Origin: Cellvibrio sp. KY-YJ-3 | GTDB lineage: Bacteria > Pseudomonadota > Gammaproteobacteria > Pseudomonadales > Cellvibrionaceae | Direction of reading: 5' to 3' | Assembly: GCF_008806955.1 (NCBI RefSeq) | Contig: NZ_CP031727.1 | Coordinates: 1,240,001-1,304,000, forward strand | Length of the DNA stretch: 64,000 nt | Shown: piece by piece, positions 1 through 64,000 of the stretch | Layout of the letters: each line of letters starts with the position of its first letter | How positions within the stretch are numbered: the first letter of the stretch is position 1 | Program-made: the position numbers and the translations under genes | The notes under the pieces: model-generated | Databases searched by the model: none | Told to the model about the DNA's origin: nothing | Seen by the model: only the letters and a program-made list of their open reading frames with translations

Positions 1-50
1 GGAAAATAAAACCTAACTCTGATTAGAGATTGTGGGTTTGTGTTAATTTT

Positions 51-124
51 TTGTTGCGGTTCATTCCTCACCAGCAACCTACAGGGTGCTTTGTAGGTTG
101 CTGGTGAGGAATGAACCGCAACAA
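51..124. repeat. Perfect 33-bp inverted repeat (extragenic hairpin)
   Basis: Left arm 51-83 and right arm 92-124 are exact reverse complements, separated by 8 bases. The arms begin TTGTTGCGGTTCATTCC and end at the loop with CAACCTACA. Such a long perfect stem outside a gene suggests a mobile palindromic element rather than a terminator, since no T-run follows. The GTAGGTTG core of the right arm also occurs at the edge of the hairpin before metF (7375), so the two may be related. Confidence 0.85.
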
Positions 125-216
125 TTTATGAATCGTCTTGTACCCTTGAAACTCTGCACCATCACCCCAACATTCGCGACTTACTCTGCTTTCACATATT
201 CCGGATGGCTCAGGTT

Positions 217-567
217 ATGAGTGAAATATTTATTTTGCAAAATCAGCACAATCTCTTTCTTGGTAAACAAAACAACTGGTTGGATGGTCGCGATTTGAAC
301 GCGCTGTACAAAACACCGCATAAAGATGAAGCGATTAACCAGATGGTTGAGGCCAGTTCCAAGGACTATACCCAGCGTATCAAGATCATTAGCTGCTCAC
401 CCAATGAGAAGGGCTTGCCATCGATTGACCCGGAAATTCTGCCCGAGCCATTGCCCAAGTTGGGTAAAGATCTGTTGGCGACGCTTGAGGCGGAGGCAGT
501 GCAGGCGCATGCTGATCAAGCTGTTGTTGATCCGGTGGCTGCCTTGCCCGACGAGCCATCGCGCTGA
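217..567 (+). CDS. Conserved hypothetical protein upstream of gshA
   Basis: Encodes a small soluble protein of about 116 residues with no signal peptide or membrane segment. Its N-terminus (MSEIFILQNQHNLFLGKQ) and the central segment with SKDYTQRIKI and GLPSIDPEILP resemble, from memory, a conserved uncharacterised Pseudomonas family. I cannot assign a function. The C-terminal 35 residues are Ala/Glu-rich and probably disordered. An alternative ATG at 205 adds four residues; neither start has a strong ribosome binding site, and 217 is preferred because the family-like segment begins there. A terminator follows at 620, so it is probably transcribed alone. Confidence 0.7.
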   Translation: MSEIFILQNQHNLFLGKQNNWLDGRDLNALYKTPHKDEAINQMVEASSKDYTQRIKIISCSPNEKGLPSIDPEILPEPLPKLGKDLLATLEAEAVQAHADQAVVDPVAALPDEPSR

Positions 568-619
568 TCCCTGCGCAGTGCTGTCGCTAGTCGCTTCCTG
601 TTCTACACTTTGTTAGTGG

Positions 620-639
620 GCCGCTGCGGCGGCTTTTTT
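620..639 (+). terminator. Rho-independent terminator after the first gene
   Basis: Five-pair G+C stem GCCGC/GCGGC with loop TGCG, followed by TTTTTT. It lies between the small upstream gene and gshA, separating their transcripts. Confidence 0.75.
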
Positions 640-678
640 ATTTGTGCTTGATTGCGCTTGTCGCCCAAGGATTTTGAA

Positions 679-2292
679 TTGTCACATGATCACGGTTTAT
701 CCAGCGAATTGCTGAGTGCGTTTGCCGAGCCTGCGGCTAATGCCAGTCTGCGCGGTATTTTGCGCGGTCTGGAAAAAGAGAGCCTGCGCGTAACCCCCCA
801 GGGCACTCTGGCGCAAACTGATCACCCGCGCGCGCTGGGTTCTGCGTTAACCCATCCGCATATCACCACGGATTACAGTGAAGCGCTGCTGGAATTTATC
901 ACCGAGCCGTTTGCTGATGTGGAGCCACTGCTGGCGCAGTTGGATGATATTCACCGTTTTACCTACCAGCACTTGGCCGCTAACAACGAGCGCCTGTGGC
1001 CTGCGAGCATGCCGTGCACCTTGGGTACGGATGATGAGATTCCGGTGGCGCGTTACGGCTCGTCCAATTCCGGCAGGATGAAAACGGTTTACCGCGTGGG
1101 CCTGGGGCACCGCTATGGTCGCTCAATGCAGACTATCGCCGGGATTCACTATAACTTCAGTATGCCCGATGAGTTTTGGTTGGCGCTGCAACAACAAACG
1201 GGCAATCAACAAGCGCTGCAGGATTTTAAAACCGAGCGCTATTTTGGGTTGATCCGCAATTTCCGTCGCAACTTTTGGCTGCTGATTTATCTGTTTGGTG
1301 CATCACCCGCGGTCTGTTCCTGTTTTGTGAAAGATCGCACCCATAAACTCCAGCCCTTCCCCGCTGCCGAACAAACCATGTATTTGCCTTATGCGACTTC
1401 GCTGCGCATGGGTGATTTGGGCTACCAGAGCGACGCACAAAAAAGTCTCGTGGTGAATTACAACAACCTGAGCGATTACTTGGCCACGCTCTGCGGCGGT
1501 ATCACCCAGAGTTATCCCGCCTATGAGCAGATTGGGGTGAAAGACGGGCAGGGCAATTACCAGCAACTCAATTCCAGTTTGCTGCAAATCGAAAACGAGT
1601 TTTATTCCAGCATCCGCCCCAAACGCACTACCGGGCGCGGCGAGACGGCACTGCAAGCGCTGCGTCTGCGCGGGGTGGAGTATGTAGAAGTGCGCTGCGT
1701 GGATTTGAATCCCTACGAGCCGCTTGGCATCACCAAAGAGCAAATGCAGGTGATGGATGCGTTTTTGCTTTATTGCTTGCTGAGCGATAGCCCGCAAACC
1801 GACGAGCGGGAGTTTTATCAGGGGCAGGAAAACCAGAAGCGTATTGTGAATAGCGGGCGCGATCCTGCGCTGAAGTTGCTGCGCGGTGAACATGAAATCG
1901 CCATGCGCGAGTGGGCGGAGGAAATTGTGCGGGGCAGTATGGCGGCGGCGCAATTGTTGGATCAGGCCAAAGGTGGGGCGGCACATCAGCAGGCGCTGGA
2001 GCATCAGCGCGCTAAAATCGCCAACCCGGAGTTAACACCTTCGGCGCGGGTATTGCGCGATATGACTCAGGCGGGGCAAAGCTTTTACGCCCACGCCTTG
2101 GCCCTCGCAGAACAGCAGCGCGCGTATTTTGCGGATCGCCCCTTGGCGGCAGCACAGCAGGCGGTATTTGCGCAGATGAGTGAAACGTCCCTACAGGCGC
2201 AAGCTGCACTGGAGGCAGACCAGCAAATCAGTTTTGATCAATATCTGGAAAATTATTACGCCCAATATCGCGGCTGTCGCTGCGCGAGCTGA
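679..2292 (+). CDS. gshA: Glutamate-cysteine ligase (GshA)
   Basis: Catalyses ATP-dependent joining of glutamate and cysteine, the first and rate-setting step of glutathione synthesis in the cytoplasm. The protein of about 537 residues matches proteobacterial class 1 GshA along its length: an N-terminal block with GLEKESLRV, then ITTDYSEALLEFITEP, SMQTIAGIHYNFS, and LRLRGVEYVEVRC with VDLNPYEP. The start chosen is the TTG at 679 because AAGGA lies 7 bases before it; the in-frame TTG at 652 has no such site. A TTG start is unusual and may keep expression modest. The gene converges with the FliL-like gene, with a hairpin between them. Confidence 0.95.
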   Translation: MSHDHGLSSELLSAFAEPAANASLRGILRGLEKESLRVTPQGTLAQTDHPRALGSALTHPHITTDYSEALLEFITEPFADVEPLLAQLDDIHRFTYQHLAANNERLWPASMPCTLGTDDEIPVARYGSSNSGRMKTVYRVGLGHRYGRSMQTIAGIHYNFSMPDEFWLALQQQTGNQQALQDFKTERYFGLIRNFRRNFWLLIYLFGASPAVCSCFVKDRTHKLQPFPAAEQTMYLPYATSLRMGDLGYQSDAQKSLVVNYNNLSDYLATLCGGITQSYPAYEQIGVKDGQGNYQQLNSSLLQIENEFYSSIRPKRTTGRGETALQALRLRGVEYVEVRCVDLNPYEPLGITKEQMQVMDAFLLYCLLSDSPQTDEREFYQGQENQKRIVNSGRDPALKLLRGEHEIAMREWAEEIVRGSMAAAQLLDQAKGGAAHQQALEHQRAKIANPELTPSARVLRDMTQAGQSFYAHALALAEQQRAYFADRPLAAAQQAVFAQMSETSLQAQAALEADQQISFDQYLENYYAQYRGCRCAS

Positions 2293-2297
2293 GTGAT

Positions 2298-2333
2298 GCA
2301 TCACCGTCGCCAGAGGCTGCGCGGCGGTGATGC
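2298..2333. terminator. Hairpin between convergent gshA and the FliL-like gene
   Basis: Near-perfect inverted repeat GCATCACCG(T/C)CGC with a loop of about 11 bases, lying 6 bases after gshA. It has no T-run, so terminator function is only inferred from its position between convergent genes. Confidence 0.4.
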
Positions 2334-2353
2334 TCTGGTATTGAATTCTGCGC

Positions 2354-2971
2354 TTATTTTTGCACGACAAAATTATTGAAATATAAATCCGATGCGGGGC
2401 CTTTAACAGCTGTCACTACGGGTAAGGTGCTAGCGGTCGCAGCGGAGGTTGCTGACGTCACTGCCGCTGAACTGCCCTCTGTAGGCGCGATTGTTGTTGC
2501 GGGTGCGGTAGGTGTTGTTGGTGCTACGGCGGTAGGTGTTGCTTCTGCGGCTGGCTGCGGCGCCAACCCCTGTACTTGCAGCAGGGCTTTGTTAATTTCT
2601 GCTAGCGCGTAAGTGCGCAAATATTCTTTTCCTTCCACGCTGCTTACAATTTCATCGCTCTGCGCGCTCAAAATACTGACCAGGCGATCGCGAATCAGCG
2701 GCAGGTGGTGAGTCACTGTATTGGCGTCCGCCGCATTTTCGCTGCGAATGGATAGTTCCGCTTTTATGTAACGCGCCTTGCCGGGGCCACCGTAGTTCAC
2801 CACCAGCGGTGGGGTGATGGGAATATAGTTAATGCCCTCAGGTGCACCTTTATTGCCACCACCCGAAGCCAACGCAGGCAGTGCTAGTGCAATGCCCAAT
2901 GTAATACCCAATGCGATACCCGCTCTTTTACTAATCAGACTGGATGCCAGACCAAACCTACCGCGTTTCAT
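2354..2971 (-). CDS. FliL-like membrane/periplasmic protein
   Basis: About 205 residues: a signal or anchor segment near the N-terminus (AGIALGITLGIALALPALA), then a FliL-type domain (about residues 45-130) with YIPITPPLVVNY, KARYIKAELSI, LPLIRDRLVSILS and the family's usual LRTYALAEIN. FliL normally sits at the flagellar stator. This copy lies outside any flagellar cluster, so its job is unknown. The C-terminal third is a low-complexity Ala/Thr/Pro segment. The start at 2971 has GGGGAGA about 5 bases upstream; a longer reading to 2998 lacks a site. Transcribed alone, divergent from dsbB. Confidence 0.8.
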   Translation of the reverse strand: MKRGRFGLASSLISKRAGIALGITLGIALALPALASGGGNKGAPEGINYIPITPPLVVNYGGPGKARYIKAELSIRSENAADANTVTHHLPLIRDRLVSILSAQSDEIVSSVEGKEYLRTYALAEINKALLQVQGLAPQPAAEATPTAVAPTTPTAPATTIAPTEGSSAAVTSATSAATASTLPVVTAVKGPASDLYFNNFVVQK

Positions 2972-3215
2972 AATCTCTCCCCTGTGAACTTCAGCCATTC
3001 TTCTCGCTCAAATCAAGGCGCTGCTTGGCGCGATTGACGAATGCCCCAAAGCATAGTCTATTCGTTTGTCTAACTGTGCAAACCTGCGCTGAATTAAATC
3101 GCTGCTGGCTAAATGTCTGGCTCTGGGCGCACATAATTGCTTAACATAGCCATCATTATTCCTATAGTCATAAAACGACCGCTACCTCGTTAACTTCTTC
3201 AAGTAAGGATTGTTC

Positions 3216-3716
3216 ATGTCTCCCAGTGTGCGTCAAACCAATCTGCTTATTTTTGTTATCTGTACCGCCATGATGTTGGCTGCTGCCTATATGGAGCATG
3301 TGATGAAAATGGTTCCTTGCTCGCTGTGCATCACCCAACGTGGGTTTGTGGTGTTAACCGGACTCTTAGCCTTGATTGCTGCGATTCATAACCCTGCTAA
3401 TCGCGGCCGTCGTGCCTATGCGCTTGCCGGTATTGCCAGCGCCATCCTCGGTGCGTGTTTTGCGGGTCGCCAACTCTGGTTGCAAAGTTTGCCGGAAGAT
3501 CAGGTTCCCGCTTGTGGGCCAGGTCTCGCCTATATGTTTGAAGTCTTCCCTTTTATGGATGCGCTGAAATTACTGTTACAGGGGGATGGCAACTGCGCCC
3601 ATGTAGATAAGATCCTCGGTTTGAGTCTTGCGGCCTGGACTTTTATGGCATTTATTGCGCTGGCTGGCGCCAATTTATACCAAGCCCTGCGCCCTGCGCA
3701 CCGCACACAGGCATAA
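3216..3716 (+). CDS. dsbB: Disulfide bond formation protein DsbB
   Basis: Inner-membrane quinone reductase that re-oxidises DsbA. About 166 residues with four hydrophobic segments. Both periplasmic cysteine pairs are visible: C35-S-L-C38 in the first loop and C100/C127 in the second, the latter in PACGPGLAYM and GDGNCAHV. The ATG at 3216 has AAGGA 6 bases upstream; a TTG at 3210 is less likely. It precedes rsd in the same orientation as in Pseudomonas, where the dsbB-type gene dsbH neighbours algQ. Confidence 0.95.
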   Translation: MSPSVRQTNLLIFVICTAMMLAAAYMEHVMKMVPCSLCITQRGFVVLTGLLALIAAIHNPANRGRRAYALAGIASAILGACFAGRQLWLQSLPEDQVPACGPGLAYMFEVFPFMDALKLLLQGDGNCAHVDKILGLSLAAWTFMAFIALAGANLYQALRPAHRTQA

Positions 3717-3871
3717 AGCGCGATGCAGTCTTGCCCTCATGCGTCAGATCGCCTATTGTGACCAACTGAATTTATGCACCTGCGCTTGAAAACAGTGGTT
3801 GTCGCGGATTATCTCGCGTACAGCACATCCGCGCAAAGCACACCTCTTTCGAAAATGGATAGGAATAACTG

Positions 3872-4336
3872 ATGTTAGAAAATTGCAAAAGTGCCAAAGA
3901 ACGCTGGGGCGGTGTAAGTGAAATTATCGACCGCTGGTTGGAAGAGCGTCAGCAAATGCTGGTGCAATACTGCGCCCTGAGTGGTCTGGATCAGGACTTG
4001 AGCGATGTGCAGCGCGGTGAAAAGTTGCGCAGCTTTTGCCAAATCCTGGTGGACTATGTATCGGCAGGTCACTTTGAAGTCTACGACCAGTTGATCAAAG
4101 AGGGGCGTGAGTTTGACGATGCTGACGCGCTGCAAGAGGCGGGTAAACTCTACGATGTAGTCGATAAAACCACCGAAAAGTTACTCGATTTTAATGACAA
4201 GTATTTGGAAACCGACGACCTGAGCTCACTGACCAGCGATTTGTCCCTGTTGGGTGAAGCCTTGGAAGTGCGTTTCAGCGCCGAAGACCGTCTGATCTCG
4301 GTACTTCATACCTCGCATAAGGATCTGGTTAACTGA
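3872..4336 (+). CDS. rsd: Regulator of sigma D, Rsd/AlgQ family
   Basis: Cytoplasmic anti-sigma factor (154 residues) of the family that binds RpoD region 4 and shifts RNA polymerase toward alternative sigma factors. The family block is clear: KERWGGVSEIIDRWLEERQ at the N-terminus, then LVQYCALSG and LRSFCQILVDYVSAGHFEVY. In Pseudomonas the ortholog AlgQ affects alginate and virulence genes; whether it does so here is not shown. Preceded by a 155-base gap after dsbB and followed by a strong terminator, so it may have its own promoter. Confidence 0.93.
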   Translation: MLENCKSAKERWGGVSEIIDRWLEERQQMLVQYCALSGLDQDLSDVQRGEKLRSFCQILVDYVSAGHFEVYDQLIKEGREFDDADALQEAGKLYDVVDKTTEKLLDFNDKYLETDDLSSLTSDLSLLGEALEVRFSAEDRLISVLHTSHKDLVN

Positions 4337-4362
4337 TGGGTTAACCGACTTTGTCAGAGCAT

Positions 4363-4390
4363 AAAAAAACCCGCCGTAGCGGGTTTTTTT
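4363..4390. terminator. Bidirectional terminator between rsd and the FKBP gene
   Basis: Twelve-pair stem AAAAAAACCCGC / GCGGGTTTTTTT with loop CGTA. A-run and T-run flanks suit termination of both convergent genes. Confidence 0.9.
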
Positions 4391-4437
4391 ATGTCTTGCC
4401 ATTGGTGTATGGCAGTGCGGGATCGCTCCCGCCAGGC

Positions 4438-5172
4438 TTATTCTGCAGCTGCTTCAGGTGCTTTGATTTCGAGCAATTCAACTTCGAAAACTAATGTAGA
4501 TGAAGGTGGGATTGGACCTTGACCGCCAGCGCCATAAGCCAATTCAGACGGGATTACGATTTCCCATTTGGAACCTTGTGGCATCAATTGCAGTGCTTCA
4601 GTCCAGCCAGGAATTACGCCGTCCAATGGGAAAGTAGCTGGTTGGCCATTTTTCACTGAGCTATCAAATTCGGTGCCGTCGATCAGCTTGCCGGTGTAAT
4701 GCACAGTCACTACATCAGTTGCTTTTGGCTTGGCGCCTTTACCTTCAGTAATTACTTTGTATTGCAGGCCGCTTTCGGTGGTGGTTACACCTTCTTTGGC
4801 TTTGTTGTCTTCAAGGAACTTTTTGCCATCAGCAATGTTCTTTTCGCTCAGTTTCTTTTGCTCTTCTTCTTGTTTAGCCATAGCTTTTTGCTGAACTTCT
4901 TGCATGATCTTTTGCATGTCTTCTTCGCTAATGCGAGATTCTTTGCCGTCGCGCACATCAGCCAATGCTAATGCCAAAGAGTCCGGCTCGATGGTCAAAC
5001 CACCGTTTTGCAGGTTCTTACCCAGGTTTTGACCAATGATGTAGTTGGCTTTTTGTTCCAGCGTTGCCAGCTTCGCGCTGTCATCAACTGGTTTTGCTTC
5101 TTCTTTATTACAGCCAATCAAGCCTGCAGTCGCAGCCATCAAGCCAACAACCAATAAACGTTTGTTAAACAT
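4438..5172 (-). CDS. FKBP-type peptidyl-prolyl isomerase, FkpA/Mip-like lipoprotein
   Basis: Periplasmic prolyl isomerase/chaperone of about 244 residues. A lipoprotein signal ends in LIGC (Cys20 or so), predicting an outer-membrane lipid anchor. An FKBP N-terminal dimerisation domain follows (about 30-130, helical, Lys/Glu-rich), then an FKBP_C catalytic domain (about 140-235) with VTVHYTGKLIDGTEFDSS, FPLDGVIPGWTEALQLM and AYGAGGQGPIPP. The start at 5172 gives a proper lipoprotein signal; longer readings add a nonsense leader. Its position between rsd and an AlgP-like gene matches Pseudomonas order. Confidence 0.92.
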   Translation of the reverse strand: MFNKRLLVVGLMAATAGLIGCNKEEAKPVDDSAKLATLEQKANYIIGQNLGKNLQNGGLTIEPDSLALALADVRDGKESRISEEDMQKIMQEVQQKAMAKQEEEQKKLSEKNIADGKKFLEDNKAKEGVTTTESGLQYKVITEGKGAKPKATDVVTVHYTGKLIDGTEFDSSVKNGQPATFPLDGVIPGWTEALQLMPQGSKWEIVIPSELAYGAGGQGPIPPSSTLVFEVELLEIKAPEAAAE

Positions 5173-5581
5173 AATGCACCTTATTTTGTAATCATTGATT
5201 TGTATTTGTTGTCTGTGTGAAATGGGCATTGCCTCACTTCTTCCTAGCCGACAGCCTGTGCAGCACCAGAACAGGGGCCAATGGTATACCAAGTCTGATC
5301 AAATGTGCGTGTTTTTAGCGACGTTTGCGCTGTGCTGCAGCCTCAAACCCTGTGCTATTCCTCATTTGTGAATAGCGATTGCCACCTTGGCTTTGCCGAG
5401 CCAGTTCAGACTCTGGTGTTTTATGAAAGTTCCAGACCTTATTAAGGCTCTTTGTGGTGATGTTGCGCAGGGGGCATACACTTTTGCGCGGGGCGCAGCT
5501 ACAATTCGCTCCATTGCATCCGCTGTTTTGTGATGCTCCCTCATCGTAGATTCCCAACGCTTTTTCACGCAGGTATTGTTT

Positions 5582-6424
5582 ATGGCCGCCTCTCCCAAAA
5601 CCAAAATTTCCGTTGCTGAATTGGAACAGCAGATCGCTAAAGTCAGTGCCGCTCTGGATAAGGCGCGTGCGCAAGAATTTGCTGCCGCACAAAAAGCAGT
5701 TGCCGCTGGGCAAAAAGCCGTGGCGAGCGCCAAGAAAAAAGTTGCCGATATTTCTGCCAAGGGGGTAGTCACTGCAGCGGCAAAAGCACGTTTGGCGCAG
5801 GCTAAAAAAGATCAACTGGATGCAACCAAAATGTTAGCGGCTGCACAGGATGCAGTAGCGACATTAAAAACAGCTGAACAAGCAGCCAAAGAAGTTGCCA
5901 AGGAAGTAGCCGCTGCAACTAAAGGTAAGGGCAAAACCAAAAAAGTGAAAAAGGCGGCTAAAGCTGTTGTTGCCACCACAGAAAAACCCGCCAAAGTAAA
6001 AGCGGAGAAAAAAGTAAGCAAAACTGACAAGCCTGCTAAAGCAGAAAAAGCCGTTAAACCAGCGAAAGTAGCAAAACCAGCAAAAGCAGTGAAAGAAACT
6101 AAAACTGAAGTGGCGCCGGAAGTGAAAGTAGCAGAACCAAAAGTGGCCGTTAAAAAAACTCCTCCTGCGCCAAAAAAAGCAGCACCCAAAAAGCCTGCGC
6201 CTAAAAAAGTAGCTGCACCTAAAGCCCCTGTGGAAGTTGTCGCTGCTCCGGTAGCTGCAGTCGAAGCGGCTGCACCTGCAGTAGAAGTGCCGGAAGTAAT
6301 TGCCGATGTAGAGGCTGTAGTAGTCGCCGAAACGGTTTCCGTTGAGGCGACCCCTGCACCAGAAGCCGCACCCGTGATGACAGAAACGCTACCATTTGAC
6401 GATGACAATGGTTCGCTGAGTTAA
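5582..6424 (+). CDS. algP: AlgP-like histone H1-type Lys/Ala/Pro-rich protein
   Basis: About 280 residues. Residues 1-110 form an Ala/Lys coiled coil (VAELEQQIAKVSAALDKAR), residues about 115-215 are a Lys-Pro-Ala repeat tail like eukaryotic histone H1 (KPAKAEKAVKPAKVAKPAKA), and the last 65 residues are Ala/Val/Glu-rich and acidic, ending LPFDDDNGS. AlgP (AlgR3) of Pseudomonas is a DNA-binding protein of this composition near algQ, and the neighbourhood agrees. Low-complexity composition makes homology by sequence weak, so the name rests partly on context. The long open frame on the opposite strand is a by-product of this composition. Confidence 0.8.
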   Translation: MAASPKTKISVAELEQQIAKVSAALDKARAQEFAAAQKAVAAGQKAVASAKKKVADISAKGVVTAAAKARLAQAKKDQLDATKMLAAAQDAVATLKTAEQAAKEVAKEVAAATKGKGKTKKVKKAAKAVVATTEKPAKVKAEKKVSKTDKPAKAEKAVKPAKVAKPAKAVKETKTEVAPEVKVAEPKVAVKKTPPAPKKAAPKKPAPKKVAAPKAPVEVVAAPVAAVEAAAPAVEVPEVIADVEAVVVAETVSVEATPAPEAAPVMTETLPFDDDNGSLS

Positions 6425-6452
6425 TTGATTACAAAAATACTGCAATGAAATA

Positions 6453-6482
6453 AAAAGGGCGCGATCATCGCGCCCTTTTTTG
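6453..6482. terminator. Bidirectional terminator between the algP-like gene and metF
   Basis: Perfect stem AAAAGGGCGCGA / TCGCGCCCTTTT with a 3-base loop and a T-run on both strands, between convergent genes. Confidence 0.9.
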
Positions 6483-6511
6483 TTGCCGTGCTTTTTTACA
6501 CTGGTAGTAAG

Positions 6512-7363
6512 TTATTCGTCGTTAGGAATCAGACCTAAGTTGCGTACGATTTCGGCGGTGGGTTCGGTTTGATTCATGGTGTAGAAGTGCAGACCGGGTG
6601 CATCGTTTTCCAGCAAGGTATCGCACAGGTCAGTGACCAGCTCTATACCAAAGGCGCGCAAGCTGGCTTCATCGTCACCATAATTTTCCAGCGCTTTACG
6701 CAACCAGCGCGGAATTTCGGCGCCGCAAGTATCGGAGAAGCGCGTTAAATTTTTGTAGTTAATAATGGGCATAATGCCGGGGTAAATTGGCTGGGTAATA
6801 CCCGCTTTCTGGCATTGATCAACAAAATAAAAGTAGGAGTCCGGGTTAAAGAAGTATTGGGTGATGGCGCTGTTAGCACCCGCATCAAATTTACCTTTCA
6901 AATAACCCACGTCATCACTGTAGCTTTTAGCCTGCGGATGAATTTCCGGATAGGCCGCCACTTCCAAATGGAAATGCTCGCCATAATGTTTGCGGATAAA
7001 GGCGACCAATTCATTGGCATAAACCAATTGGTAAGCACCGCCTACACCAGAAGGCATATCGCCACGCAGGGCAACGATGCGATCTACACCGGCATCTTTG
7101 TATTCCTGAATTAATGTTTTAATGGTGGTTTCGTCGTCGCCACCAAAAGACAAATGCGGCGCGACAGCGATACCATCGCTTTTAAATTGGGTGATCAAAC
7201 CTTTGGTGTTATCGCGGGTTGAGCCACCAGCACCGTAAGTAACAGAGAAAAAGTCCGGCGCAAATGCATTTAATTGGTCGCGTACTTTGATCAGTTTTTC
7301 TTTTCCTTCCGGCGTTTTGGGCGGAAAGAATTCAAAACTTAAACGCGGTTGTGAGTCGTTCAT
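6512..7363 (-). CDS. metF: 5,10-methylenetetrahydrofolate reductase (MetF)
   Basis: FAD enzyme (283 residues) reducing methylene-THF to methyl-THF, the methyl donor for methionine synthesis. N-terminal SFEFFPPKTPEG carries the catalytic Glu; VTYGAGGSTRD, VDRIVALRGDMP and AITQYFFNPDSYF are family signatures. It is the last gene of a leftward sahR-metK-ahcY-metF run, linking methyl supply with S-adenosylmethionine use and recycling. An AGGAAC site lies shortly before the start, just downstream of a large hairpin (7375-7447). Confidence 0.96.
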   Translation of the reverse strand: MNDSQPRLSFEFFPPKTPEGKEKLIKVRDQLNAFAPDFFSVTYGAGGSTRDNTKGLITQFKSDGIAVAPHLSFGGDDETTIKTLIQEYKDAGVDRIVALRGDMPSGVGGAYQLVYANELVAFIRKHYGEHFHLEVAAYPEIHPQAKSYSDDVGYLKGKFDAGANSAITQYFFNPDSYFYFVDQCQKAGITQPIYPGIMPIINYKNLTRFSDTCGAEIPRWLRKALENYGDDEASLRAFGIELVTDLCDTLLENDAPGLHFYTMNQTEPTAEIVRNLGLIPNDE

Positions 7364-7374
7364 AGCGTGTTCCT

Positions 7375-7447
7375 GTAGGTTAGGCAGTAATGCCCAACAT
7401 AACGACCGTGTTGGGCATTACTGCTTGCGCAGCCCGGCCCAACCTAC
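7375..7447. repeat. Extragenic palindrome between ahcY and metF
   Basis: Perfect 16-bp inverted repeat (7384-7399 GCAGTAATGCCCAACA and 7409-7424) with a 9-base spacer, enclosed by an outer GTAGGTT/AACCTAC pair (7375-7381, 7441-7447). The GTAGGTTGGGC-type edge is typical of dispersed palindromic repeats in proteobacteria (from memory). Because ahcY and metF are co-directional, the stem would be present in their mRNA. Confidence 0.8.
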
Positions 7448-7457
7448 GGTTAAAAAA

Positions 7458-8846
7458 TTAATATTTGTAAGATTCCGGCTTAAACGGGCCGTCGATTTCT
7501 ACACCGATATATTCGGCTTGCTGTGCGGTCAGTTTGGTAATTACACCACCAAAACCTTCCACCATATCTTTAGCTACTTCTTCGTCGAGTTTTTTCGGCA
7601 ATACACGCACATACAAGTGTTCTGCTTTTTGCTCGGCTGGCAGGTCAGCAAATTTGCGCTCGTACAAATACATTTGCGCTAGCACTTGGTTGGCGAAAGA
7701 ACCATCCATAATGCGCGATGGGTGACCGGTGGCATTGCCCAGATTTACCAGGCGGCCTTCCGACAACAAAATCAAATGATTGTTGGTCGCCTTGTCGCGA
7801 TAGATTTTATGCACCTGGGGTTTAACTTCATCCCACTCCCAGTTTTTGCGCATAAACGCGGTATCAATCTCGCTATCGAAGTGGCCGATATTACACACCA
7901 CCGCACCATTTTTTAGTGCGCGCAGCATGGCAGAATCACACACGTTGACGTTACCGGTCGTGGTGACTAACAAATCGGTAGTGCCCAGTACGATGTGATT
8001 AATATCTTCGTATTTACCGGTGTTGATACCGTCGTTGTAGGGCGATACCACTTCAAAACCATCCATACAAGCCTGCATGGCGCAGATCGGATCGATTTCA
8101 GTAATTTTCACGATCATACCTTCCTGACGCAGTGAAGCAGCAGAGCCTTTACCCACATCGCCGTAACCGACTACCAAGGCTTTTTTACCCATCAGCAAAT
8201 GGTCGGTACCGCGTTTGATGGCATCGCTCAAGCTGTGACGGCAACCGTATTTGTTGTCGTTTTTACTTTTGGTCACTGCATCATTCACGTTGATGGCTGG
8301 CACTTTTAATTGGCCTTTTTTCAACATATCGAGCAAGCGGTGAACACCGGTGGTGGTCTCTTCGGAAATGCCGTGGATTTTATCCAGCATCTGCGGATAT
8401 TTTTCGTGCACGATTTGCGTCACATCGCCGCCGTCGTCCAGAATCATATTCGCATCCCAGGGCTTGCCATCTTTGTTGATGGTTTGCTCGATACACCACC
8501 AGAACTCTTCTTCAGTTTCACCTTTCCATGCAAATACCGGAATGCCGGCAGCGGCGATAGCAGCAGCGGCATGATCTTGGGTGGAGAAAATATTGCACGA
8601 AGACCAGCGCACTTCTGCACCCAAATCCACCAGTGTTTCAATTAACACCGCGGTTTGAATGGTCATGTGAATACAGCCAATAATTTTTGCATCAGCCAGT
8701 GGTTTGCTCGCGGCATATTTGCGACGCAGTGCCATCAGCGCCGGCATTTCACCTTCGGCTATTTCAATTTCCTTGCGGCCCCAGGTTGCGTCTTTGGCAA
8801 ATTCTTCGGCCGTTTTGGCGGCTACTTTGTAGTCGGTGAAGCTCAT
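7458..8846 (-). CDS. ahcY: Adenosylhomocysteinase (S-adenosyl-L-homocysteine hydrolase)
   Basis: NAD-dependent enzyme (about 462 residues) that splits S-adenosylhomocysteine into adenosine and homocysteine and so relieves product inhibition of methyltransferases. Visible motifs include [28 protein letters not shown], the NAD-binding [30 protein letters not shown] and the C-terminal PFKPESYKY tail. The start at 8846 has AGGAAA upstream; the reading from 8867 adds seven unlikely residues. The 128-base gap from metK holds a palindromic repeat doublet and no recognised riboswitch. Confidence 0.96.
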
Positions 8847-8888
8847 AATAATTTCCTGATTAATCAACAGATGGTTGATATTTTATTC

Positions 8889-8955
8889 CGTCATTCCTGC
8901 GAACGCAGGAATCCATTTTTACAAGGGTTGGATCCCCGCGTGCGCGGGGATGACG
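8889..8955. repeat. REP doublet (REPIN-like) between metK and ahcY
   Basis: Two small palindromes in opposite orientation: 8889-8915 (CGTCATTCCTGCG / CGCAGGAATCCA) and 8929-8955 (TTGGATCCCCGCG / CGCGGGGATGACG). The outer ends are inverted, giving the arrangement of a REPIN. A single unit almost identical to the second half lies inside the ubiH-ubiI gene at 59146-59172. Confidence 0.85.
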
Positions 8956-8974
8956 ATGGTTTATAAATCAATTT

Positions 8975-10129
8975 TTACAGCGCTTTCTTCAGTGCATCCG
9001 CTTTATCGGTTTTTTCCCACGTAAAATCGGGCAGCTCGCGACCAAAGTGACCGTAAGCCGCAGTCTGGCGATAGATTGGACGTTTCAAATCGAGCATTTG
9101 GATCAGGCCACGTGGGCGCAGGTCAAAGTTTTCGCGAATTAAATCGATAATCGCGCTATCCGAAATTTTGCCAGTGCCAAAAGTATTGATGGAAATTGAC
9201 GTGGGTTCAGCAACACCAATGGCGTAGCTCACTTGAATTTCACACTTGTCGGCCAAACCGGCAGCAACAATATTTTTAGCAACGTAACGACCAGCATAAG
9301 CTGCAGAGCGATCTACTTTGGATGGATCTTTACCGGAAAATGCACCGCCGCCATGACGCGCCATGCCGCCGTAGGTATCCACAATAATTTTGCGACCAGT
9401 CAAACCGCAATCGCCCACGGGGCCGCCGATAATAAATTGGCCGGTGGGGTTGATATGGTATTGCGTATCTTTGTGCAGCCACTCAGCAGGTAATACGTTT
9501 TTGATAATTAATTCGCGCACTGCTTCGCGAATTTCTGCTTGTTTTACGCTGGGGCTGTGTTGGGTAGACAAAACCACAGCGTCGATGGCTACGGGTTTGC
9601 CGTTTTCATAGCGCAGCGTTACCTGACTTTTTGCATCGGGACGCAACCAGGGTAATTCGCCGCTCTTGCGCAATTGTGCTTGCTTTTCTACCAGGCGATG
9701 CGCGTAATAAATCGGCGCGGGCATTAACACAGATGTTTCATTGGTGGCAAAACCAAACATCAAACCCTGGTCGCCTGCGCCCAAATCTTTATCATCAGCT
9801 TCATCAACACCCATGGCGATATCGGATGATTGTTTGCCGATTGCATTTAATACGGCACAAGAGGCGCCATCGAAACCGACATCACTTGAATCGTAACCAA
9901 TATCCAAAATTACCTGGCGAATTAAATCTTCCAAATCCACATAGGTAGAGGTGCGCACTTCACCGGCGACAATCGCCATACCGGTTTTTACTAATGTTTC
10001 TACCGCAACACGCGCGTTGGGGTCATCTTTTAAAATTGCATCGAGCACGGCATCAGAAATCTGATCCGCTAATTTATCGGGGTGACCTTCGGAAACCGAT
10101 TCGGAGGTAAAGACGGAATATTCGGACAT
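8975..10129 (-). CDS. metK: S-adenosylmethionine synthase (MetK)
   Basis: Makes S-adenosylmethionine from methionine and ATP; 384 residues, the normal length. Signatures: [19 protein letters not shown] (ATP/methionine site), [12 protein letters not shown], and the P-loop-like [19 protein letters not shown]. The first residues [12 protein letters not shown] make the start certain. It lies 47 bases downstream of the sahR-like regulator, too close for an independent promoter to be obvious, so both are probably one transcript. Confidence 0.97.
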
Positions 10130-10176
10130 GGTGATTTCCCTTAAAGAAATTAAATCAAAAAAAATAATTAACTAAA

Positions 10177-11202
10177 TTAAAAATTCGCTGGCTTAAAAAA
10201 TTGGCGCAATTGAATTTGGAAACCGTTGCGCAAGGCAAAATACACACTCTGGCCTTCTTCGAGTTTTGCCGCTTGCGCCCAGCGCGAAAAATCCTGTGGT
10301 TCAAATCCTTGCCATAAATCGCCGCAAGCGTCGCGCGCCCAAGCTTGTTCGTGGCGACAGAGATCGCAGATCAGCAGCGCGCCGCCCGGCGCTAGCACAT
10401 TGCTTAAATCCTGAAAAATATCGGCGGGCGATGGTGTGTGGTGCAATACCATATTCACCAGTATGCAATCGGCCAATACTTTGTGGTTGAGTAAGCTCTG
10501 GGTATCGCCGTGGATAAATTCGATATTGCGCAGATTCTTTTCGCTGGCAAATGCACGCGCCTTGTCGAGCATATTGGCGGCGTTATCCAGCGCAACAACT
10601 TGGTTAAATTGGTGCGCAAGTACCGAGAGAAATTCACCTTCGCCGGGGCCAACTTCCAGTGCGAGATTTTTGGCGCGCAGCACTGTGTTGTTGAGCAGTT
10701 GTGTCATCTGCTCGGCGTACACTGGATAGCTGGCAATTAAATCTTGCTGCGCGCGAAATTTATCCGCGTTCTCGCTGAAAAACGTTTGTGCGGCCTGGCT
10801 GCGCTCTTGCTGCAATTCGCGGATGGGCGCGAGCAAATGTTCGGCAATCGGCAAGGTGTCCACCGTTGCGAATAATTGTTGCTGTAAGGCGGCGAGCGGA
10901 TGATCCGGCGCTAAATAGGCGCGGCGATAAAAAATCGAATTGGCCTCGCGCCGCGAACTTAATAAGCCGGCGTTATTGAGCACCTTGAGGTGATGGCTCA
11001 TGCCTGACTGTTTGATCGCAAAAATCCGGCACAGCTCCAATACCCCGAACGAATCCTGGCTGAGTACACGCAATATCTCCAGGCGCAGTGGATCACCTGC
11101 GGCTTTGAGCAAATTGGCGAGGGGGCTGAGCGGCGTTTCCAATTCGACCATATCGGTCAGTACGGGCAGGCCGTCAGTGGTGTCGTGCAGGGAGTGGTTC
11201 AT
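10177..11202 (-). CDS. sahR: ArsR-family regulator fused to a SAM-dependent methyltransferase domain (SahR-like)
   Basis: 341 residues in two parts. Residues about 20-105 are an ArsR winged helix (AAGDPLRLEILRVLS, IKQSGMSHHLKVLNNAGLLSSRREANSIFYRR) without the metal-binding cysteines of ArsR proper. Residues about 155-300 are a Rossmann methyltransferase-like domain with motif I LALEVGPGEGEFLSVL and VALDNAANMLDKA. SahR regulators of proteobacteria (known family) sense S-adenosylhomocysteine and control the methionine cycle; the operon with metK, ahcY and metF supports that role, and the methyltransferase-like fold could be the ligand-binding part. A 34-bp palindrome 46 bases before the start is the probable operator. 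Confidence 0.85.
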   Translation of the reverse strand: MNHSLHDTTDGLPVLTDMVELETPLSPLANLLKAAGDPLRLEILRVLSQDSFGVLELCRIFAIKQSGMSHHLKVLNNAGLLSSRREANSIFYRRAYLAPDHPLAALQQQLFATVDTLPIAEHLLAPIRELQQERSQAAQTFFSENADKFRAQQDLIASYPVYAEQMTQLLNNTVLRAKNLALEVGPGEGEFLSVLAHQFNQVVALDNAANMLDKARAFASEKNLRNIEFIHGDTQSLLNHKVLADCILVNMVLHHTPSPADIFQDLSNVLAPGGALLICDLCRHEQAWARDACGDLWQGFEPQDFSRWAQAAKLEEGQSVYFALRNGFQIQLRQFFKPANF

Positions 11203-11247
11203 GGTTTGATCAATGGCTGGTAAGTGCTGTGCAGTCTAGCAGCCTGA

Positions 11248-11281
11248 AAAACCTATATCAAAATATTTTGATATAGGTTTT
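11248..11281. promoter_or_regulatory. 34-bp perfect palindrome, candidate SahR operator
   Basis: Half site AAAACCTATATCAAAAT is followed immediately by its exact reverse complement. It is centred 62 bases before the sahR-like start, where an autoregulatory repressor of the sahR-metK-ahcY-metF operon would bind. Dyads with ATATCAA/TTGATAT-like halves suit ArsR-family dimers. Assignment to this regulator is inference. Confidence 0.7.
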
Positions 11282-11631
11282 AGTCGTTTTTAGTTCGAAT
11301 TGAGCAAATAAATGGCTTTTTCGATCTTTGGGGCGGTTTTTATTGATTAATTGTGTCTATGCCCTCGGTTATTCCTTTACGGGCAGCGCCTGCTGGGCGA
11401 AAATGCTCGCCCATTTTGTCAGCGGGCTTTTGTTTTCTCCCTAAAAGCGCGCTCCCAGCGACGGCGGCTGGAACCCAACGACATAAAAGCCCATCAGAGG
11501 CCTGTAAATAAGTGGCATTTGCCCATTAGTGCTTTGCAACCCCGGGGCGTTCCTGATTCGAATTCATCGGCTCGGGCAGCGGCGCCCACCTACAACAGCA
11601 ATCAACTTATACGTAAGGAGCCTTGAGTTTC
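11282..11631 (+). other. Intergenic region upstream of tktA
   Basis: About 350 bases between the palindrome and tktA with no supported gene. It must hold the tktA promoter and leader. The short open frame inside it has no family resemblance. No riboswitch was recognised. The strong AAGGAG at 11615-11620 serves tktA. Confidence 0.5.
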
Positions 11632-13635
11632 ATGCCAACTCGCCAACATCTTGCCAATGCTATTCGTGTCCTCTCGATGGACGCCGTTCAAAAAGCTAAC
11701 TCAGGCCACCCGGGCGCCCCTATGGGCATGGCGGATATCGCCGAAGTTCTCTGGAACGACTTTTTGCAACACAACCCGCAAAACCCTGAGTGGGCCGATC
11801 GCGACCGTTTTGTATTGTCCAACGGCCATGGTTCCATGCTGATTTACTCCCTGCTGCACCTGAGCGGTTACGCGGTTTCTATGGCAGACCTGCAGCAATT
11901 CCGCCAACTCCACTCCAACACCCCTGGTCATCCGGAGCGCGGCTACACTCCCGGTGTTGAAACCACCACCGGCCCCTTGGGTCAGGGTATTGCCAACGCT
12001 GTGGGTATGGCGCTGGCAGAAAAAGTACTCGCGGCGCAATTCAACCGCGACGGCCATCAAGTCGTTAATCACTTCACCTATTGCTTCCTCGGCGACGGCT
12101 GCATGATGGAAGGTGTTTCCCACGAAGCTTGCTCTTTGGCAGGTACTTTAGGTCTGGGCAAACTCATTGCCTTCTACGATGACAACGGTATTTCTATCGA
12201 CGGCCATGTTGAAGGCTGGTTTACCGATGACACACCCAAGCGTTTTGAATCCTACGGCTGGCACGTAATTCCGGCGGTTGATGGCCACGATGCAGCAGCT
12301 ATTAAAGCAGCCATCGAAGCGGCGCGCGCTGAAACTAGCAAGCCAACCCTCATCGTTACCAAAACCATCATCGGTTTCGGTTCACCGAACAAACAAGCCT
12401 CACACGACTGCCACGGCTCACCACTCGGTTTGGAAGAAGTCGCACTGGTGCGTAAAACCCTGAACTGGGAATACGAGCCCTTTGTGGTTCCTGCCGATGT
12501 TTACGAAGGTTGGGATGCAAAAGCCAAAGGTGCGGCGGCAGAAAAAGCCTGGGGCGAAAAACTGGCTGCTTATAAAGCTGCTTATCCAGAACTGGGCGCC
12601 GAATTTGAGCGCCGTGTGATCAAAGGCGACTTGCCAGCCGACTTCGCTGCCAAAGCTGAAGCGTTTATCGCTGAGACTCAAGCCAAAGGCGAGAAAATCG
12701 CCAGCCGTAAAGCGTCACAAAATACTATCGCGGCATTCGTTGAGTGGCTGCCAGAAATCCTCGGCGGTTCCGCTGACCTCGCGGGTTCCAACCTGACGTT
12801 GGTTAAAAAATCCAAAGGCGTAGAAGCGGGCGATGCAAGCGGTAACTACGTGTATTACGGTGTGCGCGAATTTGGTATGAGCGCGATCATGAACGGTGTA
12901 TCTGCTCACGGTGGTTTTATCCCCTACGGCGCAACCTTCCTGATGTTCCAACAATACGCGGCCAACGCGGTGCGTATGTCGGCACTGATGAAACTGCGCA
13001 ACGTGTTCGTTTATACCCATGACTCCATCGGTCAAGGTGAAGACGGCCCGACGCACCAGCCAATCGAAGTGCTTGGCACCTTGCGTTTGACGCCTAACCT
13101 GGACACCTGGCGCCCTGCGGACAGCACCGAGTCAGTAGTGGCTTGGAAAGCTGCAGTAGAGCGTAAAGATGGCCCTGCTGCGTTGGTATTCAGCCGTCAA
13201 AACCTGGATTTCTTTGCGCGTACCGAAGCGCAAGTCGCCAATATCGCCAAAGGCGGTTATGTATTGGTTGATTCAGTAGGCGAGCCAGATGCAATTTTGA
13301 TCGCTACCGGTTCAGAAGTGGGCGTAACCGTAAAAGCAGCAGAAGCACTGAAAGCCAAAGGCCGCAATATCCGTGTGGTATCTATGCCTTCAACTTCTGT
13401 GTTTGATCAACAAGACGTGGCTTACAAAGAATCGGTATTGCCGATCAGCGTTGGCGCCCGCGTTGCAGTTGAAACTGCACATGCCGATTACTGGTACAAG
13501 TACGTCGGTTTCGATGGACGCATCATCGGCATGACCACCTTCGGTGAATCAGCCCCCGGCAACAAACTGCTCGAACACTTCGGTTTCACTGTCGATAACA
13601 TAGTGAACACTGTGGAAGAGTTGTTGGAAGACTAA
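11632..13635 (+). CDS. tktA: Transketolase (TktA)
   Basis: Thiamine-diphosphate enzyme (667 residues) exchanging two-carbon units between sugar phosphates, linking the pentose phosphate pathway with glycolysis. Clear family blocks: [23 protein letters not shown] at the N-terminus, the ThDP-binding [19 protein letters not shown] with [34 protein letters not shown], and [17 protein letters not shown] at the C-terminus. The ATG at 11632 matches the usual [11 protein letters not shown] start, 11 bases after AAGGAG. In many relatives epd or gap lies between tkt and pgk; here only a terminator and 130 bases do. Confidence 0.96.
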
Positions 13636-13651
13636 GCAAGTAAAAGCATAC

Positions 13652-13680
13652 AAACACCCGGCGCGAGTCGGGTGTTTTGT
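13652..13680 (+). terminator. Terminator after tktA
   Basis: Stem AACACCCG / CGGGTGTT with an 8-base loop followed by TTGTTTT. It separates tktA from pgk. Confidence 0.8.
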
Positions 13681-13768
13681 TTTATCACCACCTGGTGCAA
13701 AAACAATAGGCAAACTGATTACAATGGCATTGGTTTTTATTCGGAGCCCTTTTTAAAAGGTGAAAAGC

Positions 13769-14941
13769 ATGACAGTTAAATTAATGAAAGATCAGGATCT
13801 CGCTGGCAAACGTGTATTGATTCGTCAGGATCTGAACGTGCCATTAGAAGATGGACGTATCACCAGTGCGGTGCGTATCGACGCTTCTATTCCTACCATT
13901 CAAGCGGCGTTGGCGGCAGGAGCCAAGGTCATGGTGATGTCGCACCTCGGGCGCCCCGATGAAGGTGTGTACGATGAGTCTGCCTCGTTGGCGCCAGTGG
14001 CAAAATACCTGAGCGAGAAATTAGGTCGCGCGGTTCCGCTGGTAAAAGATTGGGTGGATGGTTTCTCTGATCAAGGTGATTTGGTGCTGTTGGAAAACGT
14101 TCGCTTCAACGTGGGCGAAGGCAAAAATTCTGATGAGCTTTCCAAAAAAATGGCGGCATTGTGCGACGTGTTTGTAATGGACGCCTTTGGTACTGCGCAT
14201 CGCGCGCAAGCATCAACGCACGGTGTAGCCAAGTTTGCCCCTGTTGCCTGTGCTGGCCCATTGTTGGCAGGTGAGTTGGACGCTTTGGCTAAAGTGCTCG
14301 ATAACCCGGCGCGCCCCTTGGTGGCGATTGTGGGTGGTTCAAAAGTATCAACCAAATTGAGTGTGTTGGATGCCTTGTCAAAAATTGCTGACATTCTGGT
14401 GGTGGGTGGTGGTATTTCCAACACTTTTGTTGCGGCCGCGGGCAATCAAGTGGGCAACTCGCTGTACGAAAAAGATTTGATCCCCGAAGTCCAGCGCCTG
14501 TGCAAAACCACCGAAGTGGTATTTGCGACTGATGTGCGTGTGACCAAAGAAGGCTTTAAAGAGTGGAACCACAAATCAGTGGCGACCGTTAAAAAGCCAA
14601 GTGAAATTGAAGCGGACGAAGAGATTATCGACTACGGCCCGGAAACCGCAGCACGTGTGGCCGAGATCATCAAAAACGCCAAAACCGTACTGTGGAACGG
14701 CCCTTGTGGTGTGTTTGAGTTTGATGCTTTTGCCCAGGGCACTGAAACCATTTCGCGCGCGATTGCCGAGAGCGACGCTTTCTCGGTAGCCGGTGGTGGC
14801 GATACCTTGGCTGCAATCGATAAGTGGAATCTGGCAGACAAAATCTCCTACGTATCTACCGGTGGCGGCGCATTCCTGGAGTTCGTAGAAGGAAAAGTAT
14901 TGCCAGCAGTAGCGATTCTGGAAGAGCGCGCCAAGGGTTGA
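13769..14941 (+). CDS. pgk: Phosphoglycerate kinase (Pgk)
   Basis: Glycolytic/gluconeogenic kinase (390 residues) moving phosphate between 1,3-bisphosphoglycerate and ADP. Motifs: [63 protein letters not shown], and the nucleotide loop [15 protein letters not shown]. Start at ATG 13769 with AAAAGGTG in front; the GTG at 13760 overlaps that site. Terminators on both sides suggest a single-gene transcript. Confidence 0.96.
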
Positions 14942-14965
14942 TTGATTAACCCTGCGTAGATCGAC

Positions 14966-14995
14966 AAAAAGCGACCTGCGGGTCGCTTTTTTTAT
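14966..14995 (+). terminator. Terminator after pgk
   Basis: Stem AAAAAGCGACC / GGTCGCTTTTT with loop TGCG and seven T residues. Confidence 0.88.
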
Positions 14996-15330
14996 GGGGC
15001 AGCGCCTGGTTTTTAGTCTCAAATAAGGAATTTCGTGCCGTGCGACTAGGTTCCACTTTTCGGCGTGAGTGGTATCTACACACTGGCGGTAACTCTTCCC
15101 ACTTTCTTAACCTATTGAAAAATAAATAGATTTAATTTCCCCTTCCGCTAATCCTAAAAAAAATGGGTGTCATCGATTGATCCTGTGTTGACTGAGACGA
15201 CAGCTAAAAATTGGCTGGTAGCATGAAAGTGTGAAAGCAGTCTCCGCGGCGAGCCCTTACCCGATTCCACGTCTGCTGACACGGTTAACAACATTCCCTG
15301 TTAATAACGAATAAGGCACTGGGGTCATTT
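14996..15330 (+). other. Intergenic region upstream of the di-heme oxidoreductase gene
   Basis: No gene seen in about 335 bases. It contains one copy of the motif TGAGACGACA (15193-15202) flanked by CTG/CAG, shared with other promoters of the locus, and otherwise A+T-rich promoter-like sequence. Confidence 0.5.
15193..15202 (+). promoter_or_regulatory. Candidate locus operator, copy 1 (TGAGACGACA)
   Basis: Lies 129 bases before the di-heme oxidoreductase start. With its flanks it reads CTG-AGACGA-CAG, an inverted pair of arms around a six-base core. See the other copies at 18292, 19523, 19582, 25753 and 25983. Confidence 0.45.
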
Positions 15331-18222
15331 ATGAAGAATCAATCAAGCAATCGCTATCGCTTGTCCCTGGGGGGGCTGGCGCTGGTGGCATCCATTAGCT
15401 GCGTTACCGGTTTTGCACCCTCGGTATTGGCGCAAACCGTCAGTTCCAGCAGTGCGGCATCAGTTGCCAGTACTACCGGTATCACCCAGACTGCGGCCAC
15501 TGCCGCGCAGTTGTATGTGAATACCACTCACTGGGCCGATGCGCATTACATCATCAATGGCGGTGGGCAATTAAACGTAGCCATGACCGCGCAGGATGGG
15601 CGAAAAGTCGTCAACCTCACCAATTTGCCGGCTGGCGCCACCATTCAATATCGCTTTACCTACTTCAATGGCAGTTTCGCGGTGGATGCGCCCTGGAGTA
15701 CGTTTACGTTGGGCAGCCTCTCCTCCAGCTCGGTTGTATCCAGCTCAATCGCTCCGGTATCCAGCTCATCCGCACCTAGCTCGGTGGCGCCTTCCAGTTC
15801 AATAGCTCCGTCCAGCTCAGTTGCGCCTTCAAGTGCGAGTGTGGCATCCAGCAGTTCGGTCGCCAGTACCCTGTGCCAGATGCAACAGGCAGGCCCCACC
15901 AGTGCTACGGTAAATTTGACCAGCAGCAGTTGGGCGACCTTGCACTACGCGGTGAATGGCGGAGGTCAGCTCAATGTGAGCATGAACCAGTCCGGCGGTA
16001 ACAATAGTTATGTGATTAACGGTCTGGCGGCGGGTAATCAGATCAGTTATCGCTGTACCTATTGGGATACGGCAGCAGGTTTTGCGCGTGAGACAGCACT
16101 GGCCAGTTACACCTTTGGTTCGCTCAGCTCATCTTCCCAGCCTAGTAGTACACCACCGAGTTCCAGCAGCATAGCGCCCAGCTCAAGTAGTGCACCCAGT
16201 TCCAGTGTTGCGCCAAGTTCCAGCAGTGCCCCCAGTTCAAGTCCGGTAGCTAGCAGCTCCAGCAGTGTGGCCAGCAGCGTCGCACTGGGCGACATCACTC
16301 CATTGTTTAATCAAAACACTGCGCTTGAACCCGTTATCCAATACGACCGTGGCGATGCATTAGTCACCCGCTTCAGTGACCGTGGTCGCGATCGCCACGC
16401 CAAAGAAAACCACTTCCAAGCTTATGATCACTACCTCACCTTCTATTGGGAGCAGCGCACGGCGGCCATCGAAATTGTCGATTATGTGGCCAAAGGCGGT
16501 ACCAAGATTGTGATGAATGTGCGCGCTGAAGGTTTGCTGGACAATGCCCAAGCGGAGAATCGTTGGTGGTACGTGGGCCGCAATACTCTCGCCGAATATT
16601 GTGGCAATGGCGTGATGGATAGAGTCAATGTGCCAGGCGATAGCCGTTTCCACTACTACAAAGAGGACAGCTTCAACTGTCGCGAAGGCCGCGCTATTCA
16701 AATAGGCGACCAGATGGAGTTTGAGATCAGCCAGTTCCTGGATAAGGGCGGTGTATTGCGTGGGCGCGACAACTACTACGGTACCACCTACCTGTATATC
16801 GTCGGCCAAGGTTTGGTGCCTTGGGATGTCACAGATCGCAACGTGTTTTCCGGTGGTTTGTTCAAACAGCGCGATTCAATTCGCCTGCCAGTCAGCGCGC
16901 GTCTCGGTGGCGATACCACCTTGCACGTACAAATGACCGCTGAGCCCGACGGACACTTCCAGCAAATGGCAAACAACCTGGGTTATGAAAACGGTCAGCC
17001 GTTTGTACTCGGGCGCCGCGTGCATCACACCTCGTTCGTGGATGGTTCACACGATGAAAACTACGAAAACGGGGTTTTCACCGAAATGGTCGGCAAGGCC
17101 GGCACACGCTACATCAACCATCGCTGCTCGGATTGCCACGAGCGCAATGGCCGCGCTGAGGTAGCCGGTGTAGGCCAATCGCTGGATCTGTGGGTGTTTA
17201 AGGTAGGTGATGCCTTGGGCAATCCGCATCCGCTGCTGGGCAGTGTATTGCAGCCCGAAGCCAACGGCGGCGCCACTAGCGAAGGTGAAGCGGTTATCGC
17301 CTCCTGGACCGAGAGCAACGGTCTGCGTAAGCCGAACTACCAGTTCAGCGGCGTGCAGCCAGAGACCTTCTCTGCGCGTCTCGCCCCGCAATTGGTGGGC
17401 ATGGGTTTGTTGGAGGCCATTCCTGAGTCCGCCATTTTGGCCAACGAGGATGTGAATGACAGTAATGGCGATGGTATCTCCGGCAAGGCTCAGCGGGTGA
17501 TCGACCCCGTCACCGGCGAGACTCGTCTCGGTCGTTTTGGTTACAAAGCAGGCACCGGCAGCCTCAAACATCAAATTGCGGCGGCGTTTAATACCGATAT
17601 GGGGGTGATGACCAGCGTCATGCCCAACCCGGACTGCGGTGCTAATCAAACTAACTGCGGCCCGAGCGGTGCCGAGTTGGCCAATGAGCACCTGGACAAT
17701 CTCGTCAAATATGTCGCCCTGCTGGGGGTGCGCGGTCAGCGCGACTACAACAAACCCGAGGTAATTCAAGGCAAGGCGGTATTTGAAGTGATTGGTTGCC
17801 AGGGGTGCCATACCCCCAGTTTTGTCACCAGTGAGTTTGCGGCCTTTGCAGAGTTGCGCAGCCAGCTGATTCAACCCTATACCGATATGTTGTTGCACGA
17901 CATGGGCCCGGAGCTGGCAGACAGCTTGGGGGAAGGTGAAGCCAGCGGTGCCGAATGGCGCACCGCCCCGCTCTGGGGCTTGGGGGTATCTGCTTGTGTG
18001 ACTGGCGGTGTGACCGGTTTGCGCGGCAACGCTCCCGCTTTTGGCTTGGACGGTCAGGAGGTTTGTGTACCCAAAGAGAGCTACCTGCACGATGGCCGCG
18101 CTCGCACCATCGAGGAAGCCATTCGTTGGCATGGCGGTGAAGGTGCAAATTCCCGCGCCAACTACAACGCCCTCTCTGCCACCGACAAAGCGGCATTGCA
18201 GGCATTCCTGAAATCCCTATAA
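15331..18222 (+). CDS. Secreted di-heme oxidoreductase (DUF1111/DHOR type) with two CBM56-like modules
   Basis: 963 residues. A signal peptide (about 1-35) is followed by module 1 (about 50-133; WADAHYIINGGGQLNVAM), a polyserine/proline linker, module 2 (about 187-268; WATLHYAVNGGGQLNVSM), a second Ser/Pro linker, and a large domain (about 325-963). The modules resemble CBM56 beta-1,3-glucan-binding domains. The large domain has two CxxCH haem c sites, C599-S-D-C-H and C823-Q-G-C-H, and the DUF1111 di-haem oxidoreductase pattern LHDGRARTIEEAIRWHGGEG near the end. Glucan-binding redox proteins of this architecture in Cellvibrio and Saccharophagus are thought to take part in polysaccharide oxidation; a role as electron carrier here is inference. 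Single-gene unit with its own terminator. Confidence 0.85.
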   Translation: MKNQSSNRYRLSLGGLALVASISCVTGFAPSVLAQTVSSSSAASVASTTGITQTAATAAQLYVNTTHWADAHYIINGGGQLNVAMTAQDGRKVVNLTNLPAGATIQYRFTYFNGSFAVDAPWSTFTLGSLSSSSVVSSSIAPVSSSSAPSSVAPSSSIAPSSSVAPSSASVASSSSVASTLCQMQQAGPTSATVNLTSSSWATLHYAVNGGGQLNVSMNQSGGNNSYVINGLAAGNQISYRCTYWDTAAGFARETALASYTFGSLSSSSQPSSTPPSSSSIAPSSSSAPSSSVAPSSSSAPSSSPVASSSSSVASSVALGDITPLFNQNTALEPVIQYDRGDALVTRFSDRGRDRHAKENHFQAYDHYLTFYWEQRTAAIEIVDYVAKGGTKIVMNVRAEGLLDNAQAENRWWYVGRNTLAEYCGNGVMDRVNVPGDSRFHYYKEDSFNCREGRAIQIGDQMEFEISQFLDKGGVLRGRDNYYGTTYLYIVGQGLVPWDVTDRNVFSGGLFKQRDSIRLPVSARLGGDTTLHVQMTAEPDGHFQQMANNLGYENGQPFVLGRRVHHTSFVDGSHDENYENGVFTEMVGKAGTRYINHRCSDCHERNGRAEVAGVGQSLDLWVFKVGDALGNPHPLLGSVLQPEANGGATSEGEAVIASWTESNGLRKPNYQFSGVQPETFSARLAPQLVGMGLLEAIPESAILANEDVNDSNGDGISGKAQRVIDPVTGETRLGRFGYKAGTGSLKHQIAAAFNTDMGVMTSVMPNPDCGANQTNCGPSGAELANEHLDNLVKYVALLGVRGQRDYNKPEVIQGKAVFEVIGCQGCHTPSFVTSEFAAFAELRSQLIQPYTDMLLHDMGPELADSLGEGEASGAEWRTAPLWGLGVSACVTGGVTGLRGNAPAFGLDGQEVCVPKESYLHDGRARTIEEAIRWHGGEGANSRANYNALSATDKAALQAFLKSL

Positions 18223-18260
18223 CGACTCGTGCTGCGGAGGAGTTTAACTCCTCACCTTAT

Positions 18261-18286
18261 GGGGGCTTCAGCCCCCTTTTTTCTTT
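18261..18286 (+). terminator. Terminator after the di-heme oxidoreductase gene
   Basis: Stem GGGGGC / GCCCCC with loop TTCA and six T residues. A second small palindrome GAGGAGTT/AACTCCTC lies just before it at 18236-18252. Confidence 0.88.
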
Positions 18287-18291
18287 TGATA

Positions 18292-18301
18292 CGTCGTCTC
18301 A
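18292..18301 (-). promoter_or_regulatory. Candidate locus operator, copy 2 (TGAGACGACG)
   Basis: Minus-strand copy 55 bases before the solute-binding-like lipoprotein start. It differs from the others in the last base, so it is the weakest match. Confidence 0.3.
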
Positions 18302-18355
18302 TAACCGGAAAAGTACAACAGGTCCTCTACACTTACAGCATCTAGCGAGGTACCT

Positions 18356-19260
18356 ATGCGACGGATGCACCTGGGCTTTACTGTCGGTTTCTTCTGCTTC
18401 CTGTTCAGCGGGGGGGGGGGGGCTGTGCTGCGCAGCAAGCCGCTATTGAATCCGCCACTGCCGCCCCGGTCATGGAAGTGCGCTACTTTGATCGCGGCAA
18501 AAAAGACGCGCGTCACGCCTACAAATACCAGCTTATCCATGAAGTACTGGAGGCCACTCGCGCCGAGTATGGCGATTACAAAGTAGTCCCGTTTGATGCT
18601 GAATCCAGCGCCAAGCGTCAGGCACTGCTTATTTCCGAGGGGCGGGTGCTGAATTTGACCTGGGCCTCTCCCGGCACAGTGATTGCCAACGCCGATGTGA
18701 TTGCCATCCCTGTCGATATTCTCAAAGGCCTGCTGGGTTATCGCATCTGCCTCATAAATCCAGCCAATTTTCCGCCCGCTATCCGCAATTTGAGCGATAT
18801 GGTGATAGGGCAGGGGTTGAATTGGTCCGACGTGGATATCTACCGCTTCAACGACATTCCGGTACGCGAGGCGCCCAGTTTTGAAGCCCTGTTCGATATG
18901 CTCGCGGTTAAGCGCTACCAATGTTTATCGCTTGGCGCCGATGAAGTGGTTTTCACCTGGCGGGAGAAAAAAGCCGACTACCCATTTTTGACCCTGGAGC
19001 CGCAGCTGCTGATTTATTACGACCACCCCATTTACTTGCAGGTCAGTAAAAAATCCCCCGAGCTGGCGCGCCGTTTGGAGTTGGGTTTGGCCAAGCTCAT
19101 CCACAATGGCCGTTTTGATGCCCTGTTCGATCAGTATCACGCTGCCGATTTAAAGTTTCTGGCACTGCACCAGCGGCGGTATTTTTGTATGGTCACTCCC
19201 TACCTCCCTCTATCTGGCCAGTGCACTGAAACGCCGGTTCTGCTGCAACACCAACCCTGA
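18356..19260 (+). CDS. Solute-binding-like lipoprotein, frame interrupted at a G13 tract
   Basis: The ATG at 18356 begins a lipoprotein-type signal (MRRMHLGFTVGFFCFLFSG), then a run of 13 G residues (18410-18422) shifts the frame. In another frame the sequence continues CAAQQAAIESATAAPVMEV and then open to 19260. One more G, or two fewer, would join them into L-F-S-G...C-A-A, a proper lipobox. The mature part of about 270 residues looks like a periplasmic solute-binding domain of transporter type: RYFDRGKKDARHAYKYQLI, PSFEALFDMLAVKRYQCLSLGADE, then FDALFDQYHAADLKF. With no permease nearby, a sensory or binding role is possible. The gene is either phase-variable or affected by a base-count error; as written it is not translated past the signal. 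Confidence 0.65.
18410..18422 (+). repeat. Homopolymer G13 tract in a signal peptide
   Basis: Thirteen consecutive G residues, by far the longest homopolymeric G run seen in the window. It sits between signal-peptide and mature-domain codons, the position where slipped-strand mispairing would switch the gene on or off. Confidence 0.9.
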
Positions 19261-19522
19261 CATTCGCATTCTTAACCTCTATTCCAGCTCTTTGTTGAGG
19301 CTTGAGTGGGTTATTTATTGCTCGCCTCTGGCGTGTTAATTCCCCTAAATGGCGCCTGAAAAACTATTCACGCGTTCCGCTTTTGGTTTTTTGGCTTCTC
19401 ACCTTTTGTTTTTAGCGTCTCACTTCTGTCTTTTTGAGTTCCATTTTTAGCCTTGGGAAGAAAATACACAGTCTGTTTTATGGTCAATTTTTCACTTAAG
19501 TCTATGAAAAATATGAAGTTGC

Positions 19523-19532
19523 TGTCGTCTCA
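19523..19532 (-). promoter_or_regulatory. Candidate locus operator, copy 3 (TGAGACGACA)
   Basis: Minus-strand copy about 190 bases before the first TonB receptor start, 49 bases from copy 4. Confidence 0.45.
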
Positions 19533-19581
19533 TTCATTGGTGCTTAAAGTGAAATGAGTCAGGTTTCATATTTTGCCAAGG

Positions 19582-19591
19582 TGGGACGACA
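19582..19591 (+). promoter_or_regulatory. Candidate locus operator, copy 4 (TGGGACGACA)
   Basis: With flanks it reads AGGTG-GGACGA-CACCT, a five-base inverted repeat around the core; about 130 bases before the receptor start. Confidence 0.5.
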
Positions 19592-19721
19592 CCTATGGGG
19601 ACAAGCGGGATTATGAAGTTGCTAGAAAACGAGTTGTGACCCAGCTTTTTGATGCGGTGTTGAGAGGCGCCGTCTGGACAGCACAACCAATCAATACCAA
19701 TAAATAAAGATGGAGTTCTCC

Positions 19722-22637
19722 ATGAGCAAAACACAAACAACGACTCAAGTGACTAGTTTCAAAAAGAAGCTGGTAGCAACGGCAGTTGCGTCGGCAATGA
19801 TGGGCGTAAACGGCTTTGCCATCGCTCAGCAAGATGAAAATGTTGAAGAAGTAGTGGTTACCGGTATTCGTGGATCGCTTGTTCAATCCATGGATGTAAA
19901 GCGCAATAACGCGGGTGTGGTGGATGCGATTTCAGCGGAAGATATCGGCAAAATGCCTGATACCAACCTCGCAGAATCCCTGCAGCGTATCACGGGTGTT
20001 TCTATCGACCGTCAAAATGGCGAAGGCAGCCGTGTGACCGTTCGTGGTTTTGGCCCTGACTACAACGTGGTGACACTCAATGGTCGTCAAATGCCCGCTG
20101 CCAACCTTGAGGCTACCAATGCGTCGGCTTCGCGCTCATACGATTTTGCCAACCTGGCCGCTGAAAGCGTATCAGGTGTCGAGGTTTACAAAACGGGCCG
20201 CGCTAATCAAACCACCGGTGGTGTTGGCTCATTAATCAATATCAAAACCGCCCGCCCACTCGACGCACCCGGTATTAATGCGAGTGTTGGTGTGAAAGGG
20301 GTGATGGATGAGACTAACCGTAACGGTTCGGATCTCACACCGGAAGTTTCGGGTATTTTCAGTAATACCTTCGCTGACGATACCTTTGGTATTGCGTTGT
20401 CTGGTAGCTATCAAGAGCGCGACAGCGGTTTTAACAGCGCTGAAACAAGCAGCGGTTGGTACACCATTAAAGGTACTGCGGGCGACTGGGGCTCATTGCC
20501 TGCTGGCGATGCGTTTGTTAATCGCCCCCAGGAAAATGATGTTTACGCCGTACCGCGTAACATTCTTTACAGCATGAATGACATTCAGCGTAAGCGCACT
20601 AACGCCCAGTTGACCTTCCAGTGGGCTCCAGTGGATACGCTGAAAGCCACATTGGATTACACCTACGCAGAGCAGGAAGTTGAACAGCAACGTCAAGAGC
20701 TGTCAGCCTGGTTTAACGGTGTTCCTACCACGGGTGAATACACTCAAGGTACCAATACCGTTGGTTCAGTCGTCGGCCCAATTATTTATTCAGATGCGAC
20801 AGGCGCTGATATTCAAGTGGGTGTAGCGGCATTTGGCACCAAAAACGAAAATAACTCGGTTGGTTTGAACCTGGAGTGGGATGCTACTGACAACCTTAAA
20901 TTTGTTTTCGATTACCACAATTCAGATGCCGAAGCGGGTGCTTTGGATGACCGTGGTAGTAACAACATCATTGGTGTGCAGCAATTATCACGGGCAGGCG
21001 CAACCGTTGACTACAGCGGATACTTCCCGGTCACCAGCTTCCAGCATTCTGCAGGTGTGACCGATTTGGAAGCATCCCGGTTACTGGATTCGGGTTCCTC
21101 TTTCCGCAATGCAATCATGGAATCTGAAATCGAGCAGACTCAAATCAAAGGTGTTTATGCGTTTGATGACGGTCTCGTGAAGAGTATTGATTTCGGCATT
21201 GCGCTAACCGAAAACAGCAACCGCTCGGCATTCTCAAATGCCCAGCGTGATACCTGGGGTGGTGTATTTACACCGGCAGATTTTGATGACTCACTGTTTA
21301 CCCAAGGTGACTTGCACTCGGAATTTTCTGCCCTCAAGGGTACCAATGCCCAGCGTACCTTTTTTAATGTGGATTTTGATGGATTTAGAGCCCGCATGGG
21401 TGAGCTGGGTGTTGACCTGGCAGCAAGCCCTGAATTCACTACCGATCGTCGCACACTGGAAGAGCAGCAAGCGGCTTATGTACAAACCAATCTGGGTTGG
21501 GAAACTGGCACCATGCCAACCAATTTAGCAGTGGGTGTGCGCTACGAATCAACGGATGTGACTTCCGATGCGCTGGTTCCGGTGTACACCTCTTTGGTGT
21601 GGTCAGGCGCGAACGAATTTAGTGCGGTGGCTGATGGCTCTGGCTTCACTACGCTAAAAGGTGAATACGATAATTGGCTGCCCAATATCGACTTTGATAT
21701 CGAAGTAGTTGAAAACCTGTTGGTGCGCGCATCGGCAAGTAAAACAATTACACGCCCAAGCTACTCTGATATTCAAGGTGGCGTAACCATCAATCAGCTG
21801 GTGCGTTTTAACGGCGGTACAGGTGGTAGTGGCAACCCGGATCTCGATCCCTTTGAATCAACAAACTTTGACCTTTCTGCTGAGTTTTATTATGCAGAAG
21901 GTAGTTACGTGTCTTTTGGTTACTATCAAAAAGACGTGAAAAACTTTATCGGTCAGGACAGCTACACCTCGACCATTTTTGAGCTGGCGCACCCGGCACA
22001 AGGGCCGCGTTACCAGCAAGCGGTAGCGGCATTGGGTACCAGCGATGCAGCAGCCGTACGCGCTTATATGGAAGAGCAATATGGTTCGCCTATCGTGGGT
22101 GATGCCAGTCAAGGTGATCCATCAACTGAGTTCACTATCATCGCTCCATTCAATGCTAAAGAGGCGTCAATCGATGGCTTTGAATTTGCGGTACAGCATT
22201 TGTTTGGTGAGAGTGGCTTTGGCGGCATCGTTAACTTCACCACGGTGAATGGTGATATTGGTTACGACAACTACAATACCAATAAGGGTGAAGGTGTCGA
22301 AAACCAATTTGCACTGTTTGGCTTGAGTGATTCCGCTAACCTGGTGGGCTTCTATGACAAAGATGGTTTCCAGGTGCGTATTGCCTACAACTGGCGCGAT
22401 GATTTCCTCAACTCAACCTTCGATGGCAACGGCGAGCGCAATCCGATTTACACCGAAGCCTATGGCCAAGTGGATATCAATATCAGTTACGAAATTAATG
22501 AAAACTTCTCTATTTTTGCAGAAGGTATCAATGTAACTGAAGAGGATCGTCGTTTGCATGGCCGTCATGAAAATATGGTTATTGCAGCAATTGAGCAAGG
22601 TGCACGCTACAACATTGGTGCACGTTATAAGTTCTAA
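19722..22637 (+). CDS. TonB-dependent receptor, carbohydrate-uptake type (first)
   Basis: Outer-membrane beta-barrel transporter of 971 residues. Signal peptide to about residue 35 (AIAQQ), Ton box EEVVVTG at about 42-48, a plug domain (GKMPDTNLAESLQRITGVSID, GSRVTVRGFGPDYNVVTLNGR), then the barrel ending in the aromatic-terminated ARYNIGARYKF. The GIRGSLVQSMDVKRN stretch is typical of the large receptors linked to saccharide uptake in Cellvibrio and Xanthomonadales. GGAG 6 bases before ATG 19722 fixes the start. Neighbouring glucan-active enzymes suggest beta-glucan oligosaccharides as substrate, which is inference. Followed by a terminator, then the halogenase-family gene. Confidence 0.92.
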   Translation: MSKTQTTTQVTSFKKKLVATAVASAMMGVNGFAIAQQDENVEEVVVTGIRGSLVQSMDVKRNNAGVVDAISAEDIGKMPDTNLAESLQRITGVSIDRQNGEGSRVTVRGFGPDYNVVTLNGRQMPAANLEATNASASRSYDFANLAAESVSGVEVYKTGRANQTTGGVGSLINIKTARPLDAPGINASVGVKGVMDETNRNGSDLTPEVSGIFSNTFADDTFGIALSGSYQERDSGFNSAETSSGWYTIKGTAGDWGSLPAGDAFVNRPQENDVYAVPRNILYSMNDIQRKRTNAQLTFQWAPVDTLKATLDYTYAEQEVEQQRQELSAWFNGVPTTGEYTQGTNTVGSVVGPIIYSDATGADIQVGVAAFGTKNENNSVGLNLEWDATDNLKFVFDYHNSDAEAGALDDRGSNNIIGVQQLSRAGATVDYSGYFPVTSFQHSAGVTDLEASRLLDSGSSFRNAIMESEIEQTQIKGVYAFDDGLVKSIDFGIALTENSNRSAFSNAQRDTWGGVFTPADFDDSLFTQGDLHSEFSALKGTNAQRTFFNVDFDGFRARMGELGVDLAASPEFTTDRRTLEEQQAAYVQTNLGWETGTMPTNLAVGVRYESTDVTSDALVPVYTSLVWSGANEFSAVADGSGFTTLKGEYDNWLPNIDFDIEVVENLLVRASASKTITRPSYSDIQGGVTINQLVRFNGGTGGSGNPDLDPFESTNFDLSAEFYYAEGSYVSFGYYQKDVKNFIGQDSYTSTIFELAHPAQGPRYQQAVAALGTSDAAAVRAYMEEQYGSPIVGDASQGDPSTEFTIIAPFNAKEASIDGFEFAVQHLFGESGFGGIVNFTTVNGDIGYDNYNTNKGEGVENQFALFGLSDSANLVGFYDKDGFQVRIAYNWRDDFLNSTFDGNGERNPIYTEAYGQVDINISYEINENFSIFAEGINVTEEDRRLHGRHENMVIAAIEQGARYNIGARYKF

Positions 22638-22662
22638 TAATCGCTAAGGTGATTTAAGGAGG

Positions 22663-22694
22663 AAACACAGCCGCTTATGCGGCTGTGTTTTTTT
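22663..22694 (+). terminator. Terminator after the first TonB receptor
   Basis: Stem AAACACAGCCGC / GCGGCTGTGTTT with loop TTAT and a long T-run. Read-through or a separate promoter would be needed for the downstream gene. Confidence 0.9.
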
Positions 22695-22761
22695 GTAGTG
22701 CCAATTTATTAAAAACAAATAAAAAATAATTATTTCGACTGCAACAAGAGAGGCTAGCAAT

Positions 22762-24237
22762 ATGACGGCAATAAAAAACCTGGTGATTGTTGGTGGCGGT
22801 ACTGCAGGCTGGATGGCAGCAGCGGCCATTACCAAGCTATACGGGAAGATAGTCAATGTCACTCTGGTAGAGTCAGAGGAAATAGGCACTATAGGTGTTG
22901 GTGAAGCAACCATACCTACCATGGTTTTCTTTCACCAGTTATTGGGAATTAATGAGGCGGAATTTTTAAGTGCTACCCAGGGAACATTCAAGCTGGGTAT
23001 TCGTTTTGAAAATTGGCGCGCACAAGGCAAGCATTATCTGCATGCATTTGGTGTAACCGGAAATGATTGTTGGGCCGCAGGCTTCCAGCATTTTTGGCGG
23101 CGCGGATTAGAATTAGGTATTGCTGGTGAATTTGGTGATTATTGTTTCGAGCGGCAAGCTGCAGAGCAATTAAGGTTTGCCCATATGCCCAATAATGGCC
23201 TCAATTATGCCTTTCATCTGGATGCCTCGCGCTACGCAAAATTTCTGCGCCAATTCAGTGAGGCGCAGGGGGCAACCCGGATAGAGGGAACCATTAAGCA
23301 GGTGACAACAGAGCCTCAAACAGGGTTTATTCAATCGGTCACACTTAATTCCGGAAAAATCATTGAAGGTGATTTTTTCTTTGATTGTAGTGGTATGCGC
23401 GGTTTGCTGATTGAACAAGCCTTGCACACAGGCTATGAAGATTGGTCGCATTGGCTTCCCTGTGATCGCGCGATTGCAGTGCAAACGGAATCTGTGCGTG
23501 AGCCTGTGCCTTATACTCGTTCTATTGCGCACTCTGCTGGCTGGCAATGGCAAATTCCATTGCGCCAACGCGTGGGAAATGGTTTGGTTTATTGCAGTAA
23601 ATATCTGGCAGATGAAGATGCAAAAAAGTTATTGCTGGAAAATGTCGAAGGAAAACTATTGACCGAGCCGCGGCTGATTCAGTTTCGTACCGGGCGCCGC
23701 TTGCAGCAATGGAACAAAAATTGTCTGGCGGTGGGGTTGTCCGGTGGATTCCTTGAGCCACTCGAATCTACCAGCATTCATTTAATCCAACAAAATATTG
23801 TGCGTTTTATGCGTATGTTCCCGGCACAGGGCATAGTGCAGTCGGATATAGATGAATTTAATAAACAAGCAAAATTTGATTTGGAGCATATTCGCGATTT
23901 TATTATTTTGCATTATTGCGTGACTGAACGTGCCGATTCGCCATTCTGGAATCACTGTCGCACCATGTCACTACCGGATTCTTTGGCTCATCGGATTAAG
24001 TTGTTTAAAGAAACGGGGCGTATGTTCCGCGAAGGCAACGAGCTATTTGATGACTCATGGTTACAGGTGATGATAGGGCAGGGGTTGATGCCGAGCTCTC
24101 ACAATCCATTGGTGGATACTATGTCGCGTGATGAGTTGACCGTTTTCCTTTTGAAAATAAAAGACACGATTAGTAAAAAACTAAATGGCCTACCTTTGCA
24201 TGCTGAATACCTAAAAAAATATCCGCTTCCTGATTAG
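22762..24237 (+). CDS. Tryptophan-halogenase-family FAD-dependent protein
   Basis: 491 residues of the PrnA/RebH fold. FAD-binding GGGTAGWMAA at residues 11-20, a conserved Lys (K77 in TQGTFKLGIRFENW) at the place of the catalytic lysine of true halogenases, the family motif WxWxIP as W261-Q-W-Q-I-P, and GGFLEPLESTSIHLIQ near the C-terminus. In known systems reduced flavin and chloride give a lysine chloramine that halogenates an indole. Members next to TonB receptors in carbohydrate loci have no established substrate. No flavin reductase or natural-product genes lie nearby. A DUF6445 gene converges with it, a frequent companion. Confidence 0.9.
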   Translation: MTAIKNLVIVGGGTAGWMAAAAITKLYGKIVNVTLVESEEIGTIGVGEATIPTMVFFHQLLGINEAEFLSATQGTFKLGIRFENWRAQGKHYLHAFGVTGNDCWAAGFQHFWRRGLELGIAGEFGDYCFERQAAEQLRFAHMPNNGLNYAFHLDASRYAKFLRQFSEAQGATRIEGTIKQVTTEPQTGFIQSVTLNSGKIIEGDFFFDCSGMRGLLIEQALHTGYEDWSHWLPCDRAIAVQTESVREPVPYTRSIAHSAGWQWQIPLRQRVGNGLVYCSKYLADEDAKKLLLENVEGKLLTEPRLIQFRTGRRLQQWNKNCLAVGLSGGFLEPLESTSIHLIQQNIVRFMRMFPAQGIVQSDIDEFNKQAKFDLEHIRDFIILHYCVTERADSPFWNHCRTMSLPDSLAHRIKLFKETGRMFREGNELFDDSWLQVMIGQGLMPSSHNPLVDTMSRDELTVFLLKIKDTISKKLNGLPLHAEYLKKYPLPD

Positions 24238-24256
24238 GTGTTAATAATTGCTTTAG

Positions 24257-24967
24257 CTACATAAAGGCCAGAAAAGAATTAAGCGTTAGTCTGCCGGTAT
24301 GGGGGTTGGTATCAATGCTTTTTTGTAGATTGATATAAGGAGAGTGCAGCAGGCAGCTGCGATAAATCACCAGCCGATTAAAGCATGCATTTATTTCACC
24401 TGTTTTGCTGTAGCGCCTGTCGCTGTCCAACTGATAGCGAGGTTCAGGTTCGCCATGTTGTTTCACGTCATCGTCGTAAGTTTGATCGTAAGTTGCACTT
24501 CTTGCTCGGGTAATAGTTTCAAAGTGTGTAAGGTTGTGGCGATAGAAGGAAGTGCCGCCATGTTCTGGTCCACATAGATAGAGCAATATTGCAAATTGAT
24601 ATTCGTAAGATGAGTCACGATGTGGTGCGCGTTGAAACAAATTTAAATCATCTTCTTTATGTGTTATCAGTGAAAATAAACATTTTGTGTGCTCTATGGT
24701 GCATTGCTCAGGCAATTGATAATGTTTTTTTATAATAGGCACAACGGTGCCAAACAACTGGCGAGTGTATTCTGCTGGCGCAAGGGATTTCACCCCAGGG
24801 TATTGAGTATGGTAAGGAATAAAAAGCTGATGTGCCGCCATGTTTACCAGTAGTTTCGGGTTATTTAAAAAGTTATCGATAATAAGAATTTTTTCTTTTT
24901 CAAGGCCAACGTTCTGGATGTTAATACTAATGTTTTTGTTAATGGAAAAGTCATCTACGTTGTTCAT
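24257..24967 (-). CDS. DUF6445-family protein, dioxygenase-like
   Basis: 236 residues, soluble, no signal peptide. It has the layout of a 2-oxoglutarate/Fe(II) dioxygenase: PHRDSSYEYQFAILLYLC with an H-x-D pair, GGTSFYRH in the middle, RLVIYRSCLLHSPYI giving a distal His, and TGRLTLNSFLAF with an Arg that could hold the co-substrate. The family is uncharacterised and is typically encoded beside tryptophan-halogenase-type genes, as here, though in convergent orientation with a 19-base gap. Its substrate is unknown. Confidence 0.75.
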   Translation of the reverse strand: MNNVDDFSINKNISINIQNVGLEKEKILIIDNFLNNPKLLVNMAAHQLFIPYHTQYPGVKSLAPAEYTRQLFGTVVPIIKKHYQLPEQCTIEHTKCLFSLITHKEDDLNLFQRAPHRDSSYEYQFAILLYLCGPEHGGTSFYRHNLTHFETITRARSATYDQTYDDDVKQHGEPEPRYQLDSDRRYSKTGEINACFNRLVIYRSCLLHSPYINLQKSIDTNPHTGRLTLNSFLAFM

Positions 24968-25026
24968 ATGATTGGCTTAAAATTATTAATGTATATGGCA
25001 GCATAGATACCATGTTTTATTAATTT

Positions 25027-25654
25027 TTATCTATGCTCCGTTGGGTTATTAAACGTTAAGAATAATAATTTTAAATATTGGTGCAGTGAGAAATCACTCA
25101 ATGAGTATTGAATCCATTGGCTATTGGTGAGGGCAAAACCGGACAGTTCCGCCGTTTCACTGAATAAATTGCGATAGCTGTTTTCCTGTTGGTCGGCCCA
25201 CTGCGGGTCGCGCACTTCATTGTCAAAATGCTGCGCCAGTGTCTGATTGAGGTTGAAATCAGGGTTTTCCTGCTGGGTTTTCAGCAGCCAATCGCTGAAG
25301 TCGTTGGCTTTGCGCAGGTGTTTTTCCATCTCCAGTTGTTGGCGTTGCTGTTGTAATTCCACCGGTGTGTTATGGGGTGTTGCGGCGGCTTGTGTTGCTT
25401 TTTTTGGAGAGTGCTGCCCAGCCAATAATTTTTTCAGGCGATTATTTTCTTGCTGTAGTTGTTCAATGGTTTTTGTCAGTGCGGCGTTGGTTCGCTGTGC
25501 GGCATAGTCAACTTGACTGCCTTGCGGCGAAATATTGTCCACATTAGTGGGGGGGTACCGTTGTGGTTGTTGGGGATGTAAGGGAATAGCCGGCGAATGC
25601 ACCACCGAGTGCGGCAATAACGGTGGTTCCCACCAGTGTTTTTAGTTGCACCAT
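25027..25654 (-). CDS. Membrane-anchored coiled-coil protein, frame interrupted at a C7 run
   Basis: The ATG at 25654, with AAGGAG upstream, starts MVQLKTLVGTTVIAALGGAF, a signal anchor, and reads to a Pro/Thr stretch. There a run of seven C on the coding strand (25549-25555) shifts the frame into a stop. With six C the reading joins TNVDNISPQGSQVDYAAQR and continues to 25027. The joined protein of about 208 residues has a coiled coil (TKTIEQLQQENNRLKKLLAG and PVELQQQRQQLEMEKHLRK) and a C-terminal helical part (NDFSDWLLKTQQENPDFN). No known family was recognised. It is either a pseudogene or an effect of a base-count error. Confidence 0.55.
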
Positions 25655-25752
25655 TGCGTGACTCCTTGTGTGGCTCCCTGGAATTGGTTGCTCTGGGCAG
25701 GTAGCGGCGACGCTGCCAGAACGCCGCAACCTTAACAAAAGTTTTTTTGATT

Positions 25753-25762
25753 TGTTGTCCCA
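25753..25762 (-). promoter_or_regulatory. Candidate locus operator, copy 5 (TGGGACAACA)
   Basis: Minus-strand copy about 100 bases before the coiled-coil gene. The extended match CCAAAGTGGGAC resembles copies 4 and 6; one core base differs. Confidence 0.4.
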
Positions 25763-25982
25763 CTTTGGCGGCGACCTGAACATGGGATGAGCAGTGATGG
25801 GAATCTGGCTATTGATTCACATCCTGGTCGTGGGGTGGATTGGTTTGAGTTGCGGTGCTTTACCGAAAGTGAGACGTTTTATTGTTCGAGTAATATTGTT
25901 TTGCCGTGTTTTACACGAACGAACTTCCCTCTTTTATTCATCCGCAGGTGCTACCCGCCCCATGTTCGGCATACCGCGAAAG

Positions 25983-25992
25983 TGGGACGACA
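25983..25992 (+). promoter_or_regulatory. Candidate locus operator, copy 6 (TGGGACGACA)
   Basis: Reads AGTG-GGACGA-CACT with flanks, an inverted repeat like copy 4 but with an A-T pair replacing a G-C pair. Lies about 320 bases before the GH3 gene. Confidence 0.45.
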
Positions 25993-26186
25993 CTCTTTTT
26001 ATTTCCTGTCACTCTGAATTGGTAAACACAAACGATGTGCCCGTGGTTGAGCCGCGTGCGTGTTTTTGCTGATGTGATTTTTTCATTAGCTGTTGAACCC
26101 CTGGGTGATGTCAGGTCCCCTTGGGTGTTAGCAAGAGTGGTGAGTATGCACTGTCATCCTTCTACTATTGTTAGCTCTCCTTGCTT

Positions 26187-26229
26187 AGCCCCCGCGTTCT
26201 CCAGTCTTGCAGAAAGCGGGGGCTTTTTT
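26187..26229 (+). terminator. Orphan intrinsic terminator upstream of GH3
   Basis: Nine-pair stem AGCCCCCGC / GCGGGGGCT with a 20-base loop and six T residues. No coding gene on the plus strand ends just before it, so it may end a small RNA or act as an attenuator in the GH3 leader. Confidence 0.75.
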
Positions 26230-26310
26230 CTTGGTGGCGAGCATTTTATCAATCAACCCATGGCAGCAATGTACATAGACAAGAACAGTGATTTTTCAAT
26301 GAGGTAGGTT

Positions 26311-28860
26311 ATGCCCAGTTTTTTCAAACCATTAATGGCCGCTGCGTGCAGTTTCGCTGTAGTGGCCGCGCTGAGCGGTTGCGATAAAAATATCAACGAG
26401 AAAGACAGCGCAAGCAATAGTGGTGATGGGCCAGTTGCTGTTGAAAAATCCCTGTGGCCCAGTATTGAGAGCGCGGTTAAAAAAGACCCGGCGCTAGAGG
26501 CAAAAATTACTGAATTATTGGCTCAGTTGTCGCTGGAGCAGAAAGTGGGACAACTGATGCAACCAGAATTGCGCCATGTCACCCCGCAAGATGTTAAAGA
26601 ATATTCCGTCGGTGCGATTTTAAATGGTGGTGGTTCGTTCCCCGGCGAAAACAAACACGCGAAGGTTGATGATTGGCTGGCATTGGCGGATGGTTTTTAT
26701 CACGCTTCCATGAGTACCGACGGCGGGCGCGTTGCGATCCCGGTGATCTGGGGAACCGACGCCGTACATGGTCACAACAATATTATTGGTGCAACACTTT
26801 TTCCCCACAACATCGGTTTGGGTGCGATGCGCAACCCGGAATTAATTCGTCAAATCGGCGCGGCGACGGCGGCGGAAATTGCAGTGACTGGCATCGACTG
26901 GAGCTTTGCACCGACGCTCGCAGTAGTGCGCGATGATCGCTGGGGACGCACTTATGAATCCTACGCGGAAGATCCGGAGGTGGTGCGCGCCTACGGCGGC
27001 ATGATGGTAGAGGGCTTGCAGGGCACGGCAGGCAATAATTTTTTGAGTGAGCGCCATGTGATCGCCACTGCCAAACATTTTCTCGCCGATGGCGGCACCC
27101 TGGGTGGTGTTGATCGCGGCAATGCGGCAATCAGCGAAGCGGAATTAGTGCGTATCCACAACGCTGGGTACGAGACCGCACTGGCCGCCGGCGCGCAAAC
27201 GGTCATGGCCTCCTTCAGCAGTTGGCAGGATGTAAAAATGCATGGCCATAAATACCTGCTTACCGATCAGCTAAAAAACAAAATGGGTTTTGACGGTTTG
27301 GTGGTGGGCGATTGGAACGGGCATGCGTTTGTGCCTGGCTGTACGCCAGTCAGTTGTGCGGCATCCATTAATGCCGGGCTGGATATTTTTATGGCGCCCG
27401 ATGCCAACTGGAAAGAGCTGTATCACAACACCTTGGCGCAAGTGAAAAGCGGCGAAATTCCCATGGCGCGCTTGGATGATGCAGTCGCGCGGATTTTGCG
27501 GGTGAAATTGCGTGCGGGGCTGTTTGAAAAAGGTGCTCCCTCTACGCGCGAATTGGCCGGCAAACGCGAGGTGATTGGTTCGCCGGAGCATCGCGCTATC
27601 GCTCGTCAGGCGGTGCGTGAATCCATCGTGTTATTGAAAAACAATCAGCAAGTATTACCGGTTAAACCCACTGCCAAAATATTGGTGGCGGGTGATGGTG
27701 CCGACAATATTGGAAAACAAGCCGGTGGTTGGAGTATTACCTGGCAGGGCACAGGCAATACCAATGCGGATTTCCCCGGCGGTACGTCTGTTTATCAAGG
27801 CATCGCCAGCGCAGTAACCGCTGCCGGTGGCTCGGTGGAGTTGAGTGTGGATGGTAATTATCAACAAAAACCTGATGTTGCCTTTGTGGTGTTTGGTGAA
27901 GACCCCTATGCGGAAATGCAGGGCGATGTAAACCAACTGGCCTATAAAGACCCAACCCATCTGGCCTTGCTGAAAAAATTAAATGCCGATGGCATCAAGG
28001 TGGTTGCGCTGTTTATCACCGGTCGTCCGCTCTGGGCCAATGAATTTATCAACGCTGCCGACGCTTTTGCGGTGGTCTGGCTGCCCGGTTCCGAAGGGGC
28101 GGGTGTGGCCGATGTGGTGCTCGCCAAGGCCGATGGTTCGGTGAATGCCGCGGTCAAAGGCAAACTGCCCTTCTCCTGGCCGGCATCGCCCGTCCAGTCG
28201 CCACTCAATGTGGGTGATGCGGATTATCAGCCCCAGTTCGCCTACGGTTTTGGGCTGACTTATGCCGACAACACGGAGACCGGTTTGCTGGATGAAACTG
28301 CCGGTCAAATCGCCGCGAGCGTCACGCCTGACAGCCTGCCTATTTTCAATCAGCGGGTAATGAACCCCTGGCAATTAGTGCTGCTCGATCATCTCAATAA
28401 TATGCAGCCAGTGACCACCAGCAGCGGCACTCTGGGTGCGGTGACTGTGTCCTCCATCGACTACAAAGTGCAGGAAGATGCACGTCGCCTGCAGTGGGAC
28501 GGCTCCGCACTGGCGAGTGTGAACTTTGCTTCCACCGAGCGCAGCGACCTGAGTGCATATGCCGGTGGCGCCTTGGTGTTTGATATCAAAGTGGACGCCA
28601 AACCCAGCGCCGAGATCAATGTGGGAATTTTCTGCGGTAGCGATTGTGGCGGCGCCATTCCCATCACCCAGCAGCTAAATAATGCGCCCGCAGGTGAATG
28701 GACCAGTGTGAGTATCGCGCTCGACTGTTTTGCGCAAAAACGCACGAAACTGGACATGGTATTAACCCCCTTTGCGCTCAGCACCAGCGGTACCGCGGAC
28801 ATCAGCCTGTACAACCTGCGCATCGAGAAAAATACCCAGGCACCTGCCTGCCCCGAGTAA
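26311..28860 (+). CDS. GH3 family beta-glucosidase/exo-beta-glucanase lipoprotein
   Basis: 849 residues. Lipoprotein signal ending LSGC, then the GH3 barrel (about 75-430) with QKVGQLMQPEL, AIPVIWGTDAVHGHNN, TYESYAEDPEVVRAYG, KHFLADGGT and the nucleophile Asp334 in GLVVGDWNGHA. A GH3_C sandwich (about 440-640) has VFGEDPYAEMQGDV. A C-terminal beta-sandwich (about 700-849) with LVFDIKVDAKPSAEIN resembles the galactose-binding-like ExoP module. Such enzymes release glucose from the non-reducing ends of beta-glucan oligosaccharides. The lipid anchor places it in the periplasm or at the outer membrane. Next to the GH16 endo-enzyme, it would complete glucan breakdown. Confidence 0.92.
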   Translation: MPSFFKPLMAAACSFAVVAALSGCDKNINEKDSASNSGDGPVAVEKSLWPSIESAVKKDPALEAKITELLAQLSLEQKVGQLMQPELRHVTPQDVKEYSVGAILNGGGSFPGENKHAKVDDWLALADGFYHASMSTDGGRVAIPVIWGTDAVHGHNNIIGATLFPHNIGLGAMRNPELIRQIGAATAAEIAVTGIDWSFAPTLAVVRDDRWGRTYESYAEDPEVVRAYGGMMVEGLQGTAGNNFLSERHVIATAKHFLADGGTLGGVDRGNAAISEAELVRIHNAGYETALAAGAQTVMASFSSWQDVKMHGHKYLLTDQLKNKMGFDGLVVGDWNGHAFVPGCTPVSCAASINAGLDIFMAPDANWKELYHNTLAQVKSGEIPMARLDDAVARILRVKLRAGLFEKGAPSTRELAGKREVIGSPEHRAIARQAVRESIVLLKNNQQVLPVKPTAKILVAGDGADNIGKQAGGWSITWQGTGNTNADFPGGTSVYQGIASAVTAAGGSVELSVDGNYQQKPDVAFVVFGEDPYAEMQGDVNQLAYKDPTHLALLKKLNADGIKVVALFITGRPLWANEFINAADAFAVVWLPGSEGAGVADVVLAKADGSVNAAVKGKLPFSWPASPVQSPLNVGDADYQPQFAYGFGLTYADNTETGLLDETAGQIAASVTPDSLPIFNQRVMNPWQLVLLDHLNNMQPVTTSSGTLGAVTVSSIDYKVQEDARRLQWDGSALASVNFASTERSDLSAYAGGALVFDIKVDAKPSAEINVGIFCGSDCGGAIPITQQLNNAPAGEWTSVSIALDCFAQKRTKLDMVLTPFALSTSGTADISLYNLRIEKNTQAPACPE

Positions 28861-28970
28861 CCCATCTGTGAATGCCGGCGTTGTTCAAGCGCGCAGCGCC
28901 GGTAGCTAGCAGTGTTCCACCAAGCGCTTTCGATAATAAAACCTAATAAAACAGCACCGAGGTAAGAAGT

Positions 28971-30602
28971 ATGAGAATTCAACAACGAGGTATGAGCCAA
29001 CCACTGGTTCAAGCATCCCTGACCCTGGCATTGCTCAGTTTGATTGGCTGTGGCGGTTCGGGCGGCGGCAGCTCGCCGGCCAGCTCCTCAAGCGCGCCAT
29101 CGAGCGTGGTAGCGGAAGCATCCAGCAGTGCAGTGAGCGTAGAGGCGAGTTCGAGCAGTCTTGAGGCCAGCTCGAGCAGTGTCGAAGCAAGCTCTTTGGC
29201 TGCATCCAGTTCATCCGCCGCGGTTGGCTGGGAGTTGGTCTGGAGCGATGAGTTTGATGGCGAGACCATCGACAGCACTAAATGGTCGTTTGAAAAAAAT
29301 TGCATGGGTGGCGGCAATAACGAATTGCAGTGCTACACCGACCGTGCCGATAACGCCTTTGTTGCCGAAGGCAAATTGCACATAGTTGCCAAAAAGGAAA
29401 CCTTCGCCGGTCAAGCCAAGGGCGATGATGACCCCACTTACAATGTGGATGACAAATCCGTCACCCGCGACTACACCTCTGCGCGCCTGCGCTCCAAAAA
29501 TAAAGGGGATTGGAAATACGGACGTATGGAAATTCGCGCCAAATTGCCACAAGGGCAAGGGGTATGGCCGGCGATCTGGATGCTGCCGACCGAATGGAAA
29601 TATGGCGGTTGGCCGCTCAGTGGCGAGATCGATATCGTAGAAGCAGTAAACCTCAACACCACCAATGGTGGCAACGCTATTCACGGCACCTTGCACTATG
29701 GTGATGTCTGGCCCAACAACAAATACACCGGCACCAGCACTACACCCACCGCCAATACCTGGGAAGAATTTCATACTTACGCCGTTGAGTGGGAAGAGGG
29801 TGAAATTCGCTGGTACATCAACGACAAACACTATGCCACCCAAACCAAGGCGGGTTGGTACACCTCTGCGTCAACCGCCGAAAATGCGCCGTTTGATGAA
29901 TCCTTCCACATGATTATGAACGTCGCCGTGGGTGGCAACTGGCCGGGTGTGCCCAACAACGCCACCAGCTTCCCGCAGGAAATGCAGGTTGAATCGGTAA
30001 AAGTCTATCGCTGCGCAACCAACCCTGAAACTGGCAAAGGCTGTGCGACCAATGTCGACCCGGCCATTGTGCCCTTAACCGGCCATCCACAAGTGTCGGG
30101 CGACTTTGCGGAGCCGCCGCTGTTCACTATGTACAGCGACGCGCTGGCGACTGGCTTGAAGTTTGAGTCCTACAACCCACAGGGCCAAATCAGCTATTCA
30201 CAGTTGGATGAAGAAGGCCGCGGCAAGGTGCTCAACGTGATCAAAACCGGCGCAACCGGCAATGTGTATTTTAATATCCCCGCCGGCACCGCCGATTTAA
30301 CCGGCTGGGCCACGGCGGGTGAACTGGTATTTGACCTCAAGGTTAACTCCATGGCGGCCGGTGCCAAACTACTGATCAAAATGGACAGTGGCTGGCCGAG
30401 TGTGAGCGACGTAGAGGCAACCTTACCCGCCACCGGCACTTGGGGTGAATACCGTATTTCGGTTGCTAACCTGATCGCGCGCGGCAACTCCATTGAACCG
30501 GGCAGCGCCAACCTGGCAAAAATCTCCAATGTGTTTGTGGTTGAACCCAACGCAGCGATGAACGTATCGTTTGATAATGTGCGGTTGGTTGTACCGGAGT
30601 AA
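28971..30602 (+). CDS. GH16 family beta-1,3-glucanase (laminarinase-like) lipoprotein
   Basis: 543 residues. Lipoprotein signal (LIGCGG), a polyserine linker (about 35-85; SSSLEASSSSVEASS), then a GH16 jelly-roll (about 87-345) with WELVWSDEFDG, YTSARLRSKNKGDWKYGRME, GVWPAIWMLP and the active-site motif GE219-I-D-I-V-E224. The carboxylates E219 and E224 act as nucleophile and acid/base in this family. The C-terminal module (about 380-543) with GELVFDLKVNS resembles the C-terminal module of the GH3 neighbour. GAGGTAAGA precedes ATG 28971. The GH16 motif spacing suggests laminarinase activity rather than agarase or carrageenase activity. Probably co-expressed with GH3, 110 bases upstream. Confidence 0.93.
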   Translation: MRIQQRGMSQPLVQASLTLALLSLIGCGGSGGGSSPASSSSAPSSVVAEASSSAVSVEASSSSLEASSSSVEASSLAASSSSAAVGWELVWSDEFDGETIDSTKWSFEKNCMGGGNNELQCYTDRADNAFVAEGKLHIVAKKETFAGQAKGDDDPTYNVDDKSVTRDYTSARLRSKNKGDWKYGRMEIRAKLPQGQGVWPAIWMLPTEWKYGGWPLSGEIDIVEAVNLNTTNGGNAIHGTLHYGDVWPNNKYTGTSTTPTANTWEEFHTYAVEWEEGEIRWYINDKHYATQTKAGWYTSASTAENAPFDESFHMIMNVAVGGNWPGVPNNATSFPQEMQVESVKVYRCATNPETGKGCATNVDPAIVPLTGHPQVSGDFAEPPLFTMYSDALATGLKFESYNPQGQISYSQLDEEGRGKVLNVIKTGATGNVYFNIPAGTADLTGWATAGELVFDLKVNSMAAGAKLLIKMDSGWPSVSDVEATLPATGTWGEYRISVANLIARGNSIEPGSANLAKISNVFVVEPNAAMNVSFDNVRLVVPE

Positions 30603-30638
30603 TTTGGTTGTACTCGATAAAAAGTGCAGCCAATAAAA

Positions 30639-30670
30639 CGCAGCATTAAAAACGTGTTTTTAATGCTGCG
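30639..30670. terminator. Perfect 15-bp inverted repeat after GH16
   Basis: Arms CGCAGCATTAAAAAC / GTTTTTAATGCTGCG separated by two bases. It lacks a clear T-run after the stem, so it may be a transcript-stabilising hairpin or a weak terminator between GH16 and the next gene. Confidence 0.5.
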
Positions 30671-30703
30671 ATAACAATAAATTTTTTGTTCGTGGAAGAA
30701 ATT

Positions 30704-32089
30704 ATGTTGATGCGCTACCCCACGATAAGTATCGTTCTGTTTGTAAACGTACTGGTGGGGTGCGCATCGCATACCGCGATAGAAACTGGTCTGCATGACA
30801 ATCATGCAATCAAATCTGCTGAAGTTATTACGATATCGCGTAGTGCCTATCGCGATTCACTTTATGGTTTTTGGTTGGGGCAGTGTATTGCCAACTGGAC
30901 CGGATTGGTCACGGAAATGGATAAGATCGGCAATATCGGGGAATTAAAAACAGGCAAATTTTATACGCGCCATGATTGGGGTAAACCCGATCAGCCAAGT
31001 ATTTGGGGGCAAGGTGTTCCGAGTGATTTATCGTCGACCATTGATTTTGTGACTGTGGGACCTGAAGGCATTTGGGGCGCGGATGACGACACCGATATTG
31101 AATATATCTACCAGGAGCTATTAAACAAAAGTCCGTCGGTCATACTAACACCTGAACAGATACGCGATGGTTGGCTCAAACATATCTATTCCTCGCAAGA
31201 GCCGACACCTTTCGGTCGTGACCCCGAGGGAAATTACGAAAATTTTCTGTGGGTATCCAATCAAAAAGCGTTTGATTTAATGCAAGCGGGTACTTTGCCA
31301 CCCTTAACCGGAAGCAAAACCTTGAATCCCCACTACGATATGATCGATGCGCAACTCACTACGGAAATCTTTGGTTTTTTTGCACCCACACGCCCGGACA
31401 TCGCATTAAAAATAAGTGAACTGCCGGTGCGAACAGTTGCAGATAAAGAGGCAGTCGATATCGCCAATTTTTATATCACGCTCTATTCACTGGCCCCTGC
31501 TGTCGATGAAACTCTGCCACTGAAAGCACAAATTATGTGGATGGCAGAGCAGGCACGCGAAAAAATGCCGGCGCAGCAGTACCCAGCGGCCATGTACGAT
31601 TTAGTAAAAGACATGTACCTCGCCGATGTTCCCTGGGAAAAAGCCCGCGATACGCTTTATATTCGCTACCAGCAACATCAACGCGATGGTTATGACCTCA
31701 CCAATAGAAATTTATACTGCAACGGTTGTTTTGCTGCCGGTATTAATTTCGCTGCCAGTTTGGTCAGCTTGTTTTATGGCGAAGGCGATTTAAAAGAAAC
31801 TATTAAAATCGGAGCGCTAATGGGGTGGGATTCGGATAATCCAACGGCGACCTGGGGCGGCCTATTAGGTTTTATGTATGGTAAGAAAGAAATAGAAAGA
31901 ACGTTTAATCAGCAGTTTTCAAATCAATTCAATATTCACAGAACACGAAAAAATTTTCCTAACAACGGTATAGATACTTTCGACAAGATGGCGAACACCG
32001 GTGTTGCTGTAGTGGATAAAGTAGTGGTTGAACTGATGGGCGGACGTGTGGATATGGAAAATGATCGCTGGATGATTCCAATCAAATAA
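30704..32089 (+). CDS. ADP-ribosylglycohydrolase-family lipoprotein
   Basis: About 461 residues. A lipoprotein signal (VNVLVGCAS) precedes an all-helical ADP-ribosylglycohydrolase-type domain: SAYRDSLYGFWLGQCIANWTG, then WGADDDTDIEYIYQ with the acidic metal-ligand cluster, and the C-terminal GWDSDNPTATWGGLLGFMYG, a second Asp cluster. Classical members remove ADP-ribose from proteins in the cytoplasm. A lipid-anchored exported copy in a carbohydrate locus must act on an external substrate, perhaps an N- or O-glycoside. ATG 30704 has GGAAGAA upstream. It follows GH16 by about 100 bases and ends at a shared terminator with the second TonB receptor. Confidence 0.82.
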   Translation: MLMRYPTISIVLFVNVLVGCASHTAIETGLHDNHAIKSAEVITISRSAYRDSLYGFWLGQCIANWTGLVTEMDKIGNIGELKTGKFYTRHDWGKPDQPSIWGQGVPSDLSSTIDFVTVGPEGIWGADDDTDIEYIYQELLNKSPSVILTPEQIRDGWLKHIYSSQEPTPFGRDPEGNYENFLWVSNQKAFDLMQAGTLPPLTGSKTLNPHYDMIDAQLTTEIFGFFAPTRPDIALKISELPVRTVADKEAVDIANFYITLYSLAPAVDETLPLKAQIMWMAEQAREKMPAQQYPAAMYDLVKDMYLADVPWEKARDTLYIRYQQHQRDGYDLTNRNLYCNGCFAAGINFAASLVSLFYGEGDLKETIKIGALMGWDSDNPTATWGGLLGFMYGKKEIERTFNQQFSNQFNIHRTRKNFPNNGIDTFDKMANTGVAVVDKVVVELMGGRVDMENDRWMIPIK

Positions 32090-32104
32090 TAAGTAAACTC
32101 CAAC

Positions 32105-32138
32105 AAAAAAGGATGCTCTGTGTAGAGCATCCTTTTTT
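32105..32138. terminator. Bidirectional terminator between the glycohydrolase-family gene and TonB receptor 2
   Basis: Perfect 15-pair stem AAAAAAGGATGCTCT / AGAGCATCCTTTTTT with loop GTGT, between convergent genes. Confidence 0.92.
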
Positions 32139-32169
32139 GCAACAGGCTCAAGCAATAATTTTTTACAAC

Positions 32170-34962
32170 TTAAAAATCTGCTCTTACCCCCAAACTAATA
32201 CGACGACCAGAAAATTCGTACATGGAGGGGAATGACGGGTCGATGGTGTAAGCACTGGTCTCTTCGTCGGTGATGTTAATACCTTCCAGTGTGAATTTGA
32301 TGAAGTCCGTCAGCTGGTAGCCCAGTGACAGATCCGTTTGGCCGTAGGCTTTGCGGTACACCGGGTACATATCGCTGGCGATATATTCCACATATTTGTC
32401 TTTGTAGTTGTAGGCGATACGTGCATCAAATTTTTGATTTTCGTAATAGAAGGTCAAGTTGTAAGTTTCGTCTGCCAAACCTTCGGGTGGGGTGGGAATG
32501 CCTAAATCGGATTCACCGGTCAGTGAATTGTCGAGCATGGTGAAGTTGGCATTAACACCAAAACCTTCCAGCGATGGGTGCAACATATTCAGTGGGAATT
32601 GCGCAATTAATTCCACCCCGGATACATCGTAATCACCTTCAGCATTAACCTTTTGATAAATTTCAAAATCATACACACCATCGACAGTGCCGTTGGCATT
32701 GTATTTAACAACGTCCTGCACCACACCGGTCAGTGATTCACGCACTACACCTTCAATTTTTTTCTCGAAATAGGATGCTGCAAACAGTGCGCCTTCGCCG
32801 ACATACCATTCCAAACCCAACTCCCATTGATCGGCATAAGTAGGTTTCAGATCCGGGTTGCCGTCGCGATATTTAAAATCATTCAGGCTCACGGTGCGTT
32901 TGTAGGCGATATCGTCTAGTGCGGGGCGAATTAAGGTTTCCGATGCGGCGGCGCGCAACAACAAACCATCGCGCAATTCCATGCTCATATTCAGGCTGGG
33001 TAATACGTCGCTGTAATTACCTTGTTTGGAAATCGGTGCCGGTGTGTAGCCGGTAGAGCCATCAGAGTTTTGCACTTGGTGATAACCAAATGACAATACG
33101 TCGGTATAAATTGAACGTACACCGGCATTGAGTGTAACCGGCATAGTGGCGACATCGAATTTGAAATCTGCCATGGCGTACAGGCTCAGCACTTCTTCAT
33201 CCACGCGATAATATTCGCTATCGGCAAAGTCCACTGCAAAGCCATCATAGCGGAAGGTTTCGCGTGCATAGCTGTTGGCAACTTGTGCCCACTGCGGACT
33301 GTTGGATGATTGCGATAAATATTTTCCGCCCGGCACTATGTCAGACACCAAGGTCAATTCACTGTCTTGCAGGGTGCGCACGTTGCGCCAGGAATTGTCG
33401 CCCGCTTCTGGCCCGCGCACAGTATTGGTACCGCGGTTGCGCTCTTTGGATTTGTCGGTATAGCGTGAGCCAAATTGCACTTGGCTTAATGCCGGTAGGA
33501 AATCCAATTCCAGTGGTTTGATAAAATCTAACTGCGCGGCATATTTGTCATCCTGAATTTTTTCCAAATTCACTTCATAGGAATCGAATAAATATTTTTC
33601 CGGCGAATTGTACATATCAAAACTTGCCGGATTAGCGCTCACGAGTGTTTCACCACCATTGCTGGTGTAGCGGCTGCGTGACGGCGCAAAGGCAACGTGT
33701 TTCAAATTGCTGGTGTCAGAGGTTTTTTCCGCACCGGAATAACCCACCAAACCTTCAACATACCAACCGCCAATCTCCCAATCCAAATTTAAACTGTATT
33801 GGGAAAAATCAGTTTCATGAACATTTTCTTTGCTGAGAAATTCGTGCTGGGTAGCGGCGTAAGACACATCGCGCAACACCACTATGCCGTGTTGAGCTAG
33901 GGTGGTACTGTCGTATTCATGAACCGTTTCCAGCGCACTAATACTGGATGCGGTATAGGCCGCTGCATCGTATTCGTCTTCGGTATTGTCGTAACCACCG
34001 AGCATGGCATCGAGCGTCAAACTAAATACGTCGCTGGGTTGATACTGGAATGCAGCTGTTGCGCCCCACTTTTCCTGTTCATTTAAATAAGCGCGATCGC
34101 CAATCTTGTCATGAAACACAATGCGATTGGTTTCTTCTTTGTCAAAGCGATCATTAATCACTATACCGGTATCGCGTTCCAGTACCTCAAGGGTTTGAGT
34201 CGCTTGCCATTGTGACGAACCGGTTTTTTCGGTCCAGCGTGAAAGCGGACGAAAGTTAATGCCGGAATTGGAATCTGTTCTATTAGTGCGCTCTGCCACC
34301 GAAACAGAAACCAGCGCACCAAAATCACCGAAGGTGTCGCTGGCGAGGAAGGAAACTTTGGGGTCTATTTCTTCAGAAATAGAGTTGTGTGCGCCTTCGG
34401 CGGACACCACAAATTTTGCATCGCTGTAGTCAAAAGGGCGTGCCGTTGAAATTGCCACTGAACCGGCAATGCCACCTTCTTCGTCAGCGGCAGTAGGTGA
34501 TTTTTTTACGGTCACACTTTGAATAATTTCGGAAGCAAAAATATCGAACTCAACATCACGGCCGCCACTGCCAGAAGCGGTGGACAGGTTGTTGATGGAG
34601 ACGTGGGTAAATTCACTGGGCAGGCTGCGCACGTTTACTTTACTGCCCAAACCTTTGTTGCGCTCAATCGTAACACCGGGCATACGCTGCAATGCTTCGG
34701 CGAGGTTTTGTTCCGGGAAATCGGCAATGTCGGTGGCGACAATGGAGTCAGAAAAGCCAACCGTATTGCGTTTAATATCAATCGCTTTTTCCAAACTTTT
34801 GGAGTAGCTGCCGGTCACTACAATTTCTTCCATCAGGTCGGCATCTTGCGCCCAGCCAGGTAATGCGGCTGTTGCTAATGCGGTACCCATAATGATGTGC
34901 CCCAAGGCGTGACTTAAGGGTGATTGGGTTGCTAGCGGGGAGATTTTTTTGCTCTTTTTCAC
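32170..34962 (-). CDS. TonB-dependent receptor (second)
   Basis: 930-residue outer-membrane receptor starting at GTG with AGAGGAAA upstream. Signal peptide ends near WAQDA, Ton box EEIVVTG at about 45-51, plug with FPEQNLAEALQRMPGVTIERN and VNVRSLPSEFTHVSINN, and a barrel ending SGRRISLGVRADF. It resembles the first receptor only in general layout and probably moves a different substrate. Divergent from the metallophosphoesterase gene, sharing a 350-base region with it, which suggests joint control. No copy of the TGRGACGACA motif was seen there. Confidence 0.92.
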   Translation of the reverse strand: MKKSKKISPLATQSPLSHALGHIIMGTALATAALPGWAQDADLMEEIVVTGSYSKSLEKAIDIKRNTVGFSDSIVATDIADFPEQNLAEALQRMPGVTIERNKGLGSKVNVRSLPSEFTHVSINNLSTASGSGGRDVEFDIFASEIIQSVTVKKSPTAADEEGGIAGSVAISTARPFDYSDAKFVVSAEGAHNSISEEIDPKVSFLASDTFGDFGALVSVSVAERTNRTDSNSGINFRPLSRWTEKTGSSQWQATQTLEVLERDTGIVINDRFDKEETNRIVFHDKIGDRAYLNEQEKWGATAAFQYQPSDVFSLTLDAMLGGYDNTEDEYDAAAYTASSISALETVHEYDSTTLAQHGIVVLRDVSYAATQHEFLSKENVHETDFSQYSLNLDWEIGGWYVEGLVGYSGAEKTSDTSNLKHVAFAPSRSRYTSNGGETLVSANPASFDMYNSPEKYLFDSYEVNLEKIQDDKYAAQLDFIKPLELDFLPALSQVQFGSRYTDKSKERNRGTNTVRGPEAGDNSWRNVRTLQDSELTLVSDIVPGGKYLSQSSNSPQWAQVANSYARETFRYDGFAVDFADSEYYRVDEEVLSLYAMADFKFDVATMPVTLNAGVRSIYTDVLSFGYHQVQNSDGSTGYTPAPISKQGNYSDVLPSLNMSMELRDGLLLRAAASETLIRPALDDIAYKRTVSLNDFKYRDGNPDLKPTYADQWELGLEWYVGEGALFAASYFEKKIEGVVRESLTGVVQDVVKYNANGTVDGVYDFEIYQKVNAEGDYDVSGVELIAQFPLNMLHPSLEGFGVNANFTMLDNSLTGESDLGIPTPPEGLADETYNLTFYYENQKFDARIAYNYKDKYVEYIASDMYPVYRKAYGQTDLSLGYQLTDFIKFTLEGINITDEETSAYTIDPSFPSMYEFSGRRISLGVRADF

Positions 34963-35314
34963 TTTAATTTCCTCTTATCTATCACAGTTAGAAAAACAAC
35001 GGTCAACCATTTCTAGCTCTCATAAAAAGAGAAAATTCCATCTTACTTCCCATGCAGATTTAGAGTCCTCAACAGGAATTAGAAACGCGAGGGCACGGTA
35101 ATGTCGCAGCGTTTCAGTTTTATTGCGGCATTGTTGTTATTTGTACTATTAACAGTAATTAACAATTTGTTGTGCGGTGAGCAGTAAAAAATATTTTTCT
35201 GTCATCAATCTGTCGTTATTGCTTCATAGAATTCATTTTTTGCAAAAAGTCCCTTCTCTATGCTCGCCTGTGATCTGTTGCGCGGGTTATTTTCCGGTTG
35301 AATTTGCTGTGACC

Positions 35315-37363
35315 ATGAAATTATTTTTTGTCCTCGCGTTAGTAAATCTGGTGATATTGTTATCCGGCTGTGAGTCGCCCAGTGAAAAAATCCCCAACAA
35401 CGCTGAGTTTGTGCGTGTCGCATTTATGCCGGACATTCACTTTCACGATATTTATGGTGAGTTTACTGATGGCTCATTCAAGGGCTTGCCAACCCATACC
35501 GAACAGGGTGTACAACACGCCAGTATTCGTTCGATGCGCGCACAATTGCATTCCACTCGCTTGTTTAACGAAAATTATTTTGCACTACTCGCCGCGCTGG
35601 ATGACATAGTCAAGCGGGAAATAAAATATGTAGCCCTACCGGGCGATTTTAGTGATGACGGCCAACCACTGCACCTGCGCGGGTTAAAAACAATTCTGGA
35701 AAAATATCAGCGTGAACACGGCATTGAATTTTTTATGGCACCGGGTAATCACGACCCAACGCGCCCCGTCTCTCATCCGGCGGGAAAAATGGATTTTTTG
35801 GGGCAGGATGGAAAAGAACAACCTATTTTTAGCCTGCAACATCCTTTGTGTGCCGAAAAAAAATCTCAGCAAACTGATGCGGTTATTTGTTCGGATGAGG
35901 TTCAGGAGCTGGGTTATCAACCCATTATGAATTTATTCAGTGAGCAAGGTTTTTTTCCGCGTTCCCATTATGTTTATTATGAAACCCCTTACCGCAAACC
36001 TGTTGATCTCACCGCCGCCTCTAATAATTCCGTTTATGGCGCCGCGACTTATCACCATGCAGTTGCACAGGAGGCAGCGCAGTTTGATAAGCGCCAATAC
36101 GAAATTTGTCATCAGGGCGCCGGGGGGAAATACAAACAGCCGCATTACAGCGATTGTTATTGGGTGGCAGATACCAGCTATCTCGTTGAACCCACACCGG
36201 GGCTTTGGTTGTTGGCGATTGATGCCAATGTTTATCAGCCCAAGCTGGGTGGCAATGGTAACGCGCTGGATGCGGATAATTTTTTGGGCTCCAGTGATGC
36301 GGGCTACAACAAAGTTATCAGTCATAAGCCGCATTTATTGGAATGGATACGCGACCTTGTGCAACGTGCGCAAGCCCAAGGTAAAACCCTGATTGCATTC
36401 TCGCATTTTCCGATGAGTGAATTTTATGATGGTGCCGCTGAAGACATAGCGCACTTGATGGGCGATGGAAAATTCCAGTTGAACCGCAACCCCAGTGCGC
36501 ACACCAGCAAGCTACTGGCAGATACCGGCCTGAAAGTTCACGTCGCCGGTCATATGCACATTAACGATACCGGTGTTTATCGCAGCGAGAATGGCAAGGT
36601 GCTATTTAATATTCAGGCGCCGTCGCTTGCGGCCTACGTGCCAGCTTACAAAGTATTGACGATTAAAACGGCGCAACAGATTGAAGTCGAAACCGTGGTA
36701 TTAAATGACGTGCCGCGTTTTGATGAGCTTTTTGCGCACTACCGTACCGAATGGGATTATTTGCAGCGAATGAATGCGGCGGATATTTGGGATAAAAATA
36801 TTCTGCAGGCAAAAAATTACCGGCAGTTTACCCAGTGGCATTTGCGTGAGTTGGCGCGCTTGCGTTTTCTGCCGCAGGAATGGCCAGCGGACCTACGGGA
36901 CTTACTGCTTAACATCAATGGTGAGCAGCTGTTGGTTATGTCGCAATTAAATGCCGATGTTACTCTTGAACAAATTGTTGCAGTGATTGGCAATACCAAT
37001 CAGGACAGGTTGGTGGAGCAGAAATGGCAGCAGGCGAGCCAACAGGCTGCAAATATGGCGCATCGCCAGGGGTTAACAACGAAGAGTTTTGCCGCGTGGA
37101 ATGGGCTGGATATGGGTGTGGATTTTTATCGCCTGTGGAATGCGGATCAGCTTGCGCTAAAGGATATTGATGCCCAGCGTTTTGCGCACTACCGGTTGCT
37201 GGCACAAGCATTTTTATCGCCAGTAGAGGAAAGCTCATTGCGTGCCCGCTATCAAACGAGGCTCGCACAACTGCTGCACATCCTTGTGCAATTTGCTGGC
37301 GATGCGCCAAGCGATCATTTTTTACTGGAGTTGGATAGGGGCCAGATTCAGGCATTGCCTTGA
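35315..37363 (+). CDS. Metallophosphoesterase lipoprotein
   Basis: About 682 residues with lipoprotein signal MKLFFVLALVNLVILLSGCE. A calcineurin-type phosphoesterase domain has every metal-binding motif: MPD40-I-H42, LPGDFSDDG, APGNHDPTRP, FSHFPMSEF and GHMHINDTG. The C-terminal 200 residues are helical and unassigned. Start chosen at 35315 because it gives a canonical signal; the reading from GTG 35177 adds 46 residues without sense, although the ribosome site at 35315 is poor. An exported lipid-anchored phosphoesterase next to a TonB receptor suggests it trims phosphate esters outside the cytoplasm before uptake. Substrate unknown. Confidence 0.85.
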   Translation: MKLFFVLALVNLVILLSGCESPSEKIPNNAEFVRVAFMPDIHFHDIYGEFTDGSFKGLPTHTEQGVQHASIRSMRAQLHSTRLFNENYFALLAALDDIVKREIKYVALPGDFSDDGQPLHLRGLKTILEKYQREHGIEFFMAPGNHDPTRPVSHPAGKMDFLGQDGKEQPIFSLQHPLCAEKKSQQTDAVICSDEVQELGYQPIMNLFSEQGFFPRSHYVYYETPYRKPVDLTAASNNSVYGAATYHHAVAQEAAQFDKRQYEICHQGAGGKYKQPHYSDCYWVADTSYLVEPTPGLWLLAIDANVYQPKLGGNGNALDADNFLGSSDAGYNKVISHKPHLLEWIRDLVQRAQAQGKTLIAFSHFPMSEFYDGAAEDIAHLMGDGKFQLNRNPSAHTSKLLADTGLKVHVAGHMHINDTGVYRSENGKVLFNIQAPSLAAYVPAYKVLTIKTAQQIEVETVVLNDVPRFDELFAHYRTEWDYLQRMNAADIWDKNILQAKNYRQFTQWHLRELARLRFLPQEWPADLRDLLLNINGEQLLVMSQLNADVTLEQIVAVIGNTNQDRLVEQKWQQASQQAANMAHRQGLTTKSFAAWNGLDMGVDFYRLWNADQLALKDIDAQRFAHYRLLAQAFLSPVEESSLRARYQTRLAQLLHILVQFAGDAPSDHFLLELDRGQIQALP

Positions 37364-37381
37364 GTTTACCCATGAGACCAA

Positions 37382-38527
37382 TTAACTGACCTTCGCCTCT
37401 TTATGCAATTGCTGTTTGCGATACTCGGTAGGCGACATGCCAACCAGGCGATTGAAAAAACGGTGGAAGGCTGACTTGCTGTTAAAACCGGCGTGCAGCA
37501 ATACATCCATCACGGTCATTTCGGCGTGTTGGCTATCGCCCAATAAGCGTTTTGCCTCTTCCACGCGATAGCTGTTCATAAACTCAAAAAAGTTGGTGCC
37601 GTAGTGTTTGTTGATTACGGCGGAGACTTCTTTGACCGGCAGATTAATGCGTTTGGAAAACTCTTCAATGTTCAGGTTTTGTTTCAAAAACAACTTCTGG
37701 CTTTCCATACCTTGCTGCACTTTTTGAATCGCCGAGTCGGTGAGTTTTTCATCGACTTTTATGTCTTTGGCCAGCTCCGGTTTGGTGGTGAGTAGCTTGT
37801 GGGTATGCACCACACTGTTGATAAACAGCGCGTTAATTAAAATAAAGACTATGTAGTTTTCAGTGATGCCAATGACGTCGGAAATGCGCGGTGATTCAAT
37901 GGTATTGGCGACCACGTGCACCACAATCGAAAAACTCCAGGTAATTAAAAAGCCCAGGCTGAGTGTTTTGAGCCAGCTGGGTTCGGTGGACGAGAAGGTC
38001 GAGTATTGATCTTGCAGGCTAATCAAATACAAACGCACTTTGTTAAACGCCATTAGCCCGTAAAAGAATGGCATCACCTTGATGAAGTGCCACACCGCAT
38101 TGGCCAATTGCTGTTGATCGAGGGTTTTAAAACTCAAGTCCGAGCCGTTAATACCAAACACCAGGAGCCAGCCCAGCGCAATAACAATGGGAATAGCGTG
38201 TAGCAGATGGCGCCGGTTGAGGTTAAACGCATCCTGGGTGAGCGCCACAACATACAGCAGTAGCATCGGCCCTTTGAGCAATTGCGCCGTCACCAAAAAG
38301 TAGGGCAGCAGGGTTTCATCGAACAGGGTAAACAGGCGCACGTTCTCGTTCCACAGCACCAAAATACAGGCGGAACTAACAGCGATAGAGAGCAGGAATA
38401 CGCTCAGCAAACGATTGGCGAGTTGGTTTTTGACCGGAAGTATTGCCTGGAAAATAACAAGCAGGAAACATTCCGCGACGGTCATAAACAACACTACGTC
38501 GTGGATGTTAAAAATATAATTCTGCAT
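37382..38527 (-). CDS. Membrane-anchored AraC-family transcriptional regulator
   Basis: 381 residues. About six or seven hydrophobic segments fill residues 1-245 (VVLFMTVAECFLLVIFQAIL, LLPYFLVTAQLLKGPMLLLYV, YIVFILINALFINSVV). Then comes an AraC-type double helix-turn-helix (about 275-375) with FEFMNSYRVEEAKRLL, VMDVLLHAGFNSKSAFHRFFNRLVGMSPTEYR. Regulators of this build sit next to TonB-receptor and glycosidase genes in Cellvibrio-like genomes and probably sense a signal in or at the membrane. It is the only transcription factor in the 15-38 kb locus, so it is the first candidate for the shared motif. Convergent with the phosphoesterase gene. Confidence 0.88.
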   Translation of the reverse strand: MQNYIFNIHDVVLFMTVAECFLLVIFQAILPVKNQLANRLLSVFLLSIAVSSACILVLWNENVRLFTLFDETLLPYFLVTAQLLKGPMLLLYVVALTQDAFNLNRRHLLHAIPIVIALGWLLVFGINGSDLSFKTLDQQQLANAVWHFIKVMPFFYGLMAFNKVRLYLISLQDQYSTFSSTEPSWLKTLSLGFLITWSFSIVVHVVANTIESPRISDVIGITENYIVFILINALFINSVVHTHKLLTTKPELAKDIKVDEKLTDSAIQKVQQGMESQKLFLKQNLNIEEFSKRINLPVKEVSAVINKHYGTNFFEFMNSYRVEEAKRLLGDSQHAEMTVMDVLLHAGFNSKSAFHRFFNRLVGMSPTEYRKQQLHKEAKVS

Positions 38528-38719
38528 AGAGTCTTAGCCCGGGGTTGTGTTTGTTATAAGTTTTTTAAGGTTGATTGGGTTTATGTCCCATCGGGAGCTG
38601 AATTATAGTTGAACTTTGACGCCAGTGTTGCGGCCATTTCCCTTATTCGGCGCGGTTTAATTGTCGCATTTTGTTACAGTGGCAATTCTTGTTGCTTCCC
38701 TGTCAAGGTTCCGTTGTTT

Positions 38720-39697
38720 ATGCCAGCTGATTTGCCGCCGATGTTTAGCCTCACCGATGCTCATCTCTTGATGCAGCAGCTACCTGCGTTGCAATTTGAT
38801 CCCTCCGTCGATTGCCGCTGGGTGTTGGGTGATGCCGCGCAGCAGTACCTCAACTATTACCGGATTAATTTTGCCGCGCAGGACGAATCCATCCACCACG
38901 GTTTTGGCCGCATCAGCGCTGCCGGGTTTGATATCGCCACCCACTATTGGCTGCCGCCCACGCCGCGCGGCACGCTGGTGATTATTCACGGTTACTACGA
39001 TCACCTGGGGATTTTTGACCATGCCATCGCCTTCGGTTTGGCGCAGGGCTTGGCGGTGCTGGCGTTTGATTTGCCCGGCCACGGTTTGAGCAGTGGCGAG
39101 CGTGCGGCGATAGATTCTTTTGATCAATACGCCGACGTATTGCAGCAGGTCATGGCGCGCGCGCAAGCACTGTTACCGGCGCCTTTCTACGCGCTGGGGC
39201 AGAGCACTGGCGGTGCGGTGTTGCTGAATCACCTGTGGCGTTATCCGGCGCAGTTTGCACGTATCGCCCTTTGTGCGCCGCTGATTTTGCCGCGCGGTTG
39301 GGGCACCGGGCGAGTGTTTTATTGGCTGCTGCACCACTGGGTCAAACGCCTGCCGCGCGGCCGTTCGCGCAGTTCGCAAGATGCATCATTTATTAACTTC
39401 ATTGATGAGCGCGACTGCCTGCAATCAAAAACCTTGTCGGTGCGCTGGGTGGGGGCGATGAAAGCCTGGCATCGTCAGTTTTTACACTTTTCCCCGCGCG
39501 CGACACCGCTGCTGGTGGTTCAGGGCACCGCCGATAAAACTGTGGCCTGGCGCTACAATACGCGTTTACTCCAGCGCAAATTACCCCAGGCAAAACTGGT
39601 GTTTATCCCGGCGGCCGGGCACCAGCTGGTGAATGAAATCGCCGCGTATCGCGACGTGGTTTTTGATGAGATCCAGCGCCACTTTTTTAGCGATTAA
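38720..39697 (+). CDS. Alpha/beta hydrolase, lysophospholipase-like
   Basis: About 325 residues, no signal peptide. Serine hydrolase of the monoglyceride lipase/lysophospholipase group (Hydrolase_4): TLVIIHGYYDHLGIFD for the oxyanion loop, VLAFDLPGHGLSSGER, nucleophile elbow GQSTGGAVL, acid in VVQGTADKTV and His in PAAGHQLVNE. Start at ATG 38720 matches homologs better than the longer reading from 38609, which adds a Cys-rich leader. It is 107 bases before the DUF368 gene and may share its transcript; both relate to lipid metabolism. The exact ester substrate cannot be told. Confidence 0.85.
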   Translation: MPADLPPMFSLTDAHLLMQQLPALQFDPSVDCRWVLGDAAQQYLNYYRINFAAQDESIHHGFGRISAAGFDIATHYWLPPTPRGTLVIIHGYYDHLGIFDHAIAFGLAQGLAVLAFDLPGHGLSSGERAAIDSFDQYADVLQQVMARAQALLPAPFYALGQSTGGAVLLNHLWRYPAQFARIALCAPLILPRGWGTGRVFYWLLHHWVKRLPRGRSRSSQDASFINFIDERDCLQSKTLSVRWVGAMKAWHRQFLHFSPRATPLLVVQGTADKTVAWRYNTRLLQRKLPQAKLVFIPAAGHQLVNEIAAYRDVVFDEIQRHFFSD

Positions 39698-39803
39698 CCT
39701 GTTGCCCGCGCACGCTTTCAGGCACACTCGCGTCACTTTTTTACTGGATATTGAATCCTGAATCTTAACCCGGCTATCACTGGCCCCAGGCGAGACTTTA
39801 GTT

Positions 39804-40802
39804 ATGGCAACTCCCGATCAACAGGACATGACCTTGCACCAACCTCAGCGCAGCCTCAAGGACTACCTCTTTATTTTGCTCAAAGGCCTGTGCATGGGCG
39901 CTGCCGATGTAGTGCCCGGGGTATCGGGCGGCACTATTGCGTTTATTACCGGCATTTACGATGAGTGGCTCAGCTCCCTCAAGCGCTGTACCCCGGCGGT
40001 ATTGCTGCGCTTAAAGCGCGAGGGGCTGGTTAAAACCTGGCAGTACATTAATGGCAACTTTCTGGTGGCGCTGTTTGGTGGCATTTTGATTAGCCTGAAA
40101 ACCTTTGCGGCGGTGGTATTACTGGCGATGGATAGCTACCCGATTTTGGTGTGGGCATTTTTTTCTGGCTTGGTCGCCGCGTCTATTTATCACCTGGTGC
40201 GCGAGCAGCGCGGCTGGGGTATTACAGAGGCCTTTGGTCTGCTGTTCGGCATAGCCTTTATCCTCGCCATCTCGTTTATGGCGCCGGCGCAACTGCCCGG
40301 ACATGGCTGGATTCTATTCCTCGGCGGGTTTGTGGCGATTTGCGCCATGATCCTGCCCGGTATTTCTGGCAGTTTTATCCTGCTGTTGGTAGGGCTCTAT
40401 CCGGTGTTTTTGCAGGCGATACACAATCTGGAAATTGGCAAGCTGCTATGGTTTGGCGCCGGTTGTATCTGCGGTCTGGTTGTTTTTTCACGCTTCCTGC
40501 TCTGGCTGCTCAAGTCCTATCACAACCAAACCCTGTCGGTGCTGATCGGCTTCTTAGTCGGCTCGCTCTATGTCACCTGGCCGTGGAAAAACGCCCTGCT
40601 CACCACTACCGATAGTCACGGTCGCACCGTGGTATTGCAGCAGGAAAACCTCAGCCCCTTCAATTTCCTTGCCGTCACTGGCAGCGAACCTACCATCGGC
40701 CTAGCGATACTCTGGGCATTCCTTGGTGTTGCGCTGGTACTGGGTGTGGAATTGGTGGCGCTCTGGATCAAACGCCGCAGTGCGGTGGCGCTAGAGAGTT
40801 AA
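39804..40802 (+). CDS. DUF368 membrane protein, undecaprenyl-phosphate translocase type
   Basis: 332 residues with about eight to ten membrane segments. The family signature GAADVVPGVSGGTIAFITGIYDEWL is at residues about 35-60, and a second internal copy of the pattern, AMILPGISGSFILLLVGLY, lies near 190, indicating an inverted-repeat fold. DUF368 proteins (PopT) were recently assigned as carriers that return undecaprenyl phosphate across the inner membrane for cell-wall synthesis. Start ATG 39804 by homology; the ribosome site is weak. Confidence 0.9.
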   Translation: MATPDQQDMTLHQPQRSLKDYLFILLKGLCMGAADVVPGVSGGTIAFITGIYDEWLSSLKRCTPAVLLRLKREGLVKTWQYINGNFLVALFGGILISLKTFAAVVLLAMDSYPILVWAFFSGLVAASIYHLVREQRGWGITEAFGLLFGIAFILAISFMAPAQLPGHGWILFLGGFVAICAMILPGISGSFILLLVGLYPVFLQAIHNLEIGKLLWFGAGCICGLVVFSRFLLWLLKSYHNQTLSVLIGFLVGSLYVTWPWKNALLTTTDSHGRTVVLQQENLSPFNFLAVTGSEPTIGLAILWAFLGVALVLGVELVALWIKRRSAVALES

Positions 40803-40833
40803 ATCTCCCTAAGCCCTCCCTGCTAAACCCCAA

Positions 40834-40872
40834 ACAAAAACGCCGCGTCCATTGCTGGACGCGGCGTTTTTG
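40834..40872. terminator. Bidirectional terminator between the DUF368 gene and serA
   Basis: Stem CAAAAACGCCGCGTCCA with its exact complement and loop TTGC; T-runs on both sides suit both convergent genes. Confidence 0.92.
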
Positions 40873-40914
40873 TTGGAGCTGGTATTAATCGTTTAGAGCA
40901 ACATTCTGCAGCGA

Positions 40915-42144
40915 CTAGAACAAGACTCTGCAGCGGATAGTCCCTTCAATATTCTTCAACTGCTCCAGCGCGATTTCATCGTACGGGGAGTTGATGTCCA
41001 CTACCACGTAGCCCACCTTGTCATTGGTTTGCAGGTACTGTGAGGCGATGTTGATTTGGTTGTCGGAGAAGATTTTGTTGATCTTGGACAGGACACCGGG
41101 AACGTTAGCGTGTACGTGTAGCAAGCGGTGCGCATCCGGGTGACCGGGCAGGGCCACTTCGGGGAAGTTGACCGAGCTGGTGGTGGTGCCATTGTCGGAG
41201 TACTTGATCAGCTTCTCGGCCACTTCGATACCAATGTTGGCTTGCGCTTCCATGGTGGAGCCGCCGATGTGCGGGGTCAGGATCACATTGTCCAAGCCGC
41301 GCAGCGGGCTCACAAATTCGTCGTCGTTAGCTTTGGGTTCTTCGGGGAATACGTCGATAGCCGCACCCGACAGGTTGCCGGCTTTAATCGCGGCGGCCAG
41401 CGCATCTATGTCCACCACTGTGCCGCGTGAGGCGTTAATCAGGATTGCGCCTTTTTTCATCAGGCCAATTTCGCGTGCGCCAATCATCATTTGCGTCGAT
41501 TGGTTTTCCGGGACGTGCAGGCTGATGATGTCCGAGGTGGCCAGCAGTTCATCCAGGCTGCGCACCTGGGTGGCATTGCCCAGCGGCAATTTGGTAATCA
41601 CATCGACAAATTGCACTTTCATACCGAGCGATTCCGCCAGCACTGAGGTTTGGCTGCCGATAGAACCATAACCGATCAAGCCGAGGGTTTTGCCGCGAAT
41701 CTCAAAGGAGCCTACGGCAGATTTGTCCCAGCCACCGCGATGGCACACAGCGTTTTTCTGCGGCACATTGCGCAGCAGCAAAATCGCCTCGGCAATCACC
41801 AGTTCGGCTACCGAGCGGGTATTGGAATAGGGCGCGTTAAATACCGCTACACCGTGTTCCTGCGCCGCTTTTAAATCCACCTGATTGGTGCCTATGCAGA
41901 AGCAACCAGCGGCGATCAGCTTGGGTGCATTTTCAAATACACGGCGGGTCAACTGGGTGCGCGAGCGCAGGCCGACAAAGTGAGCGTCCTGAATTTTGGC
42001 GATCAGCTCGTCTTCGCCCAGCGCGGTTTTTAAATATTCAATATTGGTGTAACCCTGTTCATGCAGGGTATCCACCGCCGATTGGTGAACGCCTTCCAGC
42101 AGCAGAAATTTGATTTTGCTTTTGTCTAACGAGGTCTTGCTCAT
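40915..42144 (-). CDS. serA: D-3-phosphoglycerate dehydrogenase (SerA)
   Basis: First enzyme of serine synthesis, 409 residues as in E. coli. Substrate part with VGLRSRTQLTRRV and AAGCFCIGTNQVDL, NAD-binding LGLIGYGSIGSQTSVLAESLG, catalytic region ASRGTVVDIDALAAAI and TPHIGGSTMEAQANIG, then a C-terminal ACT domain (about 335-409; VHANVPGVLSKINKIFSD) that gives serine feedback. AGGAG lies 8 bases before the ATG. It stands alone here, although in Pseudomonas it clusters with rpiA and ilvA, which lie 6 kb away in this window. Confidence 0.96.
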   Translation of the reverse strand: MSKTSLDKSKIKFLLLEGVHQSAVDTLHEQGYTNIEYLKTALGEDELIAKIQDAHFVGLRSRTQLTRRVFENAPKLIAAGCFCIGTNQVDLKAAQEHGVAVFNAPYSNTRSVAELVIAEAILLLRNVPQKNAVCHRGGWDKSAVGSFEIRGKTLGLIGYGSIGSQTSVLAESLGMKVQFVDVITKLPLGNATQVRSLDELLATSDIISLHVPENQSTQMMIGAREIGLMKKGAILINASRGTVVDIDALAAAIKAGNLSGAAIDVFPEEPKANDDEFVSPLRGLDNVILTPHIGGSTMEAQANIGIEVAEKLIKYSDNGTTTSSVNFPEVALPGHPDAHRLLHVHANVPGVLSKINKIFSDNQINIASQYLQTNDKVGYVVVDINSPYDEIALEQLKNIEGTIRCRVLF

Positions 42145-42310
42145 GGGAACAACTCCTAAAGTCTTAAAGTGAGAAAAGCGTACAGCGCGTCTCTGCGAGT
42201 AAGGGCATCAAACAGGAGACGGAAAGGGCCGGTATTCAGGCGCCCGCAGGCTAAAAAAGGCGTATCGGCTGGCTGAAAAAGGCGCGCATCATACCACTGC
42301 AAGCGCCAAA

Positions 42311-42347
42311 ACCGAAGGTGGCACGGGTGCCGCCTTCGGTTTTTTTG
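42311..42347. terminator. Terminator after the DUF4197 gene
   Basis: Long stem ACCGAAGG-GGCAC / GTGCC-CCTTCGGT with one bulged pair. On the minus strand it ends in TTTT after the trmO/DUF4197 genes. The plus-strand T-run is longer but no plus-strand gene precedes it. Confidence 0.7.
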
Positions 42348-42381
42348 GTGGGTTGATCAGGGTGAAAAATAGCGGGAGGCT

Positions 42382-43107
42382 TTATTGTTTGGTTGCGCCA
42401 AATACTGAACCAATGATCTGGCTGCCGCGTCCTACCGGGTCTTTGCGGATCAGTTGTTCTTCCACCGCGACTTGTTTAAACAGGCCATCCAGCGCCATGT
42501 TCAGCACGTGTTGCTCCAAATCCAAGCTGGGTTTGTTGGCCAGCGGCAGCATATTGTAGGTGCCGAGCAGCTGTTGATATTGGTTGTAGAAACCGATTTG
42601 CTGCAGGTTTTGTTTGATGATCGGCATATAACGCTGGCGCAAACTGGCTTCGGTCTGGCCACGGAAGTAGTCGGTCGCGGCGGTGCTGTTGCCGCGTACT
42701 ATGCCCAAGGCATCGGTCACGCTCATATTGCGCACGGCATCCACAAACACTGCTTGGGCTTCCACGGCCGCTTTTTCCGCGCCCTGATTCATCAAGCCTT
42801 CTACGCGATCCAGTTGGCTGCCCAGTCCCATTTGGCGCAAAGTGCCAGCAATTGGCTGCAGGTTCGCGGGTAATTCAATGCGGTAGAGCGAGCTATTGGC
42901 GTAACCGCCGGGGGCGGAAAGGCTGGTGGCGGCGCGGTTACTGCCCAGTTCCAAGGCTTCTTTAATGCCGCGAATCAGCTGTGCCTGATTGTTATAACCA
43001 GCGGCACTGGCAACGGCAGCGCCGGTTTCTGCCATTTGTGGCAGGGTGGCATTACAGGCGACCAAGCTCAGTGGCATCAGTAACAGGCAAGTGCGGGCAA
43101 ATTTCAT
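42382..43107 (-). CDS. DUF4197 lipoprotein
   Basis: 241 residues. Signal peptide with lipobox LVACN, then a helical DUF4197 domain through the C-terminus, with GIKEALELGSNRAA at its start, ATDYFRGQTEASLRQRYMPII in the middle and ALDGLFKQVAVEEQLIRKDP near the end. The family is widespread in proteobacteria and Bacteroidetes and has no known function. A 17-base gap separates it from trmO, which is upstream on the same strand, so they probably form an operon. Confidence 0.88.
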   Translation of the reverse strand: MKFARTCLLLMPLSLVACNATLPQMAETGAAVASAAGYNNQAQLIRGIKEALELGSNRAATSLSAPGGYANSSLYRIELPANLQPIAGTLRQMGLGSQLDRVEGLMNQGAEKAAVEAQAVFVDAVRNMSVTDALGIVRGNSTAATDYFRGQTEASLRQRYMPIIKQNLQQIGFYNQYQQLLGTYNMLPLANKPSLDLEQHVLNMALDGLFKQVAVEEQLIRKDPVGRGSQIIGSVFGATKQ

Positions 43108-43124
43108 AATCTTTCCTCGGTGAG

Positions 43125-43847
43125 TTAAAAGGTGTCGCCCGGTGTCAGGGCGTGTAAAAGAATGCGATGGGGCTGGCGGTCAGTCTGATAGCGCCAACGT
43201 ACATTCAAATCCAGTAGTTTCATACCGTAAATCCGCTCGGGATCGGGCTGCTGGTATTGGGGGCGCGGGTCTTGCTGCAGCACCTGGGTGATTAATCCTG
43301 CGAGGTCAACTCCCATTTTTTGCTGGTAATCGCGACAAATTACCGCAAGATCGGTGGGTATTTCCACTTCAATGACCGCTGGCGGCTGGGGGGCAAAGTG
43401 GTTGTAGGCATCGGCCACCGCGTCCACATAGGGCACATAGGGTTTGATATCCAGAACCGGGGTGCCATCGAGCAAATCCACGCCGCTAATGCCCAGTAGT
43501 AATTTCCCATTGCGCTCGCGCAGCCCGGCAAAACGCACCACCGACAGACCGATCGGCGCCGGGCGCGTGGGTGAGCGGGTCGCAAAGACGCCCAGGCTTT
43601 TATTGCCACCCAGGCGCGGTGGTTTGACCTTGGGCTTCCACTCCTCGCGGCTATTTGCATGGAAGACAAACTGCACCCACAGATGGCTGGTGCCTTCCAG
43701 TCCCTCAAACGCTGCCGGATCGTTGTAGGGCGGCAGCAGTTCGATCTCGGCGGTGGCCAGTGGTGCCAAACCGGGCTGGCGCGGTATGCCAAATTTCTCC
43801 TTAAAACAGGAGTGGACAATACCTATGGCGGGGAAGGTGAAATCCAT
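43125..43847 (-). CDS. trmO: tRNA t6A37 N6-methyltransferase TrmO (TsaA/YaeB family)
   Basis: 240 residues. TrmO methylates the N6-threonylcarbamoyladenosine at position 37 of some tRNAs with SAM, sharpening decoding. The N-terminal TrmO domain is evident: AIGIVHSCFKEKFGIPRQPG, RLGGNKSLGVFATRSPTRPAPIGLSVV, GVDLLDGTPVLDIKPYVPY. The C-terminal extension ends in DLNVRWRYQTD and HRILLHALTPGD. It heads the two-gene trmO-DUF4197 unit. Confidence 0.94.
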   Translation of the reverse strand: MDFTFPAIGIVHSCFKEKFGIPRQPGLAPLATAEIELLPPYNDPAAFEGLEGTSHLWVQFVFHANSREEWKPKVKPPRLGGNKSLGVFATRSPTRPAPIGLSVVRFAGLRERNGKLLLGISGVDLLDGTPVLDIKPYVPYVDAVADAYNHFAPQPPAVIEVEIPTDLAVICRDYQQKMGVDLAGLITQVLQQDPRPQYQQPDPERIYGMKLLDLNVRWRYQTDRQPHRILLHALTPGDTF

Positions 43848-43963
43848 AAGGAGGCACAGGTGGGAAACAAGCCGCCAAGGCTAGGCAAAAGCATCGGGCA
43901 GCTCAACCTTTATTTACATCGCCAAGGGCTTCTTTTTGTGTTTTGACTGTTAGTATTTGCATT

Positions 43964-43977
43964 TGTAAACGGTTACA
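43964..43977. promoter_or_regulatory. LacI-family-type operator upstream of GH26
   Basis: TGTAAACGGTTACA, a palindrome with a CG centre and one mismatched pair, 53 bases before the mannanase start. This is the classical half-site layout of LacI/GalR regulators. No LacI gene is in the window. Confidence 0.6.
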
Positions 43978-44030
43978 TTATTAAAAACGATAAGATCCTG
44001 CCTTGTTTTGGCCAGTTCCGAGGAAATGTT

Positions 44031-45296
44031 ATGCCCATTCAATCCCGTTTTAGCCTCTCATTAGTGCTGGTGTGCGCCAGCCTATTATTCGGTTGCGATA
44101 ATCCATCCAGCAGCAGTGTTGGCAGTTCCAACATTGACAGTTCCAGTAGTGGTAGCTCAGCAGCAGCGGTTGAGTCCCACACGCTTGCCTTGATCGATAC
44201 CCAGGCCACGGCACAAACCCGCGCGCTCTACCACAGCCTCGCCGCACTGCGCGGTAAACACCTGTTGTTTGGCCATGAAGATAGCCTCGCCTACGGTGTG
44301 CATTGGGAGGGGGATTTGGACCGCTCCGATGTGCGTGATGTCACCGGCAGCAATCCTGCACTCTACGGCTGGGAGCTGGGCGGTTTGGAATTGGGGCATG
44401 AACAGAATCTGGATGGCGTTAACTTCAAACAAATGCAGCAGTGGATTAAAGCGGGCTACAGCCGTGGCGGTGTGATAACCATCAGCTGGCATATGTACAG
44501 CCCCGTTTCCGGCGGCAATTCCTGGGATAAAACCCCTACAGTGCACGAGCTGATTCCCGGCGGCGCCAAACACGACGAACTAAAAGCCTATCTCGACAGC
44601 TTTGTCGCCTTTAATGAAGCGCTAAAAGTGACCGATGGCGCGGGTGTAGAAACTTACATCCCTGTTATTTTCCGCCCCTGGCATGAGCACAATGGCGACT
44701 GGTTCTGGTGGGGTAAGGGTCATGCAAGCGAAGCGGATTACATCGCCCTGTGGCAGTTCACGGTCAAGTATCTGCGTGATGAAAAAGGTCTGCGCAACCT
44801 GATTTACGCCTACTCACCCGACCGCAGCCGCATCGATATGGCTAACTTTGAGCGCGATTATTTGTACGGCTACCCCGGTGACGACTATGTGGACGTGATC
44901 GGTTTGGATAACTATTGGGATGTCGGCCACAGCGCCAATGACGCCAGTGCCGATGAGCAAATTGCGAACTTCACCGCCGCGCTCAAACAGATAGCGGGCA
45001 TTGCCACTGCGCGCCATAAAATCGCTGCGCTCACCGAAACCGGCAACAACACATTGACCATTCCCAACTTCTGGACTGAGCGGATTCTGGCGCCAACCCT
45101 GGCTGATGCCCAGGCCAGTCAAATTGCTTATGTGATGGTGTGGCGCAATGCCAATATGGCGCGGGAGAAATCCGAGCAGTTTTTTGCCCCCTATCCGGGG
45201 CAGGCAACGGCGGAAGACTTTATCCGTTTTTACCAAAGCCCTTATGTGCTGTTTGAAAACGAATTGCCCAGGCTTTACGAAAAGCCCGCCCCCTAG
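44031..45296 (+). CDS. man26C: GH26 beta-mannanase lipoprotein, Man26C-like exo-mannobiohydrolase
   Basis: 421 residues. Lipoprotein signal with LLFGCDN, a short polyserine linker (to about 47), then a GH26 barrel. Acid/base Glu219 lies in FRPWHEHNGDWFWWG and nucleophile Glu336 in ALTETGNNT. From memory, Cellvibrio japonicus Man26C has E221, E338 and a subsite Asp130 that blocks the distal end and gives exo action. Here all three match at a constant offset of two (E219, E336, D128 in NLDGVNF), so release of mannobiose from mannan chain ends is the likely reaction, at the cell surface or in the periplasm. A LacI-type site precedes it; single-gene unit. Confidence 0.9.
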   Translation: MPIQSRFSLSLVLVCASLLFGCDNPSSSSVGSSNIDSSSSGSSAAAVESHTLALIDTQATAQTRALYHSLAALRGKHLLFGHEDSLAYGVHWEGDLDRSDVRDVTGSNPALYGWELGGLELGHEQNLDGVNFKQMQQWIKAGYSRGGVITISWHMYSPVSGGNSWDKTPTVHELIPGGAKHDELKAYLDSFVAFNEALKVTDGAGVETYIPVIFRPWHEHNGDWFWWGKGHASEADYIALWQFTVKYLRDEKGLRNLIYAYSPDRSRIDMANFERDYLYGYPGDDYVDVIGLDNYWDVGHSANDASADEQIANFTAALKQIAGIATARHKIAALTETGNNTLTIPNFWTERILAPTLADAQASQIAYVMVWRNANMAREKSEQFFAPYPGQATAEDFIRFYQSPYVLFENELPRLYEKPAP

Positions 45297-45319
45297 GTTC
45301 TATCGCTTAAATTTTGCAG

Positions 45320-45337
45320 CCCTGGCAATTGCCAGGG
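45320..45337. terminator. 18-bp palindrome after man26C
   Basis: CCCTGGCAATTGCCAGGG followed by TTTAT, 23 bases after the stop. The T-run is short, so it is a weak terminator candidate. Confidence 0.5.
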
Positions 45338-45400
45338 TTTATCGGCTTTGGTTTGTCTTTCGCTGTCAATTTATGATTGTCGGCAAAATTTACAGTTTTG

Positions 45401-45416
45401 TGTGATGTGCATCACG
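45401..45416. promoter_or_regulatory. CRP/Vfr-type binding site
   Basis: TGTGATGTGCATCACG matches TGTGA-N6-TCAC(A/G) with one end-base change. It lies about 107 bases before the choice-of-anchor-A gene, a usual position for cAMP-receptor activation. Confidence 0.6.
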
Positions 45417-45522
45417 GGTTGTGGTGTGTATTATTGATCCCAAAGGAAAAAGTAAAACGGGCATGAAATCTGCTTTACTGCGATCAACTTTAGAAGTCGA
45501 TATTACTACCACAGGTTTTTTT

Positions 45523-46476
45523 ATGACTTTTCATCGCATAACTTACCGCAACCTGCTCGCTGCCGCCGCGTTATTGGGCCTTTCATCCGTTACCAGCGCA
45601 GGCCCATTGAATGATTACAACCTGATTTTGTTTGGTGATTTAAATGTGTCTGGCGGTAGCGGTCATATTGAAGGCAAAGCCTTCATTGGTGGCAACGTAG
45701 TAAACGCTTCGGTGTTTGCGCAGAAGGAGCCGCAAAATTCCACCGCCGATACCGTCAAGGTTGTGGGCAACTTTGCCAGTAACAATGGCACCCATATCGA
45801 TCGCGGCTACCTTGCCTACCAAGGCAACTTTTCCGGCCCGACAAATATTTGTAACGGTAGTGGTTTGGTGCCCAATGGCTGCTTGAAGCAAGTGACCGAC
45901 GGTTCATTGACGGCGGAAAAAACCAGCCTGTTTGCGCAGTTGCAGGCCGAGTCTGCCTACTACAAAAACCTGGCTGCGTCGGCTAACACCGATCTGGTTG
46001 GCGATATGAACAATAAAGCCTTCACCTACAGCGGAGCCGCGACGGATTTGGTGGTGTTTAACATTACCGCCGAGGAGCTGACCGGGCCGCAGTGGAGTCT
46101 GAATATGGATTTTGCGACCGCCCTGAATGTGGTGATCAACGTGTCTGGCAGCAGCTTTAACGCTGGTAATACCAAAAACGGCACCCAGAGCTTCCGCGAT
46201 AATTTCAACAATGTGCTGTGGAATTTCTACGAGGCGACCAACCTGAACTTTGGCGACTCCTGGTTTGGCTCGGTACTAGCGTTAAACGCGACTATTGCCA
46301 CCAATTCCAATCTGGATGGTGCCGTCGCCGCCAAGTCTTACGTGGGCAATGGTGAAATCCATAAAGGTAGTTGGGATTACACCCCACCCGTTACCGAAGT
46401 GACCGAACCATCGATTTTTATCCTGTTGTTAACTGGTATCGGTTTGATTGGTTTAGGTCGGTTGCGTCGCCGCTAA
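45523..46476 (+). CDS. Choice-of-anchor-A protein with PEP-CTERM-type C-terminus
   Basis: About 317 residues. Signal peptide (LLAAAALLGLSSVTSA), then a choice-of-anchor-A domain beginning LNDYNLILFGDLNVSGGSGHIEGKAF, a beta-helix-like fold rich in Asn/Gly. The C-terminal EPSIFILLLTGIGLIGLGRLRRR-type tail (last 23 residues) has Glu-Pro, a membrane segment and an Arg cluster. That is the sorting signal cut by exosortase and presumes an exosortase elsewhere in the genome. Domain function is unknown; such proteins are surface or matrix components. Start at ATG 45523 places the signal peptide at the N-terminus; the ribosome site is weak. Confidence 0.82.
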   Translation: MTFHRITYRNLLAAAALLGLSSVTSAGPLNDYNLILFGDLNVSGGSGHIEGKAFIGGNVVNASVFAQKEPQNSTADTVKVVGNFASNNGTHIDRGYLAYQGNFSGPTNICNGSGLVPNGCLKQVTDGSLTAEKTSLFAQLQAESAYYKNLAASANTDLVGDMNNKAFTYSGAATDLVVFNITAEELTGPQWSLNMDFATALNVVINVSGSSFNAGNTKNGTQSFRDNFNNVLWNFYEATNLNFGDSWFGSVLALNATIATNSNLDGAVAAKSYVGNGEIHKGSWDYTPPVTEVTEPSIFILLLTGIGLIGLGRLRRR

Positions 46477-46496
46477 ATTCTTCGCTGCGCCACAAT

Positions 46497-46527
46497 AAAA
46501 AACCGGGACTTAGCCCGGTTTTTTTAT
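46497..46527. terminator. Bidirectional terminator before the chemoreceptor gene
   Basis: Stem AAAAAACCGGG / CCCGGTTTTTT with a 6-base loop, between convergent genes. Confidence 0.88.
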
Positions 46528-46539
46528 GCCTGCACTTTT

Positions 46540-48158
46540 TTAAATCGCAAAGTGAGCGATCTGACTTTGCAGGTTTTTAGCGGTGTTATCCAAACGCTGG
46601 GCGATCTGCACCGACTTTTGTGCATCCTGATTGACGTTATCGATCAAACTCACCACCTGGATAATATTTTTGTTGATCTCCTCCGCGGTGTAGCTTTGCT
46701 CTTCAGCGGCGGTGGCGATTTGCATATTCATGCCCAGAATCCGGTTCACTGACTGGCTGATCTCGTTAATGGAGTTGCCCGCCTGACCGGCCATTTCCAT
46801 GGTGGCGCCGGTTTTTGCCAAGCTGGTTTGCATGGCGCTCATGGCATTGCTCGCGCCTTGTTGCACCGCGTGAATAATCTGTTGGATTTCAGCAGTGGAA
46901 TCCTGGGTGCGTTTGGCCAGCGAGCGCACCTCGTCGGCCACTACCGCAAAACCGCGCCCCTGTTCACCGGCGCGCGCGGCTTCAATCGCGGCGTTCAACG
47001 CCAGCAAGTTGGTCTGTTCGGCCACGTTTTTTATCACATCCAGCACCCCGCCAATACGGTTGGTATCGCCCTCCAGCTGGGTCATCACCTGGCCTACGTG
47101 ATTGACTTCACGGCTGAGCTGGTCAATCGCACCAAGGGTACTTTCCATAATTTTCAGCCCCTGATTGGCGTTGTTGTCGGCATTTTGCGCGGCATTGGCG
47201 GCGCCACCTGCATTGCTTGCCACTTCTTGTACGGTGGCTGTCATCTCGGTAATGGCGGCGGATACCTGATCGGTAGCGTGGTGGGTTTGATCGGTATAAC
47301 GCGCGAGGGTGGAGGCGGTCTCGGTGATCTGGCTGGAGGCCTGATTCAAGCTCTGCATCGACCCCTGTACGGCGGCAACCACACTCACAATACTTTGTTG
47401 TACCTGCTGGATACTGGCGCCCAATTTGCCCAGCTCGCTGTTATCGCGGAAGTTAAGTGGCTCGCGGAAGTTGCCCGCCGCCAGTTTGCTGAGGTGTTCA
47501 TTAATCAGGCCCAGCGGCCGCAGCAGATTCTTGCGCAAAATAATTAACACCAAAAACACCACCACAAATCCACCGCAGAGGATCAGAGCGCTTGCCCAGA
47601 AGGAGACACTGGCGCTGGCCTCCAGGTTGGCTTGGGTCTCGGTGCTGACTTTGGCGCTAATCAGCGCGGCTGATTCCTCCAGCAGCTTGCTGGGTTCACG
47701 GTCGATACCCGCGACGGCTGCATCGCCCGCTGCTGAATCAAAATCCGCCGCTTTAAACGCATCCAAGCCTGTTTGATAGCGGCCAAAGGCAGTTTCATGG
47801 GCGCGCAAAAAAGCCTCCACCTGCTCCCGGCTTGTGCCGTTGAGTTCTGCGCTAAGGGTTTTCCCTTCAGCCTGAATGCTCCGTTGCAGGGTTTCAAACT
47901 GGCTCCAGTACTGTTGGAGTTTGTCCGGATTTTTACCGCGTAACAGTACGTTTTTCCACTCTTGCACCTGGGTTTTGAAATGGTAGTTCATGCTGCTGAT
48001 TGCCCGCTCATGGGCGACGGAATTGGCAATCAGCTGGTTGTAATTGGCGATGGTATTGCTGAGCAGGGCAATGGCGATGCCGCTGATGATCATAAACAGC
48101 AAAACACCGGCGCTGACTGCAACGAGCAGCCGCCCTTGATACTGGAGAGGGAGAACAT
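46540..48158 (-). CDS. Methyl-accepting chemotaxis protein, probable frame interruption at the N-terminus
   Basis: About 540 residues: transmembrane segment 1 ([22 protein letters not shown]), a four-helix periplasmic part, transmembrane segment 2 ([21 protein letters not shown]), a HAMP domain and a cytoplasmic signalling rod with the conserved tip [20 protein letters not shown]. The natural start appears to be ATG 48158, with AAGGA 7 bases upstream, reading MFSLSSIKG. One base is missing in the run at 48133-48135 to join RLLVAVSAG. The uninterrupted frame instead runs back to a TTG at 48258 through 35 atypical residues and has no ribosome site. With the fix the N-terminus is typical of a chemoreceptor. 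Ligand unknown. Confidence 0.85.
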
Positions 48159-48261
48159 GGTTGAATCCTTCGAGAGCAATTGAGCTTGAAGTATAGATGG
48201 AACTTGAAGAGCAAGAGATAAAACGCGCCAGCGAGACGAGGCGCGTTTGGGGAGGCAATAC

Positions 48262-48936
48262 TTAGCGTGGCAGGATGGTTTTTACGCCGTCGTTGGTGCC
48301 CAGCAGCAACACATCGGCGCCCTTGGCGGCAAACAGGCCGTTGGTGACAACGCCGGTAATCTGGTTGATGGTTGTTTCCAGCCCGACCGGATCGATAATC
48401 TGCAGGTTGTACACATCTAAAATGACATTACCGTTGTCGGTGACTACACCTTCGCGGTAAACCGGTGCGCCACCCAATTTGAGCAGTTCGCGCGCGACGT
48501 AAGAGCGCGCCATGGGGATGACTTCCACCGGTAGTGGAAACTTGCCCAGCACATCCACCCATTTACTCTCGTCGGCGATACACACAAACTCTTTGGATAT
48601 AGCGCGCACAATTTTTTCACGGGTGAGCGCAGCACCGCCGCCTTTGATCAAATGCAAATAGGCGTTGCTTTCGTCTGCACCATCCACATACACCACCAGC
48701 TCGCTCACGGAATTGCAATCCAATACCTCAATGCCGAGTTTTTTCAGGCGTGCGGCTGAAGCGTCGGAGCTGGCAACGGCACCGGCAAATTGATCGCGAA
48801 TATCACCCAGAAAATCGATAAAAAAATTGGCGGTAGAGCCAGTGCCGACACCAATAATCGAATCGCTGAATAATTTGGGTTTGATGTATTCAATTGCGGC
48901 ACGCGCCACGGCTTGTTTGAGTTGGTCTTGGGTCAT
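48262..48936 (-). CDS. rpiA: Ribose-5-phosphate isomerase A
   Basis: Interconverts ribose 5-phosphate and ribulose 5-phosphate. 224 residues with [18 protein letters not shown] (phosphate loop), [26 protein letters not shown] containing the catalytic Asp/Glu/Lys region, and [15 protein letters not shown]. Divergent from ilvA, a pairing conserved in Pseudomonas and relatives. The chemoreceptor lies downstream on the same strand, but its start lies beyond the rpiA stop in a different frame. Confidence 0.96.
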
Positions 48937-49108
48937 GGTGATCTCTATCTGGGGTCAGGCTAGTCGTGAAATTCGGGAGTGTGAGTCAAAAACTTGCCAC
49001 ATTATACGGATTTTCGCCGTGCCAGCGGCGGCTAAATTGTTTACACTGCGGCGACTTTTTTTATTCGTCGGCTTATCAGTCCACTCACTCGCGAACGCCA
49101 GAATTCCC

Positions 49109-50623
49109 ATGCCTGAAACCTATATAAAACGTATTCTCAACGCCCGCATCTACGACCTTGCAGTGGAAACGCCGCTCGATGAAGCGCGCCTGCTCTCCGC
49201 GCGCACCGGCAATAAAGTGCTGCTGAAACGCGAAGATTTGCAGCCCGTATTTTCATTCAAGTTGCGCGGCGCTTATAACAAGTTGCTGCAACTCACCGAA
49301 GAAGAGCGCAATCGCGGTGTGATTTGCGCCTCGGCCGGTAACCACGCCCAAGGTGTAGCGCTCGGTTCACAACACCTCGGCATCAAAGCCACGATTGTGA
49401 TGCCGCGTACCACGCCGGCGATTAAGGTAGATGCCGTGCGTGCGCGCGGCGCCAAAGTCGTATTGCACGGCGACAGTTATGACGAAGCCTCGGCCCACGC
49501 CAAAAAGCTGGTGGAAGAAAAAGGCCTGACCTACGTGCACCCCTTTGATGACCCGGATGTGATCGCCGGTCAAGGCACCATTGCGATGGAAATCCTGCGT
49601 CAGTATCCCGGTAAAATCGATGCGATATTTATTGCCGTCGGCGGTGGCGGTTTGGCGGCTGGCATTTCCGCTTATGTGAAATATGTGCGCCCGGAGATCA
49701 AGATCATCGCGGTGGAATCGGAAGAGTCCGCCTGTTTAAAAGCCGCGCTGGAAAAGAAAAAACGTGTGGTACTGCCGCAAGTGGGCATTTTTGCTGATGG
49801 CATCGCTGTGGCACAAATCGGCGAGGAGACCTTCCGGGTACTGCGCAAAACAGTCGATGAATGCATTACCGTGAATAACGACGAAATCTGCGCAGGCATC
49901 AAAGATATTTTTGAGGATACCCGCTCCATCGCCGAGCCGGCGGGCGCAACCGGTATTGCCGGGCTGAAAAAGTATGTGGCCGAGCACGGCATTACTGGTC
50001 AAACCCTTATTGCCATCGACTGCGGCGCCAATATCAATTTTGATCGCCTGCGTTATATCAGCGAGCGCACCGAAATTGGCGAACAGCGCGAAGCGATTCT
50101 GGCGGTGACTATTCCCGAGCGCCCGGGTGCTTACAAAGAGTTCTGCAAGGCACTCGGCAAACGCAATATCACCGAATTTAACTACCGCTACGCCGATGCC
50201 CAAGCCGCGCGCATTTTTGTGGGGGTGCAAGTGGCGGCGGGTGGTAAGGATCGTGCGGATCTGGTCACTGAATTAAAAAACCAGGGTTACGATTTGGTAG
50301 ATATGACCGAAAACGAATTGGCGAAACTGCATATTCGCCACTTGGTTGGCGGCCACGCACCACAAGCCACCGACGAAGTGCTCTACCGCTTTGAATTCCC
50401 GGAACGCCCAGGTGCGCTTATGACATTCTTAAACAAAGTCGCCGGTCGCTGGAATATTTCCCTGTTCCACTACCGCAACCACGGCTCCGCCTCCGCGCGG
50501 GTATTGGTGGGCATGCAAGTGCCGAAAAAAGACTACGCCGAACTGAAAGTGTTTTTGAATGAACTCAACTATCCCTATTGGGATGAAACCAAAAACGAAG
50601 CTTACAAGTTCTTTTTGGGGTGA
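49109..50623 (+). CDS. ilvA: Threonine ammonia-lyase, biosynthetic (IlvA)
   Basis: PLP enzyme converting threonine to 2-oxobutanoate, the first step toward isoleucine. 504 residues: PLP lysine K51 in PVFSFKLRGAYNK, ICASAGNHAQGVALGSQ, the phosphate-binding AVGGGGLAAGIS, then two C-terminal ACT-like regulatory domains (about 330-410 and 425-504; LAVTIPERPGAYKEF and YRFEFPERPGALMTF) that bind isoleucine/valine. Start at ATG 49109 by homology; the upstream open frame runs through the rpiA region and is not translated. Followed by a terminator. Confidence 0.96.
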   Translation: MPETYIKRILNARIYDLAVETPLDEARLLSARTGNKVLLKREDLQPVFSFKLRGAYNKLLQLTEEERNRGVICASAGNHAQGVALGSQHLGIKATIVMPRTTPAIKVDAVRARGAKVVLHGDSYDEASAHAKKLVEEKGLTYVHPFDDPDVIAGQGTIAMEILRQYPGKIDAIFIAVGGGGLAAGISAYVKYVRPEIKIIAVESEESACLKAALEKKKRVVLPQVGIFADGIAVAQIGEETFRVLRKTVDECITVNNDEICAGIKDIFEDTRSIAEPAGATGIAGLKKYVAEHGITGQTLIAIDCGANINFDRLRYISERTEIGEQREAILAVTIPERPGAYKEFCKALGKRNITEFNYRYADAQAARIFVGVQVAAGGKDRADLVTELKNQGYDLVDMTENELAKLHIRHLVGGHAPQATDEVLYRFEFPERPGALMTFLNKVAGRWNISLFHYRNHGSASARVLVGMQVPKKDYAELKVFLNELNYPYWDETKNEAYKFFLG

Positions 50624-50644
50624 TTTTCCTCCTTGCTCGTCTGC

Positions 50645-50666
50645 AAAGGGCGCTTCGGCGCCCTTT
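50645..50666 (+). terminator. Terminator after ilvA
   Basis: Perfect stem AAAGGGCGC / GCGCCCTTT with a UUCG-type loop. The following T-run is short (TTTGTTATTT). Confidence 0.75.
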
Positions 50667-50787
50667 GTTATTTCTGCCTTTTGATCTTTCGCTGTTTGAT
50701 CTTTGTCCCCGCCAAAAGCTTAATTAATCGCCCACAGGGTTAATTTATGTTCATAAAGTGGCGCGTGGCGGATTTTGGTGTAAGCTG

Positions 50788-50799
50788 GACAACGTTGTC
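50788..50799. promoter_or_regulatory. NagR-like palindrome upstream of GH20
   Basis: GACAACGTTGTC, a perfect 12-bp palindrome 115 bases before the hexosaminidase start. It resembles, from memory, the site of LacI-family NagR regulators of N-acetylglucosamine genes in Alteromonadales. Confidence 0.5.
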
Positions 50800-50913
50800 A
50801 GGTGGCGGGTTAAAATAATTGTTGATTGCAAATAATCAGTGGTCGCCAATAAACAGTAAACGCCAACAATCCTAAAAGCCCAATTTCATTTCCAGTAGGT
50901 GGGAGTTCCAATA

Positions 50914-53487
50914 ATGAGTGTATCCGGTCAAGTGTGGCGGTCGGGCCTTGTGGCCCTGGTGATGGCAGCAGGGTTTGTGCCCTTGGCGCAAGCGGCGAAT
51001 TTGAGTCAGCAACAGCTAACTGGCTTTGCCAGCGATGCAAAATTGGAGTTTGCGGCAGTATCCAATTTGGGCGCCAAACCGGAAGCGCGGATGACTCTCA
51101 CCAATGACTCGTCGGTGGTGCTGCCTGCCGGTGCTGGTGATTGGCGTATTTATATCCATTCGGTGCGTAAACTCGATAGCATTCAAGTAGAGGGTTTGAG
51201 TCTGCGTCACGTGCAGGGCGATGTGCATGAAATCGCACCCACGGCGGCGTTTAAAGGTTTGGCGACGGGCGCATCTATTGCCATTCCCTATACCGCCAGC
51301 GCGCATTTGGTGAGCTACAGCGATTTTATGCCGCGTGCGTTTATCGCCCAGCCTGGCTTGAAGGCGGAAGTGTTTGCCAATACCGATACCGAAAACCTGA
51401 GTGAATTTGTTGCCCCTTTTGCGACTCGCGAGCAGCAGTTGCGCAGTGCTAATGATCAGTATGCGATTGCGACGGCGGCGAGCCGCTATCAGGACAATTT
51501 GGCGGTTAACCGCATTGCCACACTGGATGCTGGCGCGAAAATAATTCCTACACCCGCGCAAATTAAGTATCGCAGCAGCACTGCAATACTTGATGGCAGT
51601 TGGCAAATTAGTTTTGCCGGGCGATTGGCGGGCGAGGCCAAGTATTTGGCCGACCAACTCAAAGCTTATGGATTGACGCTGAATGCCAGCGCCGATCACA
51701 TCAAACTCAGCGGCAAGTTGATCGAGCTGCGTGTTGATGCAACAACGGCAAAACCCGAGGGCTACAACCTGACTATCGCGGCCGACAAAATCACCATCGT
51801 CGGCGGTGACAATGCCGGTGCCTTTTATGGCATTCAAAGTGTGTTGAGTTTACTGCCCGCGCAAACGGCCAGCAGCTATGCGCTGCCGCAGCTCAGTGCG
51901 AGCGACGCGCCACGGTTTAACTGGCGCGGTATGCACTACGACATGGCGCGCAACTTTCACGGTAAGGAGGTCACGCTGCGTTTAATCGAGCAGATGGCGC
52001 GCTACAAACTGAACAAGTTGCACCTGCATTTAACGGAGGATGAGGGTTGGCGTTTGCAAATCCCCGGTCTGCCGGAGTTGACGGATATCGGCGGTAAGCG
52101 CTGTTTCGATCTCACCGAGCAGTCCTGTTTACTCACCCAATTGGGCACTGGCCCGCACACCAGCGGTTCGGGTAACGGTTACTACACCACCGAGGACTTT
52201 ATCGAAATCCTTAAGTTTGCCAGCGCGCGTCATATTGAAGTGATCCCCGAAATTGATATGCCCGGTCACGCCCGCGCGGCGGTGAAAGCGATGGAAGCGC
52301 GCTATCACAAACTGTTAAAAGCGGGCGACAAATCCGCCGCCGAGCAGTATTTGTTATCCGATCCGCTGGATAAATCCCAATACATGACAGTGCAAAACTA
52401 CACCGACAACTCCATCAATGTATGCCTGCCATCTACTTATGCGTTTGTTGATAAGGTGGTTTACGAGCTGCAACAGATGTACCGCAAAGCTGGAACCAAA
52501 CTGGTGACCTTCCATATGGGGGGCGATGAAGTAGGCGCCGGTTCCTGGACGGCATCACCGGCTTGCGCCGCGCTGTTTGCCAAGGGCGAGCAGGGGGTGG
52601 CCGGCGTTGCTGACCTCAAACCCTACTTTGTCAGCAAGCTGGCAGCGATTACCAATGCTCGCGGTCTGGCACTGGCGGGCTGGGAAGATGGTTTGATGTA
52701 CGACGCCACCAATACCTTCAATCGCAGCCAGTTTGCTAATAAAACCGTGATGGCAAATGCCTGGGACAATATTTGGGAGTGGGGTGTGGCTGATCGCGCC
52801 TATCGCTTGGCAAATGCGGGTTACGAAGTGATTTTGTCACCCGGCACCCACCTGTATTTTGATCACCCCTACGAAGCCAACCCCGAAGAGCGAGGTTACT
52901 ACTGGGCGACCCGTTACAGCAGCACCGAAAAAGTGTTTGGGTTTATGCCGGATAATCTTTACGCCAACGCCGACAAAACCCGCATGGGCGAACCTATCGA
53001 AAACATGGAAGCGCTCGTTGGTCGCGCCCTGCCGGGGTTGGAAAAACCGGAAAATCTGCGCGGTATTCAAGGCCAGTTGTGGAGTGAAACCGTGCGCACC
53101 GGCGCGCAATTTGAGCAGATGATCTACCCGCGGGTGATGAGCTTGGCTGAACGCGCCTGGCATAAAGCCAGTTGGGAGGGGGATAAACCGGATGCCCGCG
53201 CCCGCCAACAGGATTGGGCTGATTTTGCGCTCCAGCTCAGTCGCAAAGAGCTGCCCAAATTGGCGGCGACCGGTGCCGACTTCTACTTGCCACCACCCGG
53301 TGCTGTAATCGAAAACGGCCAGCTATTGGCGAATAGTTCGCTGCCCGGTTTGGCGCTTGAAGTCAGTCTGGATCAAGGCGAGAGCTGGGTTGCATTCACT
53401 GGTGCATTGGCAGTCACAAACGGGTCTGTATTGGTGCGCAGCCGTTTGGGCGATACTGCCAGCCGTGTGGTTAGCGTCAGCCCATAA
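50914..53487 (+). CDS. GH20 beta-N-acetylhexosaminidase, secreted
   Basis: Removes N-acetylglucosamine from chitin oligomers and similar glycans. About 857 residues: signal peptide (VALVMAAGFVPLAQA), a CHB_HEX-type N-terminal domain (about 30-160), a GH20b domain (about 210-330), the GH20 barrel (about 340-720) with WRGMHYDMARNFHG, LHLTEDEGWRLQIPGL and the catalytic pair D538-E539 in HMGGDEVGAGSW. The substrate's own acetamido group acts as nucleophile in this family. A short C-terminal sandwich follows (SLPGLALEVSLDQGESWVAF). GGGAG precedes ATG 50914. Preceded by a NagR-like palindrome. Confidence 0.94.
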   Translation: MSVSGQVWRSGLVALVMAAGFVPLAQAANLSQQQLTGFASDAKLEFAAVSNLGAKPEARMTLTNDSSVVLPAGAGDWRIYIHSVRKLDSIQVEGLSLRHVQGDVHEIAPTAAFKGLATGASIAIPYTASAHLVSYSDFMPRAFIAQPGLKAEVFANTDTENLSEFVAPFATREQQLRSANDQYAIATAASRYQDNLAVNRIATLDAGAKIIPTPAQIKYRSSTAILDGSWQISFAGRLAGEAKYLADQLKAYGLTLNASADHIKLSGKLIELRVDATTAKPEGYNLTIAADKITIVGGDNAGAFYGIQSVLSLLPAQTASSYALPQLSASDAPRFNWRGMHYDMARNFHGKEVTLRLIEQMARYKLNKLHLHLTEDEGWRLQIPGLPELTDIGGKRCFDLTEQSCLLTQLGTGPHTSGSGNGYYTTEDFIEILKFASARHIEVIPEIDMPGHARAAVKAMEARYHKLLKAGDKSAAEQYLLSDPLDKSQYMTVQNYTDNSINVCLPSTYAFVDKVVYELQQMYRKAGTKLVTFHMGGDEVGAGSWTASPACAALFAKGEQGVAGVADLKPYFVSKLAAITNARGLALAGWEDGLMYDATNTFNRSQFANKTVMANAWDNIWEWGVADRAYRLANAGYEVILSPGTHLYFDHPYEANPEERGYYWATRYSSTEKVFGFMPDNLYANADKTRMGEPIENMEALVGRALPGLEKPENLRGIQGQLWSETVRTGAQFEQMIYPRVMSLAERAWHKASWEGDKPDARARQQDWADFALQLSRKELPKLAATGADFYLPPPGAVIENGQLLANSSLPGLALEVSLDQGESWVAFTGALAVTNGSVLVRSRLGDTASRVVSVSP

Positions 53488-53788
53488 AGGCAATAACTGA
53501 CATTTATTGACCATTTACAATGAGTGCTGGGACGCGCAACAAAGTCGCTCATTCCAGCTTTTTGTGCGCGTGTTCACGCTTGATGGGCGATTTTCCAGTA
53601 TTTTTTGCAGTAAATATTCAAATATGTGCGCGTTATGGCGTTTTTGAAGGTTCGGACAGTTTGATTATTCTAAAAAATTGCCTATTATTTGATCGCGCCA
53701 TAGCTTTTTAGCTGTAATGTGGTTGGCATAAAAACTGCTGTTTTAATTTCGTGTTCCATTGAAGACAATAACGCGCAAGGCTACCACC
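53488..53788 (+). other. Intergenic region after GH20
   Basis: About 300 A+T-rich bases. I see no terminator hairpin with a T-run immediately after GH20 and no supported protein gene before the small open frame at 53789. Confidence 0.4.
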
Positions 53789-53911
53789 ATGAAAGTTGAT
53801 GTTCTCTCCGCCGTAACCGTGATTTTTTGCGTAGGAGTGTGCATTACCCTGTTGGATTTAGGTGCTTTAGTTTCTTTTGCTGAAGCGGCTGTTGAATCTG
53901 TGTCTGAGTAA
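53789..53911 (+). CDS. Small single-pass membrane peptide (40 aa)
   Basis: ATG with AAGG 8 bases upstream opens a 40-residue frame: MKVDVLSAVTVIFCVGVCIT, then LLDLGALVSFAEAAVESVSE and stop. It has one hydrophobic segment of about 20 residues with two cysteines and an acidic tail. A hairpin follows 38 bases later, so it has the outline of a complete small gene. No family recognised. The alternative is a chance open frame. Confidence 0.45.
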   Translation: MKVDVLSAVTVIFCVGVCITLLDLGALVSFAEAAVESVSE

Positions 53912-53948
53912 TTGCTCAAGCCCATAAGGGCGAGAAGGATTTGTACCC

Positions 53949-53974
53949 ACTACTCCCGCTTCGGCGGGAGTAGT
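53949..53974. terminator. Stable hairpin with UUCG loop
   Basis: Eleven-pair stem ACTACTCCCGC / GCGGGAGTAGT with loop TTCG, between the small peptide frame and fau. No T-run, so termination is uncertain. Confidence 0.55.
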
Positions 53975-54018
53975 GCTTTATGGGGAAGTGAAAATGGTGT
54001 CTCCGTAGATTGGAAGAC

Positions 54019-54645
54019 TTAGGGTTTGACCGCTAACATCCCCGTTTCCGTCGCTATCGCAAACAGGGGAATATCCCAGCTATCCTTGGGCAGTGCATCA
54101 ACCTGTTGGCAGCTGTGCGCCAGGCCAATCAAATAGGGTCTGCCGGCGGGCTTTTTATGTTTGAACGCAAAGGTGGTGTCGTAAAAACCGCCGCCCATGC
54201 CCAAACGTGCCCCGCTGGAATCAAAACCAACCAGCGGCATCAGCACCACATCCAATAAATTGGCGGGCAGGCGATGTTCGCGGCGATGATCCGGCTCGGC
54301 GATGCCATAGCGGTTCGGACTTAGAGCTGTGTTTGCCGAAAATTCCACGAACCACAAATCCTTACTTTTACCGGGGCGCAATACGGGCAGGTAGGTATGT
54401 TTTTCCATCTTCCACAGCTGTTGCGCAATTAACGCAGGGTCAATTTCGCCATCGTTGGCAATATAGAGTGCAATATGCTGCGCGCGCATAAACTGCGGCA
54501 GTTTCATCAGTTGGCGTAACAATAAGAGCGAAGCTTGCTGTTGTTGTGCGGGGGTTAATGCACGGCGCTGCGCACGCAATTCATTGCGCAGTTGTTGTTT
54601 GTATTCACGATGATCAGCAGAAGTGGAGATTAACGTGTCGGCCAT
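54019..54645 (-). CDS. fau: 5-formyltetrahydrofolate cyclo-ligase
   Basis: ATP-dependent enzyme (about 208 residues) turning 5-formyl-THF into methenyl-THF. Motifs: RNELRAQRRALTPAQ at the N-terminus, PVLRPGKSKDLWFVEF, and the ATP-binding LMPLVGFDSSGARLGMGGGFYD. Start at 54645 gives the usual N-terminal length; a reading from 54666 adds seven residues. It follows 6S RNA on the same strand, the conserved zapA-ssrS-fau order of gammaproteobacteria, and may be processed from a shared transcript. Confidence 0.94.
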   Translation of the reverse strand: MADTLISTSADHREYKQQLRNELRAQRRALTPAQQQQASLLLLRQLMKLPQFMRAQHIALYIANDGEIDPALIAQQLWKMEKHTYLPVLRPGKSKDLWFVEFSANTALSPNRYGIAEPDHRREHRLPANLLDVVLMPLVGFDSSGARLGMGGGFYDTTFAFKHKKPAGRPYLIGLAHSCQQVDALPKDSWDIPLFAIATETGMLAVKP

Positions 54646-54692
54646 AACCAGCCTTAACATAAGCAATAAATTGAGCTATTGCAGAAGAGAAA

Positions 54693-54870
54693 TAAGAGAC
54701 CCCGAAATGCCGCTACCAAGCTGGCCTTGAACCCATAGGTTCAAGGAGGTAGCACCTGTGGTTTTTAAGGCTTTCCGTCAGGCGGACATGCACACCAAAC
54801 ACAACGAGGTACCACCAGTTTTGTGGAAATCGGCTCAAGGACTTGTCGGTTTGCAAACATTCCAGGGCGT
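54693..54870 (-). ncRNA. ssrS: 6S RNA (SsrS)
   Basis: About 178 nucleotides on the minus strand between zapA and fau. Conserved blocks in order: GTTTGCAAACCGACAAG, TTGAGCCGAT, GTGCATGTCCG, GAAAGCCTTAAA, CCTTGAACC-GGGTTCAAGG, and the closing AGCGGCATTTCGGGG that pairs with CCCTGGAATG at the 5' end. 6S RNA mimics an open promoter and binds sigma-70 RNA polymerase in stationary phase. The 5' end is inferred from the TATACT box at 54877-54882; ends are approximate to a few bases. Confidence 0.92.
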
Positions 54871-54876
54871 GGCGCC

Positions 54877-54882
54877 AGTATA
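54877..54882 (-). promoter_or_regulatory. -10 box of the 6S RNA promoter
   Basis: TATACT on the minus strand, about 7 bases before the inferred first nucleotide of 6S RNA. The -35 region is poorly conserved. Confidence 0.6.
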
Positions 54883-55016
54883 ACCCAGAGTGGCTGGCCT
54901 TCCGCAAATGAAATTATGCTTGGGTTGCTAATAGTGTTAGGAAATATTCGTCTTAAAAGCAGCTGGTAAATCCACCAAAAATAGGCATTGGTTTAAATTT
55001 AAATCAGCTTGGATTT

Positions 55017-55319
55017 TTAATCGCCAGTGTTGCTCAGTGCGCGATCCAACTTGCCATTCAATCGCAGTAAATCGCTGTGACTTGCCGCTCCGCCCACAGT
55101 ATTACCCGCGGTTTTTGCTTGCAGTAATTCGTGGCTCAGGTTGAGCGCGGCCATTACCGCAATCCGCTCAAGGCCGATCACGGCCCCAGTGCCACGGATG
55201 GCCTTCATACGCTCGTCCAGCAGCTGGGCGGATTCCAGCAGCGCCTGGCGCTCCTCGCGGGGGCAGGCAACTTGATATTCTTTATCGAGGATTTTCACAA
55301 AAACAGTTTCGTTGCTCAT
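55017..55319 (-). CDS. zapA: Cell division protein ZapA
   Basis: 100-residue cytoplasmic protein that bundles FtsZ filaments. N-terminal ZapA fold with VFVKILDKEYQVACPREER and LLESAQLLDERM, then a helix with RIAVMAALNLSHELLQ that forms the tetramer coiled coil. It follows the ZapB-like gene by 11 bases and precedes 6S RNA, giving one leftward unit. Confidence 0.94.
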   Translation of the reverse strand: MSNETVFVKILDKEYQVACPREERQALLESAQLLDERMKAIRGTGAVIGLERIAVMAALNLSHELLQAKTAGNTVGGAASHSDLLRLNGKLDRALSNTGD

Positions 55320-55330
55320 TGATGCCTCGA

Positions 55331-55537
55331 TTACTCAGCGTCCAGGTTACGTAAATGGGTGATCATGGCTTCCACACGGCTGCGCGCCAGTTCATTCTTC
55401 TCGATCAGGCGCACGCGCTCGCGCTGCCATTCACTTTCGCGCGCTTTAAGCTCGGCGTTTTCTTGCTGCAGGCGATTGCATTGCAGAATCAGCTTGTCCA
55501 GCTTGGTTTCAAGGGCGAGTAAAAGATCGTCAGACAT
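55331..55537 (-). CDS. ZapB-like coiled-coil protein (TIGR02449 family)
   Basis: 68 residues, almost wholly coiled coil (LETKLDKLILQCNRLQQENA, then ELKARESEWQRERVRLIEKN). The family is always found next to zapA in Pseudomonas-type genomes and is thought to take part in division, perhaps as the ZapB counterpart. First gene of the leftward zapA unit; divergent from ygfB. Confidence 0.88.
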   Translation of the reverse strand: MSDDLLLALETKLDKLILQCNRLQQENAELKARESEWQRERVRLIEKNELARSRVEAMITHLRNLDAE

Positions 55538-55768
55538 GATAATAATTAACCAATAAATAGCGCAGGTCGCCCACTATATTGTGCGTCCGGCATGGGGTCA
55601 ATCATGGTGCGCAAGTTAATGTAAATTCGAGAAGTTGGTTGTTATTAAATGATTAACCAATAAGTTTTACTTGAGCTGAATCAATAGCAGGATTTGCTCT
55701 ATAAAAAGTTTGCGCAGGCGTCATGGGCAATCGTGATAGCATTCCATCACTGTCTACGAGAGGCCGAT

Positions 55769-56377
55769 ATGACCGAACACACATCCCCCGAACAACTGCT
55801 TAGCCCCCTGAATTTTGACGATCTCGCCAACCTGCTGGCACCCCTTGGAACCCTCAATAGCCCTTCTGAATTGCACGGTCTGCTGTGTGGAAAATTAGCT
55901 GGCGGGGCCCAGTTGAGCGAAATTAACTGGCTGTTGGATGCCGTAGAATTTTTGGATTTTGTTGCTGCGCCTGACGAGTCGGTACGTATTGCCTTGAGTA
56001 AGTTGTATCACAACACCTGCAGCGAATTGCAGGGTGAGTTCAGCCTCAAGCTGATGTTGCCGGAAGATGATTCACTGCTGGGTGAGCGCGTCCGTGCCTT
56101 GGGTGAATGGTGTCACGGTTTCCTTACTGGTTTTGGCAGTGTGGATCATCAGGGTAAGCGCACGATTGACGAAGAATCCGCCGAAATGTTGCAAGACATC
56201 GCCAATATAGTTCAAATCCAGGTGGATGATGAAGAGGACGAACCTAGCGCAGAAGCCGACTATATGGAAGTGACCGAATATGTGCGCGTGGTGGTCAGTA
56301 GTTTGTATCTGGAATTTGCCGCCAAGGAATTAGCCGCGCCTACTGTCAGCGCGCCTGCTTCAGATACATTGCACTAA
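55769..56377 (+). CDS. ygfB: YgfB/UPF0149 family protein
   Basis: 202 residues, soluble, acidic. Family pattern: LNSPSELHGLLCGKLAGGAQLSE, LGEWCHGFLTGFGS and the C-terminal YMEVTEYVRVVVSSLYLEF. YgfB stands before pepP in most gammaproteobacteria. In P. aeruginosa a YgfB protein dampens a cell-wall amidase regulator (from memory). GAGAGG precedes ATG 55769; the reading from 55694 adds 25 unlikely residues. Probably co-transcribed with pepP and the ubi gene. Confidence 0.92.
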   Translation: MTEHTSPEQLLSPLNFDDLANLLAPLGTLNSPSELHGLLCGKLAGGAQLSEINWLLDAVEFLDFVAAPDESVRIALSKLYHNTCSELQGEFSLKLMLPEDDSLLGERVRALGEWCHGFLTGFGSVDHQGKRTIDEESAEMLQDIANIVQIQVDDEEDEPSAEADYMEVTEYVRVVVSSLYLEFAAKELAAPTVSAPASDTLH

Positions 56378-56496
56378 GCTTTTTATAAGAGCGGATTTTT
56401 ACAGGAACGTTTTTTTAGGCGAACCGCTTTTTTACCAAAATTGTTTTATACAAAAATTGCTTTTTGCGAGAACTTTCATTTTTTGCGAGAACGTCC

Positions 56497-57810
56497 ATGA
56501 GAATTAGTAAAACCGAATTCGCCCGCCGCCGCAAACAACTGATGGCGATGATGGAACCCAATTCCATCGCCATAGTGCCCGCCGCGCCTGAGCGCACGCG
56601 CAGCCGTGATACAGAGCATCACTACCGGCAGGACAGCGACTTTTTATATCTCTCCGGTTTTGAAGAGCCGAGCGCAGTACTGGTACTAATTCCCGGGCGC
56701 GAACACGGTGAGTTTGTATTGTTTGTCCGCGAGCGCAATCGGGAGCGCGAAATTTGGGACGGTTATCGCGCTGGCCCTGAAGGTGCGTGCAGCGAATTCG
56801 ATGCCGACGATGCATTCCCCATCGATGATATAGACGATATTTTGCCGGGTTTACTGGAAGGTAAACAGCGCGTGTATTACGCCATGGGTAAAGACAGCGA
56901 ATTCGATAAACATGTGATGGATTGGGTAAATACCATTCGTGCGAAAGTTCGCTCCGGCGCGACACCACCCGGTGAGTTTTTGGATTTAAGTCACTTCCTC
57001 AATGAATTGCGTCTATTTAAAAGTGCTGCTGAATTGCGCGTGATGAAAGAGGCCGGCGAAATTTCCGCGCGCGCCCATGTGCGTGCAATGAAAGCGAGTA
57101 AAGCCGGGGTGATGGAATATCAATTGGAAGCCGAAATCCTGCACGAATTCCAAATGAGCGGCGCGCGTTTTCCGGCGTACAACACTATCGTGGGCGGTGG
57201 AAAAAACGGCTGTATTTTGCATTACATTGAAAATTCCGCACCGCTTAAAAATGGCGATTTGGTATTGATCGACGCTGGCTGTGAATTGGATTATTACGCC
57301 GCTGATATCACCCGTACCTTTCCAGTCAATGGAAAATTTTCTCCCGAACAAAAAGCCCTGTATGAAATTTGCCTGCAAGCCCAGCTTGATGCCATCGCCA
57401 TGTGCAAACCGGGTAACCACTGGAATGATCCACACGAGGCTACAGTGCGGGTAATTACCGAAGGTTTGGTGAAAATTGGTTTGCTGGAAGGCGATGTGAA
57501 CGAATTAATTAAAAGCGAAGCCTACAAAGAATTCTATATGCATCGCGCCGGTCACTGGTTGGGTATGGATGTGCACGACGTGGGCGATTACAAAGTTGGT
57601 GGCGAATGGCGTGTGCTCGAGCCGGGCATGGTACTCACCGTAGAGCCAGGTATTTACGTCGCCCCCGATAACGAACGCGTCGCTAAAAAATGGCGCGGCA
57701 TCGGCATCCGCATTGAAGACGATGTGGTGATCACCAAAGATGGCAATGAAGTACTCACTAAAGATGTACCCAAAACCGTTGCTGAAATTGAAGCGTTAAT
57801 GGCCGTGTAA
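56497..57810 (+). CDS. pepP: Xaa-Pro aminopeptidase (PepP)
   Basis: Manganese enzyme (437 residues) removing the N-terminal residue before proline. N-terminal domain with APERTRSRDTEHHYRQDSDF and LYLSGFEEP; pita-bread catalytic domain with NTIVGGGKNGCILHY, metal ligands in LIDAGCELDYYAADITRTF (Asp, Asp), HRAGHWLGMDVHD (His), VLTVEPGIYV (Glu) and GIGIRIEDDVV (Glu). Start at ATG 56497. The sequence TTTTTGCGAGAAC occurs twice directly upstream (from 56461), which is odd but unexplained. Order ygfB-pepP-ubiH is conserved in Pseudomonas. Confidence 0.95.
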   Translation: MRISKTEFARRRKQLMAMMEPNSIAIVPAAPERTRSRDTEHHYRQDSDFLYLSGFEEPSAVLVLIPGREHGEFVLFVRERNREREIWDGYRAGPEGACSEFDADDAFPIDDIDDILPGLLEGKQRVYYAMGKDSEFDKHVMDWVNTIRAKVRSGATPPGEFLDLSHFLNELRLFKSAAELRVMKEAGEISARAHVRAMKASKAGVMEYQLEAEILHEFQMSGARFPAYNTIVGGGKNGCILHYIENSAPLKNGDLVLIDAGCELDYYAADITRTFPVNGKFSPEQKALYEICLQAQLDAIAMCKPGNHWNDPHEATVRVITEGLVKIGLLEGDVNELIKSEAYKEFYMHRAGHWLGMDVHDVGDYKVGGEWRVLEPGMVLTVEPGIYVAPDNERVAKKWRGIGIRIEDDVVITKDGNEVLTKDVPKTVAEIEALMAV

Positions 57811-57863
57811 AAACATTCTCGCACCCAAGCGTTGCCTGGGTGCGCTCAACGCAGGTCAACCTC

Positions 57864-60398
57864 ATGACCCATACCCTCGAATTTGATATCGCCATTATCG
57901 GCGGCGGCATGGTGGGCACCAGTCTCGCCAGTTTACTTGCTGCTAGCCAGCCGCAATTGCGTATTGCTCTGATCGAAGCCCAGCCATTTGCGCGGGCAGA
58001 TGAAATGCATTTTCAACCCAGTTTTGATGCGCGCTCTACCGCCTTGTCCTACGGCACTGCGAATATTTTACGCGAGCTGGGCTTGTGGGATTTATTGCAG
58101 CAACACATCACGCCGATTGCGCAGGTGCATGTGTCGGATCGCGGGCATTTTCTTGGTGGTGTGATTGATGCAAAAGAAAATAATCTCGATGCCGTCGGTT
58201 ATGTGATTGAAAATGCGTGGCTGGGTAATGTGTTGCTCGGGCATGTGCAGGCGCAAAATAATATTCAGTGTTTTGCTTCATCCGCAGTGACATCACTAAC
58301 ACCGCAACAGGATTGTGCGCTGCTGAGTATTAAAACCGACGCGCAAGAGTTTTTAATTAAAACCTCACTGGCAGTTATTGCTGATGGCGGTGATTCACCA
58401 CTGCGTGCCGCGCTGGGCATAGGCACGCAAACACGGGCGTATGGGCAAACCGCCATTATCACCAATGTCGAATTCTCCGAGCCGCATTGTGGCGTGGCCT
58501 ATGAGCGTTTTACTGCCGATGGTCCGGTTGCATTATTACCTCTGGGTGAATCCAATAATGCGCAGCAATCTGCATTAGTTTGGACTTTGCCAGCAGCGCA
58601 GGCCGATGAAATTCTTAAATTAAACGATGCTGAATTTCTGGTGCGCTTGCAGGAGCGTTTTGGTTTTCGCGTGGGGCGTTTTACACGGGTCGCCAAACGT
58701 TTTGCTTATCCACTGCAGCTGGTTTTAGCCGAAGAACAAATTCGCTCGCATCTGGTATTGCTTGGTAATGCTGCGCATTTTTTACATCCAGTCGCAGGGC
58801 AGGGTTTCAATTTGGCGCTGCGCGATTGTGTTTGTTTAGTGGAAACCCTGCGCGAGGCGATTGCAAATAATCAAGCCGTGGGCGATTTGGCAGTTCTGCA
58901 AACTTATCTGGATAAACAATCGCTGGATCAGCAAATCACCATAGAGTTTAGCGATAAATTGGTGCGCTTGTTTTCCAGTGATCAGTTGCCATTAATTGCC
59001 ATGCGCCATCTCGGCTTGTTAAGTCTTGAATCTATCCCGCTCATTAAAAATCAATTTATCGCGCAGACTATGGGCACTGCAGGTCGCCAATTTCGCTGGA
59101 AGTTGGATGATGTGAGTCGTGCAGAATCGAGCGATACAAAAAATCTGGATTCCCGCGTGCGCGGGAATGTCGATACGTCAATCAATAGCACCGATTACGA
59201 TTTAATTATCGTCGGTGCTGGTTTGGTGGGAGCATCACTCGCCTGTGCGATTGCCCAAACGGATGCCGCGCAGAATTTGCGTATCGCCGTGATTGAGGCG
59301 AGTAGTGAAGTGCAACATTTTTCCGGTGAAAATTTTGATCCGCGGGTGGTTGCGCTCACACACGCATCGCAACAATTATTAACCGATATTGGTTGTTGGC
59401 ATGACATTGTCGCGCAGCGAGTGTGTGCTTACCGCGAAATGAAAGTGTGGGATGGTGAAGGCACGGCAGCAATCGAATTTGATTGCGCCGAAGTGCAAAA
59501 AAATCATCTTGGGCATATCGTAGAAAATTCAGTAATTGTTAATCAACTGCGTGAACGCATGGCGCAGTTGTCGAATATCCAGTTGATTCAACCCGTAACG
59601 GTGATGGATGTTATTCCGGCGCAGCCTGAATTTCCGCGAGTGCGGGTGCAACTAGATAATGGTAGCGAAATCACCGCGCCCTTATTAATTGCTGCCGACG
59701 GCGCCAAATCAAATGTGCGCGACTTGGTAGGGTTTTCCACGCGCGAATGGGATTACGGCCAGCAGGCCATTATTACCACTGTGCGCACTGAGCGGTCGCA
59801 TCAATTCACCGCGTGGCAACGGTTTATGCACACTGGCCCGCTTGCATTTTTACCTTTGCAGAATAATGGCGATGCTCACCAGTGTTCGATTGTGTGGTCG
59901 GCGGAAGACGCGGTTGCACAGGAATTAATGGCGTTGGATGACGTCACGTTTTGCGCGCGCCTGACCAGCGCATTTGAAGCGCGCCTCGGGCCGGTAATTG
60001 CGTGCGATAAACGCTACGCCGTGCCTCTGCGTCAGTGCCATGCGACTAGCTATATTCAACCGGGCATCGCCTTGGTGGGCGATGCTGCCCATAATATCCA
60101 TCCGCTCGCAGGGCAGGGCGTTAACCTGGGTTTGTTGGATGTGATCGCGCTTGCGCAGGAAATAGAGCGTGCATTGCAGCGCAATATTCCGCTCGCCGAT
60201 TATTCCATTCTGCGTCGTTACCAACGCCAACGTCTGGCCAGCAATCTCGGCATGATGTCGGCCATGGAAGCCTTCAAACGTTTGTTCGGCAGTCGCGCAT
60301 TGGCGGTGAATTGGCTGCGCAATACTGGTATGCGTCAGTTAAACTCAGTACCGGCAATCAAAAAAATGATTATCAATGCTGCCTTGGGTGTGTCCTAA
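57864..60398 (+). CDS. UbiH-UbiI fusion: two FAD-dependent ubiquinone hydroxylases in one chain
   Basis: 844 residues with two complete flavin monooxygenases in series. Half 1 (about 1-415): FDIAIIGGGMVGTSLASLLA, DGGDSPLRAALG, LGNAAHFLHPVAGQGFNLALRD. Half 2 (about 442-844): YDLIIVGAGLVGASLACAIA, AADGAKSNVRDLVG, LVGDAAHNIHPLAGQGVNLGLLD. Normally UbiH (C6 hydroxylation order) and UbiI/VisC (C5) are separate proteins of about 400 residues; their genes are neighbours in Pseudomonas. The linker (about 420-440) includes KNLDSRVRGNVDTS, encoded by a palindromic repeat at 59146-59172. ATG 57864 has AGG 8 bases upstream. Which half does which reaction is inferred from gene order. Confidence 0.9.
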   Translation: MTHTLEFDIAIIGGGMVGTSLASLLAASQPQLRIALIEAQPFARADEMHFQPSFDARSTALSYGTANILRELGLWDLLQQHITPIAQVHVSDRGHFLGGVIDAKENNLDAVGYVIENAWLGNVLLGHVQAQNNIQCFASSAVTSLTPQQDCALLSIKTDAQEFLIKTSLAVIADGGDSPLRAALGIGTQTRAYGQTAIITNVEFSEPHCGVAYERFTADGPVALLPLGESNNAQQSALVWTLPAAQADEILKLNDAEFLVRLQERFGFRVGRFTRVAKRFAYPLQLVLAEEQIRSHLVLLGNAAHFLHPVAGQGFNLALRDCVCLVETLREAIANNQAVGDLAVLQTYLDKQSLDQQITIEFSDKLVRLFSSDQLPLIAMRHLGLLSLESIPLIKNQFIAQTMGTAGRQFRWKLDDVSRAESSDTKNLDSRVRGNVDTSINSTDYDLIIVGAGLVGASLACAIAQTDAAQNLRIAVIEASSEVQHFSGENFDPRVVALTHASQQLLTDIGCWHDIVAQRVCAYREMKVWDGEGTAAIEFDCAEVQKNHLGHIVENSVIVNQLRERMAQLSNIQLIQPVTVMDVIPAQPEFPRVRVQLDNGSEITAPLLIAADGAKSNVRDLVGFSTREWDYGQQAIITTVRTERSHQFTAWQRFMHTGPLAFLPLQNNGDAHQCSIVWSAEDAVAQELMALDDVTFCARLTSAFEARLGPVIACDKRYAVPLRQCHATSYIQPGIALVGDAAHNIHPLAGQGVNLGLLDVIALAQEIERALQRNIPLADYSILRRYQRQRLASNLGMMSAMEAFKRLFGSRALAVNWLRNTGMRQLNSVPAIKKMIINAALGVS
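59146..59172 (+). repeat. REP unit inside the ubiH-ubiI coding sequence
   Basis: TGGATTCCCGCGTGCGCGGG followed by AATGTCG; matches 8929-8955 except at a few stem or end bases. It is read in frame and encodes most of DSRVRGNVD in the linker between the two enzyme halves. Confidence 0.88.
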
Positions 60399-60434
60399 GC
60401 TGGCTGTCATTGGTATTGATGGGAATTCGTTGTT

Positions 60435-60956
60435 ATGGCTGTAAATTGGAATGAGATTTTTACCGTGGCGCCGTTTGAATGGACGTCCATTGGCACTGCT
60501 ATTTTGTGTGGCACCATTATTGGAATAGAGCGCCAGTTGCGCGGTAAACCCGTGGGCATTCGCACCTCCTCATTAATTACTCTCGGTACTTATTTATTTA
60601 TCGCCGCGTCACTTTTTGCATCCTCCCATTTTTCGGGGCCGGAAAAAGTTGTCACCGATCCATCGCGTATTATTGGCCAAGTGATTACCGGTATTGGCTT
60701 TTTAGGTGCGGGCGTGATGTTGGCGCGGGACGGATTTGTGCTTGGTGTAACCTCGGCGGCAACTATTTGGGCGTTGGCCTCAATCGGTGTGGTGATTGCC
60801 ATCGGCTACAACCTGGTGGCGATCAAATTATCCTTAGTGGTGATTGCGGTGTTGGTAGGCGTGGACTTACTGGAGGATTATTCCCAATCCTTTACCCGTG
60901 GCGTACACAAAAAATATCAAACCTGGCGCGGTAAGGATAAGCCCAGCTCGGATTGA
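60435..60956 (+). CDS. MgtC/SapB family inner-membrane protein
   Basis: 173 residues with four to five membrane segments and the MgtC core: GTAILCGTIIGIERQLRGKPVGIRTSSLI, QVITGIGFLGAGVML, GVTSAATIWALASIGVVIAIG. Family members act in magnesium stress and, in Salmonella, in virulence by restraining ATP synthase. This short type lacks the C-terminal ACT-like domain of Salmonella MgtC, so its role may differ. Follows the ubi gene by 36 bases and could be co-transcribed. Confidence 0.9.
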   Translation: MAVNWNEIFTVAPFEWTSIGTAILCGTIIGIERQLRGKPVGIRTSSLITLGTYLFIAASLFASSHFSGPEKVVTDPSRIIGQVITGIGFLGAGVMLARDGFVLGVTSAATIWALASIGVVIAIGYNLVAIKLSLVVIAVLVGVDLLEDYSQSFTRGVHKKYQTWRGKDKPSSD

Positions 60957-60992
60957 TAAGTGTAAAAAAGTAACACTATTGCGGATACCTTT

Positions 60993-61367
60993 ATGTCAAA
61001 AATGCTGATTGTTGCAAACGTATTAAATGTGGTTCTGTTGTTGATATTAATTGCAGCAGTGGCGGGTTTTATTTCCTTCGGTAATCTTTACGGGCTGTTT
61101 TTAGCGGCAGTGACGGCGGTGATTGTGTGGGGCGTGTATAAGCACCAGCGCTGGGGTTACTTTGCTGCCGCCGCGTGGGCGCTGGCGTGTTATCAGTTAT
61201 CCAAACAAGGTTATGAATTTCAAGCGATAAAACGGCAGGTAATGATTTTGGGTTTTAGTTTGATCCCTATTGCACTGTTTTTGCACGAAACTCTGGGTAA
61301 AGCTGCCGCTAAATCTGCACAAAATAATGGCAAAAATGACGATACAAATCGCAAAATGCCCGATTAA
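60993..61367 (+). CDS. Hypothetical inner-membrane protein
   Basis: 124 residues with about four hydrophobic segments (VANVLNVVLLLILIAAVAGF, LYGLFLAAVTAVIVWGVYKH, FAAAAWALACYQL, VMILGFSLIPIALFLH) and a polar C-terminal tail rich in Asn/Lys/Asp. No family recognised. It follows the MgtC-family gene by 36 bases in the same direction, so the two may be one unit. Confidence 0.65.
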   Translation: MSKMLIVANVLNVVLLLILIAAVAGFISFGNLYGLFLAAVTAVIVWGVYKHQRWGYFAAAAWALACYQLSKQGYEFQAIKRQVMILGFSLIPIALFLHETLGKAAAKSAQNNGKNDDTNRKMPD

Positions 61368-61428
61368 TTGTGTGCCTGTTACACACCATTACAAAAAGTG
61401 TCGATAATCGCTAATTTCGCCGATAAGC

Positions 61429-61649
61429 GCTTGACTCTCTATGTCCAAGTGCTTTAATTTTGAATTGCTACAGATTGAGATCCGCACCAAGACTAGGCTT
61501 TTGTAAGACAACCGCTTGCTCAAGACACTTGGACGTACCACGACCTGAGCAATAGCTTTATTTCAAGCTATTTCACTCTGGCTTTTAGTAAAGTCGGTTT
61601 TTTTGTTCGGTCAGCTACGCTGACGTTTTAGATGCAAGATGAGGAAACT
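61429..61649 (+). promoter_or_regulatory. Promoter and long leader of the cold-shock gene
   Basis: TTGACT at 61429-61434 and a weak TTAATT at 61452-61457 with a 17-base gap are a possible promoter. The resulting leader of about 185 bases has no reading frame and fits the long 5' untranslated regions of cspA-type genes, which fold differently with temperature. The whole gap from 61368 holds nothing else recognised. Confidence 0.45.
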
Positions 61650-61859
61650 ATGTCAGATCTAGTCTCTGGTGTTGTTAAGTGGTTCAACGATGACAAGGGT
61701 TATGGTTTTATTGAGCGTGAAGGTGGTGCAGATGTATTTGTACACTTCCGTGCAATTAACGGCAACGGCCGTAAAACCTTGAAAGAAGGTCAGAAAGTGA
61801 CTTTCGAAGTGACCCAAGGTCAAAAAGGTCCGCAAGCAGAAAACGTAACTCCTCTCTAA
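61650..61859 (+). CDS. Cold-shock domain protein (CspA family)
   Basis: 69-residue OB-fold nucleic-acid-binding protein. [19 protein letters not shown] carries RNP1 (KGYGFIE) and DVFVHFRAI carries RNP2. It prevents RNA secondary structure at low temperature or in stationary phase. GAGG lies 6 bases before ATG 61650. The CspD/CapB subgroup is possible, but length and motifs do not decide it. A strong terminator follows. Confidence 0.94.
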
Positions 61860-61876
61860 GATGGGTGAGTTTTCAA

Positions 61877-61906
61877 AAAGGGTGATTGAGTAATCAATCA
61901 CCCTTT
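61877..61906 (+). terminator. Terminator after the cold-shock gene
   Basis: Perfect stem AAAGGGTGATTGA / TCAATCACCCTTT with loop GTAA, then GCTGTTTTT. Confidence 0.85.
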
Positions 61907-61993
61907 GCTGTTTTTGGCGCAACATTTTTGCGCCAAACCTCCTTCCTTTTCCACACGCAAACGGGGCTCCTGTTGCGTTCGCTGGCTTTTTTC

Positions 61994-62311
61994 ATGTTTG
62001 ATTTGCAATCCATTCTCTGGCTCACCCTGATTGTTCTTGCAATTTATTACTGGCGCGGTGCGTTGCTGGTAAAAGATCGCGCCTATGCCGCTGCACAAAA
62101 ACGCTGTGAAGAAATGCAGGTGCAATTGCTCGATGAAACTGTCTATCTGCGACGCTTGTGGTTTAAGCGCAATGACCAAGGCAAGTTGTCGCTCTGGCGC
62201 GCATTTTATTTTGAGTTTACGGTCAGTGGTGCTGATCGTTATTTTGGGCGAGTAATTATGCTTGGCGCGCGCATTACGCAGGTTGAGTTGGGTGCGCATC
62301 GCTTACACTAA
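61994..62311 (+). CDS. DUF3301 protein
   Basis: 105 residues. One N-terminal membrane segment (LQSILWLTLIVLAIYYWRGA), then a small cytoplasmic domain typical of DUF3301: VKDRAYAAAQKRCEEMQVQLLDETVYLRRLWFKRN and WRAFYFEFTVSGADRYFGRV in order. Function unknown; the family is confined to gammaproteobacteria. Start at ATG 61994 because earlier residues cover the preceding terminator. Confidence 0.85.
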   Translation: MFDLQSILWLTLIVLAIYYWRGALLVKDRAYAAAQKRCEEMQVQLLDETVYLRRLWFKRNDQGKLSLWRAFYFEFTVSGADRYFGRVIMLGARITQVELGAHRLH

Positions 62312-62344
62312 TTATTTGTCGATTTCATGAATGGGTGTTGTCAC

Positions 62345-62914
62345 ATGAGCGAAAAATATCTGAATGAAAAAGTCGGTGGATGGAAAACCAAAAGTACCGC
62401 CCTGGTGTATGAAAATCCCTGGATCAGTGTGTCGCACAATGAGGTGATAACGCCTAAAGGAACCGATGGTATTTACGGGGTGGTGCATTTTAAGAATATC
62501 GCTATCGGCGTGATACCTATCGATGATGAGGGCAATACCTGGTTGGTAAAACAAAGTCGCTATAGCCTCAATCAATATACGTGGGAAATCCCCGAGGGCG
62601 GTTGCCCGCAGGGTGAAAGCCCACTCAATGCCGCCAAGCGTGAATTGGAGGAAGAAGTTGGTGTGCAAGCACGCGATTGGCAGCAATTAATGACTATGCA
62701 TTTATCCAACTCTGTCACCGATGAATTCTGTGTAGTATTTGTTGCGCGGGATTTATTTGCGGGTCAGCAACAGCTGGAGGCAACAGAGGATATTGAAGTA
62801 AGAAAATTACCGCTGCGCGACGCGGTAGATATGGTGTTGCGTGGTGAAATTACCGATGGCATTTCGGTGGCGGCTTTGCTGCGGGTTGCACTGACGCCCG
62901 GTAGCTATTGTTGA
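62345..62914 (+). CDS. Nudix hydrolase
   Basis: 189 residues. Nudix box GGCPQGESPLNAAKRELEEE continuing VGV at about residues 88-110, with Glu residues for Mg binding, and WEIPEGG before it as in ADP-sugar pyrophosphatases. Upstream part (VYENPWISVSHNEVITPKG) also fits that subgroup. Substrate cannot be named exactly; ADP-ribose or ADP-sugars are likely. ATG 62345 chosen on homology. Immediately follows DUF3301. Confidence 0.88.
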   Translation: MSEKYLNEKVGGWKTKSTALVYENPWISVSHNEVITPKGTDGIYGVVHFKNIAIGVIPIDDEGNTWLVKQSRYSLNQYTWEIPEGGCPQGESPLNAAKRELEEEVGVQARDWQQLMTMHLSNSVTDEFCVVFVARDLFAGQQQLEATEDIEVRKLPLRDAVDMVLRGEITDGISVAALLRVALTPGSYC

Positions 62915-63076
62915 TCGTTTTTATATAGCTACATTTGATTGATAGATTAAATAAAATTCTCAGCGTAAAAGTGCCCATCCAGGTTACATTTTTTAACAGA
63001 TAGTCGCCCAGATCCTGATTAATGTGAAGAGTGCATCCGTGCGCTACCTGAGGCTTAATTGATTAAGGAAATCCCA

Positions 63077-63919
63077 ATGAAAATTACCCCTATAGTTACG
63101 CTATTAATTCTTTTGTGCGCTGCAAAAATGACAAGCGCAAACACCTGCGAAAATAATTTTCTTGCCGAAGGTGATCCACGTAACGGTGCCGAGTTTTCTA
63201 CGTCCACCACAATTTCTGGTCTTAATTCGGCGAGTGCACTGGGACAGTTACGTGCGATTGCACTCGCTGACGGATTTAAAGTGTTGGGAGAAGAGTCAAC
63301 AGCCACGCAAGGAACGCTGACCATTGAGCAGAAAAATGGGCGTCACCCGTTTCTAATTTACCTTACTTCGGTCAATAAGGGCGCTGCCGCCGATGTTAGC
63401 ATTCGCACTAGACTGAATCGGCGCACAGTGGCGAAACCGGAAGATATCCGCAGTGGTATGTGCGGCATGATTGCACGAATCAAGACTGGTGCCGAGGGTG
63501 AAAAAATTGCTGCAGCGGCACGTGCGGCGATTGTTCCCGAGCCGCTGGTAGAAATCCAACCACGCTGGTTAGCTAAAGATATTTATCGAATGTCAAAACG
63601 TAAAACAACAGAAATGATTACGGCGCACTACAAAGGCAAACGTTATCTGTTGGATGGTACCGTGGGAACACCTTTGGAAAATGATGGCACTATCGAGTTG
63701 TGGTACAAAGTGACTATAGATCGCAATAGTATTTTTGAAACCCTCGATACCAAAGAATCCATGTTCTGGCCGCCGATTGTCTGCCGTATGGCGCCCGAAG
63801 CTCGCACTCGGGCAGCAAAATTGCAGGAAGGTGAGTTTGCTAAATTAACAGGTACAGTCGATCACTACTGGCAAGGTAGTCCGAGTAAATTGGTCTTGAA
63901 GGATTGTCGTTTCCATTAA
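63077..63919 (+). CDS. Secreted protein with a C-terminal OB-fold-like (tRNA_anti-like) domain
   Basis: 280 residues, signal peptide MKITPIVTLLILLCAAKMTSA. The N-terminal half has no recognised family. The C-terminal half (about 185-280; AHYKGKRYLLDGTVGTP, then LQEGEFAKLTGTVDHYWQG and VLKDCRF) resembles the tRNA_anti-like OB-fold found in exported proteins of unknown role. AAGGAAA precedes ATG 63077. Single-gene unit with terminator. Confidence 0.6.
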   Translation: MKITPIVTLLILLCAAKMTSANTCENNFLAEGDPRNGAEFSTSTTISGLNSASALGQLRAIALADGFKVLGEESTATQGTLTIEQKNGRHPFLIYLTSVNKGAAADVSIRTRLNRRTVAKPEDIRSGMCGMIARIKTGAEGEKIAAAARAAIVPEPLVEIQPRWLAKDIYRMSKRKTTEMITAHYKGKRYLLDGTVGTPLENDGTIELWYKVTIDRNSIFETLDTKESMFWPPIVCRMAPEARTRAAKLQEGEFAKLTGTVDHYWQGSPSKLVLKDCRFH

Positions 63920-63939
63920 GCATTTTGTGTGAATTGATC

Positions 63940-63966
63940 AAGGCCGCTTTTTTGCGGCCTTTTTTA
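63940..63966 (+). terminator. Terminator after the last gene
   Basis: Stem AAGGCCGC / GCGGCCTT with a six-T loop and a trailing T-run. Confidence 0.88.
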
Positions 63967-64000
63967 TAAAAATTCAGTTAAATTTTTGGTAAAAAATGAA

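Follow-up and report, generated by a model that had tools for sequence, protein, structure and literature searches.

In Cellvibrio sp. KY-YJ-3, two hydroxylases of ubiquinone biosynthesis, UbiH and UbiI, appear to be read as one protein whose linker carries a palindromic repeat, which raises the question of how the two genes were joined, whether the repeat was involved, and what the fusion may mean for the pathway. A first-pass annotation had interpreted the locus as an in-frame UbiH-UbiI fusion caused by insertion of the repeat. Our analysis of the whole stretch of 64,000 nucleotides in which the gene lies (hereafter the window) and of related genomes bears out a true in-frame fusion whose linker contains a palindromic repeat, but not repeat insertion as the cause of the joining. 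As the full explanation we consider it likely that one ancestral joining gave rise to a two-site, 1:1 enzyme working beside UbiG, and that the repeat is a later passenger.

One open reading frame for UbiH and a UbiI-type hydroxylase

The fusion frame is free of stop codons from a GTG at 57840 or an ATG at 57864 to the stop at 60398, and a start near the ATG agrees with the alignment to fused relatives. The product from this ATG has 844 amino acids and a computed mass of 92.3 kDa. The gene, its parts and its upstream neighbours are as follows.

55694-56377, plus strand: UPF0149 gene (ygfB-like), upstream of pepP; open reading frame with Pfam UPF0149 on 55769-56374
56464-57810, plus strand: aminopeptidase P gene (pepP-like), directly upstream of the fusion; Pfam Peptidase_M24 and AMP_N
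57864-60398, plus strand: ubiH-ubiI fusion gene of 844 codons and a stop; two stretches match Pfam FAD_binding_3
57864-59084, plus strand: UbiH half, residues 1-407; GGGMVG at 13, ADGGDS at 173, GNAAHFLHPVAGQG at 301; TIGR01984, PDB 7mwa
59085-59195, plus strand: linker, residues 408-444 (37 residues); fast-evolving, predicted with low confidence
59196-60395, plus strand: UbiI-type half, residues 445-844; GAGLVG at 451, ADGAKS at 611, GDAAHNIHPLAGQG at 739; TIGR01988, PDB 4n9x and 4k22

Each half contains the three motifs of class A flavin hydroxylases (at residues 13, 173 and 301, and at 451, 611 and 739), which we take to be those named GxGxxG, DG and GD. The first half scored above the NCBIfam equivalog cut-off for UbiH (TIGR01984, 415.1 versus 392.2 bits) and above that of a second UbiH model (NF004356, 449.4 versus 384), and its residues 8-404 matched the solved chain 7mwa (2-polyprenyl-6-methoxyphenol 4-hydroxylase) at E up to 1e-10. 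The second half exceeded the cut-off of the Ubi-OHases subfamily model TIGR01988 (UbiH/UbiF/VisC/COQ6; 420.5 versus 224.65 bits) and matched, at the same threshold, the solved chains 4n9x (putative monooxygenase) and 4k22 (Protein VisC). It stayed below the UbiI equivalogs NF006461 (PRK08850, 350.5 of 633 bits) and NF005949 (PRK08013, 330.7 of 620 bits), and among the models listed it reached no equivalog cut-off, the best being PRK05714 with 442.2 of 653. The UbiI equivalog models are presumably tuned to other groups. The second half lies directly after ubiH in the order pepP-ubiH-ubiI, and the order ygfB-pepP-ubiH-ubiI in the window is one that we take to be that of E. coli. Since the subfamily model is exceeded and the UbiI equivalogs are missed, we call this half UbiI-type on the basis of family and gene order, and because of the missed cut-offs we can only infer its regiospecificity.

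An AlphaFold2 model built from 13 alignment rows (eight fused sequences, one of them cut at the 5' end, and five of UbiI) predicted both halves as folded with moderate confidence (mean pLDDT 75.4, pTM 0.50), and pLDDT fell below 50 over residues 400-440, a span that includes the repeat-coded residues 429-437. The model is a modest one, in which the packing of the halves is not visible. With the frame open, the UbiH and subfamily models exceeded and 11 further fused genomes at hand (see below), the earlier claim that UbiH and UbiI are read as one 844-residue chain is upheld.

Predicted role in ubiquinone biosynthesis

According to the pathway outlines given in two reports (PMC5069965; PMC10863985), C-5 hydroxylation by UbiI is followed by methylation by UbiG, C-1 hydroxylation by UbiH and methylation by UbiE. 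UbiG thus acts between the UbiI and UbiH steps, and the two reactions that the first-pass annotation had regarded as consecutive steps of coenzyme Q synthesis are close, not consecutive. Judged from their families, the UbiH domain would hydroxylate C-1 of the ring and the UbiI-type domain C-5, and the two active sites, held 1:1 by the linker, may work beside UbiG in the Ubi metabolon. With the fused query, the KY-YJ-3 genome yielded a single match at E up to 0.001, and COQ7, from which we infer C-6 hydroxylation by Coq7, was found in all 21 Cellvibrio genomes surveyed; for the remaining two hydroxylases, no source other than the fusion is therefore visible. Because this genome has no other UbiH/UbiI match, both catalytic sites are probably active.

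Tandem association of ubiH and ubiI (visC) in beta- and gammaproteobacteria is described in PMC5069965, and seven Cellvibrio loci read here have the two genes as split neighbours. The fusion shares with such separate pairs both hydroxylases and their order, and differs from them in that a single chain carries the two, joined by a linker and lacking an internal start common to the fused genomes. Like the broad-specificity hydroxylases UbiL and UbiM, as these are characterized in PMC5069965, it makes do with fewer polypeptides for hydroxylating the ring. However, whereas those enzymes use one site for several ring positions, the fusion keeps two tethered active sites.

Fused and split genes within Cellvibrio

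Among the 21 genomes of the genus, 12 carried the fused gene (G000, G001, G004, G007, G008, G011, G013, G014, G015, G017, G018 and G019, where G000 is the window's own genome and the G008 contig begins inside the gene), seven had separate genes (G003, G005, G006, G009, G012, G016 and G020, with ubiH of G006 truncated by the contig start), one (G002) had two Ns at the joint, hence reading frames that are not assessable, and one (G010) was without a match. The latter genome, which is 97% complete, lacked any UbiH/UbiI match and contained COQ7, perhaps reflecting an assembly gap. The named records with the long frame are Cellvibrio mixtus subsp. mixtus J3-8, Cellvibrio sp. OA-2007, Cellvibrio sp. 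79 and UBA7671, and three further MAGs have it as well, with one locus (L066) cut at the 5' end.

Separately, four split loci were found to contain a gene of 97-98 amino acids between ubiH and ubiI, one of them in G017, a genome with 6% contamination that carries a second, split ubiH/ubiI pair besides the fused one.

G003, contig C195, 95028-95321: small intervening gene
G005, contig C1, 1651807-1652100: small intervening gene
G009, contig C3, 325135-325422: small intervening gene
G017, contig C1, 29881-30174: small intervening gene

The intervening protein of G003 belongs to DUF3144 (96.5 bits). Since a more distant homologue occurs elsewhere in all 21 genomes (24.9-65.1 bits), the intervening gene appears to be an additional copy that has entered the ubi pair.

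In a maximum-likelihood tree of UbiH and UbiI combined (26 rows, including G002, and G006 by UbiI only), a branch with UFBoot support of 100 separated all fused sequences, together with G002, from all split sequences and the outgroup. G018 branched first within the fused clade and G004 next, and no re-split genome was found inside it. The PepP tree (23 rows) was weakly resolved, with a support of just 54 for the fused grouping, and placed G012 and G016 elsewhere, not as the sister group of the fused clade. We propose that the joining happened once, in an ancestor within one Cellvibrio lineage, and that tandem ubiH and ubiI would thereby have come into one frame.

Both halves are under purifying selection, with dN/dS values of 0.04-0.13 over 12 genome pairs whose synonymous sites were near saturation (pS 0.43-0.74), and the linker had values of 0.26-0.78 in the eight of the 12 pairs for which they could be computed. 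Neighbouring genes of an operon fuse easily. Together with a linker that is not conserved and with split relatives within the genus, this would fit a neutral fusion, an accident that was tolerated and offers no benefit compared with two separate subunits, to which we assign close to an even chance; it competes with an adaptive interpretation and not with the single origin. However, the fusion has been kept down to 68% identity among the fused relatives, and the fused clade in the tree is without a re-split genome, although re-splitting need not be easy. On balance, a neutral fusion appears at least as likely as an advantage of the tether.

Probable translation across the linker

A single ancestral joining into one chain, our preferred explanation, has to be weighed against the production of two proteins in the cell, through internal initiation or cleavage of the linker, which would make the fusion merely apparent. 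The linker, weakly constrained and modelled with low confidence, may be accessible to proteases, and an in-frame GTG or TTG lies within five codons of the second domain in seven of the 12 fused genomes (G004, G007, G008, G013, G014, G017 and G018); in the window such codons stand 31, 28 and 13 codons before this domain and none within five. However, no internal start in the linker region was shared across the 12 fused genomes, none of the 12 had an ATG near the old ubiI start, no in-frame candidate start across the linker region followed a Shine-Dalgarno-like motif in this set, and in G019 the whole scanned region lacked an in-frame start codon. Moreover, gaps in the linker alignment fell in whole codons, which suggests that the linker is translated. 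An internal start is not supported at the level of sequence, and we consider the production of two proteins unlikely. No promoter-like site was found in 58900-59300, and a terminator-like match at 59168-59149 (minus strand) is the repeat itself.

The palindromic repeat and the origin of the fusion

The repeat in the linker has relatives near the other end of the window, where an inverted pair is flanked by two genes.

59146-59172, minus strand: CGTC-1-type REP, CGACATTCCCGCGCACGCGGGAATCCA on the minus strand; 8-bp stem, 4-nt loop, CCA tail
7458-8867: S-adenosylhomocysteine hydrolase gene (ahcY-like), flanking the REP pair
8889-8955, unstranded: inverted pair of REPs of this family (8889-8915 and 8929-8955), flanked by the metK-like and ahcY-like genes
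8975-10129: S-adenosylmethionine synthetase gene (metK-like), flanking the REP pair

In agreement with the earlier description, the linker copy reads as DSRVRGNVD (residues 429-437, 59148-59174), and a nearly identical copy stands between metK and ahcY, where 8929-8957 matches at 90%. The KY-YJ-3 genome contains 44 sites at up to three mismatches versus none for the reversed control pattern, and the repeat therefore represents a family far beyond chance, some of whose sites stand as inverted pairs. Six of the 44 touch an open reading frame of at least 120 amino acids: the fusion gene, four frames at their 5' edge, where frames were taken from the earliest possible start codon, and one frame of 121 amino acids. 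Only the fusion gene has a mid-gene site. At 51-124, the window also contains a perfect inverted repeat whose 33-nt arms are separated by 8 nt.

CGTC-1 REPs, as characterized in PMC3733652, have an 8-bp stem, a 4-nt loop, a CCA tail and a CGTC tag, and include Neisseria dRS3 and Rickettsia RPE-6; Cellvibrio is not mentioned in the main text of that report. The Cellvibrio repeats share with the units described there the stem, loop and tail, the occasional intragenic unit and the lack of a known dedicated transposase. The tag of the linker copy differs, being CGAC, one mismatch to the CGTC of many other copies in the same genome. The Y1 tyrosine transposase family PF01797 had no match in this genome and was present in 17 of the 21 genomes of the genus. 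As in the Rickettsia RPE described in the same source, a palindromic repeat is translated inside a likely working gene, but the Cellvibrio REP sits in a pre-existing fusion linker. In this respect it is a commonplace case, a palindromic unit that a translated linker tolerates.

By eye, the 12 fused linkers contained a clear repeat in G000 and G011, a degenerate one in G007 and G001 and a doubtful one in G008, and lacked it in the remaining seven (G004, G013, G014, G015, G017, G018 and G019); a pattern search at up to two mismatches detected it only in G000 and G011. A partial REP was seen by eye beside the Ns of G002. In the degenerate repeat of G007 (locus L011), ATTCCCA...TGGGAAT, one stem pair differs on both sides from the window copy and a shorter stem is kept, again as judged by eye. 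G019 and G008 fall in the repeat-bearing inner subclade with low support (60-76), and their missing or doubtful repeat could reflect either loss or an unresolved tree. The comparison of split and fused Cellvibrio loci suggested in the first-pass annotation thus found both states, but the repeat does not track the fusion and is absent from its earliest branches. The fusion therefore came first, and the REP entered an existing linker.

That the repeat itself abolished the ubiH stop by an in-frame insertion, as had been claimed, could draw on its presence in the linkers of the window and G011, where it is read through without a stop. However, this would require the loss of every trace of the repeat in all seven repeat-free genomes, G018 and G004 among them, and the 27-nt unit is frame-neutral, whereas in the split genomes G012 and G020 the ubiI start and the ubiH stop share a 4-nt ATGA overlap that places ubiI in a different frame. 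If this overlap is ancestral, a frame-neutral insertion of 27 nt therefore could not have joined the pair. Another split genome, G016, has a candidate ATG with a 17-nt overlap. The linker of the window has 37 residues compared to 32-36 in eight linkers without a clear repeat, and the repeat thus added few net codons. Causation by the repeat, rejected on these grounds, is in our judgement highly improbable. Finally, an error of sequencing or assembly that joined two genes has no point in its support, although the two Ns of G002 have the appearance of an assembly problem at the repeat, and it is refuted to near certainty by the 11 further genomes that share the fusion, including four assembled into one or two contigs (G004, G007, G014 and G018).

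The single joining that we favour would most likely have started from an overlapping (ATGA) arrangement, which certain split relatives retain. At this overlap, a small mutation that changed the frame may have removed the ubiH stop and brought ubiI into phase, and the ubiI start codon would have decayed afterwards; the joining mutation is no longer readable, because the linkers have diverged too far. A CGTC-1-type REP would have landed later in the tolerant linker of the inner subclade, leaving the frame intact, and would since have decayed in some members.

Occurrence outside the genus and significance

A search of 36 genomes from outside the genus (E up to 0.001) gave matches in 35, and in no genome were the two halves found in one stop-free frame. 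Within the order, where three or fewer candidates were scored per genome, 178 of 293 genomes matched at E up to 1e-100, and among the matches listed every full-length one except that of KY-YJ-3 had at least one internal stop. Seven listed order matches with open frames of over 780 amino acids were fetched, and in each the best UbiH and UbiI matches lay in different open reading frames. Of 369 genomes of the class, 18 matched at E up to 1e-125, the 17 other than KY-YJ-3 all with an internal stop, and the 351 beyond the cut-off were uninformative. The samples of the order and class are in line with the 36 genomes but weaker, that of the class being thin, and a fusion elsewhere could therefore have been missed. 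In the loci L069-L087, mostly from Marinobacter, Hahella, Luminiphilus and other gammaproteobacteria, reading frames on the matched strand never exceeded 488 amino acids. In one of these, L072 from Marinobacter salarius R9SW1, the match spans both halves, yet neither is a reading frame above 330 amino acids.

Among the literature matches listed, no title or beginning of an abstract reported a UbiH-UbiI fusion. Likewise, neither 'fused' nor 'fusion' appears in the main text of PMC5069965 or of PMC11707229, and in PMC11985809 the terms ubiH, ubiI and fused led to one general passage only.

In PMC10863985, interactions of UbiE and UbiH with UbiG and UbiI are predicted by an AlphaFold2 model of the E. 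coli metabolon, and the architecture of the Ubi metabolon as a whole is described as poorly defined. Against the background of a neutral fusion discussed above, it is a tentative possibility that the Cellvibrio fusion was selected as an obligate two-site enzyme, which would fix UbiH and UbiI at 1:1 in the metabolon and speed hand-over through UbiG. The fusion would then be a covalent record of metabolon contacts, and perhaps the first described fusion of two metabolon hydroxylases. The metabolon picture presented in PMC10863985 is a computed model, and a natural UbiH-UbiI fusion represents independent evidence that the two can be accommodated side by side, at least in one lineage. In addition, it provides a ready construct of fixed stoichiometry for purification and imaging.
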